Part shown: positions 1 through 64,000 of the stretch, piece by piece
How positions within the stretch are numbered: position 1 is the first letter of the stretch
Layout of the letters: every line of letters starts with the position of its first letter
Source: Streptomyces sp. Root431
GTDB lineage: Bacteria > Actinomycetota > Actinomycetes > Streptomycetales > Streptomycetaceae
DNA: 64,000 nt
Assembly: GCF_001426585.1 (NCBI RefSeq)
Contig: NZ_LMEI01000007.1
Span: 757,830-821,829, forward strand
Direction of reading: 5' to 3'
Position numbers and translations under genes: made by a program
Notes under the pieces: model-generated
What the model was told of the DNA's origin: nothing
The model's input: only the letters and a program-made list of their open reading frames with translations
Database searches by the model: none

Positions 1-1
1 G

Positions 2-142
2 ATCGTGGCCGGGTGTGTACTGATCCTCGCGGGGGCCGCGTACGGGCCGGTGGCACGCCTCCTGACACGACGCCCGGTCGGGACGGGCTCCGGGACACGA
101 CCCGGGGCGGATTCCGGGGCGAGTGAGAAGGTGAGGGCGTGA
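2..142 (+). CDS. lepB: Signal peptidase I, C-terminal end only
   Basis: This is the last 46 codons of a gene entering from the left edge. They encode a hydrophobic stretch (IVAGCVLILAGAAYGPVARL) followed by a basic, Gly/Ser-rich tail, which fits the C-terminal membrane anchor seen in Streptomyces type I signal peptidases. Its TGA (140-142) overlaps the GTG start of the following NUDIX gene, so the two are translationally coupled. In Streptomyces, a cluster of signal peptidase genes normally lies just upstream of this NUDIX/DUF2469/YraN block. The identification therefore rests on context and the membrane segment. The catalytic Ser/Lys part lies outside the window. Confidence 0.5.
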   Translation: MVAGCVLILAGAAYGPVARLLTRRPVGTGSGTRPGADSGASEKVRA

Positions 143-660
143 CGGACAGCGAATCCTCCGCGGCGCCGCGGAGCGCCACGCGCCAGGTCGCCCGGGTCGT
201 CCTCCTCGACCCCGACGACCGCATCCTGCTCCTGCACGGGTACGAACCCGAGGACCCCGCCGACACCTGGTGGTTCACCCCCGGCGGCGGCCTGGAGGGC
301 GACGAGACCCGGGCCGAGGCCGCGCTGCGCGAACTCGCCGAGGAGACCGGCATCACCGACGCCGAGCTCGGACCCGTCCTCTGGCAGCGGTACTGCTCCT
401 TCCCCTTCGACGGGCGGCGCTGGGACCAGGACGAGTGGTACTACCTCGCCCGCATCCGCCGCAGCGGGACCGAACCCCGCCCCCAGGCCCTCACGGAGCT
501 GGAGACCCGCAGCCTCGCGGGCCTCAGATGGTGGACCTCCGCCGAACTGTCGGCGGCCCGTGAGACGGTGTACCCGACCAGACTCGCCGAGCTGCTGCGC
601 ACGCTGCTCGACGAGGGACCTCCGAGTGCGCCGGTGGTCCTCGCCCCGGAAATCGTTTAG
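139..660 (+). CDS. NUDIX hydrolase
   Basis: This 173-residue protein would hydrolyse a nucleoside diphosphate linked to another moiety. The complete Nudix box G-x5-E-x7-REL-x-EE-x-G-I spans about residues 50-72 (G50, E56, R64, E65, E68, E69, G71), giving the usual Mg2+-binding helix. The strand before it (VARVVLLDPDDRILLL) is the expected first beta strand. The substrate cannot be read from the sequence. The GTG start overlaps the previous gene's stop by four bases (GTGA). It sits in the conserved lepB-NUDIX-DUF2469-yraN order of streptomycetes. Confidence 0.9.
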   Translation: MTDSESSAAPRSATRQVARVVLLDPDDRILLLHGYEPEDPADTWWFTPGGGLEGDETRAEAALRELAEETGITDAELGPVLWQRYCSFPFDGRRWDQDEWYYLARIRRSGTEPRPQALTELETRSLAGLRWWTSAELSAARETVYPTRLAELLRTLLDEGPPSAPVVLAPEIV

Positions 661-715
661 GGGTGCGGCCGACTGGCGCACAATGGGTGGACGCACGGCT
701 GAAGGGGAACATGCC

Positions 716-1024
716 ATGAGCGCCGAGGACCTCGAGAAGTACGAGACCGAGATGGAGCTGAAGCTCTACCGGGAGTACCGCGACGTCGTCGGGCTGTTCA
801 AATACGTGATCGAGACCGAGCGACGTTTCTATCTCACCAACGACTACGAGATGCAGGTGCACTCGGTGCAAGGTGAGGTCTTCTTCGAAGTCAGCATGGC
901 TGACGCCTGGGTCTGGGACATGTACAGGCCGGCCAGGTTCGTCAAGCAGGTCCGCGTCCTCACGTTCAAGGACGTGAATATCGAGGAGCTCAACAAGAGC
1001 GACCTCGAACTCCCCGGCAGCTGA
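716..1024 (+). CDS. DUF2469 family protein
   Basis: This 102-residue acidic, soluble protein starts MSAEDLEKYETEMELKLYRE and is rich in aromatic residues. It belongs to the DUF2469 family, which is near-universal in actinobacteria and has no assigned biochemical function. The ATG at 716 is chosen because GAAGGGGA lies about 7-10 bases upstream and the family begins here. A longer in-frame reading upstream would run into the NUDIX gene. It lies about 55 bases after the NUDIX stop and probably shares its transcript. No membrane segment or metal motif is visible. Confidence 0.9.
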   Translation: MSAEDLEKYETEMELKLYREYRDVVGLFKYVIETERRFYLTNDYEMQVHSVQGEVFFEVSMADAWVWDMYRPARFVKQVRVLTFKDVNIEELNKSDLELPGS

Positions 1025-1059
1025 GCCCACTCACCGCTGCCCGACTCCCCCCTCTGACT

Positions 1060-1085
1060 CACCCCCTGAATCACCCTCAGGGGTG
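1060..1085 (+). terminator. Possible hairpin after the DUF2469 gene
   Basis: The arm at 1060-1069 (CACCCCCTGA) pairs with 1077-1085 (TCAGGGGTG) apart from one bulged C, around a 7-base loop. There is no U-tract, which is common in this GC-rich group. It lies between DUF2469 and yraN, so it may end or attenuate the upstream transcript. Confidence 0.35.
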
Positions 1086-1173
1086 AGCGAGTTCTCCACA
1101 GCGCCCCGGCCCTCCACAGGGCCGCACACGGTCCCGCCCGCTCCGTCACAGTCGGTGACGGAGGTGGTACCGC

Positions 1174-1539
1174 ATGAACAGCACCCAAGCCCTCGGACGG
1201 TACGGGGAAGAGCTGGCGACCCGCCGGCTCACCGCGACCGGCATGCACATCCTCGCCCGCAACTGGCGCTGCGGCCGGGCCGGAGAGATCGACATCGTCG
1301 CCCGCGACGGCGACACCCTCGTCATCTGCGAGGTCAAGACCCGACGCCACGGCACCTACGAACACCCCATGGCCGCCGTCACCCCCACCAAGGCCGAGCG
1401 CCTCCGCCGCCTCGCCGCCTGCTGGCTCGACCGCACCGGCACCCCCGCCCCCGCCGGCGGCATCCGCATCGACCTCGTCGGCATCGTCCTGCCCCACAAG
1501 GGCGCCCCCGTCCTCACCCACGCCCAAGGGGTGGCCTGA
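1174..1539 (+). CDS. YraN family protein (UPF0102, nuclease-like fold)
   Basis: This 121-residue protein has the UPF0102/YraN pattern: G-x-x-GE near the N-terminus (GRYGEELA, residues 8-15), [10 protein letters not shown] (37-46) and ICEVKTR (51-57). The E/D...E-x-K arrangement is that of the PD-(D/E)xK nuclease fold, but no activity is established for most members. The ATG at 1174 has GGAGGTGG upstream. The TGA overlaps the ATG of the yifB-type gene (TGATG), so the pair is coupled. The yraN-yifB-dprA order is widespread in actinobacteria. Confidence 0.9.
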
Positions 1540-3152
1540 TGGGATTCGCCCGCACCTGCTCCGTCGCCCTCGTCGGCGTCGAAGGCGTCGTCGTCGAAGT
1601 CCAGGCCGACCTCGAACCGGGCGTCGCCGCCTTCACCCTCGTCGGCCTCCCCGACAAAAGCCTCAGCGAGAGCCGCGACCGCGTCCGCGCCGCCGTCGTC
1701 AACTCCGGCGCCGAATGGCCCCAGAAGAAACTCACCGTCGGACTCAGCCCCGCATCCGTCCCCAAGAGCGGCAGCGGCTTCGACCTGGCCGTCGCCGCCG
1801 CCGTCCTCGGCGCGGCCGAGCGCGTCGACCCCCGCACCATCGCCGACCTCGTCCTCATCGGCGAACTCGGACTCGACGGACGCGTCCGCCCCGTCCGCGG
1901 CGTCCTGCCCGCCGTCCTCGCCGCCGCAGACGCCGGATACCGCCAGGTCGTCGTCCCCGAACAGACCGCAGGCGAAGCCGCACTCGTCCCCGGCGTCTCC
2001 GTCCTCGGCGTCCGCACCCTCCGCCAACTCATCGCCGTCCTCACCGACGAACCCGTCCCCGACGAGGAACCCACCGAGGAAGGACGACCCGACGCCATGC
2101 TCGCCGGACTCCTCGTCCCCGGCGCCGGCATCGGCTCCGGACTCGCCGCCGACCCCACCGAAGGACCCGACCTCGCCGACGTCGCCGGCCAGCACCGGGC
2201 CCGCCAGGCCCTGGAGATCGCCGCCGCCGGCAGCCACCACCTCCTGCTCTCCGGCCCTCCCGGCGCCGGAAAAACCATGCTCGCCGAACGACTCCCCGGC
2301 ATCCTCCCGCCCCTCACCCGACAGGAATCCCTCGAAGTCACCGCCGTCCACTCCGTCGCCGGCATCCTCCCGCCCGGCGAACCCCTCGTCCGCCGCGCCC
2401 CCTACTGCGCGCCCCACCACTCCGCGACCATGCAGTCCCTCGTCGGCGGCGGCAACGGCCTCCCCAGGCCCGGCGCCGTCTCCCTCGCACACCGCGGCAT
2501 CCTCTTCCTCGACGAAGCACCCGAGTTCTCCGGCAAGGTCCTCGACGCACTCCGCCAGCCCCTCGAATCCGGACACGTCGTCATCGCCCGCGCCGCCGGA
2601 GTCGTCCGCCTCCCCGCCCGCTTCCTCCTCGCCCTCGCCGCCAACCCCTGCCCCTGCGGACGCCACACCCTCCACGGCGCCGGCTGCGAATGCCCCGCCT
2701 CCCTCATCCGCCGCTACCAGGCCCGCCTCTCCGGCCCCCTCCTCGACCGCGTCGACCTGCGCGTCGAGGTCGAACCCGTCACCCGCGCCGACCTCCTCGG
2801 ACAAGGCGGACGAGGCGAAAACACCGCCACCGTCGCCGCCCGCGTCCACGAAGCCAGAGCCCGCGCCACCGCCCGCCTCGCCGACACCCCCTGGAACGTC
2901 AACAGCGAGATCCCCGGACACGAACTCCGTACGCGCTACCTCGCCGCACCCGGCGCCCTCGCCGCCGCCGAACGCGACATCGAACGCGGACACCTCACCG
3001 CCCGCGGCCTCGACCGCGTCCTCCGCGTCGCCTGGACCGTCGCCGACCTCGCCGGACACGACCGGCCCGACAGCACGGACATCGCCCTCGCCCTCGAAAT
3101 GCGCACCGGCATCGCCCGCGGCGTACCCGTCGCAGCGGGGGAGCGCACATGA
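1539..3152 (+). CDS. YifB/ComM family Mg-chelatase-like AAA+ ATPase
   Basis: This 537-residue AAA+ protein resembles ComM, a branch-migration helicase that assists recombination of incoming DNA in naturally competent bacteria. The N-terminal LonS5-like domain (about 1-170) begins with the family's CSVALVGVEGVVVEVQ and contains TLVGLPDKSLSESRDRVRAA. Walker A is GPPGAGKT (about 239-246) and Walker B is ILFLDE (about 322). A CPCGRH...CECP cysteine cluster follows, and the Mg-chelatase C-terminal helices run to the end. ATG overlaps the yraN stop and TGA overlaps the dprA start (ATGA). The role in Streptomyces, which is not classically competent, is unclear; recombination is the inference. Confidence 0.92.
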   Translation: MGFARTCSVALVGVEGVVVEVQADLEPGVAAFTLVGLPDKSLSESRDRVRAAVVNSGAEWPQKKLTVGLSPASVPKSGSGFDLAVAAAVLGAAERVDPRTIADLVLIGELGLDGRVRPVRGVLPAVLAAADAGYRQVVVPEQTAGEAALVPGVSVLGVRTLRQLIAVLTDEPVPDEEPTEEGRPDAMLAGLLVPGAGIGSGLAADPTEGPDLADVAGQHRARQALEIAAAGSHHLLLSGPPGAGKTMLAERLPGILPPLTRQESLEVTAVHSVAGILPPGEPLVRRAPYCAPHHSATMQSLVGGGNGLPRPGAVSLAHRGILFLDEAPEFSGKVLDALRQPLESGHVVIARAAGVVRLPARFLLALAANPCPCGRHTLHGAGCECPASLIRRYQARLSGPLLDRVDLRVEVEPVTRADLLGQGGRGENTATVAARVHEARARATARLADTPWNVNSEIPGHELRTRYLAAPGALAAAERDIERGHLTARGLDRVLRVAWTVADLAGHDRPDSTDIALALEMRTGIARGVPVAAGERT

Positions 3153-4354
3153 CCGGCCACGACACCCCGGAAAGCGCCGGGAGCACTGGGAGCGCTGGGG
3201 CCGCGCACGCCGCGGACGAGCGCCTCGCACGCGCCGCCCTCACCCGAGCCGTCGAACCCGGCGACGAACACGCGGGCCGCTGGCTCCGCCACTTCGGAGC
3301 CATCGGCTTCCTCGACCGCCTCCTCCACCCCGGCGACGACCCCTTCCCCGGCACCGGAGCGAAACGCGTCGACAGCTGGCGCCGACGCGCCACCGCCGCC
3401 GACCCCGCCCGCGACCTCGACACCATCCACCGGCTCGGCGGACGCTTCCTCATCCCCGGCGACACCGAATGGCCCCGTCAACTCGACGACCTCGGCCCCA
3501 CCCGCCCCCTCGGCCTCTGGATCAGAGGCCCCGCCGACCTGCGCACCTGGGCCCTGCGCTCCGTCGCCCTCGTCGGAGCCCGCGCCTGCACCCCCTACGG
3601 CGCCCACATCGCCGCCGACCTCGCCACCGGCCTCACCCGACAGGGCTGGGTCGTCGTCTCCGGAGCCGCCTACGGCATCGACGGCGCCGCCCACCGCGGC
3701 GCCCTCGCCGCCGAAGGAGCCACCGTCGCCGTCCTCGCCTGCGGCGTCGACACCCCGTACCCCCGAGGCCACGCCGGACTCATCGGCCGCATCACGGAAC
3801 AAGGACTCGTCGTCGGAGAACTACCGCCCGACAGCCACCCCACACCCAGCCGATTCATCCTCCGCAACCGCGTGATCGCCGCCCTCACCCGCGGCACCGT
3901 CGTCGTCGAAGCCCAGCACCGCAGCGGCTCCCTCGTCACCGCCCGGGCCGCCGCCCGCCTCGGCCGTCACACCATGGGCGTCCCCGGCCCCGTCACCAGC
4001 ACCCTCTCCGCCGGCGTCCACGAACTCCTCCGGGGCGACGCCACCCTCGTCACCGACGCACAGGAGATCGTCGAACTCGTCGGCGACATGGGCGAACTGG
4101 CCCCCGCCCGCCGCGGCCCCGTCCTCCCGCGCGACCTCCTCGCACCCGCCACCGCACACATTCTCGAAGCCGTCCCCGCCCGCGGCCCCACCCCCACGAC
4201 CGTCATCGCCCGCCGAGCCGGCACCACCCCCGACGACACCCTCGCCAAGCTGTACGAACTGCATTCCCTCGGCTTCGTCGAACGGCACGGCGAAGGCTGG
4301 CGGTTGACGAACACGGCCACACACGGGTCGAACGCGCGGCGAGGCGATACTTGA
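3149..4354 (+). CDS. dprA: DNA-processing protein DprA/Smf
   Basis: This 401-residue DprA loads RecA onto single-stranded DNA in transformable bacteria. The variable N-terminal region is followed by the Rossmann domain with VALVGARACTPYG and SGAAYGIDGAAHRGAL (about 140-190). Later come NRVIAALTRGTVVVEA and a C-terminal winged helix (about 330-395, ARGPTPTTVIARRAG). Length and domain order are normal. Its ATG overlaps the previous stop, so yraN, yifB and dprA form one coupled operon. The N-terminal 30 residues are rich in Gly, Ser and Ala and look unstructured. Confidence 0.93.
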   Translation: MTGHDTPESAGSTGSAGAAHAADERLARAALTRAVEPGDEHAGRWLRHFGAIGFLDRLLHPGDDPFPGTGAKRVDSWRRRATAADPARDLDTIHRLGGRFLIPGDTEWPRQLDDLGPTRPLGLWIRGPADLRTWALRSVALVGARACTPYGAHIAADLATGLTRQGWVVVSGAAYGIDGAAHRGALAAEGATVAVLACGVDTPYPRGHAGLIGRITEQGLVVGELPPDSHPTPSRFILRNRVIAALTRGTVVVEAQHRSGSLVTARAAARLGRHTMGVPGPVTSTLSAGVHELLRGDATLVTDAQEIVELVGDMGELAPARRGPVLPRDLLAPATAHILEAVPARGPTPTTVIARRAGTTPDDTLAKLYELHSLGFVERHGEGWRLTNTATHGSNARRGDT

Positions 4355-4593
4355 CCTGGCGCATTCGGGTGACAGGGTGAAGCCGATGAGCAACCGAGTT
4401 CTCTCGGCCGGATCCGAGGGGTCGACACGCGCCACGACCCGGGTTCGAAGATGTGGCCGACGGTGTCCACCCGGACCGGCGCGATCCACCGATGTTCGCG
4501 CACCGCGACTGCGCACTCACGCTACGCTCACCAGGATTCCCCACAGGACACCCCCGACGACACACCCGACAGCAGAACGGCTCAAGGCAACGC

Positions 4594-5430
4594 ATGCCCC
4601 AGCACACCTCCGGGTCTGACCGCGCTGCGGTGCCCCCAGCAGCCCGGGGCACCGTGCGACCACCCGCACCGACCTCCCTCGACGAGCTGTGGCGGTCGTA
4701 CAAGGACACCGGCGACGAACGGCTGCGGGAGCAGCTGATCCTGCACTACTCGCCGCTCGTCAAGTACGTCGCGGGACGGGTCAGCGTGGGGCTGCCGTCC
4801 AACGTGGAACAGGCCGACTTCGTCTCCTCCGGGGTCTTCGGCCTCATCGACGCCATCGAGAAGTTCGACGTCGAGCGCGCCATCAAGTTCGAGACGTACG
4901 CGATCACCCGCATCCGCGGTGCCATGATCGACGAACTCCGCGCCCTGGACTGGATCCCGCGCTCCGTCCGCCAGAAGGCGCGCAACGTCGAGCGCGCCTA
5001 CGCGACCCTCGAAGCCCAGCTCAGGCGCACCCCCTCCGAGAGCGAAGTCGCCGCGGAGATGGACGTCACACTGGAGGAACTACACGCGGTTTTCAGCCAG
5101 TTGTCCCTGGCGAACGTGGTCGCCCTGGAGGAGCTGCTGCACGTCGGCGGAGAGGGCGGCGACCGCCTCTCCCTGATGGACACCCTGGAGGACACGGCGG
5201 CGGACAACCCCGTCGAGGTCGCCGAGGACCGCGAGCTGCGCCGCCTGCTCGCCCGGGCGATCAACACGCTCCCCGAGCGGGAGAAGACCGTCGTCACGCT
5301 CTACTACTACGAGGGCCTCACGCTGGCCGAGATCGGCAACGTCCTCGGCGTCACGGAGAGCCGCGTCAGCCAGATCCACACCAAGTCGGTCCTCCAGCTC
5401 CGCGCCAAGCTGGCCGACGTCGGACGCTGA
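4594..5430 (+). CDS. whiG: RNA polymerase sigma factor WhiG
   Basis: This 278-residue FliA-family sigma factor commits aerial hyphae to sporulation in Streptomyces. Its regulon includes whiH and whiI, and RsiG with c-di-GMP holds it inactive in studied species. Region 2 ([18 protein letters not shown], then [16 protein letters not shown]) and region 4 ([20 protein letters not shown]) are intact. The start at 4594 ([10 protein letters not shown]) matches the remembered N-terminus of S. coelicolor WhiG and has AAGG upstream. An in-frame extension back to 4453 is rejected. About 240 bases separate it from dprA and should hold its promoter, but I see no convincing -35/-10 pair there. Confidence 0.96.
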
Positions 5431-5460
5431 GCCGTCCGTGGCCGGTCGTACAGTGGAGCC

Positions 5461-6051
5461 GTGCCCAGGATTCGAGCGGCCTCCGTGGCCGAGCACCGGA
5501 CGATGCAGCGAGGCGCCCTGCTGGACGCCGCGCGTTCCCTGCTGTCCGAGGGCGGTACGGAGGCGTTGACCTTCCCCGCACTCGCCGAGCGCACGGGCCT
5601 GGCCCGCTCCTCGGTGTACGAGTACTTCCGTTCGCGCGCGGCCGTCGTCGAAGAGCTCTGCGCCGTCGACTTCCCCGTCTGGGCCGCCGAGGTCGAGACC
5701 GCCATGGCCGGCGCCGATACGCCCGAGGGCAAGGTCGAGGCGTACGTCCGCACCCAGCTGGCCCTGGTCGGGGACCGACGCCACCGGGCGGTCGTCGCGA
5801 TCTCGGCGAGCGAACTCGACGACGGCGCCCGCGAGAAGATCCGCGCGGCCCACGGCGGCCTCGTCGCCATGATCGTCGAAGCCCTCGCCGCCCTGGGCCA
5901 GCCCGAGCCCCGCCTGGGCGCCATGCTCCTCCAGGGCGTCGTCGACGCGGCCGTCCGCCGCATCGAACTCGGCGCGGCGGAGGATCCCACGGCCATCGCG
6001 GAAGCAGCGGTCACCATGGCCCTCCACGGCGTGGCCGGCCCCCGCACCTGA
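5461..6051 (+). CDS. TetR family transcriptional regulator
   Basis: This 196-residue regulator has an N-terminal TetR HTH (about 18-62: MQRGALLDAARSLLSEGG, then FPALAERTGLARSSVYEYF) and a helical ligand-binding domain with no recognised ligand. The GTG at 5461 lies 30 bases after whiG. Downstream the M23 gene converges on it, with a hairpin between them. No operator palindrome was found next to it. Its target is unknown; the gene at this position is conserved beside whiG in streptomycetes. Confidence 0.88.
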   Translation: MPRIRAASVAEHRTMQRGALLDAARSLLSEGGTEALTFPALAERTGLARSSVYEYFRSRAAVVEELCAVDFPVWAAEVETAMAGADTPEGKVEAYVRTQLALVGDRRHRAVVAISASELDDGAREKIRAAHGGLVAMIVEALAALGQPEPRLGAMLLQGVVDAAVRRIELGAAEDPTAIAEAAVTMALHGVAGPRT

Positions 6052-6057
6052 CCCGTC

Positions 6058-6077
6058 GGAGGGGGCCCGCCCCCTCC
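6058..6077. terminator. Hairpin between converging TetR and M23 genes
   Basis: GGAGGGGG (6058-6065) pairs perfectly with CCCCCTCC (6070-6077) around a CCCG loop. It sits 6 bases past the TetR stop and upstream of a very C-rich stretch. Position and symmetry suit a bidirectional terminator. Confidence 0.55.
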
Positions 6078-6124
6078 CCCCCCGCCCCCTCCCCCCCGGC
6101 CCCCGCCCCTCGTGTGTCCGTGGC

Positions 6125-6574
6125 TCATCCGCCCAGGGGTAGCAGGCGGGACGGGGGTCTGTTCGTCAGGGTGAGGGGGTTCAGGTAGGTGTCGCCGCGG
6201 AGGAGGCCCCAGTGGAGGCAGGCTCGGGGGCAGTGGGTGTTCGGGGCGACGCGGGCCACGGGGGTGCCGGCGGTGACCCGGGTGCCTGCTGTGACCAGGG
6301 GGGTCACGGGGGAGAAGGTCGTGCGCAGTGGGGGAGTGCCCGTGCCCGGGAGGGTGAGGGTGAGGACCCCGCGGCCGCCGACCGGGCCCGCGAAGGTGAC
6401 CGTGCCCGCGGCCGGGGCGAGCACCGGGGTGTCGGGCGGGGCCGCCAGGTCGACGCCGCGGTGACCGCGGGCGTACGGGCCCGGCGGGGGCTGCCAGCCG
6501 CGCAGGATCTCGGGCGGGGGCGGGCCCACCGGCCACAGCAGGCCGAGGGTCAGGAACAGGGTCATGAGGTGCAT
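6125..6574 (-). CDS. M23 family metallopeptidase (LytM-like, exported)
   Basis: This 149-residue protein starts [20 protein letters not shown], a short signal peptide. The LytM domain follows: [20 protein letters not shown] supplies the H-x3-D zinc pair and [10 protein letters not shown] supplies the last zinc histidine. Such enzymes cut peptidoglycan cross-bridges. The usual HxH near the end reads CLH here, so the catalytic His position is Cys and activity is uncertain. A longer reading to 6685 exists, but the hydrophobic start supports ATG at 6574. It is transcribed divergently from rpsB and converges with the TetR gene. Confidence 0.8.
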
Positions 6575-6829
6575 GGGGGAAGGCTCCCCCGGGTGACCGG
6601 TTCGCGGGGGTCGGGGACGGTATCTGTGGACTACTCGGCGGTTGTGGACAGTGCCGTCACCCGTCGCTCCCAGGGTCCCGTACACTTCCTATGGCGACTC
6701 GGGTCACCGGGTCGACTTCGCACGCCCCGCCATAACCCTCACCGGTCGTGGCAGCGCCTTTCGGTCCCTTGTGGGCATGGCGCGCCGGGGCGTCAGGAAT
6801 ACAACCGAGAAACCCAAGGAGATACGGCC

Positions 6830-7747
6830 ATGGCCGTCGTCACGATGCGGGAGCTGCTGGAAAGCGGCGTCCACTTCGGTCACCAGACCCGTCGTTGGAA
6901 CCCGAAGATGCGTCGCTTCATCTTCACGGAGCGCAACGGCATCTACATCATCGACCTGCTCCAGTCGCTGTCGTACATCGACCGCGCCTACGAGTTCGTC
7001 AAGGAGACCGTCGCCCACGGCGGCTCCATCATGTTCGTCGGTACGAAGAAGCAGGCCCAGGAGGCCATCGCCGAGCAGGCGACGCGTGTCGGCATGCCGT
7101 ACGTCAACCAGCGTTGGCTCGGTGGCATGCTCACCAACTTCTCGACCGTCTACAAGCGTCTGCAGCGCCTCAAGGAGCTCGAGCAGATCGACTTCGAGGA
7201 CGTCGCCGCTTCCGGTCTCACCAAGAAGGAGCTTCTCGTGCTCTCGCGCGAGAAGGCCAAGCTGGAGAAGACCCTCGGTGGTATCCGCGAGATGTCCAAG
7301 GTGCCCAGCGCCGTCTGGATCGTGGACACCAAGAAGGAGCACATCGCCGTCGGCGAGGCGCGCAAGCTCAAGATCCCGGTCGTCGCGATCCTCGACACCA
7401 ACTGTGACCCCGACGAGGTCGACTACAAGATCCCGGGCAACGACGACGCGATCCGCTCCGTCACCCTGCTCACCCGCGTGATCGCCGACGCCGTCGCCGA
7501 GGGCCTCATCGCCCGCTCCGGCGCCGCGACCGGCGACTCGAAGCCGGGCGAGAAGGCCGCCGGCGAGCCCCTCGCCGAGTGGGAGCGCGACCTGCTCGAG
7601 GGTGAGAAGAAGGCCGACGACGCCGAGGTCCAGACCTCCGCCGAGACCGAGAAGGTCGCGGACGCCGAGGCTGCCGACGCCGCCGAGGTCGTCGCCGAGG
7701 CCGAGGTCGTCGCCGAGGCTCCGGCCACGGACGCCGAGCAGGCCTGA
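6830..7747 (+). CDS. rpsB: 30S ribosomal protein S2
   Basis: This 305-residue S2 begins [20 protein letters not shown] and continues with the signature [21 protein letters not shown] normal S2 core ends around residue 240. It is followed by an acidic, Ala/Val/Glu-rich tail of about 50 residues ([15 protein letters not shown]) of the kind seen in streptomycete S2. The ATG at 6830 has AAGGAG 7-12 bases upstream. The 255 bases before it, shared with the divergent M23 gene, contain TACACT (6681-6686) as a possible -10, without a clear -35. It heads the rpsB-tsf-pyrH-frr block. Confidence 0.98.
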
Positions 7748-7769
7748 CCCTTCAGGACCTTCGGGTAGT

Positions 7770-7800
7770 GACGGCGGGGGCCCACGAAGCCCCCGCCGTC
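7770..7800 (+). terminator. Hairpin between rpsB and tsf
   Basis: GACGGCGGGGGC (7770-7781) pairs perfectly with GCCCCCGCCGTC (7789-7800) around CCACGAA, giving a 12-bp stem. It could be a terminator or a partial attenuator setting the rpsB:tsf ratio, since tsf starts only 50 bases later. Confidence 0.65.
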
Positions 7801-7849
7801 CACCCGTGGACCCGCCCGATCTTTCAGACTTCGAGAGAGAAACAGACTC

Positions 7850-8686
7850 ATGGCGAACTACACCGCCGCTGACGTCAAGAAGCTCCGCGAGCTCACCGGC
7901 GCCGGCATGATGGACTGCAAGAAGGCCCTCGACGAGGCCGACGGCAACGTCGACAAGGCCGTCGAGGCCCTGCGCATCAAGGGCCAGAAGGGTGTCGCCA
8001 AGCGCGAGGGCCGCTCCGCCGAGAACGGCGCCGTGGTCTCCCTCATCGCCGACGACAACACCTCCGGTGTCCTCGTCGAGCTGAAGTGCGAGACGGACTT
8101 CGTCGCCAAGGGTGACAAGTTCCAGGCCGTCGCCAACCAGCTCGCCGCTCACGTCGCCGCCACCGCCCCGGCCGACATCGCCGCGCTGCTCGCCTCCGAG
8201 ATCGAGGCCGGCAAGACCGTGCAGGCGTTCGTCGACGAGGCCAACGCCAACCTCGGCGAGAAGATCGTCCTGGACCGCTTCGCGCAGTACGCCGACGGCT
8301 TCGTCTTCGCGTACATGCACCGCACGATGCCGGACCTCCCGCCGCAGATCGGTGTCCTCGTCGAGTTCGACAAGGCCGACGCCGCCGTCGCCAAGGGTGT
8401 CGCCCAGCACATCGCCGCCTTCGCGCCGAAGTACCTCACCCGTGAGGACGTCCCGGCCGAGGTCGTCGAGACCGAGCGTCGCGTCGCCGAGGAGACCACC
8501 CGCGCCGAGGGCAAGCCCGAGGCCGCGCTCCCGAAGATCGTCGAGGGTCGCGTGAACGGCTTCTTCAAGGACGCGACGCTGCTCGGTCAGCCGTACGCCC
8601 TTGACAACAAGAAGTCCGTCCAGCAGGTCCTGGACGAGGCCGGTGTCACCCTGAAGCGCTTCACGCGCATCAAGGTCGGCATCTGA
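7850..8686 (+). CDS. tsf: Elongation factor Ts
   Basis: This 278-residue EF-Ts is the nucleotide exchange factor for EF-Tu. The N-terminal UBA-like segment [20 protein letters not shown] and the core motif [15 protein letters not shown] (about 67-82, containing TDFV, which contacts EF-Tu) are intact. Two core domains follow. Length is normal for actinobacteria. GAGAGAAA lies just upstream of the ATG. It is separated from rpsB by a strong hairpin and from pyrH by another. Confidence 0.98.
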
Positions 8687-8773
8687 GTCCGTCCGCGAAC
8701 GCGACGGACACCGGACCCCGGTAGGGTCTGAGGCAGTCGTCCGCCCCCGCGCAGGACGACCGCAGATCTGACG

Positions 8774-8825
8774 AGGAGGCCATTGCCGTACGGGATACCG
8801 CGAGGACCCAAGGCAATGGCCTCCT
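8774..8825 (+). promoter_or_regulatory. Long hairpin in the pyrH leader
   Basis: A 14-bp perfect stem forms between 8774-8787 (AGGAGGCCATTGCC) and 8812-8825 (GGCAATGGCCTCCT), closing a 24-base loop. It lies between tsf and pyrH, 25 bases before the pyrH ATG. The 5' arm contains an AGGAGG decoy and the 3' arm the complementary CCTCC, so it could act as a terminator, attenuator or translational switch. There is no clear U-run after it. Confidence 0.6.
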
Positions 8826-8849
8826 TCGTATGTGCACGAGGAGATCTCC

Positions 8850-9614
8850 ATGAACCAGGGCGCCGTACAGGGCGACGACAACAACGGCAAAAAGGCCGGC
8901 CGCTACATGCTGAAGCTGTCCGGAGAAGCCTTCTCCGGCGGTACGGGCCTGGGCGTCGACCCCAATGTCGTGCACGCCATCGCGCGTGAGATCGCGGCGG
9001 TCGTACGCGACGGCGCGGAGATCGCGGTGGTGATCGGCGGCGGCAACTTCTTCCGTGGCGCTGAGCTCCAGCAGCGCGGCATGGACCGGGCCCGCTCCGA
9101 CTACATGGGCATGCTCGGCACCGTGATGAACTGCCTCGCCCTCCAGGACTTCCTGGAGAAGGAGGGCATCGACTCGCGCGTCCAGACCGCCATCACCATG
9201 GGCCAGGTCGCCGAGCCGTACATTCCGCTGCGCGCCGTGCGCCACCTGGAGAAGGGCCGCGTGGTCATCTTCGGCGCGGGCATGGGCATGCCCTACTTCT
9301 CCACCGACACCACCGCGGCCCAGCGTGCCCTGGAGATCGACGCCGAGGCCCTGCTCATGGGCAAGAACGGCGTGGACGGGGTCTACGACTCCGACCCGAA
9401 GGCCAACCCCAACGCGGTCAAGTTCGACGCGCTGGAGTACGGCGAGGTGCTCTCCCGCGACCTCAAGGTCGCCGACGCCACCGCCATCACCCTGTGCCGG
9501 GACAACAAGCTCCCGATCCTCGTCTTCGAACTGCTCACCGAGGGCAATATCGCTCGCGCGGTGAAGGGTGAGAAGATCGGCACGCTCGTGAGCGACCAGG
9601 GCACCCGGGCCTGA
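8850..9614 (+). CDS. pyrH: Uridylate kinase (UMP kinase)
   Basis: This 254-residue amino-acid-kinase-fold enzyme phosphorylates UMP to UDP. Diagnostic segments are [13 protein letters not shown] (phosphate-binding lysine), [14 protein letters not shown], and [17 protein letters not shown], followed by [20 protein letters not shown]. The chosen ATG at 8850 has GAGGAG (8838-8843) in good position; an upstream in-frame GTG at 8832 would give MHEEIS and is less likely. The ribosome site itself lies in a 10-base palindrome, GGAGATCTCC (8840-8849), downstream of the long leader hairpin. Confidence 0.97.
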
Positions 9615-9711
9615 CACCCGAACCGGGAACCGCCCCGCAAGGGGATGGACAGAGCCCTGCCGGTCGTACCCACCGTGCAGGACACAACGCGACGACACGC
9701 AGGAGCATGTG

Positions 9712-10269
9712 GTGATCGAAGAGACCCTCCTCGAGGCCGAGGAGAAGATGGAGAAGGCCGTCGTGGTCGCCAAGGAGGACTTCGCCGCGATCCGCACCGG
9801 CCGTGCGCACCCGGCGATGTTCAACAAGATCGTGGCGGACTACTACGGTGCCATCACCCCCATCAACCAGCTTGCGTCGTTCTCCGTTCCGGAGCCGCGC
9901 ATGGCCGTGGTGACCCCGTTCGACAAGAGCGCGCTGCGCAACATCGAGCAGGCGATCCGCGACTCGGACCTCGGCGTCAACCCGAGCAACGACGGCAACA
10001 TCATCCGGGTGGTGTTCCCCGAGCTGACCGAGGAGCGCCGCCGGGAGTACATCAAGGTGGCCAAGGGCAAGGCCGAGGACTCGAAGATCTCGATCCGCGC
10101 CGTGCGCCGCAAGGCCAAGGAGTCCATCGACAAGCTCGTCAAGGACGGCGAGGTCGGCGAGGACGACGGCCGTCGCGCGGAGAAGGAGCTCGACGACACC
10201 ACCGCGAAGTACGTCGCGCAGGTGGACGAGCTGCTCAAGCACAAGGAAGCCGAGCTGCTCGAGGTCTGA
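9712..10269 (+). CDS. frr: Ribosome recycling factor
   Basis: This 185-residue RRF splits post-termination ribosomes together with EF-G. The family pattern is complete: [21 protein letters not shown], then the [14 protein letters not shown] motif, and the C-terminal three-helix segment [20 protein letters not shown]. Two GTG codons are adjacent (9709, 9712); the second gives [16 protein letters not shown], the N-terminus remembered for S. coelicolor, with AGGAG 7-11 bases upstream. Its TGA overlaps the cdsA ATG (TGATG). Confidence 0.97.
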
Positions 10270-11372
10270 TGAACGACTCTTCCTGGGGGGCCCCGGGCGG
10301 CATCGGCCGCCGGGGACCCCACCAGGGGCCTGCCCCGGCGGGTCCCGCAGACGATCGGCATCACGCGGCGCAGACTCGGCCCATGCCCATCGTGCCCGAC
10401 GTTCCCGCCGGCGGATTCCAGGACGGTCACGGCCGGGGGGCCGCTCACCAGAGCGGTCCCCTGTTCCGTGACGAGACGCCGCACGAGCACCCGCAGGAGC
10501 CCATGTCCAGCCCCACCCCGCCTCCGCCGCCCGCGCCGACGGCGCCACGGCAGAAGAAGAGCGCGGGGCGCGACCTGGGCGCGGCCATAGGGGTCGGGGT
10601 CGGTCTCGGCGCCGTCATCGTCGCCTCGCTGTTCATCTGGAAGCCGGCGTTCGTCGGAGTGATAGCGGTCGCCGTCGTCGTCGGTCTGTGGGAGCTCACC
10701 TCCCGCCTCCAGGAGCGCAAGGCCATCAAGGCTCCGCTGGTGCCGCTCGCGGTCGGCGGAGCGGCGATGGTCGTCGCCGGTTACGTCCGGGGTCCCGAGG
10801 GCGCCTGGGTGGCGATGGCGCTGACGGCGCTGGCCGTGCTCGTCTGGCGGATGACGGAGCCCCCCGAGGGCTACCTGAAGGACGTCACGGCGGGTGTGTT
10901 CGCCGCGTTCTACGTGCCGTTCCTGGCGACGTTCGTGGCGATGCTGCTCACCGCGGACGACGGTCCGCAGCGGGTGCTGACGTTCCTGATCCTGACGGTG
11001 GTCAGCGACACCGGGGCGTACGCGGTCGGCTGGCGCTTCGGCAAGCACAAGCTGGCGCCGAGGATCAGCCCCGGCAAGACCCGCGAGGGTCTCGTCGGCG
11101 CGGTGGCCTTCGCGATGGCGGCGGGCGCGCTGTGCATGGAGTTCATGATCGACGACGGGTCCTGGTGGCAGGGTCTGCTGCTCGGTCTCGCGGTGGCGGC
11201 GAGTGCGACGCTCGGTGACCTCGGCGAGTCGATGATCAAGCGTGATCTCGGCATCAAGGACATGGGCACGCTGCTCCCGGGACACGGCGGCATCATGGAC
11301 CGGCTTGACTCGTTGCTGCCGACGGCGCCGGTGGTGTGGTTGCTGCTGGCGTTGTTCGTCGGGACGAGCTGA
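10269..11372 (+). CDS. cdsA: Phosphatidate cytidylyltransferase
   Basis: This 367-residue integral membrane enzyme makes CDP-diacylglycerol from phosphatidic acid and CTP. The C-terminal signature S-x2-KR-x4-KD...PGHGG-x2-DR-x-D appears as SMIKRDLGIKDMGTLLPGHG (about 318-337), and several hydrophobic helices precede it. The first about 100 residues form a Pro/Gly-rich cytoplasmic extension, as in other streptomycetes. The start at 10269 is coupled to frr. Within the extension, 10286-10321 can form a GC hairpin. It ends the rpsB-cdsA block before a terminator-like hairpin. Confidence 0.95.
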   Translation: MNDSSWGAPGGIGRRGPHQGPAPAGPADDRHHAAQTRPMPIVPDVPAGGFQDGHGRGAAHQSGPLFRDETPHEHPQEPMSSPTPPPPPAPTAPRQKKSAGRDLGAAIGVGVGLGAVIVASLFIWKPAFVGVIAVAVVVGLWELTSRLQERKAIKAPLVPLAVGGAAMVVAGYVRGPEGAWVAMALTALAVLVWRMTEPPEGYLKDVTAGVFAAFYVPFLATFVAMLLTADDGPQRVLTFLILTVVSDTGAYAVGWRFGKHKLAPRISPGKTREGLVGAVAFAMAAGALCMEFMIDDGSWWQGLLLGLAVAASATLGDLGESMIKRDLGIKDMGTLLPGHGGIMDRLDSLLPTAPVVWLLLALFVGTS

Positions 11373-11424
11373 CCGGCCGGTCGGTTTCTTCCGTCGGAAG
11401 GTGTTGACGGACAGCGGGTACTCT

Positions 11425-11460
11425 GGAAGGGCTCGTGGCGCGTGCGCCGCGGGCCCTTCC
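11425..11460 (+). terminator. Hairpin between cdsA and rlmN
   Basis: GGAAGGGC (11425-11432) pairs with GCCCTTCC (11453-11460), with a further inner GC-rich stem. It lies about 50 bases after cdsA and 120 bases before rlmN. Confidence 0.55.
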
Positions 11461-11580
11461 GTCGTCCTCGCCACCGTGAGGGCGCTCCAGTGAGGTCTCC
11501 TGGCTTCGGCATCGTCATGCCGCGCTTCCCGCCGACGCGGGGCTGTCCGGACCTCGTGCCGTCTGAGGAGACACCCGATC

Positions 11581-12693
11581 GTGGCCCGTCCAGTGCCCGG
11601 AGAACTCACTTTCATCGCCCCCAAGGGAGCCAAGAAGCCGCCGCGGCACCTGGCCGACCTGTCGCCCGCCGAGCGGAAGGAAGCGGTCGCCGCGATCGGC
11701 GAGAAGCCGTTCCGTGCCAAGCAGCTGTCCCAGCACTACTTCGCGCGGTACGCGCACGACCCGGCGCAGTGGACCGACATCCCGGCGGCCTCGCGGGAGA
11801 AGCTGGCCGGGGAGCTGCTGCCCGACCTGATGTCCGTGGTGCGGCACATCTCGTGCGACGACGACACGACCCGTAAGACGCTGTGGCGGCTGCACGACGG
11901 CACGCTCGTCGAGTCGGTGCTCATGCGTTACCCGGACCGGGTGACGATGTGCATCTCCTCGCAGGCCGGCTGTGGCATGAACTGCCCGTTCTGCGCGACC
12001 GGGCAGGCGGGGCTCGACCGGAACCTGTCGACCGCCGAGATCGTGCACCAGATCGTGGACGGCATGCGGTCCCTGCGGGACGGGGAGGTGCCCGGGGGAC
12101 CGGCGCGCCTGTCGAACATCGTGTTCATGGGCATGGGCGAGCCGCTCGCGAACTACAAGCGGGTCGTCGGCGCGATCCGGCGGCTCACGGACCCCGAGCC
12201 GGACGGCCTGGGGCTCTCGCAGCGCGGGATCACCGTGTCCACGGTCGGTCTCGTGCCGGCGATGCAGCGCTTCGCCGACGAGGGCTTCAAGTGCCGCCTC
12301 GCGGTCTCGCTGCACGCTCCCGACGACGAGCTGCGCGACACCCTGGTGCCGGTGAACACGCGCTGGAAGGTGCGCGAGGTCCTCGACGCCGCCTGGGAGT
12401 ACGCGGAGAAGTCGGGGCGCCGGGTCTCCATCGAGTACGCGCTCATCCGCGACATCAACGACCAGGCGTGGCGCGGTGACCTCCTCGGCCGGCTGCTGAA
12501 GAACAAGCGGGTGCACGTCAACCTGATCCCGCTGAACCCGACGCCCGGTTCGAAGTGGACGGCGTCCCGTCCGGAGGACGAGCGGGCGTTCGTCGACGCC
12601 ATCGCCCGCCACGGCGTTCCGGTGACCGTCCGGGACACCCGTGGCCAGGAGATCGACGGTGCCTGTGGACAGCTCGCGGCCTCCGAACGCTGA
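11581..12693 (+). CDS. rlmN: Dual-specificity 23S rRNA/tRNA adenine C2 methyltransferase
   Basis: This 370-residue radical-SAM enzyme methylates C2 of A2503 in 23S rRNA and A37 in some tRNAs. The cluster motif CGMNCPFC (C-x3-C-x2-C, about 127-134) lies in [34 protein letters not shown] and [12 protein letters not shown] follow, and [15 protein letters not shown] near the end carries the second catalytic cysteine. The GTG at 11581 gives the family's normal length. The stop is followed after 35 bases by the TPP riboswitch. Confidence 0.95.
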
Positions 12694-12727
12694 CCTTGTA
12701 CTCTGAGCTCGAACACATCTCCATATT

Positions 12728-12824
12728 CCGACAGGGGAGCGCCACAGCGCTGAGAGTGCGGTGACCGTAGACCGCAGACCCTCTGAACCTTGCCCAGGTC
12801 ATTCTGGGTAGGAAGTTCGGTCGT
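12728..12824 (+). promoter_or_regulatory. TPP riboswitch (THI element)
   Basis: Conserved aptamer blocks appear in order: GGGGAGC (12734-12740), GCTGAGAGTG around 12749-12758 (the THI-box core), ACCCTCTGAACCT (12778-12790) and GGGTAGGAAGTTCGG (12806-12820). It lies between rlmN and a thiamine ABC importer, the expected target. Thiamine pyrophosphate binding would reduce importer expression. A TACTCT at 12699-12704 may be the -10 of its promoter. Confidence 0.93.
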
Positions 12825-12840
12825 TAACTCAAGCTGTTGC

Positions 12841-12910
12841 GCCCTGCCCGCGTCCGGTTCCGCCGGCCGCGGGCGGGGCCGCGTCTCTTCCTGGTCATAC
12901 CCAGGAGGAA
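12841..12910 (+). promoter_or_regulatory. TPP riboswitch expression platform with SD-sequestering hairpin
   Basis: Two hairpins follow the aptamer. GCCCTGCCCGCG (12841-12852) pairs with CGCGGGCGGGGC (12868-12879) with one G-U pair, resembling a terminator. Then CTTCCTGG (12887-12894) pairs with CCAGGAGG (12901-12908) around a six-base loop. This second stem buries the AGGAGG Shine-Dalgarno of thiB, whose GTG is at 12916. Both transcriptional and translational control are possible. Confidence 0.7.
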
Positions 12911-12915
12911 TCTCA

Positions 12916-14061
12916 GTGAGCACCACCACGTCCATGAGCACCAGGAAGATGGCCGCCGTCGCGCTCGTCGCGGCGCTGGGTGTCACCACCCTCGCCGCCT
13001 GCGGCACCGAGTCCGGTGCCAAGGGAGAGGCGGGCAAGACCGGCAAGCCCGTCTCGAAGACCGTGACCCTCGTGAGTCACGACTCCTTCAACGCCTCCAA
13101 GGAGGTGCTGGCGGAGTTCACGAAGCAGACCGGTTTCACGGTCAAGGTCCTCAAGGCCGGCGACGCGGGCGAGGCCGTCAACAAGGAGATCCTGACCAAG
13201 GGCTCCCCGCAGGGTGACGTCTTCTTCGGTGTGGACAACACCCTGCTTTCCCGCGCTCTCGACAACGGGATCTTCGTCCCGTACGAGGCGAAGGGCGTGG
13301 ACCGGATCCCGGCCGCGTACCGCCTCGACAAGGAGCAGCGGGTCACGCCGATCGACTCCGGTGACATCTGCGTCAACTACGACAAGAAGTACTTCGCGGA
13401 CAAGAAGCTGGCGCCGCCGCAGACCTTCGACGACCTGGCGAAGCCGGCGTACAAGGACCTGCTCGTCGTCGAGAACCCCGAGCGGTCCTCCCCGGGCCTC
13501 GGCTTCCTCCTCGGTACGGCCGCGAAGTACGGCGATGGGGGTACCTCCCAGGGCGAAGCCTCTGGGGGAGGCTGGCAGGGCTACTGGACGAAGCTGAAGG
13601 CCAACGGCGTGAAGACCGTCGACAGCTGGGAGCTCGCCTACAACCAGGAGTTCTCCGGTTCGGCCGGCGGCAAGCAGGCCAAGGGCGACCGGCCGCTCGT
13701 CGTGTCGTACGCCTCCAGCCCGCCGGTCGAGGTGCTGTACGGCGAGCCGCAGCCGAAGGTGGCGCCGACCGGGGTGTCCACCGGCACCTGCTTCCGGCAG
13801 ATCGAGTTCGCGGGCCTGCTGAACGGGGCGAAGAACCCCGAGGGCGGCAAGGCGCTGATCGACTTCCTGATCTCGAAGAAGTTCCAGGACGACATGCCGC
13901 TCCAGATGTTCGTCAACCCGGTCGCCGAGGACGCGACGCTGCCGGAGCTCTTCACGAAGCACGGTGTGGTCGTCGACAAGCCGGAGACCATGGCGCCCGA
14001 GAAGATCGCCGAGAAGCGTGACCCGTGGATCCAGCAGTGGTCGTCGCTCGTCCTGAAGTAG
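12916..14061 (+). CDS. thiB: Thiamine ABC transporter substrate-binding lipoprotein
   Basis: This 381-residue exported protein should capture thiamine outside the membrane. The signal peptide MSTRKMAAVALVAALGVTTL ends in the lipobox LAAC, about residue 30-33. The mature part has the ThiB/TbpA pattern: KTVTLVSHDSFNASKEVLAEF, GDVFFGVDNTLLSRAL and TPIDSGDICVNYDK. The GTG at 12916 has AGGAGGAA immediately upstream. It is first in thiB-thiP-thiQ and controlled by the TPP riboswitch, which makes thiamine the most likely ligand. The TAG overlaps the thiP GTG. Confidence 0.93.
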   Translation: MSTTTSMSTRKMAAVALVAALGVTTLAACGTESGAKGEAGKTGKPVSKTVTLVSHDSFNASKEVLAEFTKQTGFTVKVLKAGDAGEAVNKEILTKGSPQGDVFFGVDNTLLSRALDNGIFVPYEAKGVDRIPAAYRLDKEQRVTPIDSGDICVNYDKKYFADKKLAPPQTFDDLAKPAYKDLLVVENPERSSPGLGFLLGTAAKYGDGGTSQGEASGGGWQGYWTKLKANGVKTVDSWELAYNQEFSGSAGGKQAKGDRPLVVSYASSPPVEVLYGEPQPKVAPTGVSTGTCFRQIEFAGLLNGAKNPEGGKALIDFLISKKFQDDMPLQMFVNPVAEDATLPELFTKHGVVVDKPETMAPEKIAEKRDPWIQQWSSLVLK

Positions 14062-15722
14062 TGCGGGGCCGGGGCGACCTCAAGGGGAGCGCGACGCGGC
14101 TGGGGCTGATGGCCCTGCCCGTCGCGTTCTTCGGGGTCTTCTTCGCCTGGCCCGTCGTGTCGATCGTCGACCGGGGGCTGCGGCCCGACGGCGTCTGGCG
14201 GTTCGGCCGGATCGGCGAGACGCTGAGCCGGCCGGACGTCCTCGACGTGCTCGGCTTCACCGTGTGGCAGGCGCTGGCCTCCACCGGTCTCACCCTGCTC
14301 GTGGCGCTGCCCGGCGCGTACGTCTTCGCGCGCTTCGACTTCCCGGGCAAGGGCGTGCTGCGGGCCGTGGTCACGGTGCCGTTCGTGCTGCCGACCGTCC
14401 TCGTCGGCACGGCCTTCCTGGCGGTCGTCGGCCGCGGCGGTCTGACGGACGAGCTGTGGGGGCTGCGGCTCGACACCAGCGTGTGGGCGATCCTCCTCGC
14501 GCACGTCTTCTTCAACTACGCGGTCGTCATCCGGACCGTCGGCGGCCTCTGGTCGCAGCTCGACCCGCGGCAGGAGGAGGCCGCGCGGGTCCTCGGCGCC
14601 TCGCGGTGGACGGCCTGGCGGACGGTGACCCTGCCCGCGCTCGTGCCGGCGGTGTCGGCGGCCGCCCTGATGGTCTTCCTCTTCACCTTCACCTCCTTCG
14701 GTGTCGTGCAGATCCTCGGCGGGGACGCGTACTCCACCCTGGAAGCCGAGATCTACCGGCAGACCGCCCGGCTGCTCGACCTGCGGACGGCCGCCGTCCT
14801 CACGCTCGTCCAGTTCGCCGCGGTCGGGGCGATCCTGGCCGTGCACGCCCGGACGGTTCGCAGGCGGGAGACCGCGCTGCGGCTCGTGCCGCCGGAGACG
14901 ACCGCCCGCCGGCCGCGCGGGATCGGGCAGTGGGCGCTGCTCGCGGGCGTCCTCGTCTCCGTGGCGCTGCTGATCCTGCTGCCGCTCGGCGTGCTCGTGG
15001 AGCGCTCCTTCGCCGGGCCGCACGGCTACGGGCTCGGCTACTACCGGGCGCTCGGCTCGCTCGACGAGTCCGGCACCTTCCTCGTACCGCCGCTGGAGGC
15101 GATCGGGAACTCGCTGCGGTACGCGGTGGCCGCCACCGCCATCGCGGTGCTGATCGGCGGGCTCGCGGCGGCGGCGCTCACCCGGCGGGCAGGCCGGCTC
15201 GTGCGGGGTTTCGACGCGCTGCTGATGCTGCCGCTCGGGGTCTCGGCGGTCACCGTTGGCTTCGGGTTCCTCATCACGCTCGACGAGCCGCCGTTCGACC
15301 TGCGGGCCAGCTGGATCCTCGTACCGCTCGCACAGGCCCTGGTCGGCGTCCCCTTCGTCGTACGGACGATGCTGCCGGTGCTGCGGGCGGTCGACGAGCG
15401 GCTGCGGGAGGCGGCGGCCGTCCTCGGCGCGTCGCCGTGGCGGGCCTGGCGGGAGGTGGACCTGCCGCTGGTGCGGCGGGCTCTGCTGATCGCCGCCGGG
15501 TTCGCCTTCGCCGTCTCGCTGGGCGAGTTCGGCGCGACCGTCTTCATCGCCCGGCCGGACAGCCCGACGCTGCCGGTGGCGGTGGCCCGGCTGCTCGGGC
15601 GGCCCGGCGAGCTCAACTACGGGCAGGCGATGGCCCTCTCGACGATTCTGATGGTGGTGTGCGCGGTGTCCCTGCTCCTGCTCGAACGGCTGCGCACCGA
15701 GCGGACCTCCGGGGAGTTCTGA
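14061..15722 (+). CDS. thiP: Thiamine ABC transporter permease
   Basis: This 553-residue permease is a tandem fusion of two MetI-type halves, as in ThiP, with about a dozen membrane helices. Each half has an EAA loop for contact with the ATPase: EEAARVLGASRWTAWRTVTL (first) and REAAAVLGASPWRAWREVDL (second). The GTG start overlaps the thiB stop (TAGTG) and TGA overlaps the thiQ ATG (TGATG), so the three are tightly coupled. Confidence 0.93.
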   Translation: MRGRGDLKGSATRLGLMALPVAFFGVFFAWPVVSIVDRGLRPDGVWRFGRIGETLSRPDVLDVLGFTVWQALASTGLTLLVALPGAYVFARFDFPGKGVLRAVVTVPFVLPTVLVGTAFLAVVGRGGLTDELWGLRLDTSVWAILLAHVFFNYAVVIRTVGGLWSQLDPRQEEAARVLGASRWTAWRTVTLPALVPAVSAAALMVFLFTFTSFGVVQILGGDAYSTLEAEIYRQTARLLDLRTAAVLTLVQFAAVGAILAVHARTVRRRETALRLVPPETTARRPRGIGQWALLAGVLVSVALLILLPLGVLVERSFAGPHGYGLGYYRALGSLDESGTFLVPPLEAIGNSLRYAVAATAIAVLIGGLAAAALTRRAGRLVRGFDALLMLPLGVSAVTVGFGFLITLDEPPFDLRASWILVPLAQALVGVPFVVRTMLPVLRAVDERLREAAAVLGASPWRAWREVDLPLVRRALLIAAGFAFAVSLGEFGATVFIARPDSPTLPVAVARLLGRPGELNYGQAMALSTILMVVCAVSLLLLERLRTERTSGEF

Positions 15723-16756
15723 TGCTTTCGATCCAGGAGGCGACCGTACGGTTCGGGGAGCGGGCCGCGCTCGACGCCGTGGACCTGGAGGTCGCCGAGC
15801 ACGAGATCGTGTGCGTGCTCGGCCCCAGCGGCAGCGGCAAGTCGACGCTGCTGCGGGTCGTCGCCGGGCTCCAGGCGCTGGACGGCGGCCGGGTGCTGCT
15901 CGGCGGCGCCGACCAGGCGGGGGTGCCGGTGCACCGGCGGGGCGTCGGGCTGATGTTCCAGGACCACCAGCTGTTCCCGCAGCGGGACGTCGGCGGCAAC
16001 ATCGCCTTCGGGCCGCGGATGCGGGGCGCGGCCAAGGCCGAACAGGCGGAGCGAGTACGGGAACTGCTCGACCTCGTCGGGCTGCCGGGGGCCGAGCGGC
16101 GCTCGGTGTCCGCGCTCTCCGGCGGCGAGCAGCAGCGGGTGGCGCTGGCCAGGGCGCTGGCGCCGCGGCCCCGGCTCCTCATGCTGGACGAGCCGCTCGG
16201 CCAGCTCGACCGCGGGCTGCGGGAACGGCTCGTCGTCGAGCTGCGGCAGCTCTTCGGGCGGCTCGGGACGACCGTTCTGGCCGTCACCCACGACCAGGGC
16301 GAGGCCTTCGCGCTCGCCGACCGGGTCGTGGTGATGCGGGACGGGCGGATCGCCCAGTCGGGCGCGCCCGTCGAGGTGTGGTCGCGGCCGGCCTCGGAGT
16401 TCGTGGCCCGTTTCCTCGGCTTCGACAACGTGGTGGCGGCGCGGGTCGCCGGCACGGCCGCGGAGACCGCGTGGGGGAAGGTCCCGGTGCCGGAGGGCTC
16501 GCCGCAGGGGGAGCGTCGGCTCCTCGTCCGGCCGGGCGGGGTGCGGCTCCTCCCGGCGACACCGTCGGTGTCACCGGCGTCCCCGGAGTGGACCGTCGAG
16601 TCGCGGACCTTCCGCGGCGACCGCGTCGCGGTACGGCTCCGGCCGGCGGACGGGCCGCCGCTGGAGGCGGAGTTCCCGCTGAGCGAGGCGCCGGAGGAAG
16701 GGGCCCGGGTGGACGTGGGCTTCGCGGTCGAGGACGTCGTGGTGCTGGGCGACTGA
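15722..16756 (+). CDS. thiQ: Thiamine ABC transporter ATP-binding protein
   Basis: This 344-residue ABC ATPase powers the ThiBP importer. Walker A is GPSGSGKST (about 35-43), the signature is ALSGGEQQRVALARAL, Walker B is RLLMLDEPLGQLD, and the H-loop is VTHDQGEA. The C-terminal about 100 residues form a TOBE-like regulatory region. It is the third gene of the coupled operon. The next gene on the right is on the opposite strand. Confidence 0.92.
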   Translation: MLSIQEATVRFGERAALDAVDLEVAEHEIVCVLGPSGSGKSTLLRVVAGLQALDGGRVLLGGADQAGVPVHRRGVGLMFQDHQLFPQRDVGGNIAFGPRMRGAAKAEQAERVRELLDLVGLPGAERRSVSALSGGEQQRVALARALAPRPRLLMLDEPLGQLDRGLRERLVVELRQLFGRLGTTVLAVTHDQGEAFALADRVVVMRDGRIAQSGAPVEVWSRPASEFVARFLGFDNVVAARVAGTAAETAWGKVPVPEGSPQGERRLLVRPGGVRLLPATPSVSPASPEWTVESRTFRGDRVAVRLRPADGPPLEAEFPLSEAPEEGARVDVGFAVEDVVVLGD

Positions 16757-16798
16757 CCCGGAGTACGGGGGCCTGGGCGCGCCCGGCCAGGACACGGC

Positions 16799-16978
16799 TC
16801 AGCAGACGGTGCACGCCGCCTGGGCGCCCGTGCCGGTCCCCTTGCCCAGGATCGCGTACCCGAGCGAGGGTCCGGTGAGGGCGGCCAGGGCGGCGCCCGC
16901 CGCGTACAGCAGCGACCAGGTGAGCGCGGCGGAACCGGCCCACGACGGCCAGCGGGCCAGGAGTGTCTTCGGTGTCAT
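16799..16978 (-). CDS. Small membrane protein, unknown
   Basis: This possible 59-residue protein (MTPKTLLARWPSWAGSAALT...) has one or two hydrophobic stretches and a Cys-containing tail (AACTVC). An in-frame ATG at 17005 would add nine basic residues. Codon third positions are GC-rich on this strand and it fills the gap between thiQ and the LOG gene. No family is recognised. It resembles the N-terminal part of larger Streptomyces membrane proteins and may be a truncated copy. Confidence 0.4.
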   Translation of the reverse strand: MTPKTLLARWPSWAGSAALTWSLLYAAGAALAALTGPSLGYAILGKGTGTGAQAACTVC

Positions 16979-17080
16979 GCCCCGAGCCTTCCGGCGGGAG
17001 GCCATCGGGCGCGTCCGTCGGCAGTCGGGTCGGGCTCCGCCACGCGGCGGAGCTCTTCCCGCCGTGCGGCGGAGGCGCGC

Positions 17081-18220
17081 CTACGCCTTCGCGAGTCGTT
17101 CCAGTGCCTCCGGGGCCTCGTCGATCGAGTCGACGAGGGCGATCCGGGGCGCCATCGGGCGGCCGGCGGCGAGGGCTTCCAGGAGGGGCCAGGCCGGGAG
17201 GCGTTCGGTCCAGTGGGCGCGGTCGACCAGGACCATGGGGGCGGGGGCGCCCAGGGAGCCGTAGTAGTTCGGGGTGGCGTTCGTGAAGATCTCCTGGACC
17301 GTGCCCGCCGCGCCCGGCAGGAAGACGACGCCCGCCGTGGAGCGGGCGAGGAGGCCGTCCTCGCGGAGGGCGTTGGCGAAGTACTTGGCGATGTGGCCGG
17401 CGAAGGCGTTCGGCGGCTCGTGGCCGTAGAACCAGGTGGGGATGCCGACCGAGTCGCCGCCGCGCGGCCACCGGTCCCGCACCGCGAAGGCGGCGCGGGA
17501 CCACTCCGTCACGGAGGGGGTGAACGACGGGGCGGCGGAGAGGAGGGAGAGGGCCTCGGGCAGGGTCTCGTCGGGGAACGGGGCCAGGTACGCGCCGAGG
17601 TTCGCCGCCTCCATGGCGCCCGGTCCGCCGCCGGTCGCCACGGTCAGGCCGGCGCGGGCCAGCGACCTGCCGAGCCGGGCGGCGCCCGCGTACGCCTCCG
17701 TGCCCCGGCCCATCGCGTGCCCGCCCATCACGCCGACGACCCGGGCCCCTTCGAGGAGTTCGTCGAGGGCGTCGGAGACGGCGTCGTCGTGGAGCGAGCG
17801 GAGCATCGAGGAGAAGATGTCGCCGTCGGCCCGGGTCCGCCCGAACCAGGCGTACGCGAGGGCGTCCGGCGTCGACGCGTATCCGGCGGCGGTGATGCCG
17901 TCGTAGAGCTCCTCGGGGGAGTAGAGCCCCGAACGGTACGGGTCGAACGGCAGGTCGGGTACGGGCGGGAAGACGAGCGCCCCGTCGGCGCGCACCTTCG
18001 CCGCCGCCTCCGGCTCCATGGGGCAGCCGAGGAAGACGGCGCCGGCCGCGGAGGCGGAGAGCAGGGCGAAGCCGCGGTCGGTCAGGTCGACGGACTGGAC
18101 GCGGAGCCCGGCGAGCGCGCCGGGCAGGGCCATGGCCGCGTCGAACTCTTCGAGCGTGTGGATCTCGTGCCCGCGCCCGCGCGGACCGGGCGGCCGGTGT
18201 GCAGGAGGAGGCGTCGCCAT
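17081..18220 (-). CDS. LOG family protein (Rossmann-fold, lysine decarboxylase-like)
   Basis: This 379-residue protein has the LOG-type Rossmann signatures VVGVMGGHAMGRG, TVATGGGPGAMEAANLGAY and GVVFLPGAAGTVQEIF. LOG enzymes release cytokinin bases from nucleotides or cleave other nucleotide 5'-monophosphates. The usual PGGxGTxxE reads PGAAGTVQE here, with one Gly to Ala change. The protein is longer than the about 190-residue plant-type LOGs because of an N-terminal domain of about 150 residues seen in an actinobacterial subgroup. The substrate is unknown. Confidence 0.8.
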   Translation of the reverse strand: MATPPPAHRPPGPRGRGHEIHTLEEFDAAMALPGALAGLRVQSVDLTDRGFALLSASAAGAVFLGCPMEPEAAAKVRADGALVFPPVPDLPFDPYRSGLYSPEELYDGITAAGYASTPDALAYAWFGRTRADGDIFSSMLRSLHDDAVSDALDELLEGARVVGVMGGHAMGRGTEAYAGAARLGRSLARAGLTVATGGGPGAMEAANLGAYLAPFPDETLPEALSLLSAAPSFTPSVTEWSRAAFAVRDRWPRGGDSVGIPTWFYGHEPPNAFAGHIAKYFANALREDGLLARSTAGVVFLPGAAGTVQEIFTNATPNYYGSLGAPAPMVLVDRAHWTERLPAWPLLEALAAGRPMAPRIALVDSIDEAPEALERLAKA

Positions 18221-18291
18221 GGGCCCACGATAGGGGCCGCCCGCCGATCGGGCGCGCGGGCCGCCCGTCGGCCTGCCGGCCCGTCAGCCCG

Positions 18292-19443
18292 TCAGCCCGT
18301 CAGGGGGAGCGCCGCCAGCTCCGCCACGAACCAGGTCAGCGGCAGGAAGACGGCGACGAGCGCGCCCGCCCGCATGAGGGCCGCCGTGCGCAGGACCGTC
18401 GGCGGGGCGCCGAGGCGGAGGAGCGCCTCGGTGGTGTGGGCGCGGCACTGCTTGGACTCCAGCGCCGCCGTGAGGAGCGTGGCCGTGGTGCAGGCCATGA
18501 CCAGGGCCGCGCCGAGACCGGTGAGCGGCCCGAAGGCGGCCGGTCCGGTGCCCGACGCGTACAGCGCGGCCGCCGCGAGCGTCCCGGAGAGCACGGCGGA
18601 GACCACTCCGAGGGGGCGGCCGATACGGCGGGACTCGTCCATCAGGACGCGGCCGGCGAGCAGCCGGGTGGCGCCCGGCCGGACGGCCTGGAGGAGCCGG
18701 CCGCAGCCGTACGTTAGTCCGGGGCCCGCGAGCGCGAGGCCGAAGGCGGTGAGCACCCAGCCGGCCAGGACGCCTGCCGGGCTGCCGTCGAAGCGGCCCG
18801 GCAGCGGGAGGCCGTCCGCGGCGCCGCTGCGGCCCGCGTACGTCTCGATGGCCAGGCCGATGGCGACCAGGGCGACGCCCCACGGCAGTCCGGACGGCAC
18901 GGACTTCTCGACGCCCTCCGGTTCCGCGGGCGCGGAGCGCGGGCGGAGCGCGAGGCCCGCGGCCGTGGCGGCGACGACCGGCAGGATCGCGAGGAGGGTG
19001 AGGGCGGCGGCGAGCGGCATCGGCTGGTCGGCGGCGAGGAGCTCGGCCGCCGCCCCGTCGAAGGGGAGGCCCGTGATGTCGCCGCGCAGGTGCAGGTAGA
19101 AGAGGAGCGCGACCATCGAGCCGAGCGTGCAGGCGACGGCCGTCGACGCCGCCGCGACGGCGGTGAGCCGGACCGGGCCGAGTCCGACGGCCGAGAGTCC
19201 GGGGCGCGGCCGGGTGCTGGGGTCGGTGCGGGCCACGGCCACGGCGAACTGGACCGTGGCGGCGAGCGGCAGGGCGCACCACAGCAGGCGCAGGACGGAG
19301 GCCGAGGACTGGGCCGGGTGCCCGACGGCGTACCCGAGGGTGCAGAGCAGCAGGAACCCCACCCCCGCGGCCGCGGCGGCGACGAGGAGCCGCCGCGTCA
19401 GGACGAGGGGGTGGGTCCCGCGGGCTAGACGGAGAGCGAGCAC
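18292..19443 (-). CDS. ABC transporter permease (FtsX-like)
   Basis: This 383-residue protein has about eight hydrophobic segments and a C-terminal half (VVSAVLSGTLAAAALYASGT, ESKQCRAHTTEALLRLGAPP) reminiscent of FtsX/MacB-type permeases. Its probable GTG start at 19443 overlaps the end of the ATPase gene by 19 bases, so they are coupled and should form an exporter. Longer upstream readings in this frame are antisense noise over the ATPase. The substrate cannot be inferred. The stop lies in a short GTCAGCCC repeat. Confidence 0.72.
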   Translation of the reverse strand: MLALRLARGTHPLVLTRRLLVAAAAAGVGFLLLCTLGYAVGHPAQSSASVLRLLWCALPLAATVQFAVAVARTDPSTRPRPGLSAVGLGPVRLTAVAAASTAVACTLGSMVALLFYLHLRGDITGLPFDGAAAELLAADQPMPLAAALTLLAILPVVAATAAGLALRPRSAPAEPEGVEKSVPSGLPWGVALVAIGLAIETYAGRSGAADGLPLPGRFDGSPAGVLAGWVLTAFGLALAGPGLTYGCGRLLQAVRPGATRLLAGRVLMDESRRIGRPLGVVSAVLSGTLAAAALYASGTGPAAFGPLTGLGAALVMACTTATLLTAALESKQCRAHTTEALLRLGAPPTVLRTAALMRAGALVAVFLPLTWFVAELAALPLTG

Positions 19444-20225
19444 GCGGTGACGCCCTCCGCCCCTGACGCCGGAGGGACGGTGCCGACCCGGCGGCCGTCG
19501 AGGAGGGCGACCGTGCGGTCGGCGAGCGCCGCCACCTCGCCGTCGTGGGTGGCGAGGAGCACCGTGATGCCGTGCGAGCGGGCCGCGGCGGTCAGGGTGC
19601 GCAGGACCTGCGCCCCGTCGGCCCGGTGCAGCGCGGCGGTGGGTTCGTCGGCGAAGAGGACCGACGGGGTGGTGACGAGGGCGCGGGCGATCGCGATCCG
19701 CTGGCGCTGGGAGTGGGTGAGCGCGTGCGGGCGCCTGCGGGCGCAGACGCCGATGTCGAGGCGCTCCAGCCATTCGACGGCGGCGGTCTTCGCGGCCCGG
19801 TGGGAGGCGCCGCGGAGCAGCAGCGGCAGGGCGACGTTCTCCCAGCCGGTGAGTTCGGGGACGAGGCCGGGCTCGGGGTCGATCCAGCCGAAGCGGTCGC
19901 GGCGGAGCCGCTCGCGCTGGGCCTGGCCCAGGGTGTGCACGGGGCTGCTGTTGAACCAGACCTCGCCCTGCTGGGCGACGAGCTGGCCGGACAGGCAGCG
20001 CATGAGGGTGGTCTTGCCGCTGCCGCGCGGGCCGACGAGGGCGAGGATCTCGCCCTCGCGGACGCCGAGGGAGACGCCGCTGAGGGCGTCCGAACCGCCC
20101 AGGGCGCAGTGCAGGGAACGCGCCCAGAGCACGTCGTTGTCCGGTGGGGCCATCGCGTACACCTCGATGTCGTCCGATCTGTGTTCCCCCGTCCGGGGGA
20201 ACGAAGAGACGGGCCTTTCGGTCAC
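19425..20225 (-). CDS. ABC transporter ATP-binding protein
   Basis: This 266-residue ATPase is of the LolD/MacB type. Walker A is GPRGSGKTT, Walker B is SVLFADEPTAAL, and the H-loop is LLATHDGEV. The signature motif, normally LSGGQ, reads ALTHSQRQRIAIARAL, which is degenerate. A second start, MAPPDND (20153), would remove a nonconserved 24-residue leader and may be the real one. Upstream is a terminator-like hairpin, so this pair probably has its own promoter in 20226-20322. Confidence 0.82.
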   Translation of the reverse strand: MTERPVSSFPRTGEHRSDDIEVYAMAPPDNDVLWARSLHCALGGSDALSGVSLGVREGEILALVGPRGSGKTTLMRCLSGQLVAQQGEVWFNSSPVHTLGQAQRERLRRDRFGWIDPEPGLVPELTGWENVALPLLLRGASHRAAKTAAVEWLERLDIGVCARRRPHALTHSQRQRIAIARALVTTPSVLFADEPTAALHRADGAQVLRTLTAAARSHGITVLLATHDGEVAALADRTVALLDGRRVGTVPPASGAEGVTACSLSV

Positions 20226-20322
20226 TGGCGCCGTGGGAAATCAGGGGGCGGCCGGGGGAGCGACCCGGAAGGCGGCCAGGGATGCACCGTAAGGATTCAG
20301 ATCGGTTTGTACGGACAGCACG

Positions 20323-20370
20323 CGGCCCGGGCATGTCACCATCCACTCGGATGGCGGCATGCCCGGGCCG
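20323..20370. terminator. Strong hairpin after the aminotransferase gene
   Basis: CGGCCCGGGCATG (20323-20335) pairs with CATGCCCGGGCCG (20358-20370), with an inner CCATC/GATGG stem (20339-20343/20350-20354). It separates the leftward aminotransferase gene from the leftward ABC genes. On the + strand it is followed by TTGTC. Confidence 0.75.
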
Positions 20371-20432
20371 TTGTCACGCCGTGAGGGCGGCGTGAGGTCC
20401 TGTGCCTCGCGGGGAGGTGAGGAGCGGAGCCG

Positions 20433-21794
20433 TCAGAGCTTCGTCCACGCCTCCGTCAGCACCGACCGCAGGATGCCTTCGATCTCGTCGAAGGTGCCCT
20501 GGTCGGCGATGAGCGGCGGGGCCAGCTGGATGACCGGGTCGCCACGGTCGTCGGCCCGGCAGTACAGGCCGTTCTCGAAGAGCGCCTTGGAGAGGAAGCC
20601 GTAGAGCACGCGCTCCGTCTCCTCGTCCGTGAAGGACTCCTTGGTGACCTTGTCCTTCACGAGCTCGATGCCGTAGAAGAAGCCGTTGCCGCGGACGTCG
20701 CCGACGATCGGCAGGTCGTGCAGCTTCTTCAGGGTGTTGAAGAAGTTGCCCTCCTGGTCCAGCACGTGCTGGTTCAGGCCTTCCTTGTCGAAGATGTCGA
20801 GGTTGGCGATCGCGACCGCCGACGACACCGGGTGGCCACCGAAGGTGTAGCCGTGGAGGAAGGTGTTGTCGCCCTTGTAGAACGGCTCCGCGATGCGGTC
20901 CGAGACGATGCAGGCGCCGATCGGGGAGTAGCCCGAGGTCATGCCCTTGGCGCAGGTGATCATGTCCGGGACGTAGCCGAACTTGTCACAGGCGAACATC
21001 GTGCCGAGGCGGCCGAAGGCGCAGATCGTCTCGTCGGAGACGAGCAGCACGTCGTACTGGTCGCAGATCTCGCGGACGCGCTGGAAGTAGCCGGGCGGCG
21101 GCGGGAAGCAGCCACCGGCGTTCTGCACGGGCTCCAGGAAGACGGCCGCGACGGTGTCGGCGCCCTCGAAGAGGATCTGCTGCTCGATCTGGTCGGCGGC
21201 CCAGCGGCCGAAGGCCTCGGGGTCGTCGCCGTGGATCGGCGCGCGGTAGATGTTGGTGTTCGGCACCTTGTGAGCGCCGGGGACCAGCGGCTCGAAGGGG
21301 GCCTTCAGGGCCGGCAGGCCCGTGATGGACAGGGCGCCCTGCGGGGTGCCGTGGTAGGCGACCGCACGCGAGATGACCTTGTACTTGGTGTGCTTGCCCT
21401 GCAGCTTGAAGTACTGCTTGGCGAGCTTCCACGCGGTCTCGACGGCCTCGCCGCCACCGGTGGTGAAGAAGACCTTGTTCAGGTCGCCCGGGGCGTAGTC
21501 GGCCAGACGCTCGGCGAGCTCGACGGCCTTGGGGTGCGCGTACGACCACACGGGGAAGAACGCGAGCTCCTTGGCCTGCTTGTACGCGACCTCGGCCAGT
21601 TCCTCGCGGCCGTGTCCGGCGTTGACGACGAACAGACCCGCGAGACCGTCGAGGTAGCGCTTGCCCTTGTCGTCGAAGATGTAGGTGCCCTCACCACGCA
21701 CGATGGTGGGAACGGGCGAGTTCTCGTACGACGACATGCGGGTGAAGTGCATCCACAGGTGGTCGTACGCGGTCTTGGACAGGTCCTGGGTCAC
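20433..21794 (-). CDS. Class III aminotransferase (probable polyamine/omega-amino acid aminotransferase)
   Basis: This 453-residue PLP enzyme starts TQDLSKTAYDHLWMHFTRMS. PLP motifs include FFTTGGGEAVETAWKLAKQY, the Asp region LVSDETICAFGR and the lysine segment ITCAKGMTSGYSPIGA. Close relatives transfer the amino group of putrescine or another omega-amine to pyruvate. GTG at 21794 is chosen because it falls just after the Lrp stop with GGGGA upstream; GTG at 21812 is an alternative. With the divergent gamma-aminobutyraldehyde dehydrogenase it would turn putrescine into GABA. The substrate is an inference from context. Confidence 0.85.
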   Translation of the reverse strand: MTQDLSKTAYDHLWMHFTRMSSYENSPVPTIVRGEGTYIFDDKGKRYLDGLAGLFVVNAGHGREELAEVAYKQAKELAFFPVWSYAHPKAVELAERLADYAPGDLNKVFFTTGGGEAVETAWKLAKQYFKLQGKHTKYKVISRAVAYHGTPQGALSITGLPALKAPFEPLVPGAHKVPNTNIYRAPIHGDDPEAFGRWAADQIEQQILFEGADTVAAVFLEPVQNAGGCFPPPPGYFQRVREICDQYDVLLVSDETICAFGRLGTMFACDKFGYVPDMITCAKGMTSGYSPIGACIVSDRIAEPFYKGDNTFLHGYTFGGHPVSSAVAIANLDIFDKEGLNQHVLDQEGNFFNTLKKLHDLPIVGDVRGNGFFYGIELVKDKVTKESFTDEETERVLYGFLSKALFENGLYCRADDRGDPVIQLAPPLIADQGTFDEIEGILRSVLTEAWTKL

Positions 21795-21796
21795 GA

Positions 21797-22303
21797 TTAT
21801 CGAGTTCCCCACATATAGGTCTGCTTCTTGAGCTTGAGGTAGACGAAGCTCTCGGTGGAGCGCACGCCGGGGAGGGTGCGGATCCGCTTGTTGATGACGT
21901 CCAGCAGGTGGTCGTCGTCCTCGCAGACGACCTCCACCATGAGGTCGAAGGAGCCCGCGGTCATCACCACGTACTCGCATTCGGCCATGGCCGTCAGTGC
22001 CTCCGCAACCGGATCGAGGTCACCCTCGACGTTGATGCCGACCATCGCCTGGCGCCGGAATCCCACGGTGAGCGGGTCGGTGACGGCGACGATCTGCATG
22101 ACGCCCTGGTCGAGCAGCTTCTGCACGCGTTGGCGTACCGCGGCTTCGGAGAGGCCGACGGCCTTGCCTATCGCCGCGTAGGGACGGCGACCGTCCTGCT
22201 GGAGCTGTTCGATGATTGCCAGGGAGACGGCATCGATCGTCGGGGACGAACCGGTTCCGGTTCTGGAGTCTGTGCTTCGACTGGCCACGGCTTCACTGTG
22301 CAC
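21797..22303 (-). CDS. Lrp/AsnC family transcriptional regulator
   Basis: This 168-residue regulator has an N-terminal winged HTH (SLAIIEQLQQDGRRPYAAIG, then LSEAAVRQRVQKLLDQGV) and a C-terminal RAM/AsnC ligand domain (GINVEGDLDPVAEALTAMAE, then VYLKLKKQTYMWG). GTG at 22303 is chosen because the family's N-terminus MHSE... fits. An extension to 22366 runs into the divergent promoter. It lies two bases before the aminotransferase and divergent from the aldehyde dehydrogenase, so it most likely regulates both in response to an amino acid or polyamine product. Confidence 0.9.
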   Translation of the reverse strand: MHSEAVASRSTDSRTGTGSSPTIDAVSLAIIEQLQQDGRRPYAAIGKAVGLSEAAVRQRVQKLLDQGVMQIVAVTDPLTVGFRRQAMVGINVEGDLDPVAEALTAMAECEYVVMTAGSFDLMVEVVCEDDDHLLDVINKRIRTLPGVRSTESFVYLKLKKQTYMWGTR

Positions 22304-22396
22304 CGAGATTGTCCGTCGTGCAAGCCCGAACTGATGAAATTCGTTGTGATCGGGTCTAGATCTCACCGAATCCGAAGTTGGCGAGGGTCGGGGCTG

Positions 22397-22424
22397 TTGA
22401 AAGCGTCAGTCGAGCGACTAGGCT
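22397..22424 (+). promoter_or_regulatory. Candidate promoter for the 22494 aldehyde dehydrogenase
   Basis: TTGAAA (22397-22402) and TAGGCT (22419-22424) are separated by 16 bases, close to the vegetative consensus. The predicted start is about 22431, giving a leader of about 60 bases before the GTG at 22494. The divergent Lrp gene begins at 22303, so its operator may lie between. Confidence 0.5.
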
Positions 22425-22493
22425 GAGGTGTCTCGCCCATCGGGACACCGCACAAGGACGTGCGAAGACAGAACGTGACAGGAGGGGTGGCAA

Positions 22494-23930
22494 GTGACCA
22501 CCGAGCTGCGCCGGCTGCGTAACTACATCAACGGGGAGTTCCGGGATGCGGCCGACGGCCGCACCATCGAGGTGGTCAACCCGGCCACCGGCGAGGTGTA
22601 CGCCACCTCCCCGCTCTCCGGCCAGGCCGACGTCGACGCCGCCATGGAGGCCGCCTCGGCCGCCTTCCCCGCTTGGCGCGACAGCACCCCGGCCGACCGC
22701 CAGAAGGTACTCCTCAAGATCGCCGACGCCTTCGAGGAGCGCGCCGAGGACCTCATCGCCGCCGAGGTCGAGAACACCGGCAAGCCGACCGCCCTCGTCG
22801 GGAGCGAGGAGGTGCCGCCGATGGTGGACCAGATCCGCTTCTTCGCCGGCGCCGCCCGCATGCTCGAGGGCCGTTCGGCCGGCGAGTACATGGAGGGCAT
22901 GACCTCGATCATCCGCCGCGAGCCCGTGGGCGTCTGCGCCCAGGTCGCGCCGTGGAACTACCCGATGATGATGGCCGTGTGGAAGTTCGCCCCGGCGCTC
23001 GCCGCGGGTAACACCGTCGTCCTCAAGCCCTCGGACACGACCCCCGCGTCGACGCTCCTGATGGCCGAGATCATCGGGCAGATCGTCCCCAAGGGCGTCT
23101 TCAACGTCATCTGCGGCGACCGCGAGACCGGCCGGACCATGGTCGAGCACCCCACCCCGGCGATGGCCTCCATCACCGGCTCGGTCCGCGCCGGCATGCA
23201 GGTCGCCGAGTCGGCCGCCAAGGACGTCAAGCGCGTCCACCTGGAGCTGGGCGGCAAGGCGCCGGTCGTCGTCTTCGAGGACACCGACATCGAATCGGCC
23301 GTCGGCGACATCTCGGTCGCGGGCTTCTTCAACGCCGGCCAGGACTGTACGGCCGCCACCCGCGTCCTCGTCCACGAGTCGATCCACGACGAGTTCGTCG
23401 CCGCCCTCGCCAAGGCCGCCGCCGAGACGAAGACCGGCCAGCCGGACGACGAGGACGTGCTCTACGGCCCGCTCAACAACGCCAACCAGCTGAAGCAGGT
23501 CTCCGGCTTCATCGAGCGCCTCCCGGCCCACGCCAAGGTCGAGGCCGGCGGTCACCGCGTCGGCGACAAGGGCTACTTCTACGCCCCGACCGTCGTCTCC
23601 GGCCTCAAGCAGGACGACGAGATCGTCCAGAACGAGGTCTTCGGCCCGGTCATCACCGTCCAGTCCTTCACGGACGAGGCCCAGGCCCTCGCGTACGCCA
23701 ACGACGTCGAGTACGCCCTCGCCTCCTCCGTCTGGACCAAGGACCACGCGCGCGCCATGCGCATGTCCAAGGCCCTCGACTTCGGCTGCGTGTGGATCAA
23801 CACCCACATCCCGCTCGTCGCCGAGATGCCCCACGGCGGCTACAAGAAGTCCGGCTACGGCAAGGACCTCTCCGCGTACGGCTTCGAGGACTACACGCGC
23901 ATCAAGCACGTCATGACCTCCCTGGGCTGA
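22494..23930 (+). CDS. Gamma-aminobutyraldehyde dehydrogenase
   Basis: This 478-residue NAD-dependent aldehyde dehydrogenase begins TTELRRLRNYINGEFRDAAD. The substrate-binding region APWNYPMMMAVWKFAPALAA, cofactor region SITGSVRAGMQVAESAAKDV, ELGGKAPVV with catalytic Glu, and the nucleophile Cys285 in NAGQDCTAATR are all intact. The DMPHGGYKKSGYGKDLS-like C-terminus (EMPHGGYKKSGYGKDLSAYG) is typical of PatD/aminobutyraldehyde dehydrogenases. It would oxidise 4-aminobutanal to GABA next to the aminotransferase that produces it. Regulation by the divergent Lrp gene is likely. Confidence 0.88.
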   Translation: MTTELRRLRNYINGEFRDAADGRTIEVVNPATGEVYATSPLSGQADVDAAMEAASAAFPAWRDSTPADRQKVLLKIADAFEERAEDLIAAEVENTGKPTALVGSEEVPPMVDQIRFFAGAARMLEGRSAGEYMEGMTSIIRREPVGVCAQVAPWNYPMMMAVWKFAPALAAGNTVVLKPSDTTPASTLLMAEIIGQIVPKGVFNVICGDRETGRTMVEHPTPAMASITGSVRAGMQVAESAAKDVKRVHLELGGKAPVVVFEDTDIESAVGDISVAGFFNAGQDCTAATRVLVHESIHDEFVAALAKAAAETKTGQPDDEDVLYGPLNNANQLKQVSGFIERLPAHAKVEAGGHRVGDKGYFYAPTVVSGLKQDDEIVQNEVFGPVITVQSFTDEAQALAYANDVEYALASSVWTKDHARAMRMSKALDFGCVWINTHIPLVAEMPHGGYKKSGYGKDLSAYGFEDYTRIKHVMTSLG

Positions 23931-23949
23931 TCCCAGCCGGCACGCGAAC

Positions 23950-23992
23950 CCGCGGCCCCGGCACCCTGGTCGACAGGGTGTCGGGGCCGCGG
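23950..23992 (+). terminator. Terminator after the aminobutyraldehyde dehydrogenase
   Basis: CCGCGGCCCCGGCACCCT (23950-23967) pairs with 23975-23992 through 18 pairs including one G-U, around GGTCGAC. It starts 19 bases after the stop codon. Confidence 0.8.
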
Positions 23993-24075
23993 TCCGTCGC
24001 TGGACGGACCGTCCATTGCCGCAGGTGGCACCCGGTGGGGATGCTGGGGCGGTGAGAGCGATAGCCAGGAAGAGC

Positions 24076-25239
24076 ATGTCCCGCAGGTCCCTGCTGCGCG
24101 GGATCGGCGGTGTCGGAGCGGCCGCGGCGCTCGCCGGGTGCGGGGTCCCCGCCGCCTACGTCGACGAGAGCGACCGGGCCGGCCGCGACCTGTCCGCGCG
24201 CGACCGGACGCTCGACTTCGCCAACTGGCCCCTCTACATCGACACCGATGACGACGACACGGCGAAGCGCCCGACGCTGAACGCCTTCCGCGAGCGCACC
24301 GGGATCTCCGTCCGCTACACGGAGGAGATCAACGACAACGACGAGTTCTTCGGCAAGATCGGCCCGTCCCTGATGAACCACCAGGAGACCGGCCGCGACC
24401 TGATCGTCGTCAGCGACTGGATGGCCGCCCGCTTCGTCCGCCTCGGCTGGGTCCAGGAGATGGACCGCGCCGCCCAGCCCCACGTCGCGAAGCACCTCAA
24501 CCCGCAGCTGCGCTCGCCCGCCTTCGACGCGGGCCGGCTGCACAGCGTGCCCTGGCAGTCCGGGATCACCGGCATCGCGTACAACCGCAAGAAGCTCGGC
24601 CGGGAACTCCGCTCCACCAAGGAGCTGTGGGCCGACGACCTGCGCGGCAAGGTCACCCTGCTCTCCGGCCTCGACGAGTCCATGTCGCTGCTCCTCCAGG
24701 GCAACGGCGTCGACGTCACCCGCTGGACCCGCGACGACTTCCACGCCCTCTGCGAGCAGATCGAGGGGCTCGTCCGGAAGAAGCACATCCGCCGCTTCAC
24801 CGGCAACGACTACATCAAGGACCTGTCCACCGGCGACGTGCTCGCCTGCCAGGCCTACTCCGGCGACGTCATCCAGCTCCAGGCCGACAACCCGGACATC
24901 GAGTTCGTCGTCCCCGAGGAGGGCGGCGAGCTGTGGGCCGAGTCCCTCCTGATCCCCAACCGGGCCCAGCACAAGTCCAACGCCGAGAAGCTGATCGACT
25001 ACTACTACGAGCCCGAGGTCGCCGCCGAACTGGCCGCCTGGGTCAACTACGTCTGCCCGGTCCCGGCCGCCCAGGCCGTCCTCGCGGACTCCGGCGACGA
25101 GGAACTGGTCGCCCTCGCCGAGGACCCGCTGATCTTCCCGGACGCCGACATGCGCGGCCGGCTCGCCATCGCCCGCGACATCCGCGCCGACGAGCGGCAG
25201 GAGTTCGCGAAGAGGTGGAACGGGATCGTGGGGCTCTGA
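24076..25239 (+). CDS. Polyamine ABC transporter substrate-binding lipoprotein (orphan PotD paralogue)
   Basis: This 387-residue PotD-like protein has a Tat-type lipoprotein signal: twin Arg at residues 3-4 (MSRRSLLRGIGG) and a lipobox LAGC with Cys22. The mature part resembles spermidine/putrescine-binding proteins (LDFANWPLYIDTDDDD, TGISVRYTEEINDNDEFFGK, IRRFTGNDYIKDLSTGDVLA). ATG at 24076 has AGGA five bases upstream of its spacer; GTG at 24052 is an alternative. No permease or ATPase is adjacent, so it probably feeds the PotABC set at 36.7-39.6 kb, which has its own paralogous binding protein. Confidence 0.85.
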   Translation: MSRRSLLRGIGGVGAAAALAGCGVPAAYVDESDRAGRDLSARDRTLDFANWPLYIDTDDDDTAKRPTLNAFRERTGISVRYTEEINDNDEFFGKIGPSLMNHQETGRDLIVVSDWMAARFVRLGWVQEMDRAAQPHVAKHLNPQLRSPAFDAGRLHSVPWQSGITGIAYNRKKLGRELRSTKELWADDLRGKVTLLSGLDESMSLLLQGNGVDVTRWTRDDFHALCEQIEGLVRKKHIRRFTGNDYIKDLSTGDVLACQAYSGDVIQLQADNPDIEFVVPEEGGELWAESLLIPNRAQHKSNAEKLIDYYYEPEVAAELAAWVNYVCPVPAAQAVLADSGDEELVALAEDPLIFPDADMRGRLAIARDIRADERQEFAKRWNGIVGL

Positions 25240-25242
25240 CGG

Positions 25243-25977
25243 TCACGGCGCCGACGCCGGGAGCCGCACCCGCGCCGCGGCCTCCCGGACCGCCGCCGTC
25301 ACCCGCTCCAGGGGTACGCCGCCGGTGACGGTCACGCCGAGGGCGGCGACCGGACCGGCCGGGCCCCGCACCGGGGCGGCCACCGTGATCTCGCCCAGGC
25401 GGTGCTCCTCGGCGCAGACCGCGAGGCCCTCCGCGCGGATCCGGGCCAGTTGGGCGGCCAGGACGCCCCTGGAGACCACCGTGTGGCGGGTGAGACGGGG
25501 CAGGTCCGCCGGGGGAGCGGTGAGCAGGGTCTTCCCGTACGCCGTCGCATGACCCGGCAGCTGCTCCCCGCTCACCAGGCACAGCACACCGCCGGCCGTC
25601 GGGCTGTCGGCCGTGGCGCTGTCGGCCGTCGGGCCGCAGAGGACCGCCACGTCCGCGTGGCCGCCCGTCCTGGCGCCCAACGCCCGCAGCGCGGGCAGCG
25701 CCGCGTCGAGGAGCCCGCGCGGGCAGGGCGCCGCCGCGCCCAGTGCCCGCAGCCGCAGACCCAGCCGGTACGTGCCGTCCGCGCCCCGCTCCAGACCGCC
25801 CCAGGCCACCAGCTCCCGCACCATGCGCAGGGCCGTCGGTGCCGGGAGCCCCGTCCGCGCCGCGATGTCGGTGAGCCGCAGCGCCACCGGGCCGCCCGGC
25901 GCGCCGTCGAAGGCGTCCAGCACCGAGAAGAGCCGCCCCGCCACACTCTCGCCCATGTCCCCGACCGTGCCTTTCAC
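25243..25977 (-). CDS. IclR family transcriptional regulator
   Basis: This 244-residue regulator has an N-terminal winged HTH (LRLTDIAARTGLPAPTALRM, about 34-53) and the IclR effector domain (GHATAYGKTLLTAPPADLPR, AQLARIRAEGLAVCAEEHRL). A second Met (MGESV, residue 8) could be the start. It converges with the binding-protein gene (three-base gap) and is divergent from the nitroreductase (53-base gap), so that gene is its likeliest target. The ligand is unknown. Confidence 0.85.
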   Translation of the reverse strand: MKGTVGDMGESVAGRLFSVLDAFDGAPGGPVALRLTDIAARTGLPAPTALRMVRELVAWGGLERGADGTYRLGLRLRALGAAAPCPRGLLDAALPALRALGARTGGHADVAVLCGPTADSATADSPTAGGVLCLVSGEQLPGHATAYGKTLLTAPPADLPRLTRHTVVSRGVLAAQLARIRAEGLAVCAEEHRLGEITVAAPVRGPAGPVAALGVTVTGGVPLERVTAAVREAAARVRLPASAP

Positions 25978-26030
25978 TCAGTGGAAGCCCGGACTTCCCG
26001 CCCCCGCCCGGCCCGTACGAGGCTCAACGC

Positions 26031-26681
26031 ATGAACCTCGGTCTCGCTTCCGACACCCTGCTCTCCACCACCCGGGCCGTCCGCCACCGCCTCGACCTCA
26101 CCCGGCCCGTGCCCCGCGCGCTGCTGGAGGAGTGCGTGGACCTCGCCGTCCAGGCGCCCACCGGCCGCAACCGGCAGCGCTGGCACTTCGTGATCGTCAC
26201 CGACCCGGCCCGCCGGGCCGTCCTCGCCGATCTGTGGCGGGCCGCCCTCACCGCACCCGGCGCCCACCAGCCGCTGCCCGACCGGGACGTGCGCCGGGCG
26301 GAGGTCGCGCCCGGTGTGATGGACCGGGTCTACTCCGGCGTCGGGCATCTGCACCGGCACCTGCACGAGGTGCCCGCGTACGTCATCCCCTGCGTCGAAG
26401 GCCGCACGGAAGGCGCCACCGTCACCCATCAGGCCGGCACCTGGGGGTCGATCCTGCCCGCCGCCTGGAGCTTCATGCTGGCCGCCCGCGAGCGCGGGCT
26501 CGGCACGGTGTGGACGACGGGGAACCTGCCGATGGAGCGGGAGTTCGCGAGCTTCCTCGGCATCCCGTACGCGCACGTGATGCAGGCCGCCTTCATCCCC
26601 GTCGCGTACACGGTCGGCACCGACTTCCGGCCCGCCCGGCGGATCCCGCGCGAGGAGGTCCTCCACTGGGACGCGTGGTGA
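26031..26681 (+). CDS. Nitroreductase family protein
   Basis: This 216-residue FMN-dependent oxidoreductase has the family's N-terminal arginine segment (STTRAVRHRLDL), the substrate/FMN region LAVQAPTGRNRQRWHFVIV, and the C-terminal FMN loop MLAARERGLGTVWTTGNLPM. Members reduce nitroaromatics, quinones or flavins; the physiological substrate is not evident. It is divergent from the IclR gene and converges with the serine hydrolase gene (19-base gap). Confidence 0.87.
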   Translation: MNLGLASDTLLSTTRAVRHRLDLTRPVPRALLEECVDLAVQAPTGRNRQRWHFVIVTDPARRAVLADLWRAALTAPGAHQPLPDRDVRRAEVAPGVMDRVYSGVGHLHRHLHEVPAYVIPCVEGRTEGATVTHQAGTWGSILPAAWSFMLAARERGLGTVWTTGNLPMEREFASFLGIPYAHVMQAAFIPVAYTVGTDFRPARRIPREEVLHWDAW

Positions 26682-26699
26682 GCGCCGTGCACGCGGGGT

Positions 26700-27866
26700 T
26701 CAGTCCGGCAGGCCGTACGCCGCCACCATCAGGCCGAGGGCCGTCGGGTTCATGTCCTGGCCCTTGGCGTCGGTGGAGTTGACGCTGTAGACGAGGGTGC
26801 GGGCGCCGTCGCGGGTCGAGGCGATCGCACTGTTGTAGCCCCAGCGGCCGCCCGTCTTGCCCCAGACCTCGCGGCCGCCGAGCTTCTTCATCGACAGGCC
26901 GGCGGAGTACGCGGCCGGGTCGCCCGACTTCAGGTCCGGGACCTTCGGCAGGGTGAACATCTCCTCCAGGAGCGGGCCGCGGACCACGCCGCCCTTGAAC
27001 AGGACGCGGGTGAAGCGCTCCAGGTCGGCGGTGGTCGAGACGATGTCGCCGGCGGCCCAGCCGTCCGTCGTGCCCCACACGGAGACGTCCCGCAGGCCGG
27101 TCGTGCCGTCGTCGAGCCGCATCGTCTGGTAGCCGTGGTTGTACGGGCCGGTGATCTCGGCCGCCTCGCCGGGGAAGTACGTGTCCCGGAGGCCGAGCGG
27201 GCGCAGGATCCGGCGCTCCACCTGCCGCTCGTACGTGTCGCCCGTGACCCGCTCCACGAGCAGGCCGGCGATCGTGTACCCGATGTTGAGGTAGTGCTGC
27301 CGGGTGCCCGGACGGAACTCGCGCGGCTTCGCCGTCGCCGAGCGGACCATCGCCTCCGGGGTGTGGACGACGAAGCGGTTCGCGTACCACTCCTCGACCG
27401 TGTCGCCCGGGAAGTCGGGGGCCGGGATGCCGTGGGTGTGGTTCAGGAGCTGGCGGACGGTCACCCTGGCGTACCGGCCGGGGATCAGGTCCGGGAGGTA
27501 CGAGCGGGCCGGCCGGTCCAGGTCGATCCGGCCCTCGGCGGCGAGCTGGAGGACGGTCGCCGCCGTGAACACCTTCGTCACCGAACCGGCCCGGAAGCGG
27601 GCCGCCGGGTCCGCCGGGGAGCCGCTCTCCAGGTCGTGGACACCCGAACTCCCCTGCCAGGAACCCTCGGTGCCGCCGACCCGGACCAGTGCGGCCGTCG
27701 CGTCGGCGCGGGGGAGGCCCGCGATCACCGCCGACAGGTCGGGCGACGAGGCCTGCGAGGCGGCTGCCGCCGGCGGCGCCGCCGCGACGGCGGGGACGAC
27801 CGCCGGTCCCGCCGCCACTCCCAGGACCAGGGCGGCGGCGAGCAGCGTGCGGGTGGACTTCTTCAT
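26700..27866 (-). CDS. Secreted serine hydrolase (class C beta-lactamase/DD-peptidase fold)
   Basis: This 388-residue exported protein begins MKKSTRTLLAAALVLGVAAG, a clear signal peptide ending near residue 36. Catalytic motifs are SVTK (Ser95, Lys98), Y192-L-N194 and the KTG triad in WGKTGGRWG. This is the arrangement of streptomycete R61-type DD-carboxypeptidases and related esterases. GGGAG lies 8-12 bases before the ATG. It follows the two-component genes by about 95 bases on the same strand. A resistance role is possible but not indicated; a peptidoglycan or esterase role is more common. Confidence 0.88.
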   Translation of the reverse strand: MKKSTRTLLAAALVLGVAAGPAVVPAVAAAPPAAAASQASSPDLSAVIAGLPRADATAALVRVGGTEGSWQGSSGVHDLESGSPADPAARFRAGSVTKVFTAATVLQLAAEGRIDLDRPARSYLPDLIPGRYARVTVRQLLNHTHGIPAPDFPGDTVEEWYANRFVVHTPEAMVRSATAKPREFRPGTRQHYLNIGYTIAGLLVERVTGDTYERQVERRILRPLGLRDTYFPGEAAEITGPYNHGYQTMRLDDGTTGLRDVSVWGTTDGWAAGDIVSTTADLERFTRVLFKGGVVRGPLLEEMFTLPKVPDLKSGDPAAYSAGLSMKKLGGREVWGKTGGRWGYNSAIASTRDGARTLVYSVNSTDAKGQDMNPTALGLMVAAYGLPD

Positions 27867-27961
27867 GGTCAACTCCCGTGGTGTGAGCCGTTGTTCTCGA
27901 TGGCTCCATCCTGCTGACCAGCGGCGATCCACGGATCGCCCGCACCGGCGGTCTTGCGGGG

Positions 27962-28672
27962 TCAGTCCCTCGCCGACGCGGGGGAGGAGCCGGGGCCCGT
28001 GCCTCCCCCGGGCGGGGGAGCACCCGCCTCGACCAGGCCCGTCTCGTACGCGCAGATCACCGCCTGGATCCGGTCGCGCAGCCCCAGCTTCGCCAGCACG
28101 TTCCCCACATGGGTCTTCACCGTGTGGTCGCTCACCACCAGCTCCGCCGCGATCTCCGCGTTCGACAGGCCGCGCGCGAGCAGCAACAGCGTCTCCCGCT
28201 CCCGGCCGGTCAGGACGTCGAGCCGCGGGTCCGGGGCCGTCCTGCGGGGGCCGCCCGCCGTGTACTGCTCCACGAGACGCCGGGCCACGGACGGGGCGAG
28301 CAGCGACTCGCCCGCCGCCACGACCCGGACCGCGTGCACCAGGTCGTCCCTGCGCACGTCCTTGAGGAGGAAACCGCTCGCCCCCGCGTGCAGCGCCTCG
28401 TACACGTACGCGTCGGTGTCGAAGGTCGTCAGGATCACCGTCCGGCAGCTCGACTCCGCGCTGATCGTCCGGCAGGCCTCGATGCCGTCCGTCCGGGGCA
28501 TCCGGATGTCGAGCAGCGCCACGTCGGGCGCGAGCCGCCGCACCGCCTCGACCGCCTCCGTGCCGTCCCCGGCCTCCGCGACCACCTCGATGTCCGGCTG
28601 CGCGTCCAGGATCATCGCGAAGCCGCTGCGGACCAGCTCCTGGTCGTCGGCGACCACCACCCGGATCGTCAT
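27962..28672 (-). CDS. NarL/FixJ family response regulator
   Basis: This 236-residue regulator has a receiver domain with the acidic pair D9-D10, the phosphoacceptor D55 in VALLDIRMP and the conserved Lys near 105 (GFLLKDV). The C-terminal LuxR HTH is LTGRERETLLLLARGLSNAE, then VSDHTVKTHVGNVLAKLGL (about 150-205). ATG overlaps the kinase stop (ATGA), so the two are coupled partners. The tail is Gly/Pro-rich. Targets are unknown. Confidence 0.93.
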   Translation of the reverse strand: MTIRVVVADDQELVRSGFAMILDAQPDIEVVAEAGDGTEAVEAVRRLAPDVALLDIRMPRTDGIEACRTISAESSCRTVILTTFDTDAYVYEALHAGASGFLLKDVRRDDLVHAVRVVAAGESLLAPSVARRLVEQYTAGGPRRTAPDPRLDVLTGRERETLLLLARGLSNAEIAAELVVSDHTVKTHVGNVLAKLGLRDRIQAVICAYETGLVEAGAPPPGGGTGPGSSPASARD

Positions 28673-29841
28673 GCCCCCACCCCCTCCTCGGACGGTACGG
28701 GGAGCAGGACCCGCACCTCGAAGCCCCGGCCGCCGGGGCCCGGACCCAGCGCCGCCGTACCGCCGTGGGCGGCCGCCCGCTCCCGGATGCCGACCAGGCC
28801 GTGGCCGCCGACGCCCGCCTGCGGGCCACGCCCGTCGTCCGTCACCGTCACGCGCAACACGCCCTCCGCGTGAGCCAGTCGGACCTCGGCCGTGCGGGCG
28901 CGCGCGTGCTTGACCACGTTCGTCAAGGCCTCCTGGACGATCCGGTAGGCACTCGCGCCGGTCGCCGGGGGCAGGGCACGGACCCCGCCCTCCGTCGCGT
29001 AGGTGACGGTCAGGCCGCTGGCCCGGACCCGCTCGACCAGCTCCGGGATGCCCGACAGGTCGGGCTGCGGCTCGCGCGGGGCGGAGCCGCTCTCGGAGCC
29101 CTCGCGCAACACCCCGAGCATCTGACGTAGTTGGGCCATCGCGTCGCGGCCGGTCGCCGAGATCGCCTCGAAGGCGGCTTCCGCGCGCTCCGGGGCCGCC
29201 CGTACCGCCACCGGCCCCGCCTCCGCCTGCACGACCATCAGGCTCACCGCGTGCGACAGGATGTCGTGCATCTCCCGCGCGATCCGGGCCCGTTCGCGGG
29301 CGGCGGCCCGCTCGGCCTCGATCCGGTGCTCCCGCTGCCGCGCGTCCTGGAGCCGGCCGAAGACGTACGCCGCGCCGAACACGAAGAGGGAGAAGGTCAG
29401 TTCCCGCGCCGACTGGGTGTTGAGCCACACCGAGCCCGGCACCGCGACCACCATCAGGGCCGCCGTCGTCAGCCGCTTCCACGGCGGGGACAGCGCGGCG
29501 ATGGTGTAGACGGAGACGAGCCCGGTGTACGGCAGCGGCTGCCCCGGCCCCTCGACGGCCACCCTGTACAGGGCGCTCGCCGCGAGGATCGCGAGAAGGA
29601 CGGCGAGCGGGGCGCGCCGCCGCCAGACCAGCGGCAGCACGGTGAGCGTCGTCAGGCCGTACGCCGGCCAGGTCGCCGGCTCCAGCTCGGGCCCGCGCGG
29701 CACCACGAACGGCATCGTCATCGCCGCCTGCACGAGGAGCGCGATCCCGATGTCCACCGCCCACGGGTTCGCCGCGCCCCAGCGCCGCGCCCGCTCCCAG
29801 CCGCCGCGTACCGCCCCCGGTATCTCCCCCCGCCCCGCCAT
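28669..29841 (-). CDS. Sensor histidine kinase (DesK/NarX-type, HisKA_3)
   Basis: This 390-residue kinase has four to five N-terminal membrane helices (about 30-165) with short loops and no obvious extracellular domain. The phosphorylated histidine is His192 in EMHDILSHAVSLMVVQAEA. The ATPase region contains IVQEALTNVVKHA (N box) and VTVTDDGRG (G1), then GHGLVGIRERAAAHGG. ATG overlaps the TAA of the methyltransferase gene (TAATG) and TGA overlaps the regulator start. Thus four proteins from the phosphodiesterase onwards are translated as a coupled set. Confidence 0.92.
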   Translation of the reverse strand: MAGRGEIPGAVRGGWERARRWGAANPWAVDIGIALLVQAAMTMPFVVPRGPELEPATWPAYGLTTLTVLPLVWRRRAPLAVLLAILAASALYRVAVEGPGQPLPYTGLVSVYTIAALSPPWKRLTTAALMVVAVPGSVWLNTQSARELTFSLFVFGAAYVFGRLQDARQREHRIEAERAAARERARIAREMHDILSHAVSLMVVQAEAGPVAVRAAPERAEAAFEAISATGRDAMAQLRQMLGVLREGSESGSAPREPQPDLSGIPELVERVRASGLTVTYATEGGVRALPPATGASAYRIVQEALTNVVKHARARTAEVRLAHAEGVLRVTVTDDGRGPQAGVGGHGLVGIRERAAAHGGTAALGPGPGGRGFEVRVLLPVPSEEGVGA

Positions 29842-30620
29842 TACGGCTTGCGGCCCACCGCGCCGAACTGCGCGACCACGGCGGCCTCTTCGGAGCGCCA
29901 GCGCCCGCAGGACACGATGCCCGGCTCCAGCAGGTCGAGCCCGTCGAGGAAGGAGGCGAACTCGGCCCGGCTGCGGGCGGTGATCGGCGGGGTCGCGTTC
30001 TCGTTCCAGAACGCCATGGCGGCCTTGTTGCCCTCGCCGCCGAGCTCCGGCTCCAGCGTCGGGTGGGTCAGGACCAGGTAGCTGCCGGAGGGGACGGCGT
30101 CCATCAGGGTCCGCACGATCGACCGGGCCTCGCCGGTGTCCAGGACGAAGTTGAGGATGCCGAGCATCAGCACCGCGACCGGGCGGGACAGGTCGAGCGT
30201 CGCGCCCGCGGCCGCCAGGATCTTCTCCGGGTCCTGCGCGTCCGCGTCGACGTACTCGGTGACCCCCTCCGGCGCGCTGGTCAGGAGCGCCCGGGCGTGG
30301 GTGAGGACGATCGGGTCGTTGTCGACGTAGACGATCCGCGAGTCGGCGGCGACCCGCTGCGCGACCTCGTGGGTGTTGTCCGCGGTCGGCAGGCCCGTAC
30401 CGATGTCGAGGAACTGGCGCACGCCCGCGTCGGCGGCCAGATGCGTCACCGCCCGGCCGAGGAACGCCCGGTCCGCGCGGGCCACTTCGCCGATGCTCGG
30501 GTAGAAGGCGGTGACCTGGTCGCCGACCGCACGGTCCACCGGGTAGTTGTCCTTGCCGCCCAGCCAGTAGTTCCACACGCGGGCGTTGTGGGCGATGTCG
30601 GTGCGGATGCGGTCGTTCAT
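29841..30620 (-). CDS. SAM-dependent methyltransferase, DUF574 (PF04672) family
   Basis: This 259-residue protein starts MNDRIRTDIAHNARVWNYWL, the hallmark of the DUF574 family that is greatly expanded in streptomycetes. The SAM-binding motif I is FLDIGTGLPTADNTHEVAQ, and IVYVDNDPIVLTHARALL is motif II. The natural substrate is unknown for the family. It is coupled on both sides: its ATG overlaps the phosphodiesterase stop (ATGA) and its TAA overlaps the kinase ATG. Confidence 0.9.
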   Translation of the reverse strand: MNDRIRTDIAHNARVWNYWLGGKDNYPVDRAVGDQVTAFYPSIGEVARADRAFLGRAVTHLAADAGVRQFLDIGTGLPTADNTHEVAQRVAADSRIVYVDNDPIVLTHARALLTSAPEGVTEYVDADAQDPEKILAAAGATLDLSRPVAVLMLGILNFVLDTGEARSIVRTLMDAVPSGSYLVLTHPTLEPELGGEGNKAAMAFWNENATPPITARSRAEFASFLDGLDLLEPGIVSCGRWRSEEAAVVAQFGAVGRKP

Positions 30621-31306
30621 GCGCGAGCCTTTCGCAGGACGGCGGCGAGTGCGTCGACCCGGTTCGTGGTGATCGAGTCGACCCCGTTGAAGATCAGCTT
30701 ACGCATGGTGCGGGTGGTGTCCGCCGTCCAGGCCGAGACGAGCAGACCGTCCCGGTGCACCCGCTCCGTCAGCTCCCGACTCACCAGACCGAAGCGGTAG
30801 TTGAGCCACTTCGGCCGCACCGCGTCGAGCAGCACCCGCCGGGGCGGGGCGAGCGACGTCCAGGTCAGGGCGATCTCTGCGGCCGGGTCGGCGGCCCGCA
30901 CCTGGAGCATGGCCACGGACCCCGCGCAGTAGTACACGCGCTCCCCGGCGCCGCACTCCCGGACCGTGCCGACGATCTTGCGGACCGAGTCCTCGTTCCC
31001 GCCGGGCAGGTCCAGCATCAGCCGGTGCGCCCCCGCGGTGATCAGCGCCTCGCGCAGGGTCGGCACGCCGTCGTACGTCAGCTCGCGCAACTGCTCGTAC
31101 GAGAGCCGGGACAGCGGCCGGTCGTGGCCCCACAGCCGCTTGAGGGTGTCGTCGTGGAGGAGGACGGGCACGCCGTCCTTCGTGAGCCGGACGTCGACCT
31201 CGACCGCGTCCGCCCCCCGCTCGATCGCCGAGGCGATCGAGGAGAGCGTGTTCTCACGGACGCGGTACGGGTCGCCGCGATGACCTACGACAGTGACAGG
31301 GCGCAT
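30617..31306 (-). CDS. Glycerophosphodiester phosphodiesterase
   Basis: This 229-residue GDPD-family protein hydrolyses glycerophosphodiesters. The catalytic TIM-barrel motif begins at VVGHRGDPYRVRENTLSSI (His plus Glu-Asn), followed by GADAVEVDVRLTKDGVPVLL and HDDTL (metal ligands Glu, Asp and the second catalytic His). LPGGNEDSVRKI and GVDSITTNRVDAL are later barrel strands. No signal peptide is seen, so it is cytoplasmic. ATG at 31306 lies 20 bases after the adenosine deaminase stop; its own stop overlaps the methyltransferase start. Confidence 0.9.
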   Translation of the reverse strand: MRPVTVVGHRGDPYRVRENTLSSIASAIERGADAVEVDVRLTKDGVPVLLHDDTLKRLWGHDRPLSRLSYEQLRELTYDGVPTLREALITAGAHRLMLDLPGGNEDSVRKIVGTVRECGAGERVYYCAGSVAMLQVRAADPAAEIALTWTSLAPPRRVLLDAVRPKWLNYRFGLVSRELTERVHRDGLLVSAWTADTTRTMRKLIFNGVDSITTNRVDALAAVLRKARA

Positions 31307-31325
31307 GGCCCCATTCTCACCGCCG

Positions 31326-32357
31326 TCAGCGAGCCAGCCAGCCGTCCGTGTACGTGTCGATCTCGGCGGCGATCCGCGCCTTGCCGGCCGCGTCGAGGAA
31401 GGAGGCCTCCACCGCGTTCTTCGCGAGGGCGGCGACACCGCGCTCGTCGAGGCCGAGGAGCCGGGCGGCGACCGCGTACTCGTTGTTGAGGTCCGTGCCG
31501 AACATCGGCGGGTCGTCGCTGTTGACCGTCACGAGGACCCCGGCGTCCACCATCTGCCGGATCGGGTGCTCGTCGAGCGTGGCGACGGCCCGCGTGGCGA
31601 TGTTGGAGGTCGGGCAGACCTCCAGGGCGATGCGCTGCTCCGCCAGATGGGCCAGGAGCGCCGGGTCCCGGACCGAGCTGGTGCCGTGGCCGATGCGCTC
31701 GGCGCCCAGGTCGTTGATCGCGTCCCAGATCGTCTCCGGGCCGGTCGTCTCGCCCGCGTGCGGGACGGAGCGCAGACCGGCGGCGCGCGCCAGGTCGAAG
31801 TACGGCTTGAACTGCGGGCGCGGGACCCCGACCTCGGGGCCGCCGAGACCGAAGGAGACCAGGCCCTCGGGGCGGATCCCGTCGGTCGTGGCGAGCCGCA
31901 CGGTCTCCTCGGCCGAGACGAGGCCGGCCTCGCCGGGGATGTCGAAGCACCAGCGCAGGATCGTGCCGAACTCGGCCTCGGCCGACTTGCGGGCGTCCTC
32001 GATGGCCGCCATGAAGGCGCGCTCGTCGATCCCGCGGCGGGTGGAGGAGTACGGGGTGATGGTCAGCTCGGCGTACCGGATGTTCTGCCGGGCCATGTCC
32101 CGGGCGACCTCGAAGGTCAGCAGCCGGACGTCCTCGGGGGTGCGGACCAGGTCGACGACCGACAGGTAGACGTCGATGAAGTGCGCGAAGTCCGTGAACG
32201 TGAAGTAGTCGGTCAGGGCCTCGGGGTCCGTGGGGACCTTGGAGTCCGGGTGGCGGGCCGCGAGCTCGGCGACGATGCGCGGCGAGGCGGAGCCGACGTG
32301 GTGGACGTGCAGCTCGGCCTTGGGCAGGCCCGCGATGAAGGGATGGAGATCGGTCAT
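31326..32357 (-). CDS. add: Adenosine deaminase
   Basis: This 343-residue amidohydrolase converts adenosine to inosine. The zinc site is His17-x-His19 in LPKAELHVHHVGS (usually HLHLDG), with VPHAGETTG, ERIGHGTSS and TVNSDDPPMFGTDL supplying the remaining His, Glu and Asp residues. The HVHHVGS variant is, from memory, usual in one streptomycete subgroup, so adenosine specificity is likely but not certain. ATG at 32357 is chosen because the longer frame upstream is antisense. It heads a leftward run of five genes. Confidence 0.87.
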   Translation of the reverse strand: MTDLHPFIAGLPKAELHVHHVGSASPRIVAELAARHPDSKVPTDPEALTDYFTFTDFAHFIDVYLSVVDLVRTPEDVRLLTFEVARDMARQNIRYAELTITPYSSTRRGIDERAFMAAIEDARKSAEAEFGTILRWCFDIPGEAGLVSAEETVRLATTDGIRPEGLVSFGLGGPEVGVPRPQFKPYFDLARAAGLRSVPHAGETTGPETIWDAINDLGAERIGHGTSSVRDPALLAHLAEQRIALEVCPTSNIATRAVATLDEHPIRQMVDAGVLVTVNSDDPPMFGTDLNNEYAVAARLLGLDERGVAALAKNAVEASFLDAAGKARIAAEIDTYTDGWLAR

Positions 32358-32432
32358 CGGGTCATCGTAGGCCGGGCGGTTCCCCCTCAGGGGTGAGGTC
32401 GTAACATGGCGTGACCACGATGGGGGAGGCCC

Positions 32433-33092
32433 ATGTCTGACAACCGAGACCAGCCGCAGGGCGGGTACGACCCGGCGGACCCGTGGGCTCCGCCGAACCG
32501 TGACGGGGTGGAACTGAGCAAGCCGACGCCGCCGCCGGTGCACGACCAGCAGACCGTCACGTCCATGCCGGCCGCGAGTGACGTCCCGCCGCCCCCGGTC
32601 GCCCCCGGCGGCCCGGCGGCCACGCCCGGCTACGGCTACCCGGCGGCCACGCCGCCCGCCGGCGCCTACGGCTACCCCGCGGCCACGCCGCCCGCCGTGA
32701 CGCCTCCGACGGCGTCGGGGTACGCGTACCCCTCCTACGGCGCGGGTTACGGGCAGCCGCCCGGCTGGCAGCAGCCGTCCAACGGCATGGGCATCGCATC
32801 GATGGTGCTCGGCATCGTCGCGGTGGTCGGCTTCTGCCTGTACGGCCTCAACATCATCCTCGGCATCCTGGCGCTGATCTTCGGCATCATCGGCCTCAAG
32901 AAGGCCGGCCGGGGCGAGGCGACCAACCGGGGCATGGCGCTCGCGGGCGTCATCCTCGGCTCCGTCGGCATCGTCGTCGGCTCCGTCATCCTGGGCCTCA
33001 TCATCTGGGCCGCCACCCAGGACGCCTCGTACGAGGAGGGCAGCGACGACCCGTTCGCGTCGGTCCTGCAGATCGAGCGCGACGGCCGCTGA
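32433..33092 (+). CDS. DUF4190 membrane protein with Pro-rich repeat region
   Basis: This 219-residue protein has a disordered N-terminal half rich in Pro, Tyr and Gly with repeated GYPAATPP units (about 70-90). It is followed by the DUF4190 double helix (GMGIASMVLGIVAVVGFCLY, then LGILALIFGIIGLKKAGRG, NRGMALAGVILGSVGIVVGS). The function of DUF4190 proteins is unknown. It is divergent from add (75-base gap) and followed by a strong terminator. GGGGGAGG lies before the ATG. Confidence 0.88.
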   Translation: MSDNRDQPQGGYDPADPWAPPNRDGVELSKPTPPPVHDQQTVTSMPAASDVPPPPVAPGGPAATPGYGYPAATPPAGAYGYPAATPPAVTPPTASGYAYPSYGAGYGQPPGWQQPSNGMGIASMVLGIVAVVGFCLYGLNIILGILALIFGIIGLKKAGRGEATNRGMALAGVILGSVGIVVGSVILGLIIWAATQDASYEEGSDDPFASVLQIERDGR

Positions 33093-33109
33093 CGCCGGGC
33101 ACACGCGTG

Positions 33110-33145
33110 AAGAGGCCCCGCACCGACCGGTGCGGGGCCTCTTCC
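33110..33145. terminator. Bidirectional terminator between DUF4190 and NADAR genes
   Basis: GAAGAGGCCCCGCACC (33110-33125) pairs perfectly with GGTGCGGGGCCTCTTC (33130-33145) around GACC. The 16-bp stem lies between two converging genes. Confidence 0.9.
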
Positions 33146-33161
33146 CATAGGTGTGCGCGCG

Positions 33162-33710
33162 TCACCCGCACCGCAGCCGGTCCCGCGCCTCCATCAGGGC
33201 GAATCCCAGGAGGTTCAGGCCGCGCCAGCGGGCCGGGTCGTGGGCGCGGGCGTCGTCGGCCGCGAGGCCGATGCCCCAGATGCGGTCCAGCGGGCTGGCC
33301 TCCACCAGGACGCGGGTGCCCGTGCCGAGGAGGTACGCGCGCAGGGCCTCGTCCGAGGAGAACTTGTGGACGCTGCCCTCGACGACGATCGCGAGGCGCT
33401 CCCGCTCCCACACCACGTCGTCGAAGCCCCGCACCAGCCGGCCGGCCTTCTTCGCCTCCGCCGGGGTGGGGGCGGCCAGCGCGGACCGCTCGGCCTCGGC
33501 GTCGCCGAAGAGGCGGGCCTTGGCGGCCATCATCCAGTGCTCGGCGGTCGCGTACCGCACGCCGTCGACCACGAAGGGTGCCGGCCACCACTGGCTCAGG
33601 CAGCTCGCCGAGAGCCGCCCGTCGGGGTGCGGCCGGTGGCCCCAGAAATGCAGCCATTTGACGCGCTCACCGGCGTTGACCTGCTGTGTCAGCTCGTCGA
33701 TCTTGTTCAT
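33162..33710 (-). CDS. NADAR family protein (DUF1768, N-glycosidase-like)
   Basis: This 182-residue protein has the NADAR pattern: VKWLHFWGH, then LSQWWPAPFVVDGVRYATAE, HWMMAAKARLFGD and KKAGRLVRGFDDVVW. Members are N-glycosidases: some act on riboflavin-pathway intermediates and others reverse ADP-ribosylation of nucleic-acid guanine, as DarT antitoxins. No DarT-like gene is adjacent, so the housekeeping type is more likely. ATG at 33710 (MNKIDELTQ) is preferred to 33764. Confidence 0.87.
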   Translation of the reverse strand: MNKIDELTQQVNAGERVKWLHFWGHRPHPDGRLSASCLSQWWPAPFVVDGVRYATAEHWMMAAKARLFGDAEAERSALAAPTPAEAKKAGRLVRGFDDVVWERERLAIVVEGSVHKFSSDEALRAYLLGTGTRVLVEASPLDRIWGIGLAADDARAHDPARWRGLNLLGFALMEARDRLRCG

Positions 33711-33782
33711 ACACGCGAGTCTGGCATCCGCCACGGACACTCCGTACGGAGATATTCCGGCCACCTCGACACATGGTCGACC

Positions 33783-33818
33783 GATTCCGTTGCGTAACCA
33801 AAAGGCAACAACGGAATC
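33783..33818. promoter_or_regulatory. Perfect 10-bp inverted repeat, candidate operator
   Basis: GATTCCGTTG (33783-33792) and CAACGGAATC (33809-33818) form a perfect inverted repeat with a 16-base AT-richer spacer containing GTAACCAAAAGG. It is 68 bases upstream of the polyamine-locus aldehyde dehydrogenase and unusually low in GC for this genome. It suits a regulator dimer; the Lrp or PucR product in this window is a candidate. Confidence 0.5.
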
Positions 33819-33885
33819 ACTTGTTGGGGTGGCATCCGCATGTCAGGATCGGCACTCAATTCGAGCTGGAACAACGGAGAGCGTC

Positions 33886-35400
33886 ATGGGCAACCGCTTC
33901 CAGGTGACGGACCGCTTCGCGGACGGCGCACAGTACATCGGCGGACGGCTCCGGGCCGGAACCTCCGATCGAGAACACACGATCGTCAACCCCGCGACCG
34001 GCGAGGGCATCTACACCTACCGGCTCGCCTCCACCGCCGACGTCGACGAGGCCGTCGCCGCCGCCAAGGCCGCTTTCCCCGGCTGGTCCGGCGCCACCCC
34101 CGGCGAGCGCTCCGACGCCCTCCACCGCTTCGCCGGAGTCCTCGCCGAACGGGCCGAGGACATCGCATGGGTCGAGTCGCTCCAGGCGGGCAAGCCGCTC
34201 CGGCTCACCACCGAGTTCGACGTACCGGGCACCATCGACAACACCGCCTTCTTCGCCGGCGCCGCCCGCCACCTCCAGGGCCAGGCCGCCGCCGAGTACA
34301 GCGGCGACCACACCTCGTACATCCGGCGCGAGGCGATCGGCGTCATCGGCTCCATCGCCCCCTGGAACTACCCGCTCCAGATGGCGGCCTGGAAGATCCT
34401 CCCGGCCATCGCCGCGGGCAACACGATCGTCCTGAAGCCCGCCGAGATCACCCCGCTGACCTCGCTGATGTTCGCCCAGGCGGCGACCGAGGCCGGCATC
34501 CCCGACGGCGTCATCAACATCGTCAGCGGCTCCGGCCGCGTCGTCGGCGAGCACCTCGTCGGCCACCCCGACGTCGTCATGACCTCCTTCACCGGCTCCA
34601 CCCCCGTCGGCAAGCGCGTCGCCGAGGTCGCCACCGCCACCGTCAAGCGGCTCCACCTGGAGCTCGGCGGCAAGGCCCCCTTCGTCGTCTTCGACGACGC
34701 CGACCTGGAGGCCGCCGCCAACGGCGCCGTCGCCGCCTCCCTCATCAACACCGGCCAGGACTGCACCGCCGCCACCCGCGCGTACGTTCAGCGCCCCCTC
34801 TTCGACGCCTTCGTCGCCCGTGTCGCCGAGCTGATGGAATCGGTCCGCGTCGGCGACCCCTTCGAGGCCACCACCGACCTCGGCCCGCTGGTCAGCCACG
34901 CGCAGCGCGACAGCGTCGCCGGCTTCGTCGAGCGGGCCCGCGGCTACGCCACCGTCGTCGCCGGCGGCGAGATCCCGGGGGGTGACCTGAAGGACGGCGC
35001 GTACTATCGTCCGACCCTGATCACCGGCGCCGCGCAGGACAGCGAGGTCGTGCAGTCGGAGATCTTCGGACCGGTCCTGGTGGCCCTGCCCTTCGACACC
35101 GACGACGAGGGCATCCGGCTCGCCAACGACACCCCGTACGGCCTCGCCGCCTCCGCCTGGAGCCGTGACGTCTTCCGGGCGAACCGCGCCACGCGGGAGC
35201 TCCGGGCGGGCTGCGTCTGGGTCAACGACCACATCCCGATCATCAGCGAGATGCCGCACGGCGGCACCAAGGCCTCGGGATACGGCAAGGACATGTCGGT
35301 GTACTCCTTCGAGGAGTACACGCAGGTCAAGCACGTGATGTTCGACAACACCGCGGTGGCCGCGAAGGACTGGCACCGCACGATCTTCGGGGACCGATAG
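33886..35400 (+). CDS. Aldehyde dehydrogenase of the polyamine locus
   Basis: This 504-residue NAD-dependent aldehyde dehydrogenase is a paralogue of the one at 22494. Segments include IAPWNYPLQMAAWKILPAIA, SFTGSTPVGKRVAEV, LELGGKAPFVVF and nucleophile Cys293 in NTGQDCTAATRA. The C-terminus EMPHGGTKASGYGKDMSVYS is of the aminobutyraldehyde/betaine-aldehyde group. ATG at 33886 has CGGAGA upstream; the longer frame crosses an intergenic region. It is followed after 49 bases by the polyamine-binding protein, so it would oxidise the aldehyde released from an imported polyamine. Confidence 0.88.
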   Translation: MGNRFQVTDRFADGAQYIGGRLRAGTSDREHTIVNPATGEGIYTYRLASTADVDEAVAAAKAAFPGWSGATPGERSDALHRFAGVLAERAEDIAWVESLQAGKPLRLTTEFDVPGTIDNTAFFAGAARHLQGQAAAEYSGDHTSYIRREAIGVIGSIAPWNYPLQMAAWKILPAIAAGNTIVLKPAEITPLTSLMFAQAATEAGIPDGVINIVSGSGRVVGEHLVGHPDVVMTSFTGSTPVGKRVAEVATATVKRLHLELGGKAPFVVFDDADLEAAANGAVAASLINTGQDCTAATRAYVQRPLFDAFVARVAELMESVRVGDPFEATTDLGPLVSHAQRDSVAGFVERARGYATVVAGGEIPGGDLKDGAYYRPTLITGAAQDSEVVQSEIFGPVLVALPFDTDDEGIRLANDTPYGLAASAWSRDVFRANRATRELRAGCVWVNDHIPIISEMPHGGTKASGYGKDMSVYSFEEYTQVKHVMFDNTAVAAKDWHRTIFGDR

Positions 35401-35449
35401 CCCACAGCCGCCCGACCAGCGGCGAAACCCTCCCGAAAGGGCACAGCGC

Positions 35450-36697
35450 ATGGAGCAGTACGAGCCCGAAAGCCTGTCCGCCGCACAGCTCGCGGCGATG
35501 CAGCGCAGTCTGACGAGCGGCCGGGGCGCCCTCACCCGCCGTTCGATGCTGCGCGCGGGTGGCGTCGGCGCGCTCACGGTCGGCGGTCTCGCCGGCCTGA
35601 GCGCCTGCGGCATCCCGCCGGCCAAGCGGGAGGGACAGGGTCCCGCCTCCACCGATGCCTCGGCCAAGGAGAAGAGCGTCGCCTTCTCCAACTGGACCGA
35701 GTACATGGACATCAGCGAGGACGAGAAGTCCCGTCCCACGCTGGAGGCGTTCACGAAACGCACCGGGATCAAGGTCAAGTACACCGAGGACATCAACGAC
35801 AACGTCGAGTTCTTCGGCAAGATCAAGCCGCAGCTCGCGGCCGGCCAGAACACCGGCCGCGACCTGATCTGCGTCACCGACTGGCTGGCCGCCCGGATGA
35901 TCCGGCTCGGCTGGGCGCAGAAGCTCGACCCGTCGAACCTGCCCAACGCGTACGCGAACCTCTCCGCGCAGTTCCGGCGCCCCGACTGGGACCCGGGCCG
36001 CGCCTACTCGTACCCGTGGACGGGCATCTCCACCGTCATCGCGTACAACTCCAAGGCGACCGGCGGCAAGAAGGTCGACTCGGTCACCCAGCTCCTGGAC
36101 GACCCCGCCCTCAAGGGCCGGGTCGGCTTCCTCACCGAGATGCGCGACACCGTCGGCATGACCCTGCTCGACATGGGCAAGGACCCGGGGAAGTTCACCG
36201 ACGCCGAGTACGACGAGGCGATAGGCCGGCTCCAGAAGGGCGTCGACAAGAAGCAGATACGTCGCTTCACCGGCAACGACTACACCTCCGACCTGGACAA
36301 GGGCGACCTCGCGGCCTGCCTCGCCTGGGCCGGTGACGTCATCCAGCTCCAGGCGGACAACCCGGACATCAAGTTCGCCATCCCGTCCGCCGGATACATC
36401 ACCTCCAGCGACAACCTGATGGTCCCGGCCCAGGCCACGCACAAGACCAACGCCGAGAAGCTCATCGACTACTACTACGAGCTTCCCGTCGCCGCGCAGC
36501 TCGCCGCGTACATCAACTACGTCTGCCCCGTCGACGGGGTGAAGGACGAGCTCGCCAAGATCGACCCCGAGCTCGCGAACAACACGCTGATCCTCCCGGA
36601 CAAGGCCATGGCCAAGAAGTCGCGCGCCTTCCGCTCGCTCACCAGCGCGGAGGAGACGGCGTACGAGGAGAAGTTCGCCAAGCTCATCGGCGCCTGA
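35450..36697 (+). CDS. potD: Spermidine/putrescine ABC transporter substrate-binding lipoprotein
   Basis: This 415-residue protein has a Tat-type signal (twin Arg 30-31, LTRRSMLRAGGVGALTVGGL) and lipobox LSAC with Cys53. The signal is preceded by an unusually long 28-residue polar leader. The PotD-like mature part includes FSNWTEYMDISEDE and IRRFTGNDYTSDLDKGDLAA, and is clearly paralogous to the protein at 24076. It is first of the importer genes; potA follows after 43 bases. The exact polyamine preference cannot be read from the sequence. Confidence 0.92.
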   Translation: MEQYEPESLSAAQLAAMQRSLTSGRGALTRRSMLRAGGVGALTVGGLAGLSACGIPPAKREGQGPASTDASAKEKSVAFSNWTEYMDISEDEKSRPTLEAFTKRTGIKVKYTEDINDNVEFFGKIKPQLAAGQNTGRDLICVTDWLAARMIRLGWAQKLDPSNLPNAYANLSAQFRRPDWDPGRAYSYPWTGISTVIAYNSKATGGKKVDSVTQLLDDPALKGRVGFLTEMRDTVGMTLLDMGKDPGKFTDAEYDEAIGRLQKGVDKKQIRRFTGNDYTSDLDKGDLAACLAWAGDVIQLQADNPDIKFAIPSAGYITSSDNLMVPAQATHKTNAEKLIDYYYELPVAAQLAAYINYVCPVDGVKDELAKIDPELANNTLILPDKAMAKKSRAFRSLTSAEETAYEEKFAKLIGA

Positions 36698-36740
36698 GCC
36701 CGACGTCGTCCACCTCTCTCACTCCCTGGGACAGCAACCC

Positions 36741-37898
36741 ATGACTGACAACAACACCGGCGGCGACGTCCGTCTCACCGGGATCAGCAAGGCGTACGGC
36801 TCCTTCACCGCCGTCCACCCGCTCGACCTGACCGTCCCGCAGGGCTCCTTCTTCGCCCTGCTCGGCGCCTCCGGCTGCGGCAAGACCACCACGCTGCGCA
36901 TGATCGCCGGCCTGGAGGACCCGAGCACCGGCACCATCTTCCTCGGCGACAAGGACGTCACCGACCTCCCGCCGTACAAGCGGCCGGTCAACACCGTCTT
37001 CCAGTCCTACGCGCTCTTCCCGCACATGGACATCAGCGAGAACATCGCCTTCGGTCTGCGCCGGCGCGGCATCAAGTCGGTCAAGAAGCAGGTCGACGAC
37101 ATGCTGGAGCTCGTCCAGCTCGGCGACAAGGCCCACCACAAGCCGCACCAGCTCTCCGGCGGCCAGCAGCAGCGCGTCGCCGTGGCCCGCGCGCTCATCA
37201 ACCACCCGCAGGTCCTCCTCCTCGACGAGCCGCTCGGCGCGCTCGACCTGAAGCTGCGCCGCCAGATGCAGCTGGAGCTCAAGCGGATCCAGACCGAGGT
37301 CGGCATCACCTTCGTGCACGTCACCCACGACCAGGAGGAGGCCATGACCATGGCCGACCAGGTCGCGGTGATGAACGGCGGCCGGGTCGAGCAGCTCGGC
37401 GCCCCCGCCGACCTGTACGAGAACCCGCAGACCACCTTCGTCGCCAACTTCCTCGGCACCTCGAACCTCATCGAGGCCGAGGTCCTGGAGACCGGCTCCT
37501 CCGGCGGCGACGTGCTCGTCACGGCCGGCGGCGGCAAGCTCCGGGTCCCCGGCGCGCGCTGTACCTCCGCCGTCCGCCAGGGCGGCAAGGTGCTCGTCGG
37601 CGTCCGCCCCGAGAAGATCTCGCTCGCGCACGCCGACGACGCCGGCTCGATCGCCGACGGCCGCAACCGGGTCACCGGCCGGATAGCCGACTCCTCCTTC
37701 ATCGGCGTCTCCACCCAGTACGTGGTGAACAGCCCGGCGGGTGCGGAGCTCCAGGTGTACGAGCAGAACATCGAGCGCGACACGCGGCTCGTCCCCGGCG
37801 CCGAGGTCGTCCTGCACTGGAACCCGGCGCACACCTTCGGGCTCGACGCGGCGCAGGACATCGACGCGGGCGTGGAGACGGTGGAGGACGCCGGATGA
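36741..37898 (+). CDS. potA: Polyamine ABC transporter ATP-binding protein
   Basis: This 385-residue ATPase has Walker A GASGCGKTT, Q-loop FQSYALFPHMDISENIAFGL, signature LSGGQQQRVAVARALI, Walker B VLLLDEPLGALDLK and H-loop VTHDQEEAM. A C-terminal TOBE region (about 280-370) ends the protein. It matches the PotA/CysA-type importer ATPases. TGA overlaps the potB ATG by four bases (ATGA). Confidence 0.93.
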   Translation: MTDNNTGGDVRLTGISKAYGSFTAVHPLDLTVPQGSFFALLGASGCGKTTTLRMIAGLEDPSTGTIFLGDKDVTDLPPYKRPVNTVFQSYALFPHMDISENIAFGLRRRGIKSVKKQVDDMLELVQLGDKAHHKPHQLSGGQQQRVAVARALINHPQVLLLDEPLGALDLKLRRQMQLELKRIQTEVGITFVHVTHDQEEAMTMADQVAVMNGGRVEQLGAPADLYENPQTTFVANFLGTSNLIEAEVLETGSSGGDVLVTAGGGKLRVPGARCTSAVRQGGKVLVGVRPEKISLAHADDAGSIADGRNRVTGRIADSSFIGVSTQYVVNSPAGAELQVYEQNIERDTRLVPGAEVVLHWNPAHTFGLDAAQDIDAGVETVEDAG

Positions 37899-38827
37899 GC
37901 ACTCCGACCCTCACGAAGGAGGCGCCGCAGCCGGTCGAGGAACCGGTTCTGCGCAAGCCCTCCACCCGCAAGCGGCTCGTCCCGTACTGGCTGCTGCTGC
38001 CCGGCATCATCTGGCTGGTCGTCTTCTTCGCGCTGCCGCTGGTCTACCAGGCCTCGACCTCGATCCAGACCGGCTCCCTGGAGCAGGGCTTCCAGGTCAC
38101 CTGGCACTTCCAGACGTACTGGGACGCCTTCACCGAGTACTGGCCGCAGTTCGTCCGCTCCCTGCTGTACGCCGGGACCGCGACCCTGCTGTGCCTGCTG
38201 CTCGGCTACCCGCTGGCGTACCTGATCGCCTTCAAGGCAGGCCGCTGGCGCAACCTGCTCCTGGTCCTCGTCATCGCCCCGTTCTTCACCAGCTTCCTCA
38301 TCCGGACGCTCGCGTGGAAGACGATCCTGGCGGACGACAGCGTCGTCGTCGACGTCCTGAACGCGCTGCACGTCCTCGACGTGACCAGCTGGCTCGGCTG
38401 GACCGAGGGCGAGCGCGTGCTCGCCACGCCGATGGCCGTGGTCTGCGGTCTCACGTACAACTTCCTGCCGTTCATGATCCTGCCCCTCTACACCTCCCTG
38501 GAGCGGATCGACGGCCGGCTCCACGAGGCCGCGCAGGACCTGTACGCCTCCCCGGCGACGACCTTCCGCAAGGTGACCTTCCCGCTGTCGATGCCCGGCG
38601 TCGTCTCCGGCACCCTGCTCACCTTCATCCCGGCGAGCGGCGACTACGTCAACGCCGAACTGCTCGGCTCGACCGACACCAAGATGGTCGGCAACGTCAT
38701 CCAGTCGCAGTTCCTGCGGGTCCTCGACTACCCGACGGCGGCCGCGCTCTCCTTCATCCTCATGGCGATCGTGCTGGTCATGGTCACCGTCTACATCCGC
38801 AAGGCCGGAACGGAGGACTTGGTCTGA
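37895..38827 (+). CDS. potB: Polyamine ABC transporter permease PotB
   Basis: This 310-residue permease has six membrane helices and the EAA loop HEAAQDLYASPATTFRKVTF. It starts with a 25-residue cytoplasmic tail before LVPYWLLLPGIIWLVVFFAL. It is PotB-like by position and by the FIPASGDYVNAELLG segment typical of spermidine/putrescine systems. ATG overlaps potA and TGA overlaps the potC ATG (TGATG). Confidence 0.92.
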   Translation: MSTPTLTKEAPQPVEEPVLRKPSTRKRLVPYWLLLPGIIWLVVFFALPLVYQASTSIQTGSLEQGFQVTWHFQTYWDAFTEYWPQFVRSLLYAGTATLLCLLLGYPLAYLIAFKAGRWRNLLLVLVIAPFFTSFLIRTLAWKTILADDSVVVDVLNALHVLDVTSWLGWTEGERVLATPMAVVCGLTYNFLPFMILPLYTSLERIDGRLHEAAQDLYASPATTFRKVTFPLSMPGVVSGTLLTFIPASGDYVNAELLGSTDTKMVGNVIQSQFLRVLDYPTAAALSFILMAIVLVMVTVYIRKAGTEDLV

Positions 38828-39621
38828 TGCGTTGGATCCGCCGGAACCTCGTCGTCATCGCGGGCCTGCTCACGCTCGCGTACATGATCCTGCCGAACAT
38901 CGTCGTGATGGTGTTCTCGTTCAACAAGCCGAACGGGCGCTTCAACTACTCCTGGCAGCGCTTCTCCCTGGACGCCTGGAAGGACCCCTGCGGCGTCGCC
39001 GACATGTGCGAGTCGCTCTCCCTCTCGCTCCAGCTCGCCGCCTGGGCCACCGTCGGCGCCCTCGTCCTCGGCACGATGATCGCCTTCGCGCTGGTCCGCT
39101 ACCGCTTCCGGGCGCGCGGCGCGATCAACTCGCTCATCTTCCTGCCGATGGCGATGCCCGAGGTCGTCATGGCCGCCTCGCTGCTCACGCTCTTCCTCAA
39201 CATGGGGATCGAGCTGGGCTTCTGGACGGTCCTGATCGCCCACATCATGTTCTGTCTGTCGTTCGTCGTGACGGCGGTCAAGGCCCGGGTCATGTCCATG
39301 GACCCGCGCCTGGAGGAAGCCGCGCGCGACCTCTACGCGGGACCCGTGCAGACCTTCCTGCGCGTGACCCTGCCGATCGCCGCGCCCGGCATCGCCGCCG
39401 GCGCGCTGCTCGCCTTCGCGCTCTCGTTCGACGACTTCATCATCACCAACTTCAACGCGGGCTCCACCGTCACCTTCCCCATGTTCGTCTGGGGCTCGGC
39501 GCAGCGCGGAACCCCCGTTCAGATCAACGTCATCGGCACCGCGATGTTCGTCCTCGCGGTACTGATGGTGGTGGCCGGGCAAATCATTACGAACCGGCGC
39601 AAGAAAACAGCAACGGCCTGA
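38827..39621 (+). CDS. potC: Polyamine ABC transporter permease PotC
   Basis: This 264-residue permease has six helices and the EAA loop EEAARDLYAGPVQTFLRVTL, followed by AFALSFDDFIITNFNAGS, the PotC hallmark. The start at 38827 overlaps the potB stop; a longer frame upstream lies antisense to nothing real and is a shadow of potB. The amine oxidase gene follows after 37 bases, so the operon likely continues. Confidence 0.93.
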   Translation: MRWIRRNLVVIAGLLTLAYMILPNIVVMVFSFNKPNGRFNYSWQRFSLDAWKDPCGVADMCESLSLSLQLAAWATVGALVLGTMIAFALVRYRFRARGAINSLIFLPMAMPEVVMAASLLTLFLNMGIELGFWTVLIAHIMFCLSFVVTAVKARVMSMDPRLEEAARDLYAGPVQTFLRVTLPIAAPGIAAGALLAFALSFDDFIITNFNAGSTVTFPMFVWGSAQRGTPVQINVIGTAMFVLAVLMVVAGQIITNRRKKTATA

Positions 39622-39658
39622 GCAATAGGCAGCTCAGGCACCGAAGGAGTTGGAAACC

Positions 39659-41077
39659 ATGGCCCCCGTCGCCATGCGTCTCGCTGCACAATCTCTCTCC
39701 GACGCCCAGCCCGTCCCCTTCTGGCTGGAAGACCCCGGCAAGCCCGGAGCCCTGCCCGCCCTCACCGGCACCGAGAAGTGCGATCTCCTCGTCGTCGGCG
39801 GCGGCTACAGCGGACTGTGGACCGCGCTCCTCGCCAAGGAGCGCGAACCCTCCAGGGATGTCGTACTGATCGAAGGCCGCGAGGTGGGCTGGGCCGCCTC
39901 GGGCCGCAACGGAGGCTTCTGCGCCGCCTCCCTCACGCACGGCTTCGGCAACGGGCTCGCCCGCTGGCCGGGCGAGCTGCCGAAGCTGGAGGAGCTCGGC
40001 GAGCGCAACCTCGACGGGATCGAGGAGGCGGTCGCCCGCTACTCGCTGGACTGCGACTTCGAGCGCACCGGCGAGATCGACGTGGCCACCGAGCCGTACC
40101 AGGTCGAGGAACTCCACGAGATGTACGAGGAGATCGAGCGCCTCGGTCTCGCGGACGGCCTCGAACTCCTCGACCGGGACGCCGTCCGGGCCGAGGTCGA
40201 CTCGCCGACCTTCCTCGGCGGCCTCTGGGACCGCCGCGGCGTCGCCATGCTCAACCCGGCCAAGCTGGCCTGGGGCCTGAAGCGGGCCTGCCTCGACCTG
40301 GGCGTCCGGATCTTCGAGAACACCCCGGGCCTGGAGCTGGTCTCCGTCGGCGCCGGCATGGGCGTGCGTACGCCGTACGGCCGGGTCGTCGCCCGCCGCG
40401 TCGCGCTCGGCACCAACGTCTTCCCGTCGCTGGTCAAGCGGGTCCGGTCGTACACCGTCCCGGTGTACGACTACGCCCTGATGACCGAGCCGCTCAGCCC
40501 CGAGCAGCTCGCCTCCGTCGGCTGGAAGAACCGGCAGGGTCTCGGCGACTCCGCCAACCAGTTCCACTACTTCCGGATCACGGCCGACAACCGGATCCTG
40601 TGGGGCGGCTACGACGCGATCTACCCCTTCGGCGGGAAGCTCGACGCCGAGATGGACCAGCGCCCGGAGACCTACCTCAAGCTGGCCGAGCACTTCTTCC
40701 GCTGCTTCCCGCAGCTGGAGGGCCTGCGCTTCAGCCACGCCTGGGGCGGCGCGATCGACACCTGCTCGCGCTTCTCGGCCTTCTTCGGTACGGCGTACCA
40801 GGGCAAGGTCGCGTACGCGGCCGGGTTCACCGGCCTCGGCGTCGGCGCCACCCGCTTCGGCGGGGACGTCATGCTCGACCTGCTCGCGGGGGAGCGGACC
40901 GAGCGCACGGAGCTGGACATGGTCCGCTCCAAGCCGCTGCCGTTCCCGCCCGAGCCGATCGCCTGGGCAGGCATCGGCATCACCAAGTGGTCGATGGCCC
41001 GCGCCGACGAGAACGGCGGCCGGCGCAATCTGTGGCTGAAGACCATGGACAAGCTGGGCCTGGGCTTCGACAGCTAG
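39659..41077 (+). CDS. FAD-dependent amine oxidase (PuuB-like, gamma-glutamylputrescine oxidase family)
   Basis: This 472-residue DAO-family oxidoreductase has the FAD Rossmann motif LLVVGGGYSGLWTALLAKE (GGGYSG 47-52), the PuuB-like EVGWAASGRNGGFCAASLTH, and C-terminal GFTGLGVGATRFGGDVMLDL. E. coli PuuB oxidises gamma-glutamylputrescine. GAAGGAG sits nine bases before the ATG. It ends the aldehyde dehydrogenase-potDABC-oxidase operon. No glutamate-polyamine ligase is encoded in this window, so the true substrate could be a free or a glutamylated polyamine made elsewhere. Confidence 0.85.
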   Translation: MAPVAMRLAAQSLSDAQPVPFWLEDPGKPGALPALTGTEKCDLLVVGGGYSGLWTALLAKEREPSRDVVLIEGREVGWAASGRNGGFCAASLTHGFGNGLARWPGELPKLEELGERNLDGIEEAVARYSLDCDFERTGEIDVATEPYQVEELHEMYEEIERLGLADGLELLDRDAVRAEVDSPTFLGGLWDRRGVAMLNPAKLAWGLKRACLDLGVRIFENTPGLELVSVGAGMGVRTPYGRVVARRVALGTNVFPSLVKRVRSYTVPVYDYALMTEPLSPEQLASVGWKNRQGLGDSANQFHYFRITADNRILWGGYDAIYPFGGKLDAEMDQRPETYLKLAEHFFRCFPQLEGLRFSHAWGGAIDTCSRFSAFFGTAYQGKVAYAAGFTGLGVGATRFGGDVMLDLLAGERTERTELDMVRSKPLPFPPEPIAWAGIGITKWSMARADENGGRRNLWLKTMDKLGLGFDS

Positions 41078-41101
41078 AGCGTCGTCGGTCCGGGGGCGGG
41101 G

Positions 41102-43462
41102 TCACGGTGTCTTCCGTGGCCCCGCCGCGCCGTTCGCGCTCACCTGGGCCAGCTCTCCCTCGCCCTCCGTGTCGACGTGCGGCAGGATCCGGTCCAGCCA
41201 GCGCGGGGTCCACCAGGCCCACTTCCCGAGCAGGGTCATCACCGCGGGCACGAGCAGCAGCCGTGCGACCGTCGCGTCGATGAGCACGCTCGCGGCCAGT
41301 CCGAGCCCCATCATCTTCACCACGATGCTGTCGTTGAGGATGAAGGCCGCGAAGACGCTCACCATGATCAGCGCCGCGCAGGTGATGACGCGCGCGGTGA
41401 TCTCCAGGGCGTGCGCCACGCTCGCCTTCGCGTCGCCGGTGCGCAGCCACGCCTCGTGGACCCGGGACAGCAGGAAGATCTCGTAGTCCATGCTCAGGCC
41501 GAAGACGATGGCGAACATCATCATCGGCACGTAGCTCTCGATGGGCACGTCGCCGGAGACACCGAGCGCCGGGCCGCCCCAGCCCCACTGGAAGACGGCG
41601 ACGACGACGCCGTACGAGGCGGCGATGGACAGCAGGTTGAGCACCGCCGCCTTGAGGGCCACGAGCGGGCCGCGGAAGACGACCAGGATGACGAGGAACG
41701 CCAGCGCCACGACCACGGCGATGATGAGCAGCAGCCGCGAGGAGACGATGTCGAGGAAGTCCACCTGCGCGGCGGTGGTGCCCGTGACGTACGTGGCGGC
41801 GGTGGTGCCACTGACCGCCTGCGGGAGGACGTCGTCGGCCAGGTGGTTGGTCAGGGAGGTCGTGGCCTCGTCCTGCGGGGCGGCGACCGAGTAGGCCGTG
41901 GCGATCAGGACGTCCCCGTCCGAGGTCGGCGTGAGCGGGGTGATCAGGAGGGCGTCGGGCACTCCGGTGAGCGCCTTCTGGGCCTGGCTCGCCAGGGCGG
42001 AGCGGTCGGCGGCGGGGACCGAGGTCTGGTCGATGACCAGCGTCAGCGGCCCGTTGGAGCCGGGCCCGAAGGCCGTGGACATCAGGTCGAACGCCCGCCG
42101 GTCGGTGAAGGACTCCGGGTCCGCGCCGTCGCCGATGTGGCCGAGCTGGATGGAGAACAGGGGGATGGAGAGCACGGCGAGGACGACGACGCCGGAGGTC
42201 AGGAACCACCAGGGGCGGCGCTCGACGCGGAGGGCGTAGCGGTGCCAGGTGCCGTGCGCCTCGCCGGTCGCCCCCTCACCGGTCGCCCCCACGCCGGTCG
42301 TCTGCTCGACCGTCGTCTCCTCGGTCTCGGCCACGGGCTTGCGCAGGTGGAGCCGGTCGATGTGGCGCCCGACGAGCCCGAGCATCGCCGGGACGAGCGT
42401 GAGGGCGCCGATGACGGCCGTGACGACGGTGGAGGTCGCGGCGAGGCCGAGCAGTCCGATGAAACTCAGCCCGGAGACCCACAGTCCGCAGAGCGCGATG
42501 ACGACGGTGCAGCCCGAGACGAGGACGGCCCGTCCGCTGGTCGCCGTGGCGACCCCGGCCGCCGTCACCGGATCCAGGCCGTTCATCAGCAACTGCCGGT
42601 GCCGGGTGATGAGGAAGAGCGCGTAGTCGATGCCGACGCCGATGCCGATCATCGTGGCGAGGGTCGGGGAGACGGTCGCGAAGGTCCACACGGAGGCGAG
42701 GAGCCCGAGCACGGCGAGCCCGCAGACGGCCGCCACCAGGGCGGTGACCAGGGGGAGCACGGCGGCGATCAGGCTGCCGAAGCCGATGATCAGGACGACG
42801 ATGGCGACGCCGAAGCCGATCGCCTCGCTGGTGCGGTCGTCCGCCTCCGGCCGGGCCAGTTCGCCCAGCGAACCGCCGTACTCGACCTGGACCCCGGCGG
42901 TGCGCAGGGGCTGCACGGCGCTGTCCACCCCGGTCAGGTAGGCGTCGCCGAGGGTGCCGGGCTGCACGTCGAAGCGGACGGTGATGTAGCCGGTCTTCCC
43001 GTCGGTGGACAGCGGGCCGACGTCGGGGGTGCCCGCCGGAGGGGCGGGCGGCTGCGTGCCGGACGCCGGCAGGGGGCTCGTGGCGTCGAGGACGTGCGGG
43101 AGCTTCTTCAGCGAGTCCACGGCGGACGAGACCTGGTCGGCGGCGTCCGTCAGCGGCTTGGAGCCGTCGTGGAGCACCACCTGGGCGCTGTAGCCGCCGG
43201 CCGCGGGCTCGTGCGCGCGCAGCACGTCGAGCCCCTCCTGGGACTGGGTGCCGGGCAGCGAGTAGTTGTCGGAGTACTCGCCGCCGTACGCGTGGTTCAG
43301 CGCCACCAGAGCGCCCAGTGCCACGATCCAGGCGGCCAGCACGACGGCGAAGTGCCGGGCCGACCACTCGCCCATCCGCCGGAGCAGGCCCTTGCCGGAG
43401 CGTCGGCCGTCCGGGGCGGCACCGTCGCGTGCGGTGCCACCCGATGACTGGGGAAACGGCAT
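41102..43462 (-). CDS. MMPL family RND transporter
   Basis: This 786-residue protein has two repeats, each with one N-terminal helix, a large extracellular domain and five to six helices, as in MmpL/ActII-3-type exporters. Segments include IGIGVGIDYALFLITRHRQL and IVFGLSMDYEIFLLSRVHEA, the paired GxxxDY motifs carrying the proton-relay Asp-Tyr. Such proteins export lipids or secondary metabolites. ATG at 43462 (MPFPQSSGG) has GGGAG upstream. It converges with the oxidase gene (25-base gap); there is no linked periplasmic partner. Confidence 0.9.
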   Translation of the reverse strand: MPFPQSSGGTARDGAAPDGRRSGKGLLRRMGEWSARHFAVVLAAWIVALGALVALNHAYGGEYSDNYSLPGTQSQEGLDVLRAHEPAAGGYSAQVVLHDGSKPLTDAADQVSSAVDSLKKLPHVLDATSPLPASGTQPPAPPAGTPDVGPLSTDGKTGYITVRFDVQPGTLGDAYLTGVDSAVQPLRTAGVQVEYGGSLGELARPEADDRTSEAIGFGVAIVVLIIGFGSLIAAVLPLVTALVAAVCGLAVLGLLASVWTFATVSPTLATMIGIGVGIDYALFLITRHRQLLMNGLDPVTAAGVATATSGRAVLVSGCTVVIALCGLWVSGLSFIGLLGLAATSTVVTAVIGALTLVPAMLGLVGRHIDRLHLRKPVAETEETTVEQTTGVGATGEGATGEAHGTWHRYALRVERRPWWFLTSGVVVLAVLSIPLFSIQLGHIGDGADPESFTDRRAFDLMSTAFGPGSNGPLTLVIDQTSVPAADRSALASQAQKALTGVPDALLITPLTPTSDGDVLIATAYSVAAPQDEATTSLTNHLADDVLPQAVSGTTAATYVTGTTAAQVDFLDIVSSRLLLIIAVVVALAFLVILVVFRGPLVALKAAVLNLLSIAASYGVVVAVFQWGWGGPALGVSGDVPIESYVPMMMFAIVFGLSMDYEIFLLSRVHEAWLRTGDAKASVAHALEITARVITCAALIMVSVFAAFILNDSIVVKMMGLGLAASVLIDATVARLLLVPAVMTLLGKWAWWTPRWLDRILPHVDTEGEGELAQVSANGAAGPRKTP

Positions 43463-43589
43463 GGGTACTCCCGTGACGAATGCGGTGCGACCGGGCGGGT
43501 GGAGGCCCATACGACCACGTGGGGACGGGCCAGCCGGGGATGCCGCCGACCGGCCCCCCCGTCGTCCACCCGATCGGGCGCGCCGGTCG

Positions 43590-43605
43590 TGTGACTCAGG
43601 TCACG
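43590..43605. promoter_or_regulatory. Crp-like palindrome upstream of the MMPL gene
   Basis: TGTGACTCAGGTCACG contains GTGACTCAGGTCAC, which fits the form GTG-N6-GNCAC remembered for Streptomyces Crp and differs by one base from TGTGA-N6-TCACA. It lies 128 bases upstream of the MMPL start and 98 bases upstream of the divergent 43703 gene, so it could control either. Confidence 0.4.
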
Positions 43606-43702
43606 GTGAATCGATGGCCCGAACCCGCGTAATGAACGGCGCCGACCCCGCTCTCTGCGGGTGGACAAGGTGTCCGCACGGAGATGAAGGAGGCCGTTGG
43701 CC

Positions 43703-44176
43703 ATGACTGGTTCGGGGGCGGCCAAGGCCGCGGTGGAGTGGCTGGCGTCGGTGGCACCGGATCCCGACGCCTGCCGGTGGGAGTGGGAGCGCAACCCCCA
43801 CGGGGTCGCGCTGCTGCCCGCCGGCAGGCGCTGGGACGTGCTGATCCTGCCGGGGGAGCTCGGCTATCCCACCCTCGACGTGCTGAGCCGGCTGGTGGAC
43901 CGGCCGGGTCCGGTCCTCGCCGACTTCGGCGACGCGCGGATCGGCTTCTTCGTCCCGCCGGGCACCGCCGCGCGCTGGCTCGGCACCGGGGTGCGCAGCG
44001 CCGGCTCCGGTACGTGGATCGTCGTCCCGTACCCGGGGCGGGCGACGGGCGGCGTCCGCTGGCTGGTGGCGCCGGACGGGGTGGGCACCCTCAACGACAC
44101 CTCGCTCCTGGAGCTCGCGATGCACGAGGCCGCGGGCCAACTGGCCAGGGGGGAAGGGGAGCCGCCCGAGCTCTGA
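43703..44176 (+). CDS. Small protein, possibly prim-pol-like N-terminal fragment
   Basis: This 157-residue soluble protein begins TGSGAAKAAVEWLASVAPDP and includes RWDVLILPGELGYPTLDVLS, ARIGFFVPPGTAARWLGTGV and TWIVVPYPG. These resemble the short actinobacterial proteins annotated as bifunctional DNA primase/polymerase (PF09250-like), without the C-terminal helicase. The metal-binding acidic residues expected of an active prim-pol are not evident to me, so function is unknown. ATG at 43703 has AAGGAGG (43687-43693) upstream. Confidence 0.55.
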   Translation: MTGSGAAKAAVEWLASVAPDPDACRWEWERNPHGVALLPAGRRWDVLILPGELGYPTLDVLSRLVDRPGPVLADFGDARIGFFVPPGTAARWLGTGVRSAGSGTWIVVPYPGRATGGVRWLVAPDGVGTLNDTSLLELAMHEAAGQLARGEGEPPEL

Positions 44177-44252
44177 CGCGAGGCGCGGGCGGGTTCCGCA
44201 CGTGTTTCGTACGTGTTCGGTACGTGCTCCGTGCGAGCTCCGCACGAGACAG

Positions 44253-44284
44253 AGGTCTTGACCACTTGATTGGTCTGGACCATG
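44253..44284. promoter_or_regulatory. Two DasR-like (dre) sites overlapping the chitinase promoter
   Basis: Site 1 AGGTCTTGACCA (44253-44264) and site 2 ATTGGTCTGGACCATG (44269-44284) each contain GGTC-N2-GACC. Site 2 closely matches the remembered DasR element ACTGGTCTAGACCACT. Their centres are 18 bases apart, so two dimers could bind on nearly the same side. TTGACC (44258-44263) may be the -35. DasR represses chitin genes until glucosamine-6-phosphate appears. Confidence 0.7.
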
Positions 44285-44328
44285 CTGTGGCGCGCTCCAC
44301 CTCGATTCCCCCACCCCCGGAGGCAGTT

Positions 44329-46134
44329 GTGGACCGCACCAGACCCCTCACCCTGCTGTTGGCGAGCGTCCTCGCCGCCGGCGGGCTCATGGCCCTCACC
44401 CCCGTGGCGGCCCAGGCCGCCGACGCCGAACTCGCCCGCAACGGCGGCTTCGAGGCCGGCCTCGACGGCTGGTCCTGCACGGCGGGCAGCGGAGCCGTCG
44501 TCCCGTCACCCGTGCACGGCGGGACGAAGGCGCTCCAGGCCACCCCGGCCGGCAGCGACAACGCCAAGTGCTCCCAGACCGTCACCGTCAAGCCCAACTC
44601 CTCGTACGAGCTGAGCGGCTGGGTCCGCGGGAGCTACGTCTACCTCGGCGCCTCCGGCACCGGCACCACCGACGTCTCCACCTGGACGGGCTCGGCCCCC
44701 GACTGGCAGCGGCTCTCGACCAGGTTCACCACCGGCGCCTCGACCACCTCGGTGACGATCTACACCCACGGCTGGTACGGCACCCCCGCCTACCAGGCCG
44801 ACGACCTCTCCCTCTTCGGCCCCGGCGGCGACCCGGTCCAGCTCCCGGCCGCCCCCACCGGACTCGCCGCGGGCTCCCCGACCTCCACCACCGTGCCGCT
44901 GACCTGGAGCGCGGTCTCCGGCGCCACCTCGTACCACGTCTACCAGGGCACGACGAAGGTCCAGACGGTCACCGGCACCTCGACCACCGTCACCGGGCTC
45001 ACGGCCTCCACCCCGTACACCTTCCAGGTCGCCGCGGTGAACAGCGCCGGCGAGTCCCCGAAGTCGGCCGCGGTGACCGCGACGACGACCAGCGGCGGCG
45101 GAGGCGGCACCCCCGGCCTGCCCGCCCACGCCCTCGTCGGCTACCTCCACGCCAGCTTCGCCAACGGCTCCGGCTACACCCGCATGGCCGACGTCCCCGA
45201 CTCCTGGGACGTCATCAACCTCGCCTTCGGCGAACCCACCTCGGTGACCTCCGGCGACATCCGCTTCAGCCTCTGCCCCGCCACCGAATGCCCGAACGTC
45301 GAGTCCGTCGCCGACTTCAAGGCGGCGATCAAGGCCAAGCAGGCCGCGGGCAAGAAGGTCCTCATCTCCATCGGCGGCCAGAACGGCCAGGTCCAGCTCG
45401 CCACCACCGCCGCCCGCGACACCTTCGTCTCCTCCGTCTCGAAGATCATCGACGAGTACGGCCTCGACGGCCTCGACATCGACTTCGAGGGCCACTCCCT
45501 CTCACTCCAGACCGGCGACACCGACTTCCGGAGCCCGACGAGCCCCGTCATCGTCAACCTGATCCAGGCGGTCAAGACCCTCAAGGCCAAGTACGGCTCC
45601 GGCTTCGTCCTGACGATGGCCCCCGAGACCTTCTTCGTCCAGCTCGGCTACCAGTACTACGGCTCCGGCCCATGGGGCGGCCAGGACCCCCGCGCCGGCG
45701 CCTACCTCCCGGTCATCCACGCCCTGCGCGACGACCTCACCCTGCTCCACGTCCAGGACTACAACTCCGGCTCCATCATGGGCCTGGACAACCAGTACCA
45801 CTCGATGGGCGGCGCCGACTTCCACATCGCCATGACCGACATGCTCCTCACCGGCTTCCCCGTCGCCGGCAACAGCGACCGCTTCTTCCCGGCACTCCGC
45901 CCCGAACAGGTAGCCATCGGCCTCCCCGCCTCCACCCAGGCCGGCAACGGCCACACGGCCCCCGCCGAGGTGAACAAGGCCCTCAACTGCCTCACCAGGA
46001 AGACCGACTGCGGCACCTACCAGACCCACGGCACCTGGCCCGCCCTGCGCGGCCTGATGACCTGGTCGATCAACTGGGACCGCTACAACCAGTGGGCGTT
46101 CTCGAAGAACTTCGACGCGTACAACTGGAGCTGA
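44329..46134 (+). CDS. Secreted GH18 chitinase with CBM and FnIII domains
   Basis: This 601-residue enzyme hydrolyses chitin. Domains are: signal peptide to about residue 34 (PVAAQA cut region), a jelly-roll carbohydrate-binding module (about 38-165, ARNGGFEAGLDGWSC), a fibronectin III domain (about 175-260), a Gly linker, and the GH18 barrel from about 270. The catalytic DxxDxDxE is GLDGLDIDFEG near 380-390 and intact. GTG at 44329 has CCGGAGG upstream; the longer in-frame reading crosses the promoter and the previous gene. Regulation by DasR is indicated by the upstream sites. It converges with mcrC (20-base gap). Confidence 0.92.
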   Translation: MDRTRPLTLLLASVLAAGGLMALTPVAAQAADAELARNGGFEAGLDGWSCTAGSGAVVPSPVHGGTKALQATPAGSDNAKCSQTVTVKPNSSYELSGWVRGSYVYLGASGTGTTDVSTWTGSAPDWQRLSTRFTTGASTTSVTIYTHGWYGTPAYQADDLSLFGPGGDPVQLPAAPTGLAAGSPTSTTVPLTWSAVSGATSYHVYQGTTKVQTVTGTSTTVTGLTASTPYTFQVAAVNSAGESPKSAAVTATTTSGGGGGTPGLPAHALVGYLHASFANGSGYTRMADVPDSWDVINLAFGEPTSVTSGDIRFSLCPATECPNVESVADFKAAIKAKQAAGKKVLISIGGQNGQVQLATTAARDTFVSSVSKIIDEYGLDGLDIDFEGHSLSLQTGDTDFRSPTSPVIVNLIQAVKTLKAKYGSGFVLTMAPETFFVQLGYQYYGSGPWGGQDPRAGAYLPVIHALRDDLTLLHVQDYNSGSIMGLDNQYHSMGGADFHIAMTDMLLTGFPVAGNSDRFFPALRPEQVAIGLPASTQAGNGHTAPAEVNKALNCLTRKTDCGTYQTHGTWPALRGLMTWSINWDRYNQWAFSKNFDAYNWS

Positions 46135-46154
46135 GGCAGCCGGGCCGCCGAAGC

Positions 46155-47465
46155 TCAGCCCAGCAGCTCCGTGAACAGCCGGGCCGCGGTCCGCGAGGGC
46201 CCCGGCCCGGCCAGTTCACCCAGCACCGCCCGCAGATCCACCGGCACCGCCCGCACCCGCCCCGCCACCGGCCCGTCGAGCTCCCGCACCGCGACCCGGA
46301 CCCGCCCCGCCGCCCGGTCGCCGGGATGGAGCAGGACACAGACGGGCGGCTTTCCCCCGGGGCTCCTGCCGAGCGTCCGCGCGTACAGGAACGCCTGGTA
46401 GAGATCCGCGGGGGAGAGCTTCTTCGTGTCGTACAGCTTGTACTTCACATCCACCGGCAGCCGGAAGACCTCCCCGTCCCGCCGCCCCGAGACCAGCAGA
46501 TCCGGCCGCACCTCACCGTGGCTCCGCCCCGCCCCCTCGTCGAGCAGCACCCGCCGCTGCCCGGCCTGCGCGCTCACGAGCAGCCCGGAACCGGCCGCGC
46601 CCCACTCGACCAGCCGGGTCACGAAGGACTCGAAGAGGCTGTTCATGTCGACGAGGAAGGCCCGCGCCGCGAGGGGCCCCGCGGTGAACAGGCCGTCGAG
46701 ACCGCCCCCGCACAGCAGCAGCCGGGCCCAGCGGTGCGCGGGCCGGTAGTGCTCGTTGTGCCGGTGGTACTCCAGGCCGGACACCAGCGTCCGGACGTCC
46801 CCCGGCGGGGTCGGGGCGTGCGCCGCGAACTCGGCCGCGGCCCGTCGCGCACCGGCCCGTACGCCGGGATCGCGGGCCGTACGGGCCGCGAGCGCGAGAG
46901 CGGCGGCGCACAGCCGGTTGTCGGCGATGTCGGCCTCGTGCTCGTCGAAGCGGCAGGCCAGCCGGTCGAGCCGGCCGTGGTGCCGCAGCAGCTGCCGGTC
47001 CGGCAGCAGTCGGCCTCGTACGACCCGCAGGTCGTCCTCGACGCTCAGATAGTCGCGGCGCACCCCGTGCCGCAGCAGCCGCTCGCCGTGCTCGACGACC
47101 ATCCGGCAGACCAGGTCGCGGAGGTTCGGCGGCCCGTCCCGGAACTCCTGTGCCGTCGGCAGCGGGTCGCGTGCCGCGCCCCAGGCCAGATCGAGCATCC
47201 GCAGCACGTCGAGCTCGGTGCCGAGGTACTTCGGCCGGACCCGGATCTCGCAGCCGTCGAGGCGCAGCGACCCCACGTACTGGGTGGCCGTCACCTCAAG
47301 CTTCCCGTCGGCGAGTTCGCGCACCCTCAGCCGCGACGAGAGGCCGCCGTCGCCGAGGAGCCGACGGTCGGCTTCCGTCAGGCGGACCCCGGCGAAGACA
47401 CCGGTCTCGTACTCGCGCAGCTCGTGGACCGGACCGCTCGGCACGGGCGACGGGCCGCTACGCAC
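46155..47465 (-). CDS. mcrC: McrC-type nuclease subunit of a type IV restriction system
   Basis: This 436-residue protein has McrC features: an N-terminal beta domain (LREYETGVFAGVRLTEADRR), the EDDLRVVRGRLLPDRQLLRH segment typical of McrC, LVDMNSLFESFVTRLV, and a C-terminal PD-(D/E)xK nuclease core with RPDLLVSGRR and VDVKYKLYD. GTG at 47465 overlaps the end of mcrB by eight bases. McrBC systems cleave methylated or otherwise modified foreign DNA, with McrB as the nucleotide-driven translocase. No methyltransferase gene is adjacent, as expected for type IV. Confidence 0.88.
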   Translation of the reverse strand: MRSGPSPVPSGPVHELREYETGVFAGVRLTEADRRLLGDGGLSSRLRVRELADGKLEVTATQYVGSLRLDGCEIRVRPKYLGTELDVLRMLDLAWGAARDPLPTAQEFRDGPPNLRDLVCRMVVEHGERLLRHGVRRDYLSVEDDLRVVRGRLLPDRQLLRHHGRLDRLACRFDEHEADIADNRLCAAALALAARTARDPGVRAGARRAAAEFAAHAPTPPGDVRTLVSGLEYHRHNEHYRPAHRWARLLLCGGGLDGLFTAGPLAARAFLVDMNSLFESFVTRLVEWGAAGSGLLVSAQAGQRRVLLDEGAGRSHGEVRPDLLVSGRRDGEVFRLPVDVKYKLYDTKKLSPADLYQAFLYARTLGRSPGGKPPVCVLLHPGDRAAGRVRVAVRELDGPVAGRVRAVPVDLRAVLGELAGPGPSRTAARLFTELLG

Positions 47466-49935
47466 CGGCGCCGACCTCCAGCTCCTCGTAGAGCAGGGTG
47501 ACGAGACGTTCGTCGGCGACGTCCCTCAGCGTGTGCGTCACGGGGTCGACGAGGTCGTCGCCCAGGAAGCCCGCGAGCAGGGTGTAGTCGTCGTACGCGT
47601 ACTCCTGGAGCAGCGGCAGGATCTCGCCCCGGATCACGGCCGCGAACTCCGCGGGGTCGGCGACCGGCACCCCCTCGGGCAGGAAGAAGGCGTGCCCGAT
47701 CTGCTTCTCGCGGTCGAGGGTGCTCCGGATGCGCCGGTTCAGCTCGTCGAGGAAGGCCGCGAGATGCAGCTCTCCGACCCTTCGGCCGAGCAACGGTCCG
47801 GAATCGGGGAGGAGTTCGAGGAAGGTGAAGCGGCGGCGGATCGCCGCGTCGAGCATCCGGATCGAGCGGTCCGCGGTGTTCATCGTGCCGAGGATCCGGA
47901 CGTTGGACGGCACTCTGAAGGGCGCGCCGGTCAGGGGCAGGGTGACGGGCAGGCCGCGCTTGTCCTTTTCGAGGACGGTCACCAACTCGCCCAGGATGCG
48001 CGGCAGATTGCCCCGGTTGAGCTCGTCGACGACGACCAGGTGCAGGCGCCCGGGGTTCGCCGCGGCGGCCTCGCAGACCCTCTTGAAGACGCCCGGGGTC
48101 GGCTCCAGGGTGAATCCGGCGGCGCCCTTGACCGGGCGCAGCCCCTCGACGAAGTCCTCGTACCCGTAGCTCGGGTGGAAGGTGACCATGGTCAGCCGCC
48201 CGGACGCGGTGAGGGCGTCGAGGGTCGTGCGGAAGGCGGACGTGCCCGGTTCGGCGAGCGGATCCACCCCGGGCAGGTCGTCGGAGAGCTCGCCGAGCCG
48301 GCGCACGGCGTACCGCAGGGCGTGGTACGTCTTGCCGGTTCCGGGCGGCCCGAACAGGACGGCCTGCCCGCGCCGTTCGAGGGCGTCGTCGATCCGCTGG
48401 AGGTCGTCCTCCAGGGGCGGGATCTCCACCGGTTCGCTGCCGTTCTCCGCCTCGGCGGGCTCCGGGACGTCCCCGGTGACGCCCGGAACGGTCGGCCGAG
48501 GAGCGGTGGCCTGCTTCTGGATCCGGCGCCAGAGCGCCGACGGCACCTCCGAGACCGTCCGCCCGGCCCACTCGGGGACCGGCGCGTCGAGGGTCCCCGC
48601 GTACGAGTCGTCCCACTCCACACCGACCGTGTGCCGGTGGTCCGGCAGCTCCGCCCGCCAGCTGTAGCCGTCCCCGACGACCCGGCCGACCGCATGCACC
48701 CTGCTGAAGCCGGTGGCGGCCACGACGCGGTCGCCGACGCGCAGTTCCAGCAGCTGCCACAGGTCGGCCGCCCGCCCGGCGGCCCGCTCCGCCGGAACTC
48801 CCTTGTCGGCAAGGGCCTCGGCGTAGGCGGCCTTGAACTCGTCCAGGTCGGCGTACCCGTGCAGGTCCCCGGCCTCCTCGGCCTCGACGCCGATGCGCCC
48901 CTCCGCGCGGAACCGGTCCCAGCGCGCCGGGTCCGGCAGCCCGATCCGTACGACCTTGGCCGCGGTCCTGCGGACCGGCGCCCACCAGTCGAGGAAGTAC
49001 CAGACGAGCTGCGGCGCCCAGCCCGCGAACCGCGGGTCCTTGTCCAGGAGGGCTTTCAGGACCTCTTTGCGGGCGAACGGCTGAAGCACCGCCGAGGCGC
49101 CGGGGAACGCCAGGCGGTCCAGATAGTGCTGCGTGAAGCTGTCCGCGTAGATCGGCAGGATCGCCTCGGGGGCGTACACGCGCAGCGTCTTCGCGACGAC
49201 GGTGATGCCGGAGCGGACGGCCGGCAGGTCGTCGATGTCCCGGACCCGGCCCTCGCGTGCGGCGGTGACCGCCTCCACGATCCCGGAGCGGACCGCCGTC
49301 CACGCCTCGTCGAGGCTGCCGTGGCCCTTGTCGTACCACCAGCCGTGGTCGCGGCGGCTGTAGTAGACCAGGTGCTTCATCGCCGAGCCGCCGGTGATGC
49401 TGCCGAGCGCCTTGCTGCCGTACTCGAGGGCGTGGCTGTAGACCTGCCCTTGGGCGTCCGGCTGCCCGAGGGCGTAGCGCTCGACCGGCAGGGTGGGCCA
49501 CTCCTCCCAGGGGAAGGCCGCCCGGATGGCCGCGGCCTCCCGGTCGGCCGCCTCGACCGCCGCCCGGTGACGGTCGCGGTCGAAGACCTTCAGGGCGTCG
49601 TCGACCGGCCAGTACTCCAGGGTCTCGGCATGCGTCTCGGTCACGGGGCGCAGCGCGCAGGAACAGACTCCGGTGACCGGCCGGCCCTTGGCGTTGAGCA
49701 GCCCCGCCTTCGACGCGAAGGCCGCGGAATCCTCCGCGTCGAGCACGCGGCGCCAGAGCAGCCCGTCCGGATCGGGGTACCGGGGCAGCGCCCCGGGATC
49801 GGTGAGGTGACCGCAGCCCGGATCGTGGTGGAGCTTGCTCCCGTAGCCGGGCAGGATGACCTCGCCGCCCGACGGGATCAGCTCGTGGGCCCGTCCTCCG
49901 ACCGTGACGGCGTACCGCCGCTCCCCGTCCCCCAT
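47458..49935 (-). CDS. mcrB: McrB-type AAA+ NTPase with a large N-terminal region
   Basis: This 825-residue protein carries a C-terminal McrB AAA+ module: Walker A GPPGTGKT (about 529-536), MVTFHPSYGYEDFVEGLRP, Walker B LHLVVVDELNRGN (about 637) and the McrB-specific NTADRS (about 683-688). The N-terminal about 500 residues are not the short E. coli DNA-binding domain. They hold a possible zinc site (HHDPGCGH, CSC, about 45-90) and a helper-like segment LRVYAPEAILPIYADSFTQH. A beta-rich piece follows near 430-480 (VGDRVVAATGFSRVHAVGRV). AGGAGG precedes the ATG at 49935. It overlaps the PAP2 gene by 58 bases. Confidence 0.88.
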   Translation of the reverse strand: MGDGERRYAVTVGGRAHELIPSGGEVILPGYGSKLHHDPGCGHLTDPGALPRYPDPDGLLWRRVLDAEDSAAFASKAGLLNAKGRPVTGVCSCALRPVTETHAETLEYWPVDDALKVFDRDRHRAAVEAADREAAAIRAAFPWEEWPTLPVERYALGQPDAQGQVYSHALEYGSKALGSITGGSAMKHLVYYSRRDHGWWYDKGHGSLDEAWTAVRSGIVEAVTAAREGRVRDIDDLPAVRSGITVVAKTLRVYAPEAILPIYADSFTQHYLDRLAFPGASAVLQPFARKEVLKALLDKDPRFAGWAPQLVWYFLDWWAPVRRTAAKVVRIGLPDPARWDRFRAEGRIGVEAEEAGDLHGYADLDEFKAAYAEALADKGVPAERAAGRAADLWQLLELRVGDRVVAATGFSRVHAVGRVVGDGYSWRAELPDHRHTVGVEWDDSYAGTLDAPVPEWAGRTVSEVPSALWRRIQKQATAPRPTVPGVTGDVPEPAEAENGSEPVEIPPLEDDLQRIDDALERRGQAVLFGPPGTGKTYHALRYAVRRLGELSDDLPGVDPLAEPGTSAFRTTLDALTASGRLTMVTFHPSYGYEDFVEGLRPVKGAAGFTLEPTPGVFKRVCEAAAANPGRLHLVVVDELNRGNLPRILGELVTVLEKDKRGLPVTLPLTGAPFRVPSNVRILGTMNTADRSIRMLDAAIRRRFTFLELLPDSGPLLGRRVGELHLAAFLDELNRRIRSTLDREKQIGHAFFLPEGVPVADPAEFAAVIRGEILPLLQEYAYDDYTLLAGFLGDDLVDPVTHTLRDVADERLVTLLYEELEVGAGA

Positions 49936-50696
49936 GTCCCCTCCTCCTGCCGGGCGCCCGGCGCGGCACGACGGTACCGCGCGGCGTACACCGGCCATCG
50001 GAGAAGAGGGAGACAGAGGGCGATGCTGGCCAGCACGTCCAAGGGCCAGTGGTAGCCGCGCAGGATCAGGCCGGTTCCCGTCACCGCCGTGAGTACGGCG
50101 GCGACGGGGATCAGGCGGTTCGAGACGAGGAAGGCCGCGCCGAAGTAGGCGACCATGGCGGTGGCCGTGTGGCCGGAGGGGTAGTAGCCCTGGGCCCAGG
50201 GTTCCAGGGGGCCGGGGCGGGCCGTCCACTCCTTCAGGGGGATCACCAGGAGCGGTACGAGGGCCATCGAGAGCCCCGCGTAGAGGGCGGCCGTTCGCCG
50301 GCCTTGCCGGATCGCGTACGCCATCGCGCAGCCGAGGACCGGAAGGGCGACCGTCATGTTGCCGAGGTCGGAGGCGAGTTCGCTCAGGGAGCGGGGGACC
50401 GCGTCCACGAGGGAGCGGGACACCCGCTCGTCGAGCCTGGCCAAGGGGCCGTGGACGAGCACCTGCCAGGTCACGACGGCGAGGGCGACGAGCGCCGAGA
50501 AGAGAGCCGGCCGCCCTGGAACAGGGGGGGTGGTTCCAGGGCGGCCGAGGGGATCGGGCTGCCGCGCGCCCCGGGGGGTGTGGGGCGGGCGGCCATCCGA
50601 TCGGTGAGGAGTCCCGGAGCACGAAGCTCCAGCGGTGTGCGCCAAGGCACGGTGTGGGCGGGGCTGGGGATGCTCCGCCCGGGGTGTTTCTCTCAT
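49878..50696 (-). CDS. PAP2 superfamily membrane phosphatase
   Basis: This 272-residue protein has five to six membrane helices and the three-part phosphatase signature: KEWTARPG (K-x5-RP form), YPSGHTATAM (PSGH) and LRGYHWPLDVL (R-x-H-x3-D form). Such enzymes dephosphorylate phosphatidic acid or undecaprenyl pyrophosphate. ATG at 50696 (MRETPRAEH) is a guess, as the first 70 residues are polar and nonconserved; a start nearer LFSALVALAV is possible. Its C-terminal 19 codons overlap the mcrB start in another frame. Confidence 0.85.
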   Translation of the reverse strand: MRETPRAEHPQPRPHRALAHTAGASCSGTPHRSDGRPPHTPRGARQPDPLGRPGTTPPVPGRPALFSALVALAVVTWQVLVHGPLARLDERVSRSLVDAVPRSLSELASDLGNMTVALPVLGCAMAYAIRQGRRTAALYAGLSMALVPLLVIPLKEWTARPGPLEPWAQGYYPSGHTATAMVAYFGAAFLVSNRLIPVAAVLTAVTGTGLILRGYHWPLDVLASIALCLPLLRWPVYAARYRRAAPGARQEEGTWGTGSGGTPSRSEDGPTS

Positions 50697-50722
50697 CTGC
50701 AGAAACCGTACGTCAGAGAAGA

Positions 50723-50762
50723 GGGGGCCGACAGCGGGAAAGGCATCCCGCCATCGGCCCCC
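50723..50762 (-). terminator. Terminator after gabT
   Basis: GGGGGCCGA (50723-50731) pairs with TCGGCCCCC (50754-50762), and GCGGGA (50734-50739) with TCCCGC (50746-50751), with a symmetric CA/CA internal loop. On the - strand it is followed by TCTTCTCT, so it terminates leftward transcription from gabT. Confidence 0.8.
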
Positions 50763-50814
50763 CACAGAGTCTTCACACCGTGTGTGAGAACCGGGCCCGC
50801 CGGGCCCGCTCCGC

Positions 50815-52149
50815 TCAGATCTGGGCGAACGCGTTCTCGATGACGTCGAGGCCCTCGTTCAGGAGGTCCTCGCCGATGACCAGCGGCGGCAGGAAGCGCA
50901 GCACGTTGCCGTAGGTGCCACAGGTCAGGACCAGCACGCCCTCGGCGTGGCAGGCCTTCGCGAGCGCCGCGGCGGCCTCCGCGTAAGGCTCCTTCGTCAC
51001 CGGGTCCTTGACCAGCTCGATGGCGATCATGGCGCCGCGGCCGCGGATGTCGCCGATCGCGGGGAACTTCTCCTGCATGGCGGTGAGGCGGGCCTTCATG
51101 ACCTCCTCGATGCGCTTCGCCTTGCCGTTGAGGTCGAGCTCCTTCATCGTCTCGATGGAGCCGAGCGCACCGGCGCAGGCGACCGGGTTGCCGCCGTAGG
51201 TGCCGCCGAGGCCGCCGCCGTGGACGGAGTCCATGATCTCGGCGCGGCCGGTGACGGCGGCGAGCGGCAGGCCGCCCGCGATGCCCTTGGCGGTGGTGAT
51301 GAGGTCCGGGACGATGCCCTCGTCCTCACACGCGAACCACTGGCCCGTGCGGCAGAAGCCGGACTGGATCTCGTCGGCGACGAACACGATGCCGTTGTCG
51401 TTGGCGAACTTCACGATCGCCGGCAGGAAGCCCTTGGCCGGCTCGATGAAGCCGCCCTCGCCGAGGACCGGCTCGATGATGATCGCGGCGACGTTGTCGG
51501 CGCCGATCTGCTTGCTGATCTGGTCGATCGCCTGGGCGGCGGCCTCGGGGCCGCAGTTCTCGGCACCGGTCAGCCAGCGGTAGCCGTAGGCCACCGGCAC
51601 GCGGTAGACCTCGGGGGCGAACGGACCGAAGCCCTGCTTGTACGGCATGTTCTTCGACGTCAGCGCCATCGTCAGGTTCGTACGGCCGTGGTAGCCGTGG
51701 TCGAAGACGACGACGGCCTGGCGCTTGGTGTACGAGCGGGCGATCTTCACCGCGTTCTCGACGGCCTCGGCGCCCGAGTTGAACAGCGCGGACTTCTTGG
51801 CGTGGTCGCCCGGGGTCAGCTCGGCGAGCGCCTCGCAGACCTCCACGTAACCCTCGTACGGCGTCACCATGAAGCAGGTGTGCGTGAAGTCCTGGAGCTG
51901 CGCGGAGGCGCGGCGGACGACGGCCTCGGCGGAGGCGCCGACGGAGGTCACGGCGATGCCGGAGCCGAAGTCGATCAGGTGGTTGCCGTCGACGTCCTCG
52001 ATGATGCCGCCACCGGCCCGCTTGGTGAAGACGGGGAGCGTCGAGCCGACGCCACCGGCGACCGTGTCGAGACGGCGGGCCTGAAGCTCCAGCGACTTCG
52101 GACCGGGGATGGCGGTGACGACGCGCCGCTCCTGCGGGACAGCGTTCAT
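50815..52149 (-). CDS. gabT: 4-aminobutyrate aminotransferase
   Basis: This 444-residue class III PLP aminotransferase moves the amino group of GABA to 2-oxoglutarate, giving succinic semialdehyde. Motifs are LFNSGAEAVENAVKIARSYT, FDHGYHGRTNLTMALT, FVADEIQSGFCRTG (Asp for PLP) and LITTAKGIAGGLPLAA (PLP Lys). ATG at 52149 (MNAVPQERR) has AGGAG 7-11 bases upstream. It supplies the GABA step absent from the polyamine loci. It is divergent from the 52428 gene with 278 bases between, where no clear promoter was identified. Confidence 0.92.
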   Translation of the reverse strand: MNAVPQERRVVTAIPGPKSLELQARRLDTVAGGVGSTLPVFTKRAGGGIIEDVDGNHLIDFGSGIAVTSVGASAEAVVRRASAQLQDFTHTCFMVTPYEGYVEVCEALAELTPGDHAKKSALFNSGAEAVENAVKIARSYTKRQAVVVFDHGYHGRTNLTMALTSKNMPYKQGFGPFAPEVYRVPVAYGYRWLTGAENCGPEAAAQAIDQISKQIGADNVAAIIIEPVLGEGGFIEPAKGFLPAIVKFANDNGIVFVADEIQSGFCRTGQWFACEDEGIVPDLITTAKGIAGGLPLAAVTGRAEIMDSVHGGGLGGTYGGNPVACAGALGSIETMKELDLNGKAKRIEEVMKARLTAMQEKFPAIGDIRGRGAMIAIELVKDPVTKEPYAEAAAALAKACHAEGVLVLTCGTYGNVLRFLPPLVIGEDLLNEGLDVIENAFAQI

Positions 52150-52427
52150 GCGGGGCTCCTGGGGGTGTTCTGGACGCACTTGCGGGTTTCCTCCGCAGGC
52201 TAGGCGCGGGGGAGGGGGTGCGGCATGCGCCGATCGGGAGTGGTGGCGGGTGTGCCGTTGTCCGGGATGGACATGGCGGCTCCGCTTCCACCCCCAAGGG
52301 TGACCGTTTCCGCCACTCGGCGGCGATCGGCCGTACGGGTGGGCGAAACCCCTCCGGGGCGCTCCCGGCCCACTAGATTGACGAGGGCACAGAGGCGGCG
52401 ACCTGGCTGGTCAGGGGGCAGGGGTTC

Positions 52428-54977
52428 ATGGAGACCGACGGCACGTACGAGTCACGCGACACCAGGGGAGGCGCGGTACCGCGCCCGGCGGGACCCCCGC
52501 CGGGCTCCGCACCGACCGTTCCCCCGGCGCCTCCGTACGCCCCTCCGGCCTACCAGGTTCACCCCGCCGCCCCGGCCGCGGCTCCGGACCCCGTCGGGCC
52601 GACGGACCCCGCCCGGGCCACGGACCCCGGCCGGTCCACGGACCCCGCTCGGGCCACGGACCCCGGCCGTGTCCCGCCCCCGCCGTCCCGGGCTCCCGCC
52701 CCCGCCGGAGCGCCGGCCCCCTCGGCCGTCGGCGAGTGGCTGGACGCGCCGCGCCCCAAGGCCGGACTCGGCATCTGGCGGTTCCGGCACGTCCCGCCGC
52801 CGCAGGCGCCCGCGCGGCTCGCACCGGTCACCTTCGTCGGGATGCTGATCCCCGTGGCCGTCGGACTGATCATCTGGTCGGCCTGGCGGAACAACACCCT
52901 CCCGTACGCCGACGTCCTGCTGCGGACCCTCACCCCGAACGACTGGTGGTACGCCCTCACCACCGCACCGAAGGACTGGGAGGGCGTCGCGGCCCACAGC
53001 GTCTTCGACGGCGCCCTCTTCCTCCTCCTCGTGTGGGGGATCGGCGCCCTCGGCTCCTGGGGCAAGGTCACCCGCCACTACCTCGGCCGGTGCCGCCCGC
53101 CCGTGCGCGCCGCCCTGGCCGGAGCGGGCGCCCTGGTCGTCCTGGGGTTCACCTTCTCCGAGACCCTCGGCCTCGGCTGGCCCCCGCTGCCGATCGTCGA
53201 CCCGGTCGCCTGCCTCGCCGCCCTCGTCACGGGCGGCTGGGACGTCCCCAAGTCGCCGTTCTTCGTCTACCCCATGCGCCTGCTGGTCACGGCGGCGGTC
53301 CTCTGGCCGTTCGCCCGGGTCGGCGAATGGGCGGTCCTCTACCGGCAGTGGCGCGCCCGCCCGGCCGCCGGTACGGCCCCGGTCCCGGCCGCCCCGGCCA
53401 CCGCCGGAACCCCCCTCTCCCAATGGCCCGAGCTCAGGGACGCGGGCGAGCACCGCGCCGCCGACCTGCTCGCCGGCGAACTGGCCACCGGGCGGATGAA
53501 CGACGTCGACTGCGCGCGGGTGCGCCGCAGCTGGCGGAAGAGCGGCCAGGACCCCAAGGGCCGCACCACCCTCGTCGAGGCCCTCCTCGGCAAGGGCGCC
53601 GCGGCGGGCGCCCACCCGTCGGGCGACCGCGACCTGCCCGGCCGCTCGGCCACCCACGACCTGCTCCTGGGACAGGTCCGCGTGGGCCGCTTCACGGCCG
53701 CCGAACGCACCCCGCGCGCCTACCACGGCGCCGGTCTCGCGCTCGACCCCGGACTCCTCGGCACCTCCCTCCTCGCCGTCGGCCCCTCCGGCGCGGGCAA
53801 GACCCGCTCGCTCGTCGCGCCCGTCGTCGAGTCGCTCACCCTCCAGGCGCTCACCGGAGCCTGCGCCGTCGTCGCCGTCGGCGCGGCCGGGGCACCGCTC
53901 GGCCCCGACGAGGCGTACGACGTCGTGGTCCGCCTCGGCGACCCCTCCTCCCGGTACGACCTCGACCTGTACGCGGGCGCCACCGACCCGGACGAGGCCG
54001 CCGCCTTCCTCGCCGAAGGGCTCGTCGGCGACATGGAAGGAACGGAGACGCGGCGCGCCGCCACCGTGCTCGCCCAGCTCATCGGCCCCTACCGGGCCGC
54101 GTACGGCAGCTTCCCGACCGTGCCGGTCCTGCGGGAACTGCTCGAAGCCCGCTCCGAGGTCCTGGGGGCGCTGCTCGACCTGCTGCCGGCCGACGGGGCG
54201 CAGGCCATGCGCCGCGAGCTGGAGTCCCGGATGCGCCAGGTCGGCACCGCGACCGACGTGGGCCCCGTCCTCGCCGACCGGCTCACCGCCCTCGACCGGC
54301 CCGTGTTCGCCGAGTTCTTCGGCGGCGGCCGCGACGCACGGCCCTTCTCCCTCCGGGCCGTCGCCCAGCACCCGATGCGGGTGCGGATCTGCCTGCCAGA
54401 AGGCGGCCACGAGGAAGCCGCCCGCCTGCTCAACCGGCTGCTGCTCGCCCAGTTCCAGCAGGTCACCCGGGACCGCGCCGGCAGCGGGCACTTCGCCTGC
54501 CTGGTGCTCGACGACGCGGCCGGTGCGCTCACCCCCGGGACCGTCCGCGCCTTCCAGCGGCTGCGCCCGCAGAACGCGGGCGTCGTGCTGGCGCTCCGTA
54601 CCCTCGCGGAGGTGCCCGCGGCGCTCCACGGGCCGCTCCTCGCCGGCGTCGGCTGCCGGATGGCGTTCGCCGGGCTCCCCACCTGGGACGGCCGCGCCTT
54701 CGCCGAGGCCTGGGGCACCGAACGGGTGGAGACGACCGAGGTGGCCCACCACACCGTCTTCGCCGACCAGCCGATGACCCGGGCCTTCCACGCCCTGCGC
54801 AAGCTGGTCACCGGCAAGGCCGTGACCACCGAGGCCGTGACCGTGCGGGAGGTGGAGCGCGAGCGGTGGTCCGCCTCCGACCTCGCCCATGCCGTGCCCC
54901 CCGGCCACGCCGTCCTCTCCCTCACCCATGTGCGCGGCGAACACACCCCGCCGCTCCTCGTCGAGCTGCGCGGCTGA
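52428..54977 (+). CDS. Membrane-anchored ATPase, VirD4/TraG/FtsK-like (orphan)
   Basis: This 849-residue protein has a Pro/Ala-rich disordered N-terminus (1-110) with a TDPARATDPGRS repeat. Four membrane helices follow (about 135-310), then a cytoplasmic ATPase domain with Walker A GPSGAGKTR (about 451) and a Walker B-like FACLVLDDAAG (about 690). Later segments (QRLRPQNAGVVLALRTLAEV) resemble the sensor region of coupling-protein ATPases. Acidic Walker B is DD rather than DE. No other secretion or conjugation genes are nearby. It is conserved in position in streptomycetes as an 'ATP/GTP-binding protein' of unknown role. Confidence 0.75.
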   Translation: METDGTYESRDTRGGAVPRPAGPPPGSAPTVPPAPPYAPPAYQVHPAAPAAAPDPVGPTDPARATDPGRSTDPARATDPGRVPPPPSRAPAPAGAPAPSAVGEWLDAPRPKAGLGIWRFRHVPPPQAPARLAPVTFVGMLIPVAVGLIIWSAWRNNTLPYADVLLRTLTPNDWWYALTTAPKDWEGVAAHSVFDGALFLLLVWGIGALGSWGKVTRHYLGRCRPPVRAALAGAGALVVLGFTFSETLGLGWPPLPIVDPVACLAALVTGGWDVPKSPFFVYPMRLLVTAAVLWPFARVGEWAVLYRQWRARPAAGTAPVPAAPATAGTPLSQWPELRDAGEHRAADLLAGELATGRMNDVDCARVRRSWRKSGQDPKGRTTLVEALLGKGAAAGAHPSGDRDLPGRSATHDLLLGQVRVGRFTAAERTPRAYHGAGLALDPGLLGTSLLAVGPSGAGKTRSLVAPVVESLTLQALTGACAVVAVGAAGAPLGPDEAYDVVVRLGDPSSRYDLDLYAGATDPDEAAAFLAEGLVGDMEGTETRRAATVLAQLIGPYRAAYGSFPTVPVLRELLEARSEVLGALLDLLPADGAQAMRRELESRMRQVGTATDVGPVLADRLTALDRPVFAEFFGGGRDARPFSLRAVAQHPMRVRICLPEGGHEEAARLLNRLLLAQFQQVTRDRAGSGHFACLVLDDAAGALTPGTVRAFQRLRPQNAGVVLALRTLAEVPAALHGPLLAGVGCRMAFAGLPTWDGRAFAEAWGTERVETTEVAHHTVFADQPMTRAFHALRKLVTGKAVTTEAVTVREVERERWSASDLAHAVPPGHAVLSLTHVRGEHTPPLLVELRG
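52602..52673 (+). repeat. Four tandem 18-bp repeats inside the ATPase gene
   Basis: Units start at 52602, 52620, 52638 and 52656, alternating two versions so that a 36-bp super-repeat is also present. They encode TDPARA and TDPGRS/V hexapeptides in the disordered N-terminus. Each unit begins ACGGACCCCG. Confidence 0.85.
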
Positions 54978-55040
54978 GCGCCCGCCGCTCCCTCGCCCAG
55001 CTCCGCGGCTGAGCGAGGGTCTTTCGGCCCTGGCACAATC

Positions 55041-55070
55041 GGGGGCGCCGCTCGGCTGAGCGGCGCCCCC
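55041..55070 (+). terminator. Terminator after the VirD4-like ATPase gene
   Basis: GGGGGCGCCGCTC (55041-55053) pairs perfectly with GAGCGGCGCCCCC (55058-55070) around GGCT, 26 bases before the pucR-type start. Confidence 0.8.
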
Positions 55071-55095
55071 TCGCCCAAAGGTCCGACGGTCACCA

Positions 55096-56649
55096 ATGCC
55101 GCCCACCCTCGCCTCGCTCGTGCAGCACTCCGCCCTCAAGCTGGTCGTCCGCGCGGGTGAGGACCGCCTCGACACGCCCGTCCGCTGGGCCCACGTCAGC
55201 GAACTGGCCGACCCCGTCCCGTACATGGAGGGCGGCGAGCTCCTGCTCACCACCGCGCTCACGCTGGACGCGGAGGACCTGGAGGCGATGCGCCGCTACG
55301 TGCGGCGGCTGCTCGGCGCGGGTGTCGTCGGGCTCGGCTTCGCCGTCGGCGTCAATTACGAGTCGATCCCGGCCGCCCTGCTCGACGCGGCACGCGAGGA
55401 GCACCTACCCCTCCTGGAGGTGCCGCGCCGGACCCCGTTCCTGGCGATCAGCAAGGCGGTCTCGGCGGCCATCTCCGCCGACCAGTACCGCGCCGTCACC
55501 GCCGGTTTCGAAGCCCAGCGCGAACTGACCCGCGCCGCCCTCGCCGAGGGTCCGGAAGCCGTCGTCGCCCGGCTCGCCGCGCACGTCGACGGCTGGGCCG
55601 CGCTCTACGACACGTCCGGCACGGTCGTCGCCGTCTCGCCCGAGTGGGCCGCCCGCCGGGCCGCCCGGCTCACCCCCGACGTCGAGCGGCTCCGCGACCG
55701 GCCCGCCCCCGCGAGCGCCGTCGTCGGCGGTACGGACGACCGGGTCGAGCTCCAGTCCCTCGGGACCGGCCGGCGCGTACGGGGCGCGCTCGCCGTCGGC
55801 ACCGGCGCCCCCCTCGGCACGGCCGAGCGGTACGCGGTGCACTCGGCGATCGCCCTGCTCACCCTCACGACGGAGCGGTCACGCTCGCTCCAGGCCGCGG
55901 AGCACCGGCTCGGCGCCGCCGTCCTGCGGATGCTGCTCGCGGGCCAGCCCGACCACGCCCGCGCGGTCGCGGGCGACGTCTACGGCGGGCTGCTCGACGC
56001 CCCCTTCCGGCTGATCGTCGCCGAACCCGCCGCGGGCGAGCCGGCGGGGGAGGCCCCGCTGCCGCTCCTCGCCGAGACCCTGGAGACGGCCGCCGCCCGG
56101 GCGGGCGAGGCGGTGCTCACCGTCCCCGAGAGCGACGGCCGGCTCGTCGTCCTCGCCGGGGACGGGGGCGCGGTCGCCGCCACCTGCCACGGGTACGCGA
56201 ACCGGGAGGCGGAGGAGGCGGGTGTCTTCGTCGGGCTCTCGGCCCCGGCCGGTCCGGTCGCCGCGGCGGCCGCGTACAAGCAGGCCGAGCAGGCCCTCGC
56301 GGTGGCCCGGCGCCGCGGCCGCGCGCTCGTCGAGCACGAGGAGCTGGCCGCCGGGTCCGTGCTGCCGCTCCTCGCCGACGACGCCGTCCGCGCCTTCGCC
56401 GACGGCATGCTCCGCGCGCTGCGCGAGCACGACGCGACGGGCCGCGGCGACCTCGTCGCCTCCCTGCGCGCCTGGCTCTCCCGGCACGGCCAGTGGGACG
56501 CGGCGGCGGCGGACCTGGGCGTCCACCGGCACACCCTGCGCTACCGGATGCGGCGCGTGGAGGAGATCCTGGGCCGCTCGCTGGACGACGCGGACGTACG
56601 GATGGAGCTGTGGCTGGCGCTGAAGGCGACGGGCGAGGACACCCCCTGA
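55096..56649 (+). CDS. PucR family transcriptional regulator
   Basis: This 517-residue regulator has the N-terminal purine-catabolism-type domain (TLASLVQHSALKLVVRAGED, then ELADPVPYMEGGELLLTTAL) and the C-terminal PucR HTH (GQWDAAAADLGVHRHTLRYR, about 475-505). PucR-type proteins in actinobacteria control purine, GABA or polyamine genes. Its place between gabT and two aldehyde dehydrogenases suggests the last two. ATG at 55096 is 26 bases after a terminator, so its promoter may lie within the end of the previous gene. Confidence 0.88.
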   Translation: MPPTLASLVQHSALKLVVRAGEDRLDTPVRWAHVSELADPVPYMEGGELLLTTALTLDAEDLEAMRRYVRRLLGAGVVGLGFAVGVNYESIPAALLDAAREEHLPLLEVPRRTPFLAISKAVSAAISADQYRAVTAGFEAQRELTRAALAEGPEAVVARLAAHVDGWAALYDTSGTVVAVSPEWAARRAARLTPDVERLRDRPAPASAVVGGTDDRVELQSLGTGRRVRGALAVGTGAPLGTAERYAVHSAIALLTLTTERSRSLQAAEHRLGAAVLRMLLAGQPDHARAVAGDVYGGLLDAPFRLIVAEPAAGEPAGEAPLPLLAETLETAAARAGEAVLTVPESDGRLVVLAGDGGAVAATCHGYANREAEEAGVFVGLSAPAGPVAAAAAYKQAEQALAVARRRGRALVEHEELAAGSVLPLLADDAVRAFADGMLRALREHDATGRGDLVASLRAWLSRHGQWDAAAADLGVHRHTLRYRMRRVEEILGRSLDDADVRMELWLALKATGEDTP

Positions 56650-56700
56650 GGGAGGGATGGCGGGGTGGCGGTGTGATGGCACGCCCGCCACGCCCCCGGT

Positions 56701-56826
56701 ACGCCCCCGCTCCTCTCAGTGCGGCGGCGCGTCCGTACGCCCCCGCTCCTCGCGGTGCGGCGGTGGTCGGTACGTCCCCGCTCCTCGCGGTGCCGCGGTG
56801 CGGCCCTACGCCCCCGCTACTCGCCG
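56701..56826. repeat. Tandem repeat of about 36 bp, 3.5 copies
   Basis: Units start at 56701, 56737, 56772 and 56808 (36, 35, 36 bases), each beginning ACGCCCCCGCTCCTC or a one-base variant. Copies are imperfect and contiguous, with no unique spacers. It lies between the PucR gene and a small leftward gene and is probably noncoding. Confidence 0.75.
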
Positions 56827-57014
56827 CCGATCACGCCGCCGTCGCCCTGCTGCTTACGGCTCCGCCGCTGCTGGTCGCGCACGAGCTCGCCGCCGAGCAG
56901 GGTCACCGTCGCCACCGCGCGGACCCACCTCGGGCCGCCGCGCGACGCCCACACCACGCAGACGCACCCTCCGACGGCGAGCACCACGACGCCGATCAGG
57001 ACCATCAGGATCAT
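56817..57014 (-). CDS. Small membrane protein, unknown
   Basis: This 65-residue protein starts MILMVLIGVVVLAVGGCVCV, one membrane helix, then a basic cytoplasmic tail (LVRDQQRRSRKQQGDGG). GGGGGAAG lies six bases before the ATG at 57014, a good ribosome site; an upstream in-frame ATG at 57035 is possible. Its stop falls in the end of the tandem repeat. No family is recognised. Confidence 0.6.
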   Translation of the reverse strand: MILMVLIGVVVLAVGGCVCVVWASRGGPRWVRAVATVTLLGGELVRDQQRRSRKQQGDGGVIGGE

Positions 57015-57141
57015 GTTCTTCCCCCATTCGCGCACGCGTGTTCGCGGTCGGGATCATCCTGCCACCCCGCCCATTGAGCGGCCCTTACCCTGCTCCGGCC
57101 GTCCGAATTCCGCTGACCCTGCCCGGACGCGGGCAGATTTC

Positions 57142-57171
57142 TTGGCTATTGCCGCCCGGACTCCCTACTCT
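57142..57171 (+). promoter_or_regulatory. Promoter for leaderless expression of the EamA gene
   Basis: TTGGCT (57142-57147) and TACTCT (57166-57171) are 18 bases apart, and the A of the ATG (57179) lies 7 bases after the -10. There is no Shine-Dalgarno sequence before this ATG. The spacing suits a transcript beginning at the start codon. Confidence 0.55.
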
Positions 57172-57178
57172 CCCGTAC

Positions 57179-58174
57179 ATGACAAGCCCCGCCGTCGATC
57201 CGGCCCCCGAGACGCAGCAGGCCACCATCCCGGAAGCCGATCCCGGCACCCGTACCCGTACCGCCAAGCCCGCGGCGGCGGCCGGTCGTCGGATCACCGG
57301 CGCCGTATGGGCCGCGCTCGGCATCGTGTACGTCGTCTGGGGGTCGACGTACCTCGGTATCCGGATCGTCGTGGAGACGATGCCGCCCTTCCTCTCCGCC
57401 GGCGCCCGCTTCGTCACCGCCGGACTGCTCCTGGCCGGGATCATCGCCTGGCGGCAGGGCCCCGCCGCCCTCAAGGTGACCCGCCGGGAGCTCGCCTCGG
57501 CGGTCCTCGTCGGCCTGCTCCTCATCCTCGGCGGCAACGGCCTCGTCGTCCTCGCCGAGACCTCCATCCCGTCCGGCCTTGCCGCGCTCCTCATCGCCGT
57601 CGTCCCCGCCTGGGTCGTCATCCTCAAGGCCGTCTCCGGCACGCGGCCCACCCTCGGCGGCACCGCGGGCGTACTCCTCGGGCTCGCAGGGCTCGCCGTC
57701 CTGACCCTCCCCGGACTCAGCGGCGACGTCCGGATCGGCGGCGTCTTCCTCGTCGTCGCCGCGACCCTCAGCTGGTCCGTGGGCTCCTTCTCCTCCTCGC
57801 GCCTGCCGATGCCGGCCAACCCCTTCACCGCCAGCGCGTACGAGATGATCGCCGGCGGCCTCGCGGGCCTCGCCGTCGGCCTGGTCCGCGGCGAGCAGCA
57901 CGGCCTCGACCTCTCCGAGGTCTCCACCCGCTCCTGGGCCGCCCTCGCCTATCTGGTCGTCTTCGGCTCGCTGATCGCCTTCACCGCGTACGCCTGGCTC
58001 CTCCAGGCCGCCCCGATCTCCCTGGTCGCCACGTACGCGTACGTCAATCCGGTCGTCGCGGTCGCGCTCGGCGCCCTCGTCCTGAACGAGGCGCTGACCT
58101 GGCCCCTCCTCCTCGGCGGCGCGATCGTCGTGGCCGGTGTCTGGCTCATCGTGTCGACCGAGCGGCGCGGGTGA
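57179..58174 (+). CDS. EamA/DMT family transporter
   Basis: This 331-residue protein has ten membrane helices in two EamA halves (ALGIVYVVWGSTYLGIRIVV at the first helix; AYAWLLQAAPISLVATYAYV and LNEALTWPLLLGGAIVVAGV in the second). A 38-residue polar N-terminus precedes them. DMT proteins usually export amino acids or metabolites; in this setting a polyamine or GABA-related solute is possible but unproven. ATG at 57179 has no ribosome site and appears leaderless. Confidence 0.9.
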   Translation: MTSPAVDPAPETQQATIPEADPGTRTRTAKPAAAAGRRITGAVWAALGIVYVVWGSTYLGIRIVVETMPPFLSAGARFVTAGLLLAGIIAWRQGPAALKVTRRELASAVLVGLLLILGGNGLVVLAETSIPSGLAALLIAVVPAWVVILKAVSGTRPTLGGTAGVLLGLAGLAVLTLPGLSGDVRIGGVFLVVAATLSWSVGSFSSSRLPMPANPFTASAYEMIAGGLAGLAVGLVRGEQHGLDLSEVSTRSWAALAYLVVFGSLIAFTAYAWLLQAAPISLVATYAYVNPVVAVALGALVLNEALTWPLLLGGAIVVAGVWLIVSTERRG

Positions 58175-58198
58175 TCAACGATCGCCAACCCTGGGCCG

Positions 58199-58407
58199 TT
58201 GACGTCGGAAGTGTCACGTGAGAAGTACGGGGACACGCTGTACGTCTTCGACGCCGCCACCGGCGAGGAGGAGGACGGCCGGTCTTCCGTGACCGCGTGG
58301 GGAGGGGGTGCGCGGGCACCCTCGGCCACCTGTTCACGTTCGAGGACCGGGCCGTCGTGCGCCGGGGCGCGGGGGAGCGGCCCGTATCGGTGTACGAACG
58401 CTGGTGA
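58199..58407 (+). pseudogene. Possible frameshifted remnant of a small gene
   Basis: The 399 bases from 58175 to 58573 hold no intact convincing gene. One frame from about 58215 reads REKYGDTLYVFDAATGEEED and then loses sense. Another frame, joining near 58280, reads GHLFTFEDRAVVRRGAGERP to VSVYERW and a TGA at 58405-58407. The two look like halves of one short protein broken by a frameshift. No family is recognised. The rest contains only the palindrome at 58438 and the presumed promoter of the next gene. Confidence 0.3.
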
Positions 58408-58437
58408 CACCCGCGTACGCACCCCGGTGACCGCCAC

Positions 58438-58463
58438 CTGTCCGCTTCGGCCGAAGCGGACAG
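58438..58463. promoter_or_regulatory. Perfect 26-bp palindrome
   Basis: The sequence reads CTGTCCGCTTCGG followed by its exact reverse complement. It lies 111 bases before the aldehyde dehydrogenase start and 31 bases after the remnant's stop. It could be a regulator's operator or a hairpin terminator. Confidence 0.7.
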
Positions 58464-58573
58464 AGCCGACACCCCACTACTCCATACCGGACAAGCCCGC
58501 GTCCGGCGCCCCGGCCCTAACGTGTGAGGAGAGCGATCGCTCGCACCCCCGATACGGAAAGGGCCGGGACGCA

Positions 58574-60019
58574 ATGACGACCACCCACGCCTTCTGGCTC
58601 GCCGGCCGCGAGGCCACCGGCGAGGCCACCTTCGACGTCACGAACTCCTTCGACGGACGTCTGGTCGGCAAGGTCAGCGTGCCCACCGAGGCCCAGGTCG
58701 AGGAGGCCGTCGCCGCCGCGCACGCCGTCGTCGACGAGTTCGCCGCGACCCCGGCGCACGTCCGCGCCGCCGCCCTCGACCACGTGTCGAAGCGGCTCGC
58801 CGAGCGCACCGAGGAGATCGCCCTGGTGATCTCCGCCGAGAACGGCAAGCCCATCAAGTGGGCCCGCGGCGAGGTCGGCCGTGCCGTCTCCGTCTTCCGT
58901 TTCGCCGCCGAGGAGGCCCGCCGCTGGAACGCCGGCGAGGCCCAGCGCCTGGACACCGAGGCCGGTGGCGCGGGCCGCCTCGCGCTGACCCGCCGTATCC
59001 CCAAGGGCGTCGTCCTCGGCATCGCGCCGTTCAACTTCCCGCTGAACCTCAGCGCCCACAAGGTCGCCCCGGCCATCGCCGTCGGCGCCCCCATCATCCT
59101 CAAGCCGGCCCCGTCGACGCCGATCTCCTCCCTGATCCTGGGCGAGCTCCTGGCCGAGACCGAGCTGCCGGCCGGCTCCTGGTCGATCCTGACCGTGCCG
59201 AACGACCGCATGCCCGCCCTGGTCAAGGACGAGCGCCTCCCGGTCATCTCCTTCACCGGTTCGGACAAGGTCGGCTACGCCATCCAGGAGTCGGTGCCGC
59301 ACAAGCACTGCACCCTGGAGCTCGGCGGCAACGCCGCGGCCGTGGTCCTGCCCGACTGGTCCTCCGAGGCCGACCTGGACTGGGCGGCGAGCCGCATCGC
59401 CACCTTCTCCAACTACCAGGGCGGCCAGTCCTGCATCTCCGTGCAGCGCGTGATCGCCGACGCCTCGGTCTACGACCGCCTGGTGCCGAAGATCGTCGCC
59501 GCCGTCGAGGCCCAGGTCACCGGTGACCCGTCCGACGCCGCCACCGACGTCGGCCCGCTGGTCGACGAGGCCGCCGCCCAGCGCGTCGAGGGCTGGGTCG
59601 ACGAGGCCGTCGCGGCCGGCGCCAAGCTCCTCGTCGGCGGCAAGCGCGAGGGTGCCACCTACGCCCCGACCGTCCTCACCGACCTCCCGGCCGACGTGAC
59701 CCTGGCCCGCGCCGAGGTCTTCGGCCCGGTCCTCACGATCGCCAAGGTCGACGGCGAGGCCGAGGCCTTCGCCGCGGTCAACGACTCGGACTTCGGCCTC
59801 CAGGCGGGCGTCTTCACGCACGACCTGCAGACCGCCTTCCGCGCCCACCGCGCCCTTGAGGTCGGCGGCGTGATCGTCGGCGACGTCCCGTCCTACCGCG
59901 CCGACCAGATGCCGTACGGCGGCGCCAAGCGCTCCGGCGTCGGCCGCGAGGGCGTCAAGTACGCGATGGACGACTACACGTACGAGCGCGTGCTCGTCCT
60001 GACGGGCCTCGCCCTCTAA
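58574..60019 (+). CDS. Aldehyde dehydrogenase (possible succinate-semialdehyde dehydrogenase)
   Basis: This 481-residue NAD(P)-dependent enzyme has APFNFPLNLSAHKVAPAIAV, SFTGSDKVGYAIQES, TLELGGNAAAVVLPD (catalytic Glu) and nucleophile Cys287 in YQGGQSCISVQRV. It is more distant from the other two dehydrogenases here. The GQSC context and QMPYGGAKRSGVGREG end are typical of lactaldehyde, methylmalonate- or succinic-semialdehyde-type enzymes. With gabT nearby, succinic semialdehyde is a reasonable but unproven substrate. No strong ribosome site precedes the ATG (GGGACGCA). Confidence 0.88.
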   Translation: MTTTHAFWLAGREATGEATFDVTNSFDGRLVGKVSVPTEAQVEEAVAAAHAVVDEFAATPAHVRAAALDHVSKRLAERTEEIALVISAENGKPIKWARGEVGRAVSVFRFAAEEARRWNAGEAQRLDTEAGGAGRLALTRRIPKGVVLGIAPFNFPLNLSAHKVAPAIAVGAPIILKPAPSTPISSLILGELLAETELPAGSWSILTVPNDRMPALVKDERLPVISFTGSDKVGYAIQESVPHKHCTLELGGNAAAVVLPDWSSEADLDWAASRIATFSNYQGGQSCISVQRVIADASVYDRLVPKIVAAVEAQVTGDPSDAATDVGPLVDEAAAQRVEGWVDEAVAAGAKLLVGGKREGATYAPTVLTDLPADVTLARAEVFGPVLTIAKVDGEAEAFAAVNDSDFGLQAGVFTHDLQTAFRAHRALEVGGVIVGDVPSYRADQMPYGGAKRSGVGREGVKYAMDDYTYERVLVLTGLAL

Positions 60020-60040
60020 GGCGTACGCCTCACCGAACCA

Positions 60041-60077
60041 GACGGTCCGAGCCCACTGTGCGGGGGCTCGGACCGTC
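60041..60077 (+). terminator. Terminator after the 58574 aldehyde dehydrogenase
   Basis: GACGGTCCGAGCCC (60041-60054) pairs perfectly with GGGCTCGGACCGTC (60064-60077), loop of nine bases, followed by TTTCGTC. Confidence 0.88.
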
Positions 60078-60134
60078 TTTCGTCATGCGCGTTTCGTCAG
60101 GCCGTCCTCGTCACGCCGCGGGAGGCCGTCCTCG

Positions 60135-60437
60135 TCACGCCACGGGTGCGTCGACGAGCCGCACGACCTCGGCGGGCTTCGCGCGGAAGGCCTTGTTCGC
60201 CGCGTCCGCCGCCGTCATGTGCGGGGCGACGTCGTGCGCGGCGAGGGCCCCGGCCGAGGCCCAGCGCTCGATCAGGACGAAGCGGTCGGGGTCGTCGGCC
60301 ACCCGGTGGAGGTCGTACCGGAGGCACCCGTCCTCGGCCCGTACGAGGGGCGCGAGGGCCTCGAAGGCGGCGACCTGCTCCGCGCCCCGGCCCGGCAGGG
60401 TGGTGATGTGGATGATGAGCTTGATCGGCTGCGACAT
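60135..60437 (-). CDS. ABM-domain (antibiotic biosynthesis monooxygenase-like) protein
   Basis: This 100-residue single-domain protein has the dimeric ferredoxin-like ABM pattern: LIIHITTLPGRGAEQVAAFE, GCLRYDLHRVADDPDRFVLI, ERWASAGALAAHDVAPHM. Such proteins oxidise quinols or polyketides, or have no proven reaction (YgiN type). ATG at 60437 starts MSQPIKLII. It converges with the aldehyde dehydrogenase gene across a terminator. A 19-bp direct repeat (AGGCCGTCCTCGTCACGCC) lies just after its stop. Confidence 0.82.
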   Translation of the reverse strand: MSQPIKLIIHITTLPGRGAEQVAAFEALAPLVRAEDGCLRYDLHRVADDPDRFVLIERWASAGALAAHDVAPHMTAADAANKAFRAKPAEVVRLVDAPVA

Positions 60438-60490
60438 GGCGCGGACCCTACGCGGGCGCCCGCCCCGGCGGCCGGGACGTCTCAGCAGGA

Positions 60491-60588
60491 GGACGCGGGC
60501 GACCAGGCGGACTCCGGCGAACATGCGGACGCGCGGGCGATCAGGCGGACTCCGGCGAGCATGCGGACGCGGGCGATCGCGAGGACAC
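60491..60588. repeat. Tandem repeat of about 36-37 bp, 2.7 copies
   Basis: Units begin at 60491, 60527 and 60564, each with GGACGCGGGCGA (unit two has an extra GC) followed by CAGGCGGACTCCGGCGA. It lies between the ABM gene and the divergent acyl-CoA dehydrogenase gene, so it may overlap their promoters. Confidence 0.75.
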
Positions 60589-60672
60589 CGCGATCGGGCG
60601 AAGGCGCTCCCGCTCGTCTTTCCGAACCCGGGGAAATCGGGTACGACGGACAGACAGCCCCAGGAGGTGTCC

Positions 60673-62595
60673 ATGTCCGCCCCCACCCAGCGGCCCAAGG
60701 TCACGGCACACGAGGCACGGCAGACCGCCGAGGCCGCGCGCGAGCAGGACTGGCACAAGCCGAGCTTCGCCAAGGAACTCTTCCTCGGCCGCTTCCGGCT
60801 CGACCTCATCCACCCCCACCCGCTCCCCGCCGACGAGGACGTCCGGCGCGGGGAGGCCTTTCTCGCGACCCTCAGGACGTTCTGCGAGACCCGGATCGAC
60901 GGCGCCCGCATCGAGCGCGAGGCCCGCATCCCCGACGAGACGATCACCGGGCTGAAGGAGATCGGCGCGCTCGGGATGAAGATCGATACGGCGTACGGCG
61001 GTCTCGGCCTCACCCAGCTGTACTACAACCGCGCCCTGGCCCTCGTCGGCTCCGCGAGCCCCGCCGTCGGCGCCCTGCTCTCCGCGCACCAGTCGATCGG
61101 CGTACCGCAGCCCCTGAAGCTCTTCGGCACCCAGGAGCAGAAGGACGCGTTCCTGCCCCGGCTCGCCCGTACCGACCTCTCCGCCTTCCTCCTCACCGAG
61201 CCCGACGTCGGCTCCGACCCGGCCCGTCTCGCCACCACCGCCGTGCCGGAGGACGACACGTACGTCCTCGACGGGGTGAAGCTGTGGACCACCAACGGGG
61301 TCGTCGCCGACCTGCTGGTCGTCATGGCCCGCGTGCCCGCCTCCGAGGGCCACCGCGGCGGCATCACCGCCTTCGTCGTCGAGGCCGGCTCGCCCGGCAT
61401 CACCGTCGAGCACCGCAACGCCTTCATGGGGCTGCGCGGCCTGGAGAACGGCGTCACCCGCTTCCATCGCGTCCGCGTCCCGGCCTCCCACCGCATCGGC
61501 CCCGAGGGCAGCGGCCTCAAGATCGCCCTCACCACCCTCAACACCGGCCGCCTCTCGCTCCCCGCGGCCTGCGCGGGCGCCGCCAAGTGGTGTCTGAAGA
61601 TCGCCCGCGAATGGTCGGGGGTCCGCGAGCAGTGGGGCGGGCCCGTCGCCCGCCACGAGGCCGTCGGCACCAAGATCTCCTTCATCGCGGCCACCGCCTT
61701 CGCCTTGGAGGCCGTCGTCGACCTCGCCTCCCAGCTGGCCGACGAGGACCGCAACGACATCCGCATCGAGGCCGCCCTCGCCAAGCTGTACGGCTCCGAG
61801 AAGGCCTGGCTGATCGCCGACGAGCTCGTCCAGATCCGCGGCGGACGCGGCTACGAGACCGCCGACTCCCTCGCCGCCCGCGGCGAGCGCGCGGTCCCCG
61901 CCGAGCAGCTCCTGCGCGACCTGCGGATCAACCGGATCTTCGAGGGCTCGACCGAGATCATGCACCTGCTGATCGCCCGCGAGGCCGTCGACGCCCACCT
62001 CTCCGTCGCCGGCGACCTCATCGACCCCGCCACCTCCCTCGGCGACAAGGCGAAGGCCGGCGTGCGGGCCGGCGGCTTCTACGCCCGCTGGCTGCCCGGA
62101 CTCGTCGCCGGGCCGGGGCAGCTGCCGGGGGCGTACGGAGAGTTCGGCGACCTCGCGGGCCACCTCCGGTACGTCGAGCGGACCTCCCGCAAGCTCGCCC
62201 GCTCGACCTTCTACGCGATGTCCCGCTGGCAGGGCCGCATGGAGCTCAAGCAGGCCTTCCTCGGGCGGATCGTCGACATCGGCGCGGAGCTCTTCGCGAT
62301 GAGCGCCGCCTGCGTACGGGCCGAGCTCCTCCGCACCACCGGCGACCACGGCCGGGAGGCGCACGAGCTCGCGGACGCCTTCTGCCGCCAGGCCCGGCTG
62401 CGGACCGAGGAGCTCTTCGGCCGCCTCTGGTCCAACACCGACGACCTCGACCGGCGGATCGTCGACGGCGTCCTCGACGGCCGGTACACGTGGCTGGAGG
62501 CAGGCATCGTCGACCCCGGCGACGACGGCCCCTGGATCGCGGACGCCACCCCGGGCCCGTCGGCCGAGGAGAACGTCCACCGCCGGATCCCCTGA
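60673..62595 (+). CDS. Acyl-CoA dehydrogenase, long form with C-terminal extension
   Basis: This 640-residue flavoenzyme catalyses alpha,beta-dehydrogenation of an acyl-CoA. The usual core is present: FLLTEPDVGSDPARLATTAV (FAD site), GVKLWTTNGVVADLLVVMAR, RGLENGVTRFHRVRVPASHR, and the end of the core IRGGRGYETADSLA with INRIFEGSTEIMHLLIAREA. About 200 further helical residues follow, as in VLCAD/ACAD9-like enzymes. AGGAGGTG before ATG 60673 is an excellent ribosome site. Chain-length preference cannot be read. Confidence 0.9.
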   Translation: MSAPTQRPKVTAHEARQTAEAAREQDWHKPSFAKELFLGRFRLDLIHPHPLPADEDVRRGEAFLATLRTFCETRIDGARIEREARIPDETITGLKEIGALGMKIDTAYGGLGLTQLYYNRALALVGSASPAVGALLSAHQSIGVPQPLKLFGTQEQKDAFLPRLARTDLSAFLLTEPDVGSDPARLATTAVPEDDTYVLDGVKLWTTNGVVADLLVVMARVPASEGHRGGITAFVVEAGSPGITVEHRNAFMGLRGLENGVTRFHRVRVPASHRIGPEGSGLKIALTTLNTGRLSLPAACAGAAKWCLKIAREWSGVREQWGGPVARHEAVGTKISFIAATAFALEAVVDLASQLADEDRNDIRIEAALAKLYGSEKAWLIADELVQIRGGRGYETADSLAARGERAVPAEQLLRDLRINRIFEGSTEIMHLLIAREAVDAHLSVAGDLIDPATSLGDKAKAGVRAGGFYARWLPGLVAGPGQLPGAYGEFGDLAGHLRYVERTSRKLARSTFYAMSRWQGRMELKQAFLGRIVDIGAELFAMSAACVRAELLRTTGDHGREAHELADAFCRQARLRTEELFGRLWSNTDDLDRRIVDGVLDGRYTWLEAGIVDPGDDGPWIADATPGPSAEENVHRRIP

Positions 62596-62656
62596 GCGCC
62601 GGGACCGCGTTCCGCCATGCGGGACGCGGTCCCTCCCCTCGGGGCGACACGGCAGG

Positions 62657-63901
62657 ATGACGTCCGTGACCGTCATCGACATCCCCGGCTCCAAGTCCGT
62701 CACCGCCCGCGCGCTCTTCCTCGCCGCCGCGGCGGAGGGCACCACGACCCTCCTGCGGCCGCTCGTCTCCGACGACACCGAGGGCTTCGCCGAGGGCCTC
62801 ACCGCCCTCGGCTACGCCGTCCGCCGCGAGCCCGACGCCTGGCACATCGAGGGCCGCCCCGCGGGCCCCGGCGCGGAGACCGCCGACGTCTACTGCCGCG
62901 ACGGCGCCACCACCGCCCGCTTCCTGCCCACCCTCGCCGCCGCGGGCCGCGGCACGTACCGCTTCGACGCCTCGGCCCAGATGAGGCGGCGCCCCCTCGC
63001 CCCCCTGACCGAGGCCCTGCGGACCCTCGGCGTCGACCTCCGGCACGGCGAGAAGGAGGGCCACCACCCGCTGGACGTCCACGCCCAGGGCGTGAAGGGC
63101 GGCGCGCTCACCCTCGACGCCGGGCAGTCCTCCCAGTACCTGACGGCCCTGCTCATGCTGGGCCCGCTCACAGCCGAGGGCCTCGACATCACCGTCACCG
63201 ACCTCGTCTCGGAGCCGTACGTCGAGATCACCCTCGCGATGATGCGGGCCTTCGGCGCCGACGTGCGCCAGGACGGCCGGACCTACCGGGTCGCCCCCAC
63301 CGGCTACCGGGCGAGGACGTACGGCATCGAGCCCGACGCCTCCACCGCCAGCTACTTCTTCGCCGCGGCCGCCCTCGAACCGGGCCGCTCCGTCACCGTC
63401 CCCGGCCTCGGCACCGGCGCGCTCCAGGGCGACCTGGCCTTCGTCGACGTGCTGCGCCGCATGGGCGCCGACGTCGAGATCACCGACACCGGGACGACCG
63501 TCCGCTCCACCGGCACCCTGCGCGGACTCACCGTCAACATGCGGGACATCTCCGACACCATGCCGACCCTCGCCGCCCTCGCGCCCTTCGCCGACGGCCC
63601 CGTCCGCATCGAGGACGTCGCCAACACGCGGGTCAAGGAGTGCGACCGCCTCGACGCCTGCGCCGAGAACCTGCGCCGCCTCGGCATCACCGTGCACACC
63701 GGCCCCGACTGGATCGAGATCCACCCCGGCACCCCCACCGGACCCGTCGAGATCGCCACCCACGGCGACCACCGGATCGTCATGTCCTTCGCCGTCACCG
63801 CCCTGCGCACCCCCGGGATCACCTTCGACGACCCCGGCTGTGTGAAGAAGACGTTCCCCGACTTCCACCGGGTCTTCGACGCGTTTGTCCACACCCCGTG
63901 A
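62657..63901 (+). CDS. aroA: 3-phosphoshikimate 1-carboxyvinyltransferase, divergent type
   Basis: This 414-residue EPSP-synthase-fold protein begins IDIPGSKSVTARALFLAAAA, the substrate-binding Lys loop. DAGQSSQYLTALLMLGPL and DVANTRVKECDRLDACAENL (Glu-Arg active-site region) and THGDHRIVMSFAV follow. The usual GNAGTxxR loop that binds PEP and glyphosate reads YCRDGATTARFLP instead. From memory this is the second aroA type of streptomycetes rather than the main shikimate enzyme. The frame starts 61 bases after the acyl-CoA dehydrogenase; the ribosome site is weak (GGCAGG). Confidence 0.85.
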   Translation: MTSVTVIDIPGSKSVTARALFLAAAAEGTTTLLRPLVSDDTEGFAEGLTALGYAVRREPDAWHIEGRPAGPGAETADVYCRDGATTARFLPTLAAAGRGTYRFDASAQMRRRPLAPLTEALRTLGVDLRHGEKEGHHPLDVHAQGVKGGALTLDAGQSSQYLTALLMLGPLTAEGLDITVTDLVSEPYVEITLAMMRAFGADVRQDGRTYRVAPTGYRARTYGIEPDASTASYFFAAAALEPGRSVTVPGLGTGALQGDLAFVDVLRRMGADVEITDTGTTVRSTGTLRGLTVNMRDISDTMPTLAALAPFADGPVRIEDVANTRVKECDRLDACAENLRRLGITVHTGPDWIEIHPGTPTGPVEIATHGDHRIVMSFAVTALRTPGITFDDPGCVKKTFPDFHRVFDAFVHTP

Positions 63902-63935
63902 AGTCCGCACAGCGTTTGCGGCAAGAATGGGGGGC

Positions 63936-64000
63936 ATGAGCGACCGCCCCTCTCCTCTCGCCGATCCCCATATCGCCTTCGACGTCTCCGAAGGACGCCG
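63936..64000 (+). CDS. dxr: Start of a gene cut by the window edge, probably dxr
   Basis: Only 22 codons are visible, MSDRPSPLADPHIAFDVSEG. GGGGGG lies before the ATG. From memory this resembles the N-terminus of streptomycete 1-deoxy-D-xylulose-5-phosphate reductoisomerase, and dxr is the next conserved gene expected in the core order. The NADPH-binding motif that would prove it lies beyond the edge. Confidence 0.45.
   Translation, partial: MSDRPSPLADPHIAFDVSEGR

Follow-up and report, generated by a model that had tools for sequence, protein, structure and literature searches.

A two-component pair and a secreted serine hydrolase as the probable core of an overlapping Streptomyces gene run

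Introduction

Where a glycerophosphodiesterase (GDPD), a methyltransferase of the DUF574 family (MT), a sensor kinase (HK) and a response regulator (RR) are encoded with overlapping ends, do the four act together, or does the functional partner of the kinase lie elsewhere? The question is raised by positions 27962-31306 of a 64-kb Streptomyces window (the whole stretch of DNA analysed), for which the original prediction was that the first two products feed or modulate a two-component system that may sense membrane or lipid state. The four genes do occupy that interval, but it misses the gene for a serine hydrolase (SH, 26700-27866) and a conserved site (27904-27955). With these included, the working core is probably an HK-RR-SH cassette in which SH is controlled through the site, and not GDPD-MT-HK-RR. 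The four-gene lipid-signalling guess is thereby replaced by a proposed sensor, site and output: a kinase-regulator pair, a short DNA element and a secreted hydrolase.

The gene run and its overlaps

All the genes concerned are on the minus strand. The first of the run, for adenosine deaminase (ADA, 31326-32357, its start placed by a GC-based gene caller and not fixed), scores 388 bits with PF00962 and 664.8 bits with NF006854 (cut-off 530). After a 19-base gap comes GDPD (30617-31306, 229 aa), a predicted cytosolic glycerophosphodiester phosphodiesterase with no hydrophobic segment and with 2pz0 as a relative; it has 136.6 bits with PF03009 (cut-off 23.6), and HRGD, EVDV and LLHDD can be read in its translation, the active-site pattern of such enzymes being HR...E.D...H. 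MT (29841-30620, 259 aa) belongs to the PF04672 S-adenosyl methyltransferases (330.2 bits over a cut-off of 26; E 5.7e-70 with 3giw). HK (28669-29841, 390 aa) and RR (27962-28672, 236 aa) follow, and SH (388 aa) lies 95 bp downstream of RR. The junctions read ATGA for GDPD/MT, TAATG for MT/HK and ATGA for HK/RR, so that the packing originally described, with ADA just upstream, is borne out by the coordinates. A promoter and terminator scan of 26600-32700 gave no promoter and one terminator-like site, on the opposite strand, against 0.9 expected.

The overlaps are genuine and much more frequent than the local background. Codirectional neighbours within 700 bp, drawn from the same loci, could overlap by 4 or 1 bases in 92 of 674 other pairs (13.6%). 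In relatives (starts by the GC-based caller, three species counted twice) the corresponding counts are 52/56 for HK/RR, 26/31 for MT/HK, 13/15 for GDPD/HK where MT is absent, 23/45 for GDPD/MT and 5/78 for ADA/GDPD. All three overlaps together are possible at 16 of the 31 loci where MT adjoins HK, or 14 once duplicates are removed (L145 being the same as L035, and L170 as L040), and 12 of these 14 belong, on the ADA plus GDPD tree, to the 19-row clade that includes the window, the others being L048 and L052. Start-stop overlaps can thus stay conserved while the gene providing them before HK, GDPD or MT, differs, and because the overlap is kept through such changes it is, by itself, weak evidence of shared function.

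The neighbourhood across the genus

Across 150 genomes of the genus the pair ADA-GDPD is the shared core, found in 135, and GDPD is present in 137. HK-RR follows GDPD in 28 of the 150 and, among the MT matches listed, MT does so in 29; on the same footing MT and HK are both behind GDPD in 14 genomes, HK without MT in 14 and MT without HK in 15. Absences here are relative to E-value limits of 1e-60 for HK, 1e-55 for GDPD and 1e-90 for SH, gene starts outside the window are those of a GC-based caller, and the MT survey comprises the best 150 matches in 150 genomes, each of them assessed for its distance from GDPD and HK (39 + 111). Regular adjacency of the four genes across relatives, as a conserved operon would have it, is not what is seen: genus-wide they are rarely together (14/150, among the MT matches listed), though not in the window's own clade.

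SH, by comparison, comes after HK in every one of the 28 genomes where HK follows GDPD (26 judged by coordinates, G002 and G021 by the gene caller). On the trees, which are quick searches without bootstrap and with many forks unresolved, HK and SH co-vary, with a mean of 6.8 of 8 independent pairs changing the same way, none the opposite way and a median p of 0.016, while no HK-MT association is detectable among few informative pairs. HK-RR-SH also occurs with neither GDPD nor MT adjoining (L171-L174, L176-L183 and 8 of 26 further loci), and ten such relocated cassettes form a single clade nested among the locus-bound ones. Upstream of relocated HK genes, the 23 loci examined for remnants of MT or GDPD gave one chance-level GDPD fragment; the one true MT remnant found is in another genus (L257). 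As to plasmid carriage, 72,556 records yielded one distant kinase of 45% identity.

Two candidate arrangements can be set aside on these data. DUF574 is not a habitual kinase partner: of 48 MT relatives outside the locus, among the best 150 matches, not one has an HK of the window type encoded within 2 kb on its own strand (neighbour clustering covered 46 of them, L080 and L107 having dropped out). GDPD-MT-HK is not a fixed unit, as MT and HK each occur without the other and HK-RR-SH without both neighbours. The sequence comparisons suggest that MT is an optional insert between GDPD and HK. The conservation of the MT/HK overlap is not something that purely accidental insertion would strongly predict.

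Kinase, regulator and hydrolase

HK is of the DesK/NarX type, with 61.9 bits for HisKA_3 (cut-off 24) and 39.8 for HATPase_c (cut-off 26.4), and His192 in the HisKA_3 helix, N308 and the DDG at 335-337 are invariant in 23 sequences. In the predicted model its N-terminal DUF7134 domain is helical and membrane-embedded, with short loops and no extracytoplasmic domain, and its catalytic part is closest to DesK in both sequence and fold, the fold search matching residues 166-384 only. The earlier remark that the kinase lacks an obvious external sensor therefore agrees with the model, and because of this architecture and the DesK-like catalytic part, sensing inside the membrane is plausible. RR combines a receiver domain (Response_reg, 93.6 bits) with a GerE/LuxR helix-turn-helix (63.4 bits) and is of the NarL/FixJ type. 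Neither takes the name of a characterized system: among the 25 of 92 NCBIfam families listed for named regulators (MadR, NarL, MctR etc.) none reaches its cut-off with RR, the best being MadR at 155.7 against 300 bits, and the seven families listed for HK, including the named kinases MctS, MadS, LiaS and MacS, all fall far short (MadS 63.8/500, MacS 30.6/300).

SH has one N-terminal hydrophobic segment (residues 9-27) and 205.3 bits with PF00144, peptidase family S12 (cut-off 27). Members of this family include beta-lactamases, esterases and D-peptidases, and share SxxK, YxN and (H/K)TG, which are SVTK, YLN and KTG in the SH translation. The best relatives of known structure are alkaline D-peptidase 4y7p, S12 peptidase 3wwx and the D-Ala-D-Ala carboxypeptidases 9s7k and 1cef, which suggests a predicted D-peptidase or DD-carboxypeptidase-like enzyme.

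A candidate control element behind the regulator gene

The element upstream of SH (27904-27955, minus strand, 61.2 bits in a matrix scan of the 64 kb) consists of a dyad, GACCGCC-N6-GGCGATC (27934-27953), and a -10-like CAGGAT (27908-27913), its end lying 37 bases upstream of the SH start codon. It is the only match above 5 bits in the window, and in the window's own genome a 47-base pattern, written from the window site itself, has one match with zero mismatches, the next best having three. When a clade was left out, 9 of its 10 loci still had their best site at rank 1 among about 14,600 positions, and L146 had it at rank 3. At further loci with RR the element is directly after RR in 24 of 24, 22 of them being DNA outside matrix building. 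Within L144-L203 no full-element site above 8 bits was found elsewhere than before SH, and in the ten relocated cassettes a search for a conserved RR site upstream of HK gave no more than a stretch of weak conservation close to where HK starts. At L270 the site is before the operon containing HK-RR and not behind.

Dependence on the regulator is suggested by which positions persist. Among 51 anchored sites beside RR, the A of the left half is kept in 49 and GG(C/T/G)GATC in 50, versus 4 and 0, respectively, of the 17 anchored sites that precede SH genes without RR. The relatedness within the two groups confounds their comparison. The RR-less SH genes retain the GATCC...AGGATG portion, and because of this part of the element may be plain promoter; an unanchored RR-less example, L187, reads GGTGATCC. 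Beside a related two-component system, its RR 67-75% identical, an MMPL transporter gene has the element 32-43 bp upstream of it at all 8 loci where that gene occurs, so it is RR, rather than SH, that the element accompanies. Taken by itself the dyad lacks genome-wide specificity (with up to 2 mismatches allowed it has 120 matches and the reversed pattern 37), and a wider regulon sought in this way could not be separated from background.

Interpretation and alternatives

In the reading preferred here, the DesK-type HK, whose membrane domain is helical and which lacks an external one, would sense a membrane or envelope signal and, as is usual in its family, phosphorylate the NarL-type RR encoded in 4-base overlap with it. 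RR would then bind the dyad just behind its own gene, where it overlaps the -35 region of a putative promoter with the CAGGAT -10 box, and, in keeping with conservation of the site, probably switches on SH, the proposed output gene. The exported SH, judged by its family, would cut a D-amino-acid peptide bond, or a similar ester or amide, in the wall. GDPD, joined in one lineage by MT, may simply provide HK with transcript and, through the overlapping junctions, with translational coupling. A direct biochemical signalling role for either is not supported, and nor is their forming a functional unit with the kinase, the presence of HK showing no detectable link to that of MT among few informative pairs, and the partner of HK being the downstream SH.

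That GDPD and MT instead act on lipids or glycerophosphodiesters to make or modulate the HK signal, all four genes being one lipid-sensing unit, would suit the chain of overlaps, their retention at MT/HK and at GDPD/HK, and a membrane-embedded, DesK-like kinase. It is nevertheless very improbable given that MT and HK occur apart, that few informative pairs on the tree leave no detectable association between them, that the cassette is found with neither gene adjoining and that GDPD is nearly five times as widespread as HK behind it. Scarcely more credible is a packed housekeeping neighbourhood from ADA to SH, its element an ordinary promoter and the targets of HK-RR unrelated genes. The wide adjacency of ADA and GDPD and the GATCC...AGGATG of RR-less SH genes are as this would have it; the alteration of a dyad half where RR is absent, recurrence of the dyad, next to a related RR, ahead of an unrelated MMPL gene, and the holding together of HK-RR-SH after leaving the locus are not. 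Repression of SH by RR, with the dyad an operator blocking the promoter, is unlikely rather than implausible: a site over the presumed -35 region is compatible with either sign, but as neither a -35 consensus nor a sigma-70-type match is visible in the region, a promoter needing an activator fits.

Beyond the activated HK-RR-SH cassette itself, a broader and more tentative proposal, held at somewhat short of an even chance, is that such pairs are a portable Streptomyces control family with the operator directly behind RR. The envelope genes serving as output would differ by branch (a secreted D-peptidase-like hydrolase or an MMPL exporter), and the cassette would move between chromosomal sites with its output gene and site, joining whatever gene is upstream by start-stop overlap. 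From a practical perspective, the element offers a direct reporter with which to look for what a membrane-embedded kinase of Streptomyces responds to.

Comparison with known systems

In the open-access papers searched, neither a Streptomyces two-component system joined with a serine hydrolase nor GDPD joined with ADA was found, and what did come to light were analogues. SH aligns over most of its length with 4y7p and with the R61-type DD-peptidase 1cef, SxxK, YxN and KTG being common to them, and MT matches the DUF574 structures 3giw and 3go4 along its whole length. The available part of the report on 3giw describes the fold as that of a SAM-dependent methyltransferase, with a phenylalanine-like ligand of unknown identity, assigns no function to the family and mentions no two-component link (PMC2954221); DUF574 also occurs in PMC2955703. 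Mycobacterium smegmatis has a PrrAB-annotated system close to MmpL genes that is, as far as the available text of its report goes, unrelated (PMC7516205).

The Bacillus subtilis pair DesK-DesR is like HK-RR in the catalytic part, the short-looped membrane domain without external domain and the NarL-type partner. The target of DesR is a desaturase gene. Unlike this, the gene beside HK-RR is for a secreted hydrolase, and the fold match of HK to DesK covers the catalytic part (residues 166-384). We know of no hydrolase link for GarS/GarR of Streptomyces coelicolor. The GarS kinase has an external part too short for the purpose and likely senses via its membrane segments, according to the available part of its description, by which it can be likened to HK as another Streptomyces kinase without a sizeable external part (PMC11043171). 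A parallel at the level of output is CwaRS-LdcA of Lactobacillus paracasei, where, in the portion of the report available, a two-component system demonstrated biochemically to be functional is encoded with a cell-wall carboxypeptidase (PMC7062640). By analogy, both it and HK-RR-SH would pair a two-component system with its own predicted or known wall enzyme; there, on the same partial text, the order is regulator-kinase-enzyme in one operon, whereas here the kinase is of the DesK type and SH has its own conserved site behind RR.

Gene order and junctions

On the minus strand of the window, whose G+C is 72% and whose nearest relatives in the named collection are Streptomyces, the genes run adenosine deaminase (ADA), glycerophosphodiester phosphodiesterase (GDPD), the DUF574 methyltransferase (MT; PF04672), a DesK-like histidine kinase (HK), a NarL/FixJ-type response regulator (RR) and a PF00144 serine hydrolase with a signal peptide (SH). 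The original prediction made GDPD-MT-HK-RR (27962-31306) a functional unit; the three overlaps on which it drew are exact, and SH, beginning 95 bp downstream of RR, falls outside its interval. Overlap is possible at HK/RR in 52 of 56 compared loci, at MT/HK in 26/31, at GDPD/HK in 13 of 15 loci lacking MT and at GDPD/MT in 23/45, the background being 92 of 674 other gene pairs. As rates are high both for MT/HK and, where MT is missing, for GDPD/HK, HK is coupled to whichever gene stands before it. RR/SH overlap is rare (3/55) because a control element occupies the gap.

Co-occurrence, relocation and loss

Adjacency was computed in 150 genomes of the genus, searched with five of the proteins. 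ADA adjoins GDPD in 135; behind GDPD stand MT in 29 and HK in 28, with MT in 14 of the latter and without it in 14. By coordinates SH follows HK-RR in 26 of the 28 GDPD-HK genomes; in G002 and G021 it falls below the search cut-off, although each locus does hold an SH, 49% and 48% identical respectively. HK is near SH, though not behind GDPD, in 12 further genomes by coordinates and in G035 from locus inspection, and 32 genomes have an SH relative at most 9 kb from GDPD with no HK between.

A strong HK match is found in 34 of 297 sampled family genomes (2 of 17 genera), among which 26 loci are new. There HK is preceded by MT behind GDPD in 11, by GDPD in six (L242 included, with an opposing gene between), by neither within the flank in eight and by an MT remnant in one. 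HK-RR-SH is complete in 22/26, two being cut before SH, one cut after HK and one, L253, without RR. Some DNA is duplicate (L253 = L034, L235 = L045, L250 = L044, L248 = L060). In one genome (L175 and L008) HK-RR-SH shares a contig with ADA and GDPD-MT sits on a second one, which may reflect either relocation of GDPD-MT or a split assembly.

The 97 rows of an ADA+GDPD tree comprise MT+HK+SH (29), MT only (18), SH only (18), none (15), HK+SH (14), MT+HK (2) and MT+SH (1); of the two MT+HK rows, L055 retains HK and SH fragments and L060 ends on its contig. On average HK and SH change in the same direction in 6.8 of 8 independent pairs and oppositely in 0 (median p 0.016), and their co-occurrence, like gene order and overlaps, is established. 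For HK and MT the values are 0.8 same, 0.5 opposite and 6.7 uninformative (p 1), and with most pairs uninformative this is absence of signal, not proof of independence. Ten of 12 relocated cassettes (HK-RR-SH away from ADA-GDPD) make up one supported clade of the HK+RR tree, which groups with L044 and L175 inside the locus-bound set; this fits joint movement of the three genes HK, RR and SH. L252/L257, a genome from a different genus, has a complete HK-RR-SH, and its MT is reduced to the C-terminal part directly before HK. Elsewhere (L034, L055, L066) the HK-to-SH region is deleted or degraded; in these loci and in L253, the same DNA as L034, RR and portions of both HK and SH are missing, and fragments persist behind MT.

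The control element before SH

The element (27904-27955, minus strand) contains an imperfect dyad, GACCGCC-N6-GGCGATC, together with CAGGAT, and ends 37 bases ahead of the start codon of SH. It scores 61.2 bits with a 52-column matrix derived from pre-SH sites, those of close relatives included and the window's own excluded, and nowhere else in the window does a score pass 5 bits. When one clade is left out of the matrix, that clade's site still comes top in 9 of its 10 loci, the exception being L146, where it is third. Across 26 further loci the best site is directly after RR in all 24 with RR (lowest score 27.7; 22/22 on fresh DNA, L235 and L250 repeating training DNA); in the remaining two, which lack RR, the scores are -10 and -13.8.

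Beside RR, 51 of 53 distinct loci are anchored, the other two (L043, L181) also showing the element, and the anchored sites keep the left-half A in 49/51 and GG(C/T/G)GATC in 50/51. SH genes without RR are anchored in 17/21, with the A in 4/17 and GG(C/T/G)GATC in 0/17; one unanchored locus, L187, reads GGTGATCC. The stop codon of RR falls inside the element in some relatives, so conservation does not depend on the stretch being coding. Searched against the window's own genome (79% complete), a 47-base pattern matches exactly once, and no further match has fewer than three mismatches; a control search also gave one match at up to three.

A perfect palindrome, GGCGATCC-GT-GGATCGCC (27923-27940, minus strand), overlaps the element's right half and is present in only some of the closest relatives. 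Loci with SH near GDPD and no HK-RR (L184-L202) retain a GATCC...AGGATG core. A kinase relative lies elsewhere in the genome in 15 of 32 with RR-less SH near GDPD versus 8 of 78, counts that ignore kinship.

A related pair with another output

Ten loci (L262-L271) carry a related pair, the kinase about 42-49% and the regulator 67-75% identical, followed in eight (L262-L264, L266-L269, L271) by an MMPL transporter gene, assigned by Pfam in four and by similarity in all eight, and broken in L264. The best site of the entire locus is 32-43 bp before this gene in 8/8, so that the element goes with RR, not with SH, accompanying it across loci and across output genes. Scored by itself, the dyad comes first among positions up to 700 bp past RR in eight of these ten loci; in L263 the site is farther from RR, before MMPL, and in L265, a locus without MMPL, the dyad is weak (4.6 bits). 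A strong match (35 bits) at L270:5910-5961 (minus strand) precedes the gene upstream of HK-RR, a position that would suggest autoregulation in that branch.

Proteins and overall reading

The catalytic half of HK is closest to DesK. The predicted model of HK (mean pLDDT 83, pTM 0.51) has about six helices in residues 9-141, then a long helix with His192, and no external domain; the number of membrane passes is our own reading. In its membrane domain (DUF7134; HK at 28669-29841) PFVVPR and PGQPLPY are near-invariant in 23 relatives, possibly as a ligand or lipid site. The nearest relatives of SH are alkaline D-peptidase and DD-carboxypeptidases. GDPD is complete, with no hydrophobic segment; MT, a relative of 3giw, is typical of the DUF574 family. 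Outside this locus, DUF574 genes (L069-L113) share the same large downstream gene in 25 of 46 examined; judged from its translation, it reads as glutamine-synthetase-like, followed by amidohydrolase-like and NUDIX-like genes.

A signal from membrane or envelope would presumably reach HK, which would pass phosphate to RR; RR would bind the dyad and probably activate, rather than repress, SH, whose substrate may be wall peptide. Co-transcription would start from ADA or GDPD. That GDPD or MT feeds or modulates the two-component system, as originally proposed, found no backing, nothing recovered tying either to signal, though both may be biologically relevant.

Two-component systems adjoining their own target gene are common, and the HK-RR-SH arrangement is therefore of an already known type; of most interest to specialists is the swapping of the output gene behind a constant site.
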